DNA from: a virus
Strand: one strand, 5' to 3'
IMG/VR virus record: IMGVR_UViG_3300046007_005408
Span: 1 to 20,506 of that record
Length of the DNA stretch: 20,506 nucleotides
The translations under genes were made by a program, and so were the position numbers. Of the stretch, positions 1-20,506 are shown piece after piece. The notes beneath the pieces are model-generated. The model saw only the letters and a program-made list of their open reading frames with translations, did no database searches and was not told where the DNA came from. Every line of letters starts with the position of its first letter. Position 1 is the first letter of the stretch.

Positions 1-1357
1 TTTTATCTAAATGTTTATTCTTATTAAGAAATGCACCACTTAGAGTATCTTGTCTATATGCATTAGCACGGAAAGGCTCGATACTAGGAGAAGTATTTCC
101 CATAATAATACTTGAAGAGGCTGTAGGCGCAACCGCCATTACATGGCTACATCTTACTCCATATCCTTCGGCATCAGGAGCTTCTCCACGTTCTTTAGCT
201 AGTAATGCATTGGCTTCTTGCAACCTAGTTTCCATAGTACTAAATATTTTAAGATTTTCAGCTCTTGCTTGAGGTGACTCTATAGCAATATTTTTAGATT
301 GTAAGTAACTATGGAAGCCTAGTACACCTACACCTACTGAACGCTCATTTTCTGCGGAATAGATAGCTCTATGTAGTTCTAAAGGAGCATCTTCAATAAA
401 CGTAGTAAGTACATTATCTAACATTTCTAGTACATCCTGGAAGAATAACTGATTGTCTTTATATTCATCCCAGTAATCTAGGTTAAGGCTAGATAAGCAG
501 CATACTGCTGTTCTATCTTCGTTAGTAGGTAGTTCAATCTCTTGGCACAGATTAGACCCATTAATACGTAAACCTTGATTGATTAACCACTTTGGCAAAG
601 CATCATTTGCAGTATCAATAAAATGTAGGTAGGGCTCTCCAGTTTGAAGCCGTGTATCAATAATTTTTTGCCAAATCTCTTTAGCAGAGGTAGTGCGTAT
701 AACTTTACCATTAGGGTCTTTCAACTCCCAAGAGTCATCGTAGTCTGGATTCTCCATACAAGCTTCAATAATTTCCATGAAGTCATCTGTTATATTTACG
801 CCATGATGTAAATTCATACAGCGTATATTCTGGTCTCCAGTAGGTTTACGCATTTCAATAAACTGAATAATATCTGGGTGACTAACATCTAAATAAGCTG
901 CATAAGAACCACGACGTGTAGAGCCTTGTTTATATGCTAAACAGTGCGCATCATAAATCTTTAGGTGGGGCATAACTCCAACTGATTTATCATCAGCACT
1001 ACGAGTATTCATTGTAATACCTACTCCACCTCCAGAAACAGATAGCCATGCAGTTTCTGATAGAGTATCAATTAGACCACTAGTAGTATCTTCATTAGTA
1101 GATAAGAAGCATGAGATTGGTAATCCTTTCTTACTACGCCCATGAGCTAAAATAGGCGTGCTATAAGATAGCCAGTGTTTACTAGCATAGTCATATAGAC
1201 GCTGGGCATGTGCAGTATTACTACTAAAGGTAGAGGATACTTTTTTGTAGCGTTCCTGTGGGGAGTGCTCTTCTTTAGTCATATAAGATTCTTTAAGACG
1301 TTTTAGTCCTAATTCATCAAATAGAGCGTCTCGGCTTAAATCAATCTTTACGGTCAT
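1..1357 (-). CDS. nrdA: Ribonucleoside-diphosphate reductase, large (catalytic) subunit, partial
   Basis: Class I ribonucleotide reductase alpha subunit, which reduces ribonucleoside diphosphates to deoxyribonucleotides with a radical-generating beta subunit that is not in this window. The ATG is at 1357 and 452 residues are visible before the window edge; the C-terminus is missing. The active-site block NLCQEI gives N269, C271 and E273, matching the catalytic Asn-Cys-Glu of E. coli NrdA. C83 (in LPISCFLS) and C286 (in AVCCLSSLNL) match the redox-active cysteine pair. GGGVGI and a late PTASSS loop also fit the family. The protein starts only about 80 residues before the first redox cysteine, so the N-terminal ATP-cone allosteric domain of E. 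coli NrdA is absent. Its start lies inside the end of the tiny Cys-rich gene upstream. The family is near certain; subclass Ia versus Ib is not settled. Confidence 0.96.
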   Translation of the reverse strand, partial: MTVKIDLSRDALFDELGLKRLKESYMTKEEHSPQERYKKVSSTFSSNTAHAQRLYDYASKHWLSYSTPILAHGRSKKGLPISCFLSTNEDTTSGLIDTLSETAWLSVSGGGVGITMNTRSADDKSVGVMPHLKIYDAHCLAYKQGSTRRGSYAAYLDVSHPDIIQFIEMRKPTGDQNIRCMNLHHGVNITDDFMEIIEACMENPDYDDSWELKDPNGKVIRTTSAKEIWQKIIDTRLQTGEPYLHFIDTANDALPKWLINQGLRINGSNLCQEIELPTNEDRTAVCCLSSLNLDYWDEYKDNQLFFQDVLEMLDNVLTTFIEDAPLELHRAIYSAENERSVGVGVLGFHSYLQSKNIAIESPQARAENLKIFSTMETRLQEANALLAKERGEAPDAEGYGVRCSHVMAVAPTASSSIIMGNTSPSIEPFRANAYRQDTLSGAFLNKNKHLDK

Positions 1358-1499
1358 TTATACTCTCTTTTATTTGGTCTAATGTTCTATTACAGGTTAT
1401 GCATTTTTCTTTCCATACATCTACATGACATAAATTTGGGCATACTGTAGAACCTTGTTCAAGTTGTACTGCTAATTCTACTACCTCTTTAGAATTCAT
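1341..1499 (-). CDS. Small Cys-rich (putative zinc-binding) protein, 52 aa
   Basis: A 52-residue frame that fills the gap between dut and nrdA. It starts at an ATG that shares ATGA with the dut stop codon, and it overlaps the start of nrdA by 17 bases, the packing used across this operon. The protein has CPNLC followed by CITC, a Cys-x3-Cys plus Cys-x2-Cys set that could bind one zinc, between a hydrophilic N-terminal helix and a charged C-terminus. GGAG lies about 14 bases before the ATG, which is far for a ribosome-binding site, so translation probably depends on coupling to dut. I do not recognise the family. Being between dut and nrdA suggests, but does not prove, a nucleotide-metabolism or regulatory role. 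Confidence 0.7.
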   Translation of the reverse strand: MNSKEVVELAVQLEQGSTVCPNLCHVDVWKEKCITCNRTLDQIKESINDRKD

Positions 1500-1945
1500 T
1501 GTTTACCACTACTCCCGAAGCCGCCAGTACCTCTTGCAGTAGTATTCCAATCCTCTTCTTCACCCTCAAAAGTGATAAACTCTGGAGTAACTATAGGCGT
1601 AACCACTAGTTGAGCAATCCTATCGCCTATTTCAATAGAATACGGATTATCGCTGGAATTTTGTAACATAACTTTTACTTCGCCACGATAATCTGCGTCT
1701 ATAACTCCTACTGAATTTGCCAGAGTTATTCCACTTTTTCCCATTCCGCTCCTACTGAAAACTAAGCCGACGAAGCCTTCTGGAATTTTCACCGCTACAC
1801 CAGTACCAACAGTTTTTATTTCTCCAGGATAGATAACGTGCTTAGCAGAGGATTTTAGGTCAGCTCCGGCATCTGTAGCATGTGCCCTAGTCGGCTTCAG
1901 TTTAGGGTCGGTTAATTTAACCATCATAGTATTAGTTATTAGCAT
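1496..1945 (-). CDS. dut: dUTPase (deoxyuridine 5'-triphosphate nucleotidohydrolase)
   Basis: Trimeric-type dUTPase that hydrolyses dUTP to dUMP and pyrophosphate, keeping uracil out of phage DNA and supplying the dTMP precursor. All five signature motifs are present in order in 149 residues: ATDAGADLKSS, SRSGMGKSG, GVIDADYRGEVKV (catalytic Asp and sugar-binding Tyr), GDRIAQLV, and the C-terminal glycine-rich RGTGGFGSSG that closes over the active site. The length is normal for the family. The start at 1945 is chosen over internal Met codons because GGAGG lies 9 bases upstream. The gene overlaps the end of the flap endonuclease gene by 14 bases and shares ATGA with the small gene after it. 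Confidence 0.98.
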   Translation of the reverse strand: MLITNTMMVKLTDPKLKPTRAHATDAGADLKSSAKHVIYPGEIKTVGTGVAVKIPEGFVGLVFSRSGMGKSGITLANSVGVIDADYRGEVKVMLQNSSDNPYSIEIGDRIAQLVVTPIVTPEFITFEGEEEDWNTTARGTGGFGSSGKQ

Positions 1946-2777
1946 TAAAAACTTCCTCCAGTACTCTATCTATTTCTACTAAATTTTTATCTCCTATTGC
2001 GTCTGTACAATAAGTGACTAAGTCCATTAATTGGCAGTTTAGGATAAGTGTATCTTTAGCTGCGTTTAAGTTTGTAATATATTTATACTTACTTGCTATC
2101 GGTAATTCAGCAATAATATCAAATATAGAACCATATTGTTTTACTAAGTCTGCAGCACGTTTGGGTCCAATACCTTCCACCCCTTTAATATTATCACCAG
2201 AGTCGCCGTTTAGACATTTAATACTAATATACTGTTCTGGAGTACAATCATAATGTTCTTCCCAGTTATCTATAGTAGTTTCTTTTCTAGTAACGTAAGA
2301 GAAACGACTAACTCTATCAGATATTAATAAGTCCCAGTCACGGTCAGTAGATATTAGCCAAGCCGTAGCAGTATTAGGAAGTTTTTGAACAATATACGCT
2401 GCAATATCGTCAGCCTCTACTTTGTCAAATCTAAGTACTGGATATACTTCATTTATTGTTTCCATTGTATGATTAAACTCTGCAAAGAATTCTTCAAATA
2501 ATTCTCTATCTTCATCGGTCTGAGTTTCGTACTTAGCTGCTCGATTAGCTTTATACTCTGGGTATATTCCTTTACGGAAGCTACTAGAACCTTGGTCGCA
2601 AGCAATAATAACTTTTGATGCTTTATAGGATTTTTTAAGGCTCTCTATTACCTTTATATATTCATCACAGAACGTAGTAGATTTTGCGTGAAGATAGCGG
2701 AAAGCAAGATTAAGCCCATCCACTATCATAACACAATTATCTTCTAGCTCATTCATATCGCTAAAACTTTTACTCAA
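1932..2777 (-). CDS. D15: 5'-3' exonuclease / flap endonuclease (T5 D15-like)
   Basis: Structure-specific 5' nuclease of the FEN family (T5 D15, T4 RNase H, PolA N-domain). It removes RNA primers and 5' flaps, needed here because the phage polymerase carries no 5' nuclease domain. The 281 residues hold the metal-site motifs in order: DGLNLAFR (Asp20), a basic arch segment around residues 61-79, VEADDI (121-125), STDRDWD (143-149) and NGDSGDN (190-196). A helix-hairpin-helix follows, with GVEGIGPKRA at about 199-208. The first codon is TTG, not ATG: GAGG sits 5 bases ahead and the codon shares TTGA with the stop of the D14-like gene, whereas the next in-frame ATG (2756) has no ribosome-binding site. 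T5 D15 is about 291 residues, so this is full length. Confidence 0.97.
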   Translation of the reverse strand: MSKSFSDMNELEDNCVMIVDGLNLAFRYLHAKSTTFCDEYIKVIESLKKSYKASKVIIACDQGSSSFRKGIYPEYKANRAAKYETQTDEDRELFEEFFAEFNHTMETINEVYPVLRFDKVEADDIAAYIVQKLPNTATAWLISTDRDWDLLISDRVSRFSYVTRKETTIDNWEEHYDCTPEQYISIKCLNGDSGDNIKGVEGIGPKRAADLVKQYGSIFDIIAELPIASKYKYITNLNAAKDTLILNCQLMDLVTYCTDAIGDKNLVEIDRVLEEVFNANN

Positions 2778-3229
2778 TTGAACCTCGGCTTTTCATGCTC
2801 AAGCCAATCATCTAGCTTTGCAGTAAATAACTGGTGACCATCTATGTTTAAAAATGCATATCTATAATCATCTGTACTTGGGGGGTCTCTAAATGCAACG
2901 AATATTTTACTACGGTCAAACTTATATATTAGCAGAGGTTTACGACTAATCTGTGCTGACTCTCTAATTGTTTGCAACCACCATTCTAATAATTGGGGGG
3001 TTTTATCTGTAAGTATTTTACTTGTGAAGTGGTCATCTTTATAGTGTTTTACTTCTATACAGTAAATATTCAAACTATTGGCTAAGTATAGGTCCCCCTT
3101 TAAACCGTGGGAGGCATGTAAACCACCACTAAGCGGTACTCGTTTAAAATCTAAACCAGTTTTAGTTTTTAGTACTTTAGCTATATCAGACTCTGCTCTA
3201 GCGCCTTTAGCTCTACTATCTACTGCCAT
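2774..3229 (-). CDS. Putative Holliday-junction resolvase-like nuclease (T5 D14 position)
   Basis: A 151-residue protein with a PD-(D/E)XK nuclease pattern resembling archaeal Hjc-type resolvases: an early acidic residue (Glu13, in ARAESD), then Asp46 (in GLKGDLYL), then Glu59-Val-Lys61 (in IEVKHYK), preceded by a basic RVPLSGG loop at 30-36. This spacing matches the metal-binding core of that fold. The likely role is cleaving branched DNA made by recombination-dependent replication. It lies between the SbcC and flap-endonuclease genes, where T5 carries D14. Its stop overlaps the TTG start of the flap endonuclease by 4 bases. Fold assignment is fairly secure; junction specificity is inference from the family and neighbours. 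Confidence 0.75.
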   Translation of the reverse strand: MAVDSRAKGARAESDIAKVLKTKTGLDFKRVPLSGGLHASHGLKGDLYLANSLNIYCIEVKHYKDDHFTSKILTDKTPQLLEWWLQTIRESAQISRKPLLIYKFDRSKIFVAFRDPPSTDDYRYAFLNIDGHQLFTAKLDDWLEHEKPRFN

Positions 3230-3416
3230 ATTTAGGTATCCCTTTAGACATTATAATATGGTCATTAGTACCATCAGTATATATTACAGTACCCTCTCCG
3301 TCAGCAATACCTAGTCGGTACATCTCCCTACATAAATCATCAAGAGTTTTATCAAACCCTTTTTCTCTACAAGACATAAAAAAGTCCTGCCTAACGTGCT
3401 CCATATTTAAGTACAT
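3216..3416 (-). CDS. Hypothetical protein, 66 aa
   Basis: Unrecognised small soluble protein between the SbcC-like and D14-like genes. The SbcC stop and this ATG share one base (TAATG), and its end overlaps the start of the D14-like gene by 14 bases, so it is embedded in the coupled operon. AGGA about 7 bases before the ATG supports the start. The first half is helical and charged (DKTLDDLCREMYRLG) and the second half looks like beta strands (EGTVIYTDGTNDHIIM). There is no signal peptide or membrane segment. The context suggests an accessory recombination role, but no function can be given. Confidence 0.75.
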   Translation of the reverse strand: MYLNMEHVRQDFFMSCREKGFDKTLDDLCREMYRLGIADGEGTVIYTDGTNDHIIMSKGIPKYGSR

Positions 3417-5248
3417 TACTCAATCCTAGATATATTATTTTCTTTAATTACTGAAACTTTCTCTATTAGAGGATGACTATATCCATGAGATACTAAAATA
3501 GTATTAAGATGCTCTTCTTTTAGTAGAACTTCTACTAAACGCTCTTTACCATCTACATCAAGGTTATCAATAGTTTCATCAAGTACCAATAAATTAATTC
3601 GTACAGCTGATAGGGTTTGCATTAGTTTACGAATTGCTAAAAGAGTAGCTGTATTAACTCTAGCTCGCTCACCACTAGATAAAGCAGAAATATCTATCTC
3701 TGTACCATTATCTACTATAACTACATTTAATTTATCTGATGCACCCATTACAAAGTTAATTTGAAACCTACCATCACTTAATTCAGCTAAGTACTGATTA
3801 GTAAGATTTTGTAAATCTTTAACCATACACTCAATTTTATAGGCTACTAAACCATTAGTACTGAATGTCTTTTGTAGTAGTTGAAGTGTAGCTAGGCGTG
3901 TTTCTAATACTGATAACTTATTGCCTAAATCAAGTAATTCCGCACTATACGCAGCCATTTGCTCAGTAATAACTTCTACTTTAGTATTATGTGCAGCTAT
4001 CTTAGTATTTTTAGCAATAATATCTGCTACAGCTTCTTGCTGTAGTTTAATATTTCTTTGCGCATGGTGTATTTCATCTTTTAAATTCTTAATAGTCTGC
4101 TCTGTAATACGCTTATCTTGTAGAGCCTCGGGCATAGTAGGGTCAATAAGTGCATTATAGTTCTCATACTCTGTTTTATAATTAGCTACTCGTTCAACCC
4201 ATTTTCTGTCTTGCTCGGCTGCTTCAATAATTCTGAAGAGCTCTGTTCCTCTTTCTTCTGCAATTCTGATTTGCGTTTCTTGTTCCAGTAAAAGCTCTCT
4301 AGCTTTGGTATTATCAATCTCATGTGAGCACGTTGGACATTTATCATTAAGCTTCCCCATCTTACTAATAAAGGATTTTGCTGACTTAATAGTATGTTGA
4401 ATACCTGCGTATTCTTCACTCTCTTTTGATACATCTTTTACTACTGGTAGCTCTACACTTAACTCCTCTAAAGGAATTTTTGCTTGTAGTGCTTTATACT
4501 CATTATTACGAGTAATCTTTTTATTTGTAGCCTCTATATTAGTTAGGCTTTCAGTTAAATTCTCTATTTGAATAAGTTCTGCACGCAAATCAAGTTCTTT
4601 TACTACTGGAACTTCTTCTAGTTCTTTAATAGATAAATCACTGGACTTGGCTTTATCTAACCAACTTTGGTTTGTATTAATCTTTGCTGTAATTTCTACT
4701 ACATCAGTATTTACAGTTTTAACAAGCTCTTTGAAAGTATCATGAGCTTTAGTATAATGCTCAAGATTTAGTAAGTTTATTAAAAACTTCTTTCTATTAG
4801 TATCTGTAGCTGTAAGGAATTCTAGGCTTGAAGCCGAGCTTTGATAGATTAACTGTGCAAAACTACTACTATCAAGACCAATTACTTCTTCTATTAGTTT
4901 TAAAGTGCCTGTCGCTGTATGGGAACTAATATCTATACCATTTTTAGTAAGTTTGGTACTACTAGAAGCGCCCCTAACTGTTTCAATCTTATAAGTATCA
5001 CCATCTTTATTAAAAGTTAGCTCAATACTATATTTCTTAGCGTTGGAGTATCTATTAAGAACATCAGCACGCTTAGTGCCCTTAGAGTTCTTATTATAAC
5101 ATACTTCTTCTAGTAATAAACCAATACTGGACTTACCATGTCCGTTTTTACCAACTAACTGTACTATTGGGTCTTTATCTAGGGTTAGAGAATTATTAGG
5201 CCCATAAGAGAAACAGTCGCTCCAGTTTAGGGTCTGCAATGTTATCAT
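3416..5248 (-). CDS. D13: SbcC/Rad50-like recombination nuclease ATPase subunit (T5 D13-like)
   Basis: SMC-family ATPase subunit of the SbcCD / T4 gp46-gp47 type nuclease complex, which opens DNA ends and hairpins for recombination-dependent replication. The 610 residues show the full architecture: Walker A GKNGHGKSS at 33-41, a long charged coiled coil (about 150-290), a zinc hook CPTC (Cys304, Cys307) at the midpoint, a second coiled coil (about 310-460), the ABC signature LSSGERARV from residue 523, Walker B LLVLDET with Asp557/Glu558, and the H-loop VSHG. Its partner nuclease is encoded just upstream, separated only by a glutaredoxin gene. The ATG overlaps the glutaredoxin stop by 4 bases. 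The hook is intact, so dimers can tether DNA ends. Confidence 0.97.
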   Translation of the reverse strand: MITLQTLNWSDCFSYGPNNSLTLDKDPIVQLVGKNGHGKSSIGLLLEEVCYNKNSKGTKRADVLNRYSNAKKYSIELTFNKDGDTYKIETVRGASSSTKLTKNGIDISSHTATGTLKLIEEVIGLDSSSFAQLIYQSSASSLEFLTATDTNRKKFLINLLNLEHYTKAHDTFKELVKTVNTDVVEITAKINTNQSWLDKAKSSDLSIKELEEVPVVKELDLRAELIQIENLTESLTNIEATNKKITRNNEYKALQAKIPLEELSVELPVVKDVSKESEEYAGIQHTIKSAKSFISKMGKLNDKCPTCSHEIDNTKARELLLEQETQIRIAEERGTELFRIIEAAEQDRKWVERVANYKTEYENYNALIDPTMPEALQDKRITEQTIKNLKDEIHHAQRNIKLQQEAVADIIAKNTKIAAHNTKVEVITEQMAAYSAELLDLGNKLSVLETRLATLQLLQKTFSTNGLVAYKIECMVKDLQNLTNQYLAELSDGRFQINFVMGASDKLNVVIVDNGTEIDISALSSGERARVNTATLLAIRKLMQTLSAVRINLLVLDETIDNLDVDGKERLVEVLLKEEHLNTILVSHGYSHPLIEKVSVIKENNISRIE

Positions 5249-5454
5249 AGACCTGCCTGTTCTCTACTAATGAAACTTTGAGATACTTCATCAAATATTT
5301 GGGGCACTGACCTAAAGCCGGCCTCTAATACTTTGATTTTACCTTCTACATCTTTATCAATCAATACTGTATTATAGGGAATATTTTTAGCATCTAATTC
5401 TTTCTTCAAGCTTTCACAACCTGGACAATTAGTTTTAGAGTATACTGTAATCAT
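5245..5454 (-). CDS. Glutaredoxin / NrdH-like redoxin
   Basis: A 69-residue thioredoxin-fold protein with the dithiol active site CPGC at residues 10-13, a strand-turn-helix start (ITVYSKTNC) and the cis-proline loop VPQIF. The length matches glutaredoxins and NrdH proteins. It probably reduces the redox cysteines of the phage ribonucleotide reductase encoded at the left edge. It sits between the two SbcCD subunit genes with 4-base ATGA overlaps on both sides, so it is translated in step with the nuclease rather than with nrdA. AAGGA lies 5 bases before its ATG. Fold and active site are clear; the choice between glutathione and thioredoxin reductase as electron donor cannot be made from sequence alone. 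Confidence 0.93.
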   Translation of the reverse strand: MITVYSKTNCPGCESLKKELDAKNIPYNTVLIDKDVEGKIKVLEAGFRSVPQIFDEVSQSFISREQAGL

Positions 5455-6392
5455 CTTAATCCTTTTATGTTATCATGGTACTCTTTTAGAGCAGCCTCTA
5501 TAGTACTATCAGGTACTTGAATAATGTATCGTAGATACTCTGTAATTTCGTCTTCAATAGACATAGTAGGCTCCAATATTAGGGCTACATCAGTATCGCG
5601 TTTAACAATCTTTTTATCTAATAAAGCTGAGTCCTTAATTCCACCTAACTCAGTAATATCACCTTCTAACTCATATATAGTATGGTGATAGTCAGTAGCA
5701 ATCATTTCCTCTGGGTTAGTAATAGTTTTACGTACTAACTGAGGTACTTTTAACTCTACCCAAGTATGGGAGAAATTTTTGGTATCAAGTATAATAACAC
5801 CAGTACCCACAAGATTACGATGGAAGCTAGTAGTAACGGGGCTTCCAGGATAGAGAATATTTCTTTGCGAGTTTTCATAGCTGTGTAAATCTCCTGCTAG
5901 AACTACTTCCCAGTTATTGAATAAATCTAAATCTATTTCAGGCTTGACGTGTGGCGGGATTTCTCCACGAACATGAGTACATAAAATATGTCCTTCAAAT
6001 GCTGGCCAAGGTTCTTTTAGTTTATTATATGGAATAAAATCTATATTCTCTAAAGAATAGAATTCGTCTATAATTTCTACTAAAGGATTAATGTTATTAC
6101 TTACTTCTTTTAAGTGGCTAAGGAATGTAGTATTCTTCTTTAGTGCTTCATGATTACCCGCATATATAAGGGTTTTAATCTTACAGGCACTAATGAATTT
6201 AAAGTAGAGTTCCAGTTCCTGCATATTAGGTAGTTTATCAAAAATATCCCCACCAATAATATGTATATCTACTTCTTTTTCTAGTTGATGTATCTCATTA
6301 AATAGAATGTTGTACCGATTAATAGCCCACTCATTTGGAATACTTTTTGTATTCAGTTTAATATGCCAATCGGCACTGAACATTACTTTCAT
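5451..6392 (-). CDS. D12: SbcD/Mre11-like recombination nuclease subunit (T5 D12-like)
   Basis: Calcineurin-type metallophosphoesterase that forms the nuclease half of the SbcCD / gp46-gp47 complex. The 313 residues carry the five metal-site motifs in order: SADWH (Asp8, His10), GGDIFD (Asp49), GNHE (Asn80, His81), CTHVRGE (His140) and AGDLHSY (Asp168, His170). These coordinate two metal ions and the scissile phosphate. The C-terminal region (about 200-313) is the capping and SbcC-docking part, less conserved. GGGAG lies 5 bases before the ATG and immediately follows the terminator hairpin after the ssDNA-binding protein gene, so this gene heads the recombination section and probably depends on readthrough. 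Confidence 0.96.
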   Translation of the reverse strand: MKVMFSADWHIKLNTKSIPNEWAINRYNILFNEIHQLEKEVDIHIIGGDIFDKLPNMQELELYFKFISACKIKTLIYAGNHEALKKNTTFLSHLKEVSNNINPLVEIIDEFYSLENIDFIPYNKLKEPWPAFEGHILCTHVRGEIPPHVKPEIDLDLFNNWEVVLAGDLHSYENSQRNILYPGSPVTTSFHRNLVGTGVIILDTKNFSHTWVELKVPQLVRKTITNPEEMIATDYHHTIYELEGDITELGGIKDSALLDKKIVKRDTDVALILEPTMSIEDEITEYLRYIIQVPDSTIEAALKEYHDNIKGLR

Positions 6393-6407
6393 TTATTCTC
6401 CCAGATG

Positions 6408-6438
6408 AAAAAGCCCTCACATAGTGGAGGGCTTTTTT
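6408..6438 (-). terminator. Intrinsic terminator after the ssDNA-binding protein gene
   Basis: An 11-bp perfect stem: AAAAAGCCCTC at 6408-6418 pairs with GAGGGCTTTTT at 6427-6437 around an 8-base loop. Read on the minus strand the 3' arm runs into uridines, so it terminates transcripts leaving the ssDNA-binding protein gene (stop at 6445). Because A and T tracts flank both sides it could also work on the plus strand, though no plus-strand gene is seen. Only 15 bases separate it from the next start codon and no promoter fits between, so it is probably leaky. Confidence 0.9.
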
Positions 6439-6444
6439 CAGATA

Positions 6445-7089
6445 TTAAAGGTCTTTAACAGCCTCTTTTTCTGCAACGCTAGCTGCTGTATCTTCAGTTT
6501 CGTCACCACCAGAAGTAATACGCTCAAGTGACGCTAAGATTTCTGCTGAAGTGGCACGAGGATACAACTCATCAATATCTTTAGCTTCTTTTACAGCTGC
6601 ACGCTCTGCATCATTCAATGCACGTGGTTTGCAACGTAATACTGATAAAGTGTACTCAACGTTAAATGGTAGAGGACCTGTTTTAGCACGTTTAAATACT
6701 ACATCCCAACCTTTATCTAAATCTGTAGGGTCGCCCAAATCTTCGGCAGCACTAAGGATTTGCTCAAATAATTTCTTTTTAAGGTTAAGAACCTTAACTT
6801 TACCATCAGTAGGGTCGATACAGTTGATTGAGTATGCCCAAGAACATTTAACGTCTGGGAAGAACTTCTGTACATGGTCTACCTCTTTATTAGTGAACTT
6901 TTCTTGTTCACGGTCAAAAGACAAACACTCTAGTGGAATATCTTTATTATTAGTACCTTTTACCCAGTATACATAACGTGGTAAAATGCCACCGATTAAA
7001 CGTACTGAGTTTTCTCCATCTTTGTAAACATATGAGTCTACTGAACTTTTAACTGCCTTACCTGCTGTTTTACCAAATGCTAATGCCAT
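6445..7089 (-). CDS. Single-stranded DNA-binding protein (gp32-like)
   Basis: A 214-residue protein with the general plan of phage replicative ssDNA-binding proteins. It has a short basic N-terminus (FGKTAGKAVKSS), an OB-fold-like middle rich in aromatic and basic residues (RYVYWVKG, VKCSWAYSINC, VLNLKKKLFEQI), a conserved-looking GWDVVFKRAKTG strand pair, and an acidic tail (GGDETEDTAASVAEKEAVKDL region). Such tails recruit replication partners. It would coat template and recombination intermediates and coordinate polymerase, helicase and SbcCD. It has its own transcription unit: the promoter at 7515-7543 reads through the 123-aa gene into it and a terminator follows directly. AGGA lies 7 bases before the ATG. 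By position it corresponds to T5 D11; I infer that rather than know it. Confidence 0.85.
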   Translation of the reverse strand: MALAFGKTAGKAVKSSVDSYVYKDGENSVRLIGGILPRYVYWVKGTNNKDIPLECLSFDREQEKFTNKEVDHVQKFFPDVKCSWAYSINCIDPTDGKVKVLNLKKKLFEQILSAAEDLGDPTDLDKGWDVVFKRAKTGPLPFNVEYTLSVLRCKPRALNDAERAAVKEAKDIDELYPRATSAEILASLERITSGGDETEDTAASVAEKEAVKDL

Positions 7090-7100
7090 TTGTATTTCCT

Positions 7101-7472
7101 TTATTCGTATTTAAAGTTTAATTGATTTTTTACTATTTTTAATAGCGGATTTGTTTGAATCTTATCTATATTTAGGTCTGGGAAGAAAGTTAAATCTAAA
7201 GATGTAATCCCATATTCTGCATATACTCCATACTCTCTTTTTCCAGCTAGTATGATATACTGGGCTTTATGCGTTACTAATGTTTTAGTATCGTTAAATA
7301 AAGACTTTGGATTAGTTAAATAACTTGTACCACCGAGTAAAGAATACTTTGGTAAATAATAACCATTAAGGTTTTTATTCTTATATAGGTAGTAATCATA
7401 TAGTGATTTAACTAATTTATTACTATCACCGTTTGCTTCTTTTAAAAGGTTATCTAGATTATAGAATAGCAT
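7101..7472 (-). CDS. Hypothetical protein, 123 aa, first gene of the ssDNA-binding protein operon
   Basis: Unrecognised soluble protein, the first gene behind the promoter at 7515-7543 and 11 bases before the ssDNA-binding protein start. It is unusually rich in Tyr, Asn, Leu and Lys (LYDYYLYKNKNLNGYYLPKYS). The N-terminal third is helical, and the rest looks like mixed alpha/beta (AQYIILAGKREYGVYAEYG). AGG lies about 7 bases before the ATG. No catalytic motif, membrane segment or zinc site is visible. Co-transcription with the ssDNA-binding protein suggests early abundant expression and a role near DNA replication or host takeover, but this is only context. Confidence 0.82.
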   Translation of the reverse strand: MLFYNLDNLLKEANGDSNKLVKSLYDYYLYKNKNLNGYYLPKYSLLGGTSYLTNPKSLFNDTKTLVTHKAQYIILAGKREYGVYAEYGITSLDLTFFPDLNIDKIQTNPLLKIVKNQLNFKYE

Positions 7473-7514
7473 TTGTGCCTTTTAAAAATTATTGTTTTCT
7501 CAACTCAAGATAAT

Positions 7515-7543
7515 ATTATACGCTCATTTGTAATATTTGGCAA
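7515..7543 (-). promoter_or_regulatory. Sigma-70 promoter P1 for the 123-aa gene and ssDNA-binding protein
   Basis: On the minus strand the -35 box is TTGCCA (7543-7538) and the -10 box is TATAAT (7520-7515) with an exact 17-bp spacer. The transcript start should be near 7508, leaving a leader of about 35 bases before the ATG at 7472. Sequences upstream of the -35 (AAAATTGACTTG) and downstream of the -10 (TATCTTGAGTTGAGAAAA) recur at the other two promoters in the window. It lies in the only gap between the D10-like helicase and the 123-aa gene. Confidence 0.88.
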
Positions 7544-7589
7544 GTCAATTTTATAGCAACCCCTAGCTTAAACTAAAAGTTTTCGTTGC

Positions 7590-8882
7590 CTAAGAGTACT
7601 TTACTTCCCACCCCTTGCCTAAATAAAATGCTAATCTAGAGTTGTTCTGTTTTTTGTCAGCATATCCCGAGAACTGCATATCAATAACTATAGGGTCTCT
7701 CTTACCCTCAAATATGCGCATTACTCGCCCGCATAATTGTTCTAGTAAACTGTCGTTATTCATAGGAGTTGGTAGAATTAAGCAACTTAAGGCATTGATT
7801 GAAATACCTTCTGCAAATATTTGTCTACTTCCGCAAATACAATTAGCATCACCACTATTGATAGCGGACTTAGCAAAATCTCTATCATCTTTATCACTAT
7901 CACCAGTTACTAATAAAGAACTATGTTCTCTTAGTAAAGTATTTACATTCTCTAAGAATTCTGTTCTATCTGCAACTATTAGTACTTTATATCCTGCCAT
8001 TATTTTCTGAGCAGCAATACCCGCTATTAGTAGTTGGTAGTCTGGGTCATATAATAGAGCATTTACTTTCTGAACCCAAGGAACATTTAGTTTGAGGGGA
8101 ATACCTGTTTTATAGATATGCACAGTAGGGTCAAGAGTATTGTTCTTTGCTGGCTTGAAAATATTGAACCCAAAATAATCGTTAAATAATACATGTTTCT
8201 TATCCTTCCTAATTAGTGTACCACTTAGCCCGATACGGTAGCGGGCATGCATATTATCCACTATAGTACTAAATGTTGTTGCACTTACGTGATGCATTTC
8301 ATCTAGGATTACTGTACCAAATAACTTACTTAACTCTAATGTATTCTTAGTTATAGTTTGTACATTTCCTACTACTATGCATGAGTCAGTACTGAACTTT
8401 CCCCCACCAATAACGCCTGGTTCGATTCCGAAAAGCTCTCTAACTTCTTCAATCCACTGGTCTCGAAGAGCTGCAGTATGTGTTATTACTAAAGTCTTCT
8501 GCCCTAGCTTTTTAGCTATGTGTAGTGCAGTAAAAGTCTTGCCCCAACCTGGTAACGCATTAATCATACAACTATCATCTACTTGGTCGTAAATCTCAAA
8601 TTGTTCGGGAAATAAATCCGCTGTTGGCGCAGGAAAATCACATGGTACTAAAACTCTATTGTCTACTAATTCATAATCCTCTGGGAGTAAGTCAAATCTT
8701 CCTTGTGGTATAGACATGATAACATCTGATACATTTTTATAAGTTTTAATAATTTCTATATTAGAGGTAAATTTACCTGGTGTAAAGTCTTTTTCTAGCT
8801 TATAAGTTAATTTCTTTTGTATATCTGCTTTAATCTCGGGAGTTACTCTTAGATAGATACGATTTGATACTGTTGCTTTCAT
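7590..8882 (-). CDS. D10: Superfamily 2 DNA helicase (T5 D10-like / UvsW-like)
   Basis: ATP-dependent DNA helicase of the branch-migrating type (T5 D10, T4 UvsW), acting on forks and recombination intermediates. The 430 residues have an N-terminal accessory domain (1-90) followed by the helicase motifs: Walker A ALPGWGKTFTA with Lys115, motif Ia VITHTAALRDQW, motif II DEMH (Asp194-His197), motif III LSGTL, then a second RecA-like domain with VLIVADRTEF, SRQIFAEGISI and motif VI QLCGRVMR with its arginine finger. DEMH replaces the usual DEAH but keeps the catalytic acidic pair. GGA precedes the ATG by about 7 bases. It overlaps the Lar-like gene upstream by ATGA and ends just before promoter P1. 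Confidence 0.95.
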   Translation of the reverse strand: MKATVSNRIYLRVTPEIKADIQKKLTYKLEKDFTPGKFTSNIEIIKTYKNVSDVIMSIPQGRFDLLPEDYELVDNRVLVPCDFPAPTADLFPEQFEIYDQVDDSCMINALPGWGKTFTALHIAKKLGQKTLVITHTAALRDQWIEEVRELFGIEPGVIGGGKFSTDSCIVVGNVQTITKNTLELSKLFGTVILDEMHHVSATTFSTIVDNMHARYRIGLSGTLIRKDKKHVLFNDYFGFNIFKPAKNNTLDPTVHIYKTGIPLKLNVPWVQKVNALLYDPDYQLLIAGIAAQKIMAGYKVLIVADRTEFLENVNTLLREHSSLLVTGDSDKDDRDFAKSAINSGDANCICGSRQIFAEGISINALSCLILPTPMNNDSLLEQLCGRVMRIFEGKRDPIVIDMQFSGYADKKQNNSRLAFYLGKGWEVKYS

Positions 8883-9085
8883 AGGCTATTCCACATATCT
8901 ATCATCTTCTGCCAGCCATTATTAGTATAGTAAAAATCCATATCTAAAGATAAAGACATACCACACTTTTCTTTCGAGCACTCTACTGTAATAGTTTGCC
9001 AGTCTTTTCCAGAATACTCTAATACTGCTGTGCTATCAATAGTAGCTTTAGAGTTACACATAGGACAATCTTTTAGTTCATTCAT
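8879..9085 (-). CDS. Lar-like zinc-ribbon protein (possible restriction alleviation)
   Basis: A 68-residue protein with a zinc-ribbon pattern: ELKDCPMCNSKATI at the start and VECSKEKCGMSL in the middle give Cys-x2-Cys and Cys-x4-Cys metal ligands, and the end MIDMWNSL resembles the conserved AIEAWN tail of Lar-family proteins. Rac-prophage Lar modulates host type I restriction. Many phages carry short Lar-like zinc ribbons whose activity is unproven, so an anti-restriction role is a hypothesis. It is coupled by ATGA overlaps to the 46-aa gene upstream and the D10-like helicase downstream. Confidence 0.72.
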   Translation of the reverse strand: MNELKDCPMCNSKATIDSTAVLEYSGKDWQTITVECSKEKCGMSLSLDMDFYYTNNGWQKMIDMWNSL

Positions 9086-9222
9086 ATAGTATACCTTATA
9101 TCGGGGTCTATAGGCTTTGGCTCTTCTATGGGTAAGGCTTCAAGTCTGGCATTAAGTTCAATAATATCTTCATCAGATATTACTATACTTTTTACTAACT
9201 CTATTAGTTCAGTAATATTCAT
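9082..9222 (-). CDS. Small acidic hypothetical protein, 46 aa
   Basis: A 46-residue frame that exactly fills the gap between the 70-aa gene and the Lar-like gene. Its ATG overlaps the end of the 70-aa gene by 14 bases, and its stop shares ATGA with the Lar-like start, so translation through this stretch is continuous. The protein is acidic and helical at first (ITELIELVKSIVISDEDII), then proline-rich (PIEEPKPIDPD). A weak AAGAAG lies ahead of the ATG. The packing argues it is translated; function is unknown, possibly a small adaptor. Confidence 0.7.
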   Translation of the reverse strand: MNITELIELVKSIVISDEDIIELNARLEALPIEEPKPIDPDIRYTI

Positions 9223-9421
9223 ACTTTTCTTCTTTATACTCAGAGTACACTGGACTAGCCCATATTAACTCATTATCTATTAGTATAGGTCTATGTCGAC
9301 CCTCTAGTTCAGGGGTATTATTCCATAGCCTATCAGTACCTTCAATAACAGACTCTAATACTAGACTTATTAGTTTTTTATCCGTATCTACACGCATCTT
9401 TACGGGTATATAGTATATCAT
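9209..9421 (-). CDS. Hypothetical protein, 70 aa
   Basis: Unrecognised 70-residue protein in the coupled run of small genes after the polymerase. The ATG at 9421 shares ATGA with the stop of the 175-aa gene, and its end overlaps the 46-aa gene by 14 bases. It begins with beta-like MIYYIPVKMRVD, has a helix-like middle and ends in an acidic, aromatic tail (SEYKEEKYEYY). No metal-binding, membrane or catalytic motif is visible. Confidence 0.75.
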   Translation of the reverse strand: MIYYIPVKMRVDTDKKLISLVLESVIEGTDRLWNNTPELEGRHRPILIDNELIWASPVYSEYKEEKYEYY

Positions 9422-9945
9422 ACCTTTCTCCTAGTATCTTTGGGTTGTTCTTCATAAAGCCCATATAATAATTTAGTTTTGCTATCTAGCTCAAGTAGTC
9501 CAGCATACTTCAGTTTAGGGTCTACTTTATACATAGTTTTAAATCGCTGTTCTAAACCCTGTAGTAGTAGAATACTTCCGCCTGTTTTAATTGGAAATAC
9601 CTTTTCTATTTTAACAAATGTAAGAGATACTAACCTAGACTTCTTATACTGGAAAGTGCGCCCCCTACTATCAATAAACCAAACTCTACTCCCTTTAGCT
9701 AATTTAATTAAATCAGATAAAAAGAATACTGCTTGTTTTATTTTAAATAGAGGGGCTTTATCTTTCATTAACTGCATACGTCGTACTGCTAAAGACTCTC
9801 CAAATACGTTAGTATCATCTACTATGCGTATCTTTACATCTTCATCTTCTTTATATTGATTAAGATAGAAGACTACCCCGTCCTCCTCTAGAGGCTGGAT
9901 AGTCCCTAATTTATACACAGGCCAGGATATATCTGCTAACTTCAT
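9418..9945 (-). CDS. Hypothetical replication-operon protein, 175 aa
   Basis: Unrecognised protein translated directly after the DNA polymerase: the polymerase stop and this ATG share one base (TAATG). It is basic overall and mostly beta-strand in pattern (VVFYLNQY, VKIRIVDDTNVFG, SRVWFIDSRGRTFQYKKS, GSILLLQGLEQRF), suggesting a barrel or sheet that could contact nucleic acid or the polymerase. No known motif is seen. Tight coupling to the polymerase makes a replication accessory role the simplest reading, and a family of T5-like phage hypotheticals is likely. Confidence 0.85.
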   Translation of the reverse strand: MKLADISWPVYKLGTIQPLEEDGVVFYLNQYKEDEDVKIRIVDDTNVFGESLAVRRMQLMKDKAPLFKIKQAVFFLSDLIKLAKGSRVWFIDSRGRTFQYKKSRLVSLTFVKIEKVFPIKTGGSILLLQGLEQRFKTMYKVDPKLKYAGLLELDSKTKLLYGLYEEQPKDTRRKV

Positions 9946-12239
9946 TATTTATCCTCAATACGAACTAACATGCCCTCTTCAAGAGTATAACGCTTATCAA
10001 ACTTACCAAAAGAATAGTCATCACCAATTTCTTGGTCTACTCCAATTGGAGTACCTGGAATAGAGCAGCCCCTATCTTTCTGTGTATTACGTTTTAGAAT
10101 TTCACAGTATTCTTCTACGTGTTCTTCTTTAACTAATGCCACGATAGAGTCATGTACTAACATAAAGATTTTAGCATCGAGACCTTTTAAATCACACTCT
10201 TTCTGAGTATCAATAGCGCCCAATAAGTTCATATCAGAGGCTAAAGACTGTACTTCCATATTAATACCAGAACGTACTTCGTGAGCAGCAATACCTTTAT
10301 CGGGAGAGAATACATTAGCTAATCTACGTTTACGACCAAAGAAAGAATATGTATAACCATTAGCTTCAATGAAATCTTTTCTTTCTGCTAACCATTTCTT
10401 AACACCCTTGAAAGTATTAAAGTAATCTTTAATAACATCACGAGCATCAGATACTGTCATATTACCACCCTCTTTATTCACAGACTCAGCAACCTTTGCA
10501 GGTCCAGAACCATATAAAATACCGAAGGTAATAGCTTTTGCAGCCTGTCTATCTAAAGCGTGTAACTTTTTAACATCTTCTACTGCACAGGGTAATTGGA
10601 ATACCATTTTAGCAATGCTAGAGTGTAAGTCTCCGCCACCGCTAAATACTTTCTGCATTGCTACATCTTTAGCCAATACCGCAGCATAGTAGACTTCAGC
10701 TGTTGCCAAATCTTGTGATACAATCTTGTAACCTTTTGGGGCTTTAATGCAGCCTTTAATAATGGGGTCATCTCGGGGGATTTGCTGTGCATTGAATTTA
10801 CCACTAGAACTTAACCTTCCTGATGTAGTGAATGTAAGATTAAAATTAGTACGAATACGTGCATCTTTATCAAGTTCGGGTAAAATCTTACTAATGTAGG
10901 AAGATTTAATCTTTCCTAGCTGGCGAACTTTCAAGATAGCCTTAGGTAATGGATGTATCTCACTCAACTCTTCCAAAACTTCGGCATCTGTTGAAAGTGC
11001 ACCAGTAGCAGTTAATTTCCCAGTGCTCGTAAGACCACAATAATCAAAAAGTAGACTACGAAGCTGAGGCACACTGTTGGGATTAAATATTTTTCCAGTA
11101 ACTTTCTCAAATCTTTTAACTTCATCATAGTTATATACTTCTTCCTTAGCTTCGGTAATCCACTTATCTAGATAACCCTCAGCCCCTATTAGCCTATCAG
11201 TATCCATAGGGATACCAACTTCTTCCATATGAGTTAGGAATATAATTCCAGGCATCAGAATATTATCATATACCCAACCTAACTTAGCATGATTCTTAAT
11301 AATTGGTCTAAATTTATTATGTAATTCTATTGTTACAGCAGTATCAATAGCAGCGTACTTGCACATAATAGGAAAAGGGATAAGGTCATACGTAAATTCT
11401 GCCTCTGTTATACCATGTTGTCTACAATACTCTTTCTTAAAAGTATCTAGTTCACTATCATAGTCGCCGTAGGCAGTATGTTTTAGTGCTAAACCTTTAA
11501 GACCATGAGAGCCTTCTGTTTCATCTAATACGTAGTGTTCAACCATAGTATCATCCATTCTATCATCATGGAACTTTAATCCAAAATGATACTGAAGCCA
11601 CTTATAGTCAAACTTTAGATTATGCATTACTATATTGTACTTATCAACAATTTTCTGTAATACTTCAATATGCTCTGGTGTCATTACATCTGCATCAATG
11701 TATCTACCATGCTTTTCTTTATACGAAATAGAGACACCTAATAAATACCCATCTCTTGGGTATAGCGATGTTGTTTCCGTATCTATTGCAACTGACTCTA
11801 CATTACTATCTAATACTTCATGCAGAAACTCCCAAGCCTCTTCTTCTGTAGTAATACCATCGAAGTCACCAGTTAATGCTGCATTTGTTACTGTACCATT
11901 AATATACGCTGTAATACGTTTTACTGTATTCTCAAACTCGGGCTTACCTTCTGGCTTAAAGATTAGCATCGCAGGATTACTAATTGCTAGAAACTTCCCA
12001 TCTACTAATATACCCGCAAAGTTTGTTACTGATGTAATTTTAGCATAATTCTTAGCTGCTTCTGAACCTACTAGAATTACAAAGTCATATGGAGTTAAAT
12101 CAACTTCTAAATCTATGTCCTTCTTTAACAGTTTAGGGACAGGAATTGATGACATATGAAATAGGTCAAAATCAAAATCAAAGTAGTTCTCGTACTTATT
12201 CTTGCTTGGCTGTTTATCTATAATTGCTATTTTTGTCAT
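9945..12239 (-). CDS. Family A DNA polymerase with 3'-5' proofreading exonuclease
   Basis: Replicative DNA polymerase related to T5 D9 and bacterial Pol I. The start is set at the ATG at 12239, giving 764 residues, because it forms TAATG with the upstream stop and has GGTGG 5 bases ahead; a GTG nine bases earlier is possible. The proofreading domain has Exo I DTET (Asp153, Glu155), Exo II HNLKFDYKWL (Asp211) and Exo III YAAID (Tyr295, Asp299). The polymerase domain has motif A QDLATAEVY (Asp510, Glu515), motif B RQAAKAITFGILYG (Lys568, Phe572) and motif C LVHDS (Asp697). Residues 1-130 are a divergent N-terminal region; no 5' nuclease domain is present, that job belonging to the separate D15-like protein. 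It is slightly shorter than T5 polymerase (over 800 residues). Confidence 0.97.
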   Translation of the reverse strand: MTKIAIIDKQPSKNKYENYFDFDFDLFHMSSIPVPKLLKKDIDLEVDLTPYDFVILVGSEAAKNYAKITSVTNFAGILVDGKFLAISNPAMLIFKPEGKPEFENTVKRITAYINGTVTNAALTGDFDGITTEEEAWEFLHEVLDSNVESVAIDTETTSLYPRDGYLLGVSISYKEKHGRYIDADVMTPEHIEVLQKIVDKYNIVMHNLKFDYKWLQYHFGLKFHDDRMDDTMVEHYVLDETEGSHGLKGLALKHTAYGDYDSELDTFKKEYCRQHGITEAEFTYDLIPFPIMCKYAAIDTAVTIELHNKFRPIIKNHAKLGWVYDNILMPGIIFLTHMEEVGIPMDTDRLIGAEGYLDKWITEAKEEVYNYDEVKRFEKVTGKIFNPNSVPQLRSLLFDYCGLTSTGKLTATGALSTDAEVLEELSEIHPLPKAILKVRQLGKIKSSYISKILPELDKDARIRTNFNLTFTTSGRLSSSGKFNAQQIPRDDPIIKGCIKAPKGYKIVSQDLATAEVYYAAVLAKDVAMQKVFSGGGDLHSSIAKMVFQLPCAVEDVKKLHALDRQAAKAITFGILYGSGPAKVAESVNKEGGNMTVSDARDVIKDYFNTFKGVKKWLAERKDFIEANGYTYSFFGRKRRLANVFSPDKGIAAHEVRSGINMEVQSLASDMNLLGAIDTQKECDLKGLDAKIFMLVHDSIVALVKEEHVEEYCEILKRNTQKDRGCSIPGTPIGVDQEIGDDYSFGKFDKRYTLEEGMLVRIEDK

Positions 12240-12472
12240 TAGTGCCACCCTGTATCATTTAATTCACTGGCTGAGAAACTTCCGCCTTGTCTATCTACAT
12301 TTTCACAAGTATCCCAACTACTAGACTCTTTAAAAGATGTTCTACCTGTTTCGGTATCTTTAATACTATTAACTAAAACATGGTATTCTGAGAAAGATAT
12401 TTCTGAGCCAGTTTCTTTTCTAAACTTTTTAAATCTTTCTATTACATTGTCTTGTTTATCTAAATAGCTCAT
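12239..12472 (-). CDS. Hypothetical protein, 77 aa
   Basis: Unrecognised hydrophilic protein between primase and polymerase. Its ATG shares ATGA with the primase stop and its own stop shares one base with the polymerase ATG. The N-terminal half is charged and helical (QDNVIERFKKFRKETG), and the second half is Ser/Thr-rich and looks flexible (TGRTSFKESSSWDTCEN). There is no membrane segment or zinc site. Being wedged between two replisome genes hints at a linker or clamp-like accessory role, which the sequence does not prove. Confidence 0.75.
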   Translation of the reverse strand: MSYLDKQDNVIERFKKFRKETGSEISFSEYHVLVNSIKDTETGRTSFKESSSWDTCENVDRQGGSFSASELNDTGWH

Positions 12473-13314
12473 TCTATATACGCCTTTAACATATCAACAT
12501 CTTCCTGTGAGAAATCTCCGGGGTCTGTTCCATCTGGTACAGGAACTATTTCTACAGTGAATTCCAGTTCTTCTAGTATTGGTTTTAATTTATCTGCTGC
12601 TTCTCTACCTGCATCGTCACCATCAAATAATATAAATATCTTAGTAGTGCCTTGCATCTTAAATGGATTTAGTTTTTGTTTAGCAGAACTTGTTAAAGCA
12701 TTAGTACCGTTAATAGCTGCTACGTTAGTTAAACCTTTATCATATAGATTTAACATATCAAACATACCTTCAACTATTACTAAATGTTTACACTTAATAA
12801 TAGAGGGAAACATTGGTAGAGTTACACCACGAGGATAGTTTATATATCTAGGATTGCCTGCTGATAGTGCATGACGCCCAACGAATACTGCAATCTTGCC
12901 AGTAATTTCTCGCATAGGGAATACTACTCTATCAGCTAAATCACCAGAGTCGCACGTGAATGCTTCAAAGTGTTTTAATGTTTCTAGACTAATGCCACGG
13001 AATTCTCTAGTAATAGGTCTATATCCCTCTGGATAATCCAGCTCTCTGGTAGCTTCTTGTAGTTCTCGTAACTTTTCTTTAAGTTTAGCTACTCTAATAG
13101 ATGTATGATTAGTTAAAATACCAAAGTGTCTAAAGATATTACCTTTGAAGCCACAAGATAGACAATGGAACTTACCATCAATCTTATCAATACGCATGGA
13201 AGGGTTAGTATCTTCATGCTCAGGGTTTAAGCAGAGTGTTACAAAATCTGCCCCCTGAATACGGTAAGTAATTTTCTTTTCCTGTAGAAGACTTTCCACT
13301 ATGTTTAGTTCCAT
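12469..13314 (-). CDS. DNA primase (zinc-binding and Toprim domains)
   Basis: Bacterial-type primase that makes RNA primers for lagging-strand synthesis. The 281 residues start with a CHC2-type zinc domain: Cys28, His33, Cys51 and Cys54, in TLCLNPEHEDTNPSMRI and FHCLSCG. A linking region follows, then the Toprim core with VIVEGMFD (catalytic Glu182) and ILFDGDDAGRE (Asp231, Asp233). It is much shorter than DnaG, having no C-terminal helicase-binding domain, and is close in size to T5 primase. AAGGAG lies 8 bases before the ATG. It overlaps the helicase gene by 10 bases, and the two proteins presumably act as a pair at the fork. Confidence 0.93.
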   Translation of the reverse strand: MELNIVESLLQEKKITYRIQGADFVTLCLNPEHEDTNPSMRIDKIDGKFHCLSCGFKGNIFRHFGILTNHTSIRVAKLKEKLRELQEATRELDYPEGYRPITREFRGISLETLKHFEAFTCDSGDLADRVVFPMREITGKIAVFVGRHALSAGNPRYINYPRGVTLPMFPSIIKCKHLVIVEGMFDMLNLYDKGLTNVAAINGTNALTSSAKQKLNPFKMQGTTKIFILFDGDDAGREAADKLKPILEELEFTVEIVPVPDGTDPGDFSQEDVDMLKAYIE

Positions 13315-14687
13315 GGTATGTCTCCTTTATCGTCATCTACTTTAACTTTTTCTTTCTTTCCTGCTTTTTTAATAGTTTCTTTTTCTTCTGGCTTATCTAC
13401 GCTAACTGGAGAAATTCTTAAACTATCCCAATCCATAGAGCTGGTAAAGTTCATTTCTTTAGCACCACGTATTTTAGTTGTTTCAAAAGATATAGCATTA
13501 GCTTCTTTATCATGAGCTGTCATAATAAGAGCAATATCTGCAGCATCTAAGATACCTTTAGCAAATCTTGCTTCACCTGCAGCGTCAATCTGATAGGGCG
13601 AAACCATTAAGATTTTATACTTACGTGCAAGTTCCTTAAGTTTCTTAGAAACGATAATCTGTGGCTGCCAATCAAACTGACTTGCACCCTCTACGACAAT
13701 TTGGTTTAGATAGTCAATAACGCATAAGGTTAGCTTATCACCAAACTTTGCCTTTAATTTCCCCAAGTGTAAGTCGATGCTGCTTAGGGTCAATGCACGG
13801 TCATCAATGATAATCATTTGATTATCTGCTTTTAATTCTTTAGTCTTTACTAACTCTTCTTCAAATTTATATCTATCACGATGCTCTTTATACTGCTCAA
13901 CTAAGTCACCTGCATCTTCAAACATATCAGCACGGACTTTTACTACTTTTAGTAGTTCTTCATTAGTAAGTTTATTTTGTTTTAAACTTTGATGATTAAC
14001 ACCAGCTAAAATACTCATATTACGTTCTAGTGTTTCGTAACCCGTCATTTCAATACTGAAGTATACAGAACTAAAGCCTGCCTCATATTGATTAGCCATA
14101 AGATTACTACAAGTAATAGACTTACCTGAACCACGCTTACCACCAATTAATACTAACTCTTCTCTAGTACATCCGCCTAGAACTGAGTCGAATGTATTAT
14201 TCAAACCTAAGTGTACTTTATCCTTAGCTAAGTCGTCTGGGTGCTTAAATAGCATAATATTATCCATACTATACACGCCCTCTGTTGTGAGAGTCTTTTC
14301 ATCAAGTGTAAGTACTATATTAGCTAAACTATCTTTTACTTCTGCCGTATCGTAGATAGGCAATTTATCAAGAAACTTATCCAGCATCTTGATTGTTTCA
14401 TTCTGTGTATATTGGTCAATTAAAGCATCTAGAGCCACTTCTGCACTAATATCAGAAGTATCTAATAACTTAAGTGATGCTAGAGTTTTTTGTGTAGGGC
14501 TTTCTCTATTACTGGCTAACTCTAAATCTTCAAATGACGGTATAGCATTATATTTATCATAGTATCTATTAACTGCACTATAAACAGTGGCATAAGATGG
14601 GTCTAGAAAAGATAACTTTAGTTTAGCCCATACTTCGGGACTCTGCTCAGAGAGTAGTTTATTTACGACTATTGCCGAAATATCCAT
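13305..14687 (-). CDS. Replicative DnaB-type DNA helicase (superfamily 4)
   Basis: Hexameric fork helicase of the DnaB / T4 gp41 family. The 460 residues have an all-helical N-terminal domain (about 1-150) and a RecA-like motor: Walker A GKRGSGKS with Lys189, the helix after it (TCSNLMANQYE), a FSIEMTG strand typical of DnaB motif 1a, Walker B CVIDYLNQ (Asp325) and the DNA-loop/H3 region KELARKYKILMVSPYQ. The C-terminal 45 residues are Lys/Glu-rich (KPEEKETIKKAGKKEKVK) and probably disordered. AGGGGA precedes the ATG, which shares TAATG with the 99-aa gene. It is followed directly by the primase, the usual phage order. Confidence 0.95.
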   Translation of the reverse strand: MDISAIVVNKLLSEQSPEVWAKLKLSFLDPSYATVYSAVNRYYDKYNAIPSFEDLELASNRESPTQKTLASLKLLDTSDISAEVALDALIDQYTQNETIKMLDKFLDKLPIYDTAEVKDSLANIVLTLDEKTLTTEGVYSMDNIMLFKHPDDLAKDKVHLGLNNTFDSVLGGCTREELVLIGGKRGSGKSITCSNLMANQYEAGFSSVYFSIEMTGYETLERNMSILAGVNHQSLKQNKLTNEELLKVVKVRADMFEDAGDLVEQYKEHRDRYKFEEELVKTKELKADNQMIIIDDRALTLSSIDLHLGKLKAKFGDKLTLCVIDYLNQIVVEGASQFDWQPQIIVSKKLKELARKYKILMVSPYQIDAAGEARFAKGILDAADIALIMTAHDKEANAISFETTKIRGAKEMNFTSSMDWDSLRISPVSVDKPEEKETIKKAGKKEKVKVDDDKGDIPWN

Positions 14688-14986
14688 TACGTCCCCTTAT
14701 GTTCGTTATCTAATATGACTTCATCTAATATTTCTTCTATCTTGAATAGAATGTCGCTCTTTAGCTTTTTTAAATCTTGTTGATATGTGCTACCACTACT
14801 ATAGAATAGTGATAATTGCTCAACGGTTATCATTTGTTGTAGTGCAAAGTAAAGTATATCACTAGGAGTATTTGACTCTGGGTATACTTCTACTGTCACA
14901 CCTGGACCATGGTCGTGCTTAGCCTGCTTAACTACTTCATCAATAGTAAGCGACACTGTATCATAGTACGATAGTTTAACTTTCAT
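14687..14986 (-). CDS. Hypothetical protein, 99 aa, just ahead of the helicase
   Basis: Unrecognised acidic protein immediately upstream of the DnaB-like helicase, with a shared TAATG. It is the first gene after the D5 terminator, and a strong GGAGG lies 7 bases before its ATG. The N-terminal part looks like a beta-strand plus helix (VKLSYYDTVSLTIDEVVKQ), and the C-terminal half is a long amphipathic helix (LKKLKSDILFKIEEILDEVI) that could dimerise. A role as helicase loader or partner is possible from position and size, but no loader motif or Walker site is seen. Confidence 0.8.
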   Translation of the reverse strand: MKVKLSYYDTVSLTIDEVVKQAKHDHGPGVTVEVYPESNTPSDILYFALQQMITVEQLSLFYSSGSTYQQDLKKLKSDILFKIEEILDEVILDNEHKGT

Positions 14987-15001
14987 AGAAGTTCCTCCAA
15001 T

Positions 15002-15039
15002 AAAAAAGCCGAGAGCTGTTTTATTTGCTCTCGGCTTTT
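15002..15039 (-). terminator. Intrinsic terminator after the D5-like gene
   Basis: A perfect 13-bp stem: AAAAGCCGAGAGC at 15004-15016 pairs with GCTCTCGGCTTTT at 15027-15039 around a 10-base AT-rich loop. On the minus strand it is followed by six uridines (15007-15002), the textbook form. It lies 16 bases past the stop of the D5-like gene and ends a few bases before the ribosome-binding site of the 99-aa gene. No promoter fits in between, so the replisome genes need readthrough. Confidence 0.94.
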
Positions 15040-15055
15040 ATCAATCTAGTATTAC

Positions 15056-15802
15056 TTAAGCCGCTGCTTTAGCTTCTGCTTTAGCACGTTTAGCTGCACC
15101 GTCATAATCAGCACAAGTGATACCACGACGTGTTAACAATGTTTTCAAACCACGGTCTGTTTTACCAGTAGCTTCTACTAATTGAGCTAAAGTCATATTA
15201 GCTACTTTAGAACCTAAAGCTTCAATAACATCTTCTGATGCTTTAGCATGGCTTTCTTTTTGTGCAGGAATACCGTCAATTTGACCTTGACGAGTTAAGC
15301 TTAATGCTTTACCACGTACTGATGCAACTTTCTTACCTAGAGCTTCAGCGATTTCTTCAATGAAGGAACCTGCTTTAACCATTTTGATAAACTTAGCTTC
15401 TTCAGCTTCAGTATATGTACGAACTGCTTCAACTTTCTCAGCAGCTTTAACACTACCAGTCAATTCCAAAGCAAGAATTTTACCTTGAACTTGTTTAGCA
15501 TTGAACTCGCCACCGTTGAATTTTTCAGCAATATCTTTATAAGTATATTTGCCTGCATTTGCATTAACGAAGTCTGCCAAATCAGCTGATTGCTCTTCAG
15601 TAAATGTAGCTGTTTTAACTTTAGCCATTGACTCTACTGTGAAGTCAAGTTGACGCAATTTAGCAGCAACTGAACGAACGCTCAAACCTAATGCTTCTGC
15701 TGCTTTTTCTACTGTTGCACCTGATACTGGTGACTCTGAACCTACGATAGTATTCAATTGAGCTACTGTTTCGTCATTCCATTTTTTAGTTACTTCTGTC
15801 AT
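15056..15802 (-). CDS. D5: D5-like DNA-binding protein with repeated HTH-like domains
   Basis: A 248-residue, Ala/Lys-rich protein that I match to the early DNA-binding protein D5 of T5 by position, size and composition. It appears built of tandem helical DNA-binding repeats, each opening with an aromatic residue and acidic stretch and containing an IAE.LG.. .V..V..K type helix-turn-helix: about 8-57 (starting KWNDET), 65-115 (TFTEEQ), 128-180 (TYTEAEE) and a divergent 188-233 (ALGSKVANMTLAQLV). The C-terminus is a basic Ala/Lys tail (AKRAKAEAKAAA). Codon choice is more regular (GCT, GAA, CGT) than in neighbours, typical of high expression. It follows ligB by one base and ends at a strong terminator. 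It probably binds DNA widely or regulates early transcription; the T5 match needs alignment. Confidence 0.82.
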   Translation of the reverse strand: MTEVTKKWNDETVAQLNTIVGSESPVSGATVEKAAEALGLSVRSVAAKLRQLDFTVESMAKVKTATFTEEQSADLADFVNANAGKYTYKDIAEKFNGGEFNAKQVQGKILALELTGSVKAAEKVEAVRTYTEAEEAKFIKMVKAGSFIEEIAEALGKKVASVRGKALSLTRQGQIDGIPAQKESHAKASEDVIEALGSKVANMTLAQLVEATGKTDRGLKTLLTRRGITCADYDGAAKRAKAEAKAAA

Positions 15803-15803
15803 A

Positions 15804-16562
15804 TTATTTTTCCATTAAATTTATGAACTGACTTAAGTCAGTTACGATTTGTAATCCGCGCTCTTCTGCGGTAGTTCTTTTTGAGCTGCCTTTACCACTT
15901 TCATCTACTAGAATACTTACTGCTTTAGTTAAAGTATCAACAACTATATACCCCAAAGTGTTCAATTTAGCAGTTGCCTCTGCTTTAGTTTTGAAACTGC
16001 TGAGTTTACCTGTAATACAAATTGTGCCTAAAGTTAAATTACTTTGTACTGCCTTTTTCTCTTTGAAATCAAAAGGTAGAAAGTCTTTTAATTCTTGATA
16101 CTCAAACTCTTTCCATTCTAGTAAATTGGCAGAAGCCTTATCGCCCAATCCTGCCTTTTTACAGTTATCTAAGGTAATATCTTCAAAAGAGTTAATAACA
16201 CTAGCGAGCTTTGAAGAGAGTGTGTTTCCAACTAAGGGAATACTCATAGACGCCAATACTGTGGCGAAGTCTGCTTGTTTACTTTTCTCAATTTCATCTA
16301 ATAACTTAGTTGCTACTTTACTTCCTAGAATTTCTGTTGCTTCTACTGCGTCTAGGTAATATAAATCAATTATAGACTCTAGCCCAAGTTTCTCAATAGT
16401 TTTCTCACCCATGCCTTTAATACCCATGTTTTTTGCAAAGGATATTAACTTTCCACTAACTTGAGCAGGGCAAGTAATATTTCTACAAAAAAGCTGAGCA
16501 TTTACTAATTCCAGAGGACTGGAACAGCAAGGGCAAGAGGTAGGGGCAACTATTTTTTTCAT
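15804..16562 (-). CDS. ligB: NAD-dependent DNA ligase, C-terminal subunit (split ligase)
   Basis: C-terminal half of a bacterial LigA-type ligase made as a separate protein, as in T5. From the ATG at 16562 it has 252 residues: a four-Cys zinc finger (Cys10, Cys13, Cys26, Cys31), helix-hairpin-helix repeats (MGIKGMGEKTIEKLG, SIPLVGNTLSSKL, AGLGDKASANLLEW regions) and a BRCT domain (about 175-250, with ICITGKL and GKGSSKRTTAEERG). These parts grip nicked DNA; catalysis comes from the partner LigA. A TTG six bases further upstream is an alternative start, but the ribosome-binding site is weak for both. It has its own promoter (16612-16640), unlike a simple split inside one operon. Confidence 0.95.
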   Translation of the reverse strand: MKKIVAPTSCPCCSSPLELVNAQLFCRNITCPAQVSGKLISFAKNMGIKGMGEKTIEKLGLESIIDLYYLDAVEATEILGSKVATKLLDEIEKSKQADFATVLASMSIPLVGNTLSSKLASVINSFEDITLDNCKKAGLGDKASANLLEWKEFEYQELKDFLPFDFKEKKAVQSNLTLGTICITGKLSSFKTKAEATAKLNTLGYIVVDTLTKAVSILVDESGKGSSKRTTAEERGLQIVTDLSQFINLMEK

Positions 16563-16611
16563 TGGCAAGTGTCTTTTTTAATAATTGTTTGTTTTTTCAT
16601 TTCAAGATACT

Positions 16612-16640
16612 ATTATACAGAAATTTGTTATATAATGCAA
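16612..16640 (-). promoter_or_regulatory. Sigma-70 promoter P2 for ligB and the D5-like gene
   Basis: On the minus strand -35 is TTGCAT (16640-16635) and -10 is TATAAT (16617-16612), 17 bp apart. The start of transcription should be near 16605, about 43 bases before the ligB ATG. Upstream AAAATTAACTTG and downstream TATCTTGAAATGAAAAAA match the other two promoters. It lies in the 95-base gap between ligA and ligB. Confidence 0.88.
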
Positions 16641-16657
16641 GTTAATTTTTTTAATGC

Positions 16658-17614
16658 CTAACCATTAACCTTATGTGTGATGCATGGAATGATACTACCT
16701 GCCCTTATAACATGAACAGTATCACCGATTTGAATATCTAAAGCCTCAATAAAGTCAATATTATTTAATGTTGCCCTAGTAATTTTTGCATCTTCAATGA
16801 CTACTTCTTCTAGTATGGCTACTGGTGTAACTTTACCACTTTTTCCTACTTGCCATACTACATCTAATAAAATGGTGTCTGCACCCTCATTTCTTTCTTT
16901 TAGAGCATAAGCCCCTCTAGGGAACTTAGCAGTATAGCCCATTTCATTAAATACTTTATTACTATTTACTCTAAATACCATACCATCGCAAGGGTATGTT
17001 TTATCTAACTCAAACTCTCCATGAGCAGTTTTGAAGCCCTCTCTACGAAGCTGTTTCATATCATCAACATAGGTATCATGGATATTAGGCTGTACGCCAT
17101 AAGCAAAGAACTCTAGAGCACGGGTTTTGAACTCTGTTGTATCTTTTAGATTTAAAGAACCTGCCGCATAATTACGGGCATTTTCAATATGCTTAGGAGC
17201 CATTACTTCACCAGTAATTTGTACTACACCCATCTGTTTAATTTTATGGGGTATAATATTAGATACTAAGAACTTATCCGTAATAACCTTGCCCTCAATA
17301 CCATCGCCACGAGTCATTACCCGTGATAAAGTACCATCAATATAAAGAATATCAATAGCGGCTCCGTCAAGTTTAAGACTATATACAACATCACTGATAC
17401 CTTCTAATGGTTTTTTCATGTCCTCACCCTCATAGAATTTTTGAAGGCTATACATTTGGAAATAGTGCTTTTCTGTATCTTCGTGCTGTTTAGCACCTAC
17501 GGAACCGTAGCCAATAGAGTCTGCTAAAGCATCAAATACTTCATCGCTTATAATAGGACTACCATTATAGTAGGCTTCTGAACACGCATCTAAATATGTT
17601 TTAATGTTTTGCAT
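16658..17614 (-). CDS. ligA: NAD-dependent DNA ligase, N-terminal adenylating subunit (split ligase)
   Basis: Catalytic half of the split NAD-dependent ligase. The 318 residues have an NAD/NMN-binding Ia-like region (YYNGSPIISDEVFDAL and HYFQMYSLQKF), the adenylation motif KLDG with nucleophilic Lys81, Asp83 and Gly84, MTRGDG, GEVMAPK, the DGMVFRVN motif and the KERNEG segment, then an OB-fold start (VVWQVGKSGKVTPVAILE). It lacks the zinc, HhH and BRCT parts, which the next gene supplies. It seals nicks left after flap removal. The promoter at 17642-17670 is a perfect consensus and the leader is only about 20 bases with a poor ribosome-binding site. Confidence 0.95.
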   Translation of the reverse strand: MQNIKTYLDACSEAYYNGSPIISDEVFDALADSIGYGSVGAKQHEDTEKHYFQMYSLQKFYEGEDMKKPLEGISDVVYSLKLDGAAIDILYIDGTLSRVMTRGDGIEGKVITDKFLVSNIIPHKIKQMGVVQITGEVMAPKHIENARNYAAGSLNLKDTTEFKTRALEFFAYGVQPNIHDTYVDDMKQLRREGFKTAHGEFELDKTYPCDGMVFRVNSNKVFNEMGYTAKFPRGAYALKERNEGADTILLDVVWQVGKSGKVTPVAILEEVVIEDAKITRATLNNIDFIEALDIQIGDTVHVIRAGSIIPCITHKVNG

Positions 17615-17641
17615 TTTGTTCTTTTCTCAATTTAAGAAACT

Positions 17642-17670
17642 ATTATACGCTATTCTGCTTTATCTGTCAA
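17642..17670 (-). promoter_or_regulatory. Consensus sigma-70 promoter P3 for ligA
   Basis: On the minus strand -35 is TTGACA (17670-17665) and -10 is TATAAT (17647-17642) with a 17-bp spacer, a perfect consensus. The -35 box overlaps the end of the PC4-like gene. The transcript should start near 17635, some 20 bases before the ligA ATG. Downstream TTTCTTAAATTGAGAAAA matches promoters P1 and P2. Confidence 0.93.
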
Positions 17671-17961
17671 GTCTTTAATTTTATCGCTAAAGTGCTTTGT
17701 TATAGAGTCTACTGTTTCTGCTTTGGCACATAATTCAATTAAGGCATCTAATATAGCATAAATATTTTGAATACTCATAGGAATTGATATTCCTTCTTTA
17801 CTAGGGGCATATTCGCCCTCAAAGGTTTGGAAATACTTCCTAATATGCAAATACTCTACATCACGGAAAAGATTAGCTACTACTCTTAACTGGTATGCTT
17901 TTACTTCATTACTATAAATTGTGCGTTCAAAGATTGTTTCGCTTACTGGTTGTTCTGCCAT
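17650..17961 (-). CDS. PC4/p15-like ssDNA-binding protein
   Basis: A 103-residue homologue of the eukaryotic transcription coactivator PC4. The core (about 23-80) has the family pattern: a strand with LRVVANLFRDVEYLHIRKYF (hydrophobic strand then IRKY at 40-43), then PSKEGISIP at 53-61, then the C-terminal dimerising helix (NIYAILDALIELCAKAE). PC4-fold proteins dimerise and bind ssDNA, and a PC4 homologue has been described in phage T5 and linked to recombination-dependent replication. The start codon follows the stop of the 95-aa gene with no gap. Its end carries the -35 box of ligA. The N-terminal 20 residues are variable. Confidence 0.82.
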   Translation of the reverse strand: MAEQPVSETIFERTIYSNEVKAYQLRVVANLFRDVEYLHIRKYFQTFEGEYAPSKEGISIPMSIQNIYAILDALIELCAKAETVDSITKHFSDKIKDLTDKAE

Positions 17962-18249
17962 TTAATCTATCTCAATAAAGGGGTAATACGTTATAGTACG
18001 TGCAGATTTATTTACTTTAAAATATTTTAGTTCTAATTTAGCTAGAATAGAGTGAACCAAATCTACTAAAGATAAATCTCTAGCTACAGTATTATCTACT
18101 TCATGAATACTTATAGGATATTCGGGGGATAACATAGCCTGACCTATAATTTTTAAGGCTGTACCAGTACTACTACCTGCTCTCCTACCCTCTAATTCCT
18201 CTATAGTGCAACCATATACATTTTCTATCAGTAATTTGCTTATTTTCAT
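17962..18249 (-). CDS. Hypothetical protein, 95 aa
   Basis: Unrecognised protein directly upstream of the PC4-like gene (stop and next start abut). AAGGA lies 5-6 bases before the ATG and overlaps the stop of the 51-aa gene, showing coupling. It is a mix of helices (TIEELEGRRAGSSTGTALK) and a final beta-like stretch (YFKVNKSARTITYYPFIEID). The segment SLVDLVHSILAKLELKYFKV resembles a helical packing region. There is no known motif. Confidence 0.8.
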   Translation of the reverse strand: MKISKLLIENVYGCTIEELEGRRAGSSTGTALKIIGQAMLSPEYPISIHEVDNTVARDLSLVDLVHSILAKLELKYFKVNKSARTITYYPFIEID

Positions 18250-18257
18250 TTCAGTCC

Positions 18258-18413
18258 TTAATCCCAGTTAAAACTACCGATTTGGTAGATTTTAAACCAT
18301 GTAGTGGGTTTTACTGTTTTCCAGTATGTGTTTTCTTGGAAAGTAATTATACCATCCCAAGTAATTTGTAGGTGTCGTACGCCAAAGCGTATATTTAATA
18401 TTAAGTCTGACAT
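18258..18413 (-). CDS. Small hypothetical protein, 51 aa
   Basis: A 51-residue protein in the gap between the 95-aa and 202-aa genes. The ATG has AGG 7 bases ahead (AAAGGTAAAAA), and its TAA stop overlaps the ribosome-binding site of the 95-aa gene. It is rich in Trp, Tyr and Phe and looks beta-stranded (ILNIRFGVRHLQITWDG, YWKTVKPTTWFKIYQIG). The regular spacing of aromatic residues suggests a small sheet that could bind nucleic acid or a protein partner. Function is unknown. Confidence 0.75.
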   Translation of the reverse strand: MSDLILNIRFGVRHLQITWDGIITFQENTYWKTVKPTTWFKIYQIGSFNWD

Positions 18414-18481
18414 TTTTTACCTTTGGCGCAGGTTAATAATTTTACTAACAGATATTATTGCTAATACCTGCTATAAAACTA

Positions 18482-19090
18482 CTATATACTAATACCCTTA
18501 TCCCGAAGATGTTGTAAAGAGGCAAGCTCCCATGCAGGCTGATACGCATTTTCTTCCTGTGCATCTAGCCATACACGGTAAACTTTACCATCTTTATGTG
18601 GAACTTCTCCACGAATTTCAGCTATACTATCATATCTAGCAGAGTACACTCGTTCACCGATTTTGAACTCTGTACGAACTGCACCATCAGGTATTAGCTC
18701 TGGGTGGAAGTAATCATGAGAGGCTGCTCTAAGCGTAATGTCATTAGACTCTAGTACACGCTTAATAAATTCTGGTCCTCTATATACTGCCTTACTAAGA
18801 GCATCAATGGTTGCACCTTCTAAATACTCAGTTACAATATGACTAACTTCATCGGGGGATGCTGGAGTGCCACGTTTAGCTTTTCTACGTGCTGCATCTT
18901 GCGCTTTCTTCTCTAGGAAGGAATTAATTAACTTATCAAGCCTAGTAGTATTATAGGCAATATTAAGCATAGCGCAAGCAGCTGTCTTAGTAATAGGTTT
19001 CTCACTGTTTAAGGCAGCAATAACCCTCTCCATATTAAGAGCATCTAAACGTTCTTCGCCGCTAGTGCGTTTCTTGAGCAGACTCGCCAT
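18482..19090 (-). CDS. HTH-containing hypothetical protein, 202 aa
   Basis: Translated from the ATG at 19090, which has a perfect GAGGAGG with a 6-base spacing inside the upstream gene; a start 48 bases earlier has no such site. The first 80 residues are helical and basic (NMERVIAALNSEKPITKTAACAMLNI and AQDAARRKAKRG segments), with a second HTH-like stretch around 95-130 (ATIDALSKAVYRGPEFIKRV). Residues about 150-190 look like an SH3- or KOW-type barrel (FKIGERVYSARYDSIAEI, GKVYRVWLDAQEE). Together this suggests a nucleic-acid-binding regulator of early genes. No family name can be given with confidence. Confidence 0.8.
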   Translation of the reverse strand: MASLLKKRTSGEERLDALNMERVIAALNSEKPITKTAACAMLNIAYNTTRLDKLINSFLEKKAQDAARRKAKRGTPASPDEVSHIVTEYLEGATIDALSKAVYRGPEFIKRVLESNDITLRAASHDYFHPELIPDGAVRTEFKIGERVYSARYDSIAEIRGEVPHKDGKVYRVWLDAQEENAYQPAWELASLQHLRDKGISI

Positions 19091-19262
19091 TAAATACCTC
19101 CTCAATGTAGTTAAGCTGGTCAACATACATTCTGTCAACTTCTTGTTTTAGTTGAGATAGCTCTCTTAGAACCAACTCTCTAATCTCTTTTTCAGAGTAT
19201 CCAGAGCCTTTCATTGTTCTAATAGTTCTAATATCTCTGTCGTACAGCTCTAATCTGCCCAT
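19062..19262 (-). CDS. Small helical hypothetical protein, 66 aa
   Basis: A charged, almost wholly helical 66-residue protein (DIRTIRTMKGSGYSEKEI and LVLRELSQLKQEVDRMYVD), likely an HTH or coiled-coil protein. The segment MKGSGYSEKEIRELVLREL resembles the recognition-type helix-turn-helix found in small phage regulators. GGAG lies 8 bases before its ATG. It overlaps the gene before it by 13 bases and the 202-aa gene by 29 bases. A DNA-binding role is plausible but not shown. Confidence 0.75.
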   Translation of the reverse strand: MGRLELYDRDIRTIRTMKGSGYSEKEIRELVLRELSQLKQEVDRMYVDQLNYIEEVFNGESAQETH

Positions 19263-19456
19263 AGTGGTAACTCCAAATCATCTTCATTATATTGAACCCG
19301 TACTAACTGACTATCCTTCCAAAACTTAACGGTATAGATAGTAGTAGGGGTTTTTCCTCTTTTAAAACTAGGGAATTCTGTCCTACTTACTATAGTGCAT
19401 AGTTGCCCGCTAGTCTTATGACGTAATAAGTCAGTTAGTGCGAATTTAGCTGCCAT
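19250..19456 (-). CDS. Small SH3/KOW-like hypothetical protein, 68 aa
   Basis: A 68-residue protein that abuts the stop of the 125-aa gene (TAA followed directly by ATG). After a short N-terminal segment (KFALTDLLRHK) the pattern is alternating beta strands (GQLCTIVSRTEF, TIYTVKFWKD, QLVRVQYNEDDLELP), like a small SH3/Tudor-type barrel. Similar barrels often bind RNA, DNA or transcription complexes. Its neighbour, the 202-aa protein, seems to end in a comparable barrel. Family unassigned. Confidence 0.75.
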   Translation of the reverse strand: MAAKFALTDLLRHKTSGQLCTIVSRTEFPSFKRGKTPTTIYTVKFWKDSQLVRVQYNEDDLELPLWAD

Positions 19457-19834
19457 TTAGTCGCCTGATTTTAATGCAGCTGTAACTACAGTAGCAAAGT
19501 AAGCTGCTGCTTTACCAGTCAACTTCTCTAAGATTTCGTCATCCACTTCAGCGCCTGAAGCTTCAATAGCTGAACGTAATTCAGCAATCTGGGACTCTTT
19601 TGAAACACGTTTCGGAGCATCACCGCTTGCTTTAGCTTTAGTACCAGTACTAGTGCTTGATGCTTCTTTCTTAACATAAACGCCAGCTTGTACTAAAATC
19701 ATACGTACACCATTAGGTGTTTGTTGCAACTCTTCTGCAATTTCTTTAATGATTTCTACTGAATTTTCAGGTGTTGGGCCTGCTGCTTCATAAGATGCGA
19801 TTGCTGATGTTTTTTGTTCTTCTGTCCATGCCAT
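19457..19834 (-). CDS. D5-like N-domain protein, putative DNA-binding, 125 aa
   Basis: The first 55 residues (AWTEEQKTSAIASYE and IKEIAEELQQTPNGVRMILV regions) follow the same aromatic-acidic-helix and IAEEL..T..GVR helix-turn-helix pattern as the repeats of the D5-like protein. A Ser/Thr/Ala/Lys-rich linker follows (about 56-80), then a helical C-terminal domain (QIAELRSAIEASG, DDEILEKLTGKAAAYF). AGGA precedes the ATG by about 10 bases. Its codon choice (GCT, GAA, ACT) is like that of the D5-like and ssDNA-binding proteins, suggesting high expression. It may bind DNA on its own or compete with the D5-like protein; this is inference from the repeat pattern. Confidence 0.82.
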   Translation of the reverse strand: MAWTEEQKTSAIASYEAAGPTPENSVEIIKEIAEELQQTPNGVRMILVQAGVYVKKEASSTSTGTKAKASGDAPKRVSKESQIAELRSAIEASGAEVDDEILEKLTGKAAAYFATVVTAALKSGD

Positions 19835-19847
19835 ATTTTAATTTCCT

Positions 19848-20132
19848 TTAATGGTAGTTATTATTTTGAATTGGGTTCGCAGTTATGAGTAACTGTTCTT
19901 TTAATAGTTTATTATACAAAATACCATAAGCCTCACAAATATCATATAGTAAATGTATAGGCATATTCATAGTACCCAACTCATGAATATGCAGGTCTTG
20001 CTCAATAGATAAAGTATCCATATTAGCTAATAGCTGATGGGTATTTTGTAATATCTCATTTAATCCATTAGACTCCCAGATATTGAATTTTCTAGGGTTC
20101 TTAGGAATTTTTAATGTCTGCCGTCTTGCCAT
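19848..20132 (-). CDS. Hypothetical protein, 94 aa
   Basis: Unrecognised protein. The ATG at 20132 is preferred over one 24 bases upstream because the latter has no ribosome-binding site, while here GGTAG lies 6 bases ahead and coincides with the stop of the microprotein before it. The N-terminus is basic (ARRQTLKIPKNPRK); the rest is helical (LNEILQNTHQLLANMDTLS, HLLYDICEAYGILYNKLL) without membrane segments. The start remains uncertain. The context is early accessory genes. Confidence 0.72.
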   Translation of the reverse strand: MARRQTLKIPKNPRKFNIWESNGLNEILQNTHQLLANMDTLSIEQDLHIHELGTMNMPIHLLYDICEAYGILYNKLLKEQLLITANPIQNNNYH

Positions 20133-20136
20133 AGTT

Positions 20137-20235
20137 CTACCAGTGGTGAATAACATTTATTATTAGAACTATATCTGCTATAGCGGCTAAGGCTATTAGA
20201 AGGTACTTATCAAAAATTTCACGAAACTTGTTAAT
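20137..20235 (-). CDS. Putative membrane microprotein with ATT start, 32 aa
   Basis: An open frame with no ATG, GTG or TTG near its start, but an ATT codon lies 8 bases after a strong GGAAGGAG and opens MNKFREIFDKYL if read as Met. It continues with a hydrophobic stretch (LLIALAAIADIVLIINVI) that would make one membrane helix, then a short HHW tail. It overlaps the end of the 44-aa gene and stops two bases before the ribosome-binding site of the 94-aa gene. The coding pattern is persuasive but the ATT start is unusual; a frameshift from the overlapping gene is the alternative. Confidence 0.5.
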   Translation of the reverse strand: MNKFREIFDKYLLIALAAIADIVLIINVIHHW

Positions 20236-20330
20236 AGCTCAATCTCCTTCCATATACCTAATGGCATTGCTAGTATTAAAGCAATACCTAAACTAATTTC
20301 AAAATTACTAAACCTAGTACGTCTCTGCAA
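20196..20330 (-). CDS. Putative small membrane protein with TTG start, 44 aa
   Basis: A 44-residue frame starting at TTG, with GGAG 7 bases ahead inside the end of the previous gene. It has a basic N-terminus (QRRTRF) followed by a hydrophobic segment (ISLGIALILAMPLGIW), fitting one membrane helix with the basic end inside, then an amphipathic tail. Its 3' end contains the ribosome-binding site of the next microprotein. No other frame explains this stretch. The TTG start lowers confidence. Confidence 0.52.
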   Translation of the reverse strand: MQRRTRFSNFEISLGIALILAMPLGIWKEIELLTSFVKFLISTF

Positions 20331-20506
20331 TTACATTCTCCATACGAGTTGAGTCAAAATTGCGTAGATTATGCTTAATATCATAATTCTCTAAAAGTTG
20401 TACTAATGCGTTATTGTACTGTTCTTTAATGATATTAATACCTTGAGCTAACGCTAATTGACTTTCATCATCTAGTTCTTCAATGTCAACGGTAAGATGA
20501 AGTTTA
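20314..20506 (-). CDS. Hypothetical protein, C-terminal part (cut by window edge)
   Basis: The last 63 residues of a protein whose start lies beyond the right edge. The visible part is helical and acidic (DIEELDDESQLALAQGIN, IIKEQYNNALVQLLENYDI), ending in RNFDSTRMENVIAETY. No motif is recognised. Its end overlaps the start of the TTG-initiated microprotein by 17 bases. Confidence 0.75.
   Translation of the reverse strand, partial: KLHLTVDIEELDDESQLALAQGINIIKEQYNNALVQLLENYDIKHNLRNFDSTRMENVIAETY

Follow-up and report, generated by a model that had tools for sequence, protein, structure and literature searches.

Three sites on the minus strand of the window, a virus record of 20,506 bases that covers a fragment of the T5-like early replication region of an uncultivated phage, are probably T5-type strong early promoters for the host sigma-70 polymerase, in which a conserved block past the -10 box would be tuned for productive initiation and escape. 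This reading is built on sequence comparison with T5 and its relatives. The initial annotation had reported three look-alike promoters with a conserved part past the -10, and both observations hold: each site has an exact TATAAT and a 17-bp spacer, and the 20 bp that follow the -10 are identical at 14 of 20 columns in all three copies and at 16 of 20 in every pair (see the table).

The window keeps the T5 gene order: ligA, ligB, D5, helicase D6, primase, DNA polymerase, D10, T5.125, SSB/D11, D12, D13, D14, D15 and dut, with D3- and D2-like genes preceding ligA. Megablast with the whole window found nothing in the phage collection, so the two share no near-identical DNA, and among the matches listed its ligA is at most 48% identical to ligA of named phages. 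The three promoters are syntenic with annotated T5 promoters at all three places, ahead of early replication genes: the SSB-operon promoter corresponds to P31A/P31B, upstream of T5.125-D11, the ligB promoter to P-K28a/b, between ligA and ligB, and the ligA promoter to an annotated promoter upstream of the same gene. The -35 and part of the spacer of the ligA promoter fall within the 3'-terminal part of ORF 17650-17961, which lies upstream. As for gene starts, the ORF list begins ligB at a TTG (16568); a likelier start is the ATG at 16562, with which the start in the relative G001 aligns. Close to the end of the window, positions 20-1198 (minus strand) weakly match T5 NrdA (24% over 500 aa, E 1.6e-12) and may encode a distant ribonucleotide reductase.

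Features of the three promoters and of the neighbouring genes in the window
Feature	Coordinates	Strand	Description
Promoter 1, T5.125-like/SSB (D11) operon	7515..7543	-	-35 TTGCCA (7543-7538), 17-bp spacer, -10 TATAAT (7520-7515)
Promoter 2, between ligA and ligB	16612..16640	-	-35 TTGCAT, 17-bp spacer, -10 TATAAT
Promoter 3, ligA	17642..17670	-	-35 TTGACA, 17-bp spacer, -10 TATAAT
AAAATT tract, SSB-operon promoter	7547..7552	-	Upstream of -35
AAAATT tract, ligB promoter	16644..16649	-	Upstream of -35
AAAATT tract, ligA promoter	17677..17682	-	3 bp further from -35 than in the other two copies
Discriminator and initial transcribed block, SSB-operon promoter	7495..7514	-	ATTATCTTGAGTTGAGAAAA
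Discriminator and initial transcribed block, ligB promoter	16592..16611	-	AGTATCTTGAAATGAAAAAA
Discriminator and initial transcribed block, ligA promoter	17622..17641	-	AGTTTCTTAAATTGAGAAAA
phrog_4258 protein (T5.125-like) and ssDNA-binding protein (D11-like)	6445..7472	-	Behind promoter 1
ligB, NAD-dependent DNA ligase, subunit B	15804..16568	-	Behind promoter 2
ligA, NAD-dependent DNA ligase, subunit A	16658..17614	-	Behind promoter 3
D5-like transcription regulator (phrog_323)	15056..15802	-	Candidate regulator

A core-only scan of the window (TTG, 16-18 bp spacer, exact TATAAT) found eight sites, and only these three promoters have the 17-bp spacer. The window holds no excess of promoter-like sites (57, against 75.4 in shuffles): what stands out is the shared extended sequence, not promoter-like sites as such. 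Upstream of the core, the AAAATT that had been placed before the -35 is present in all three copies; its distance to the TTG, however, is not fixed: copy 3 has 6 bp there, the other two 3 bp. All three sites thus carry the A/T (UP-like) tract of a T5-type early promoter, together with its TTG-type -35, 17-bp spacer and TATAAT, and the block stands in register with the -10, two of its scores being borderline (see below).

That the likeness arose by chance, or by recent duplication of an AT-rich segment, is highly improbable. In favour of such an origin are the high AT content and some likeness in columns 21-40, but with 7 of 20 identical columns the likeness drops beyond the block, and chance is excluded by two nulls: no more than 9 columns were identical in any of 200,000 random triples drawn from the segments after 559 other TATAAT-like hexamers, and no more than 11 in any of 200,000 triples of AT-rich 20-mers picked at random. 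Moreover, against the orthologues in related phages the block retains 13-16 of 20 positions and the spacer only 8-10 of 17, and the same block recurs at many promoters of T5, of G001 and of a Serratia phage. At the ligB promoter (window 16550-16680, compared with G001 near 24755), the upstream flank agrees at 23 of 25 positions, downstream columns 21-40 at 20 of 20 and the spacer at 8 of 17.

We scored the window with a composite matrix trained on 31 T5 and 16 G001 sites, the window being left out and the orthologous G001 sites included; the T5 promoter at 53810, which lacks the block, and three promoters with 18-bp spacers were omitted. The three promoters scored 46.7, 39.8 and 36.4, the next-best window position -2.1, and the maximum over 60 randomised windows was 14.5. 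With a block matrix made without the -10 and from T5 only, the blocks at 17641, 7514 and 16611 ranked 1, 72 and 116 of 40,972 positions, and with T5 and G001 combined 1, 9 and 5 of 40,882. Their T5-matrix scores are 16.4, 5.7 and 4.6, the last two being borderline and near that of the T5 late promoter G25 (4.7). In composition the window blocks resemble those of T5: they are AT-rich in columns 1-13 (0.77-0.85; T5 0.87) and purine-rich in columns 9-22 (0.79-0.86; T5 0.75; after other TATAAT 0.49).

The family had been described as three-copy; it is larger. Nearly all annotated T5 early-region promoters share one layout: AAAATT, TTGC or TTGA, 17 bp, TATAAT, an AT-rich discriminator, then AAATTGA and a purine-rich run. 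We used 35 of the 48 annotated T5 promoters, with T5 covered up to position 118000 and "early" meaning map position and annotation rather than measured timing; the 13 others had no exact TTG/17-18/TATAAT core, or were late, lysis, pre-early or poorly placed. These 35 hold 14.36 bits over the 24 columns past the -10 (null mean 1.6, maximum 2.32), the information content coming near background at about column 23, so that the block fades near +17. Leave-one-out block scores had medians of 16.6 and 16.8 in two runs; 30 of the 35 scored at least 5 and five scored below. The late promoters J5 and oad and the lysis promoter scored low, G25 being the borderline case, and three pre-early promoters scored 0.3 or less in register. 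The initial annotation would be refuted if the block were no more conserved than among unrelated early promoters. The sets compared here check that condition in part: conservation greatly exceeds that found after other TATAAT hexamers, and the scored T5 late and pre-early promoters have the block weakly or not at all.

Relatives extend the family further. In G001, whose ligA is 85% identical, about 17 sites (17 of 22 core sites used) hold 9.71 bits over 20 columns (null maximum 3.54). In G002, 12 early-region sites hold 9.10 bits (null maximum 5.13), whereas eight sites in or near the late region are at null level with 3.34 bits, these 20 being taken from 29 core sites. Related blocks also occur in one Serratia phage and one Vibrio phage. 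A strict form of the extended pattern matched a single site in one of six related contigs; exact patterns thus miss most family members. The structural half of the G002 contig (L023, about 2790-5340) also contains promoter-like sites that recur almost unchanged, in two sets, at 2955 and 4400 on the plus strand and at 2794, 4240 and 5333 on the minus strand.

The SSB promoter shows where the block can be lost. It was compared at 16 of 17 related loci, several of them near-duplicates (L016 does not reach upstream), and the TTG-17-TATAAT core with its preceding A/T tract is kept in all. L001 and L003 carry the block, and L002 a shorter version related to it. The block is absent from the short leaders of L004, L007, L008, L009 and L012, and in L005 and L006 an ATG lies 5 nt after the -10. 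In six further loci the gene before SSB has its ATG 6 nt after TATAAT (-10 starts at L010:2040, L011:662, L013:537, L014:459, L015:1113 and L017:4718), which predicts a leaderless or nearly leaderless mRNA; a second site of this form occurs in L013/L032 at 4868. Since the block is missing or altered in 14 of 16 related loci despite the kept -35, -10 and 17-bp spacing, it is dispensable at the SSB promoter, where the upstream core is the stable part.

An operator, or a site for a phage regulator, had been offered as one function of the block. An operator would recur independently of the -10 or show dyad symmetry; we found neither, the recurrence test being partly circular. When the T5 block matrix was run over T5 without the -10, having been trained on the same sites, matches directly after a -10 were 24 of 26 at scores of at least 14, 23 of 23 at scores of at least 16 and 35 of 105 at 8. 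The best dyad in the block has 5 of 6 pairs and lies within an AT run. The proposal is thus not supported: the block keeps a fixed distance to the -10, fades where a polymerase footprint would end and has no clear dyad. Given this register, the lack of a clear dyad and the fact that strong copies seldom lie apart from a -10, we rejected the operator as the lead reading. A phage regulator may read the block, but no positive sign of this was found here. By contrast, promoter escape, also among the options of the initial annotation, is the best supported of them. The fixed position relative to the -10, the fading near +17, the retention at promoters without a nearby start codon (see below) and the fact that strong T5 copies nearly always follow a -10 all argue that the block is the discriminator plus initial transcribed sequence (ITS) of T5-type sigma-70 early promoters.

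The block could also mark the early class for a phage switch, in which a gpT5.026-like, D5-like or other regulator would act at the discriminator and ITS, on polymerase or DNA, turning early promoters off and late ones on. The class-linked distribution fits such a role: most T5 early-region promoters have a strong block, the scored late and pre-early ones a weak one or none, and in G002 early sites alone rise above the null. Reports on T5 (PMC7472727) add that the discriminator is the main difference between early and late promoters, that gpT5.026, a counterpart of which is encoded by all T5-related phages, weakens polymerase binding to -5/+2, and that the early-to-late switch is described as not understood; a D5-like gene also lies in the window. 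Against this, P11 has the block but is reported as pre-early, the switch still occurs without gene 026 (PMC7472727), the block is lost at the SSB promoter in several lineages, and D5 is only a candidate. We consider this reading unlikely. As the reader of the block, gpT5.026 itself was dropped: tblastn found no T5.026 homologue in the relatives' sequences searched, all of them fragments and so unable to exclude one. A broader version, in which the ITS marks early promoters as a class in a lineage-specific way across T5-like phages and co-evolves with a phage factor carrying the early-to-late switch and acting on the initiating polymerase, seems to us more doubtful still.

Another possibility is that the block works in the leader RNA, as a ribosome site together with an A-rich, unstructured 5' end that helps translation or the stability of the mRNA. 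A plausible ribosome site, GAGAGG, stands just beyond the block at many T5 promoters, and the window leaders barely fold (0.0, 0.0 and -1.1 kcal/mol). However, the block lines up with the -10, and in the window the ligB and SSB start codons lie a further 20-30 nt past it. A start codon follows within about 46 nt at 24 of the 35 T5 promoters. It does not at the remaining 11, some of which precede tRNA or stable RNA genes, yet taken together these retain the block (11.55 bits, null maximum 5.52), although it is absent from one of them (53810). A leader role is accordingly a poor candidate, and the ribosome site as the whole story was rejected, the block being kept at T5 promoters without a nearby start codon.

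Under the preferred reading, discriminator plus ITS, all conserved parts would coincide with polymerase-DNA contacts: the A/T tract with those of the alpha subunits, the -35 and -10 with those of sigma, and the AT-rich discriminator with sigma region 1.2 and the bubble, followed by an ITS of the type WTAAATTGAGAGA to about +17. Most likely, the AT-rich start and purine-rich continuation would keep the initial complex productive and speed escape from a very tightly binding promoter, and fast escape would let the replication genes be transcribed quickly and often. N25, a T5 promoter of the same type, is escape-limited (PMC12464699). When its positions +3 to +20 were replaced, full-length RNA fell to about one tenth, in vitro and at this one promoter; its native ITS, purine- and AT-rich, escapes fast and controls the productive fraction, and its G-5 is described as contacting sigma 1.2 (PMC12464699). 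From these escape data, and from the resemblance of the AT-rich and purine-rich window blocks to those of T5, we infer that a role in escape is most likely in this phage too.

The promoter type is already known from T5, and the window adds new members of it. Gentz and Bujard reportedly noted in 1985 homologies outside the -35 and -10 boxes of T5 promoters, which may already describe the block in part; our literature searches found no survey of the downstream block across T5-like phages. The added interest is modest and consists of the family-wide profile and the block-losing lineages: an uncultivated phage is linked to a type of promoter for which the T5 prototypes serve as laboratory standards, and lineages without the block at the same gene are natural variants for a test. 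Distant T5 relatives retain the ITS besides the -35 and -10 boxes, which agrees with the view of the ITS as a part of the promoter (PMC12464699).

Compared with the strong early promoters of T5 (H207, N25, P31A/B, K28a/b, ligA, P15A and others; AY543070), the window promoters have the same A/T tract, 17-bp spacer and TATAAT, as well as the TTGC/TTGA -35, the AT-rich discriminator, the TTGA-like and purine-rich ITS and the same genes behind. They differ in clade-specific wording, TCTTRARWTGARAAAA in the window versus TTATAAATTGATGAGAGG in T5, and in the continuation of the -35, which is CAT, CCA or ACA in the window and mostly CTT or CTA in T5. The T5 early discriminator is given as ATATT (PMC7472727), and the window likewise has a class-linked sequence just past the -10; exact ATATT follows the -10 in none of the three window promoters (ATTAT, AGTAT, AGTTT) and in 8 of the 35 T5 early-region promoters themselves. 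The start base in the window is uncertain, since the window copies have T at positions 7-8 and N25 has A, T there. The N25 ITS, AT-rich and then purine-rich after TATAAT (PMC12464699), has the same arrangement as the window copies, and the A-6 G-5 of N25 are also found in copies 2 and 3.
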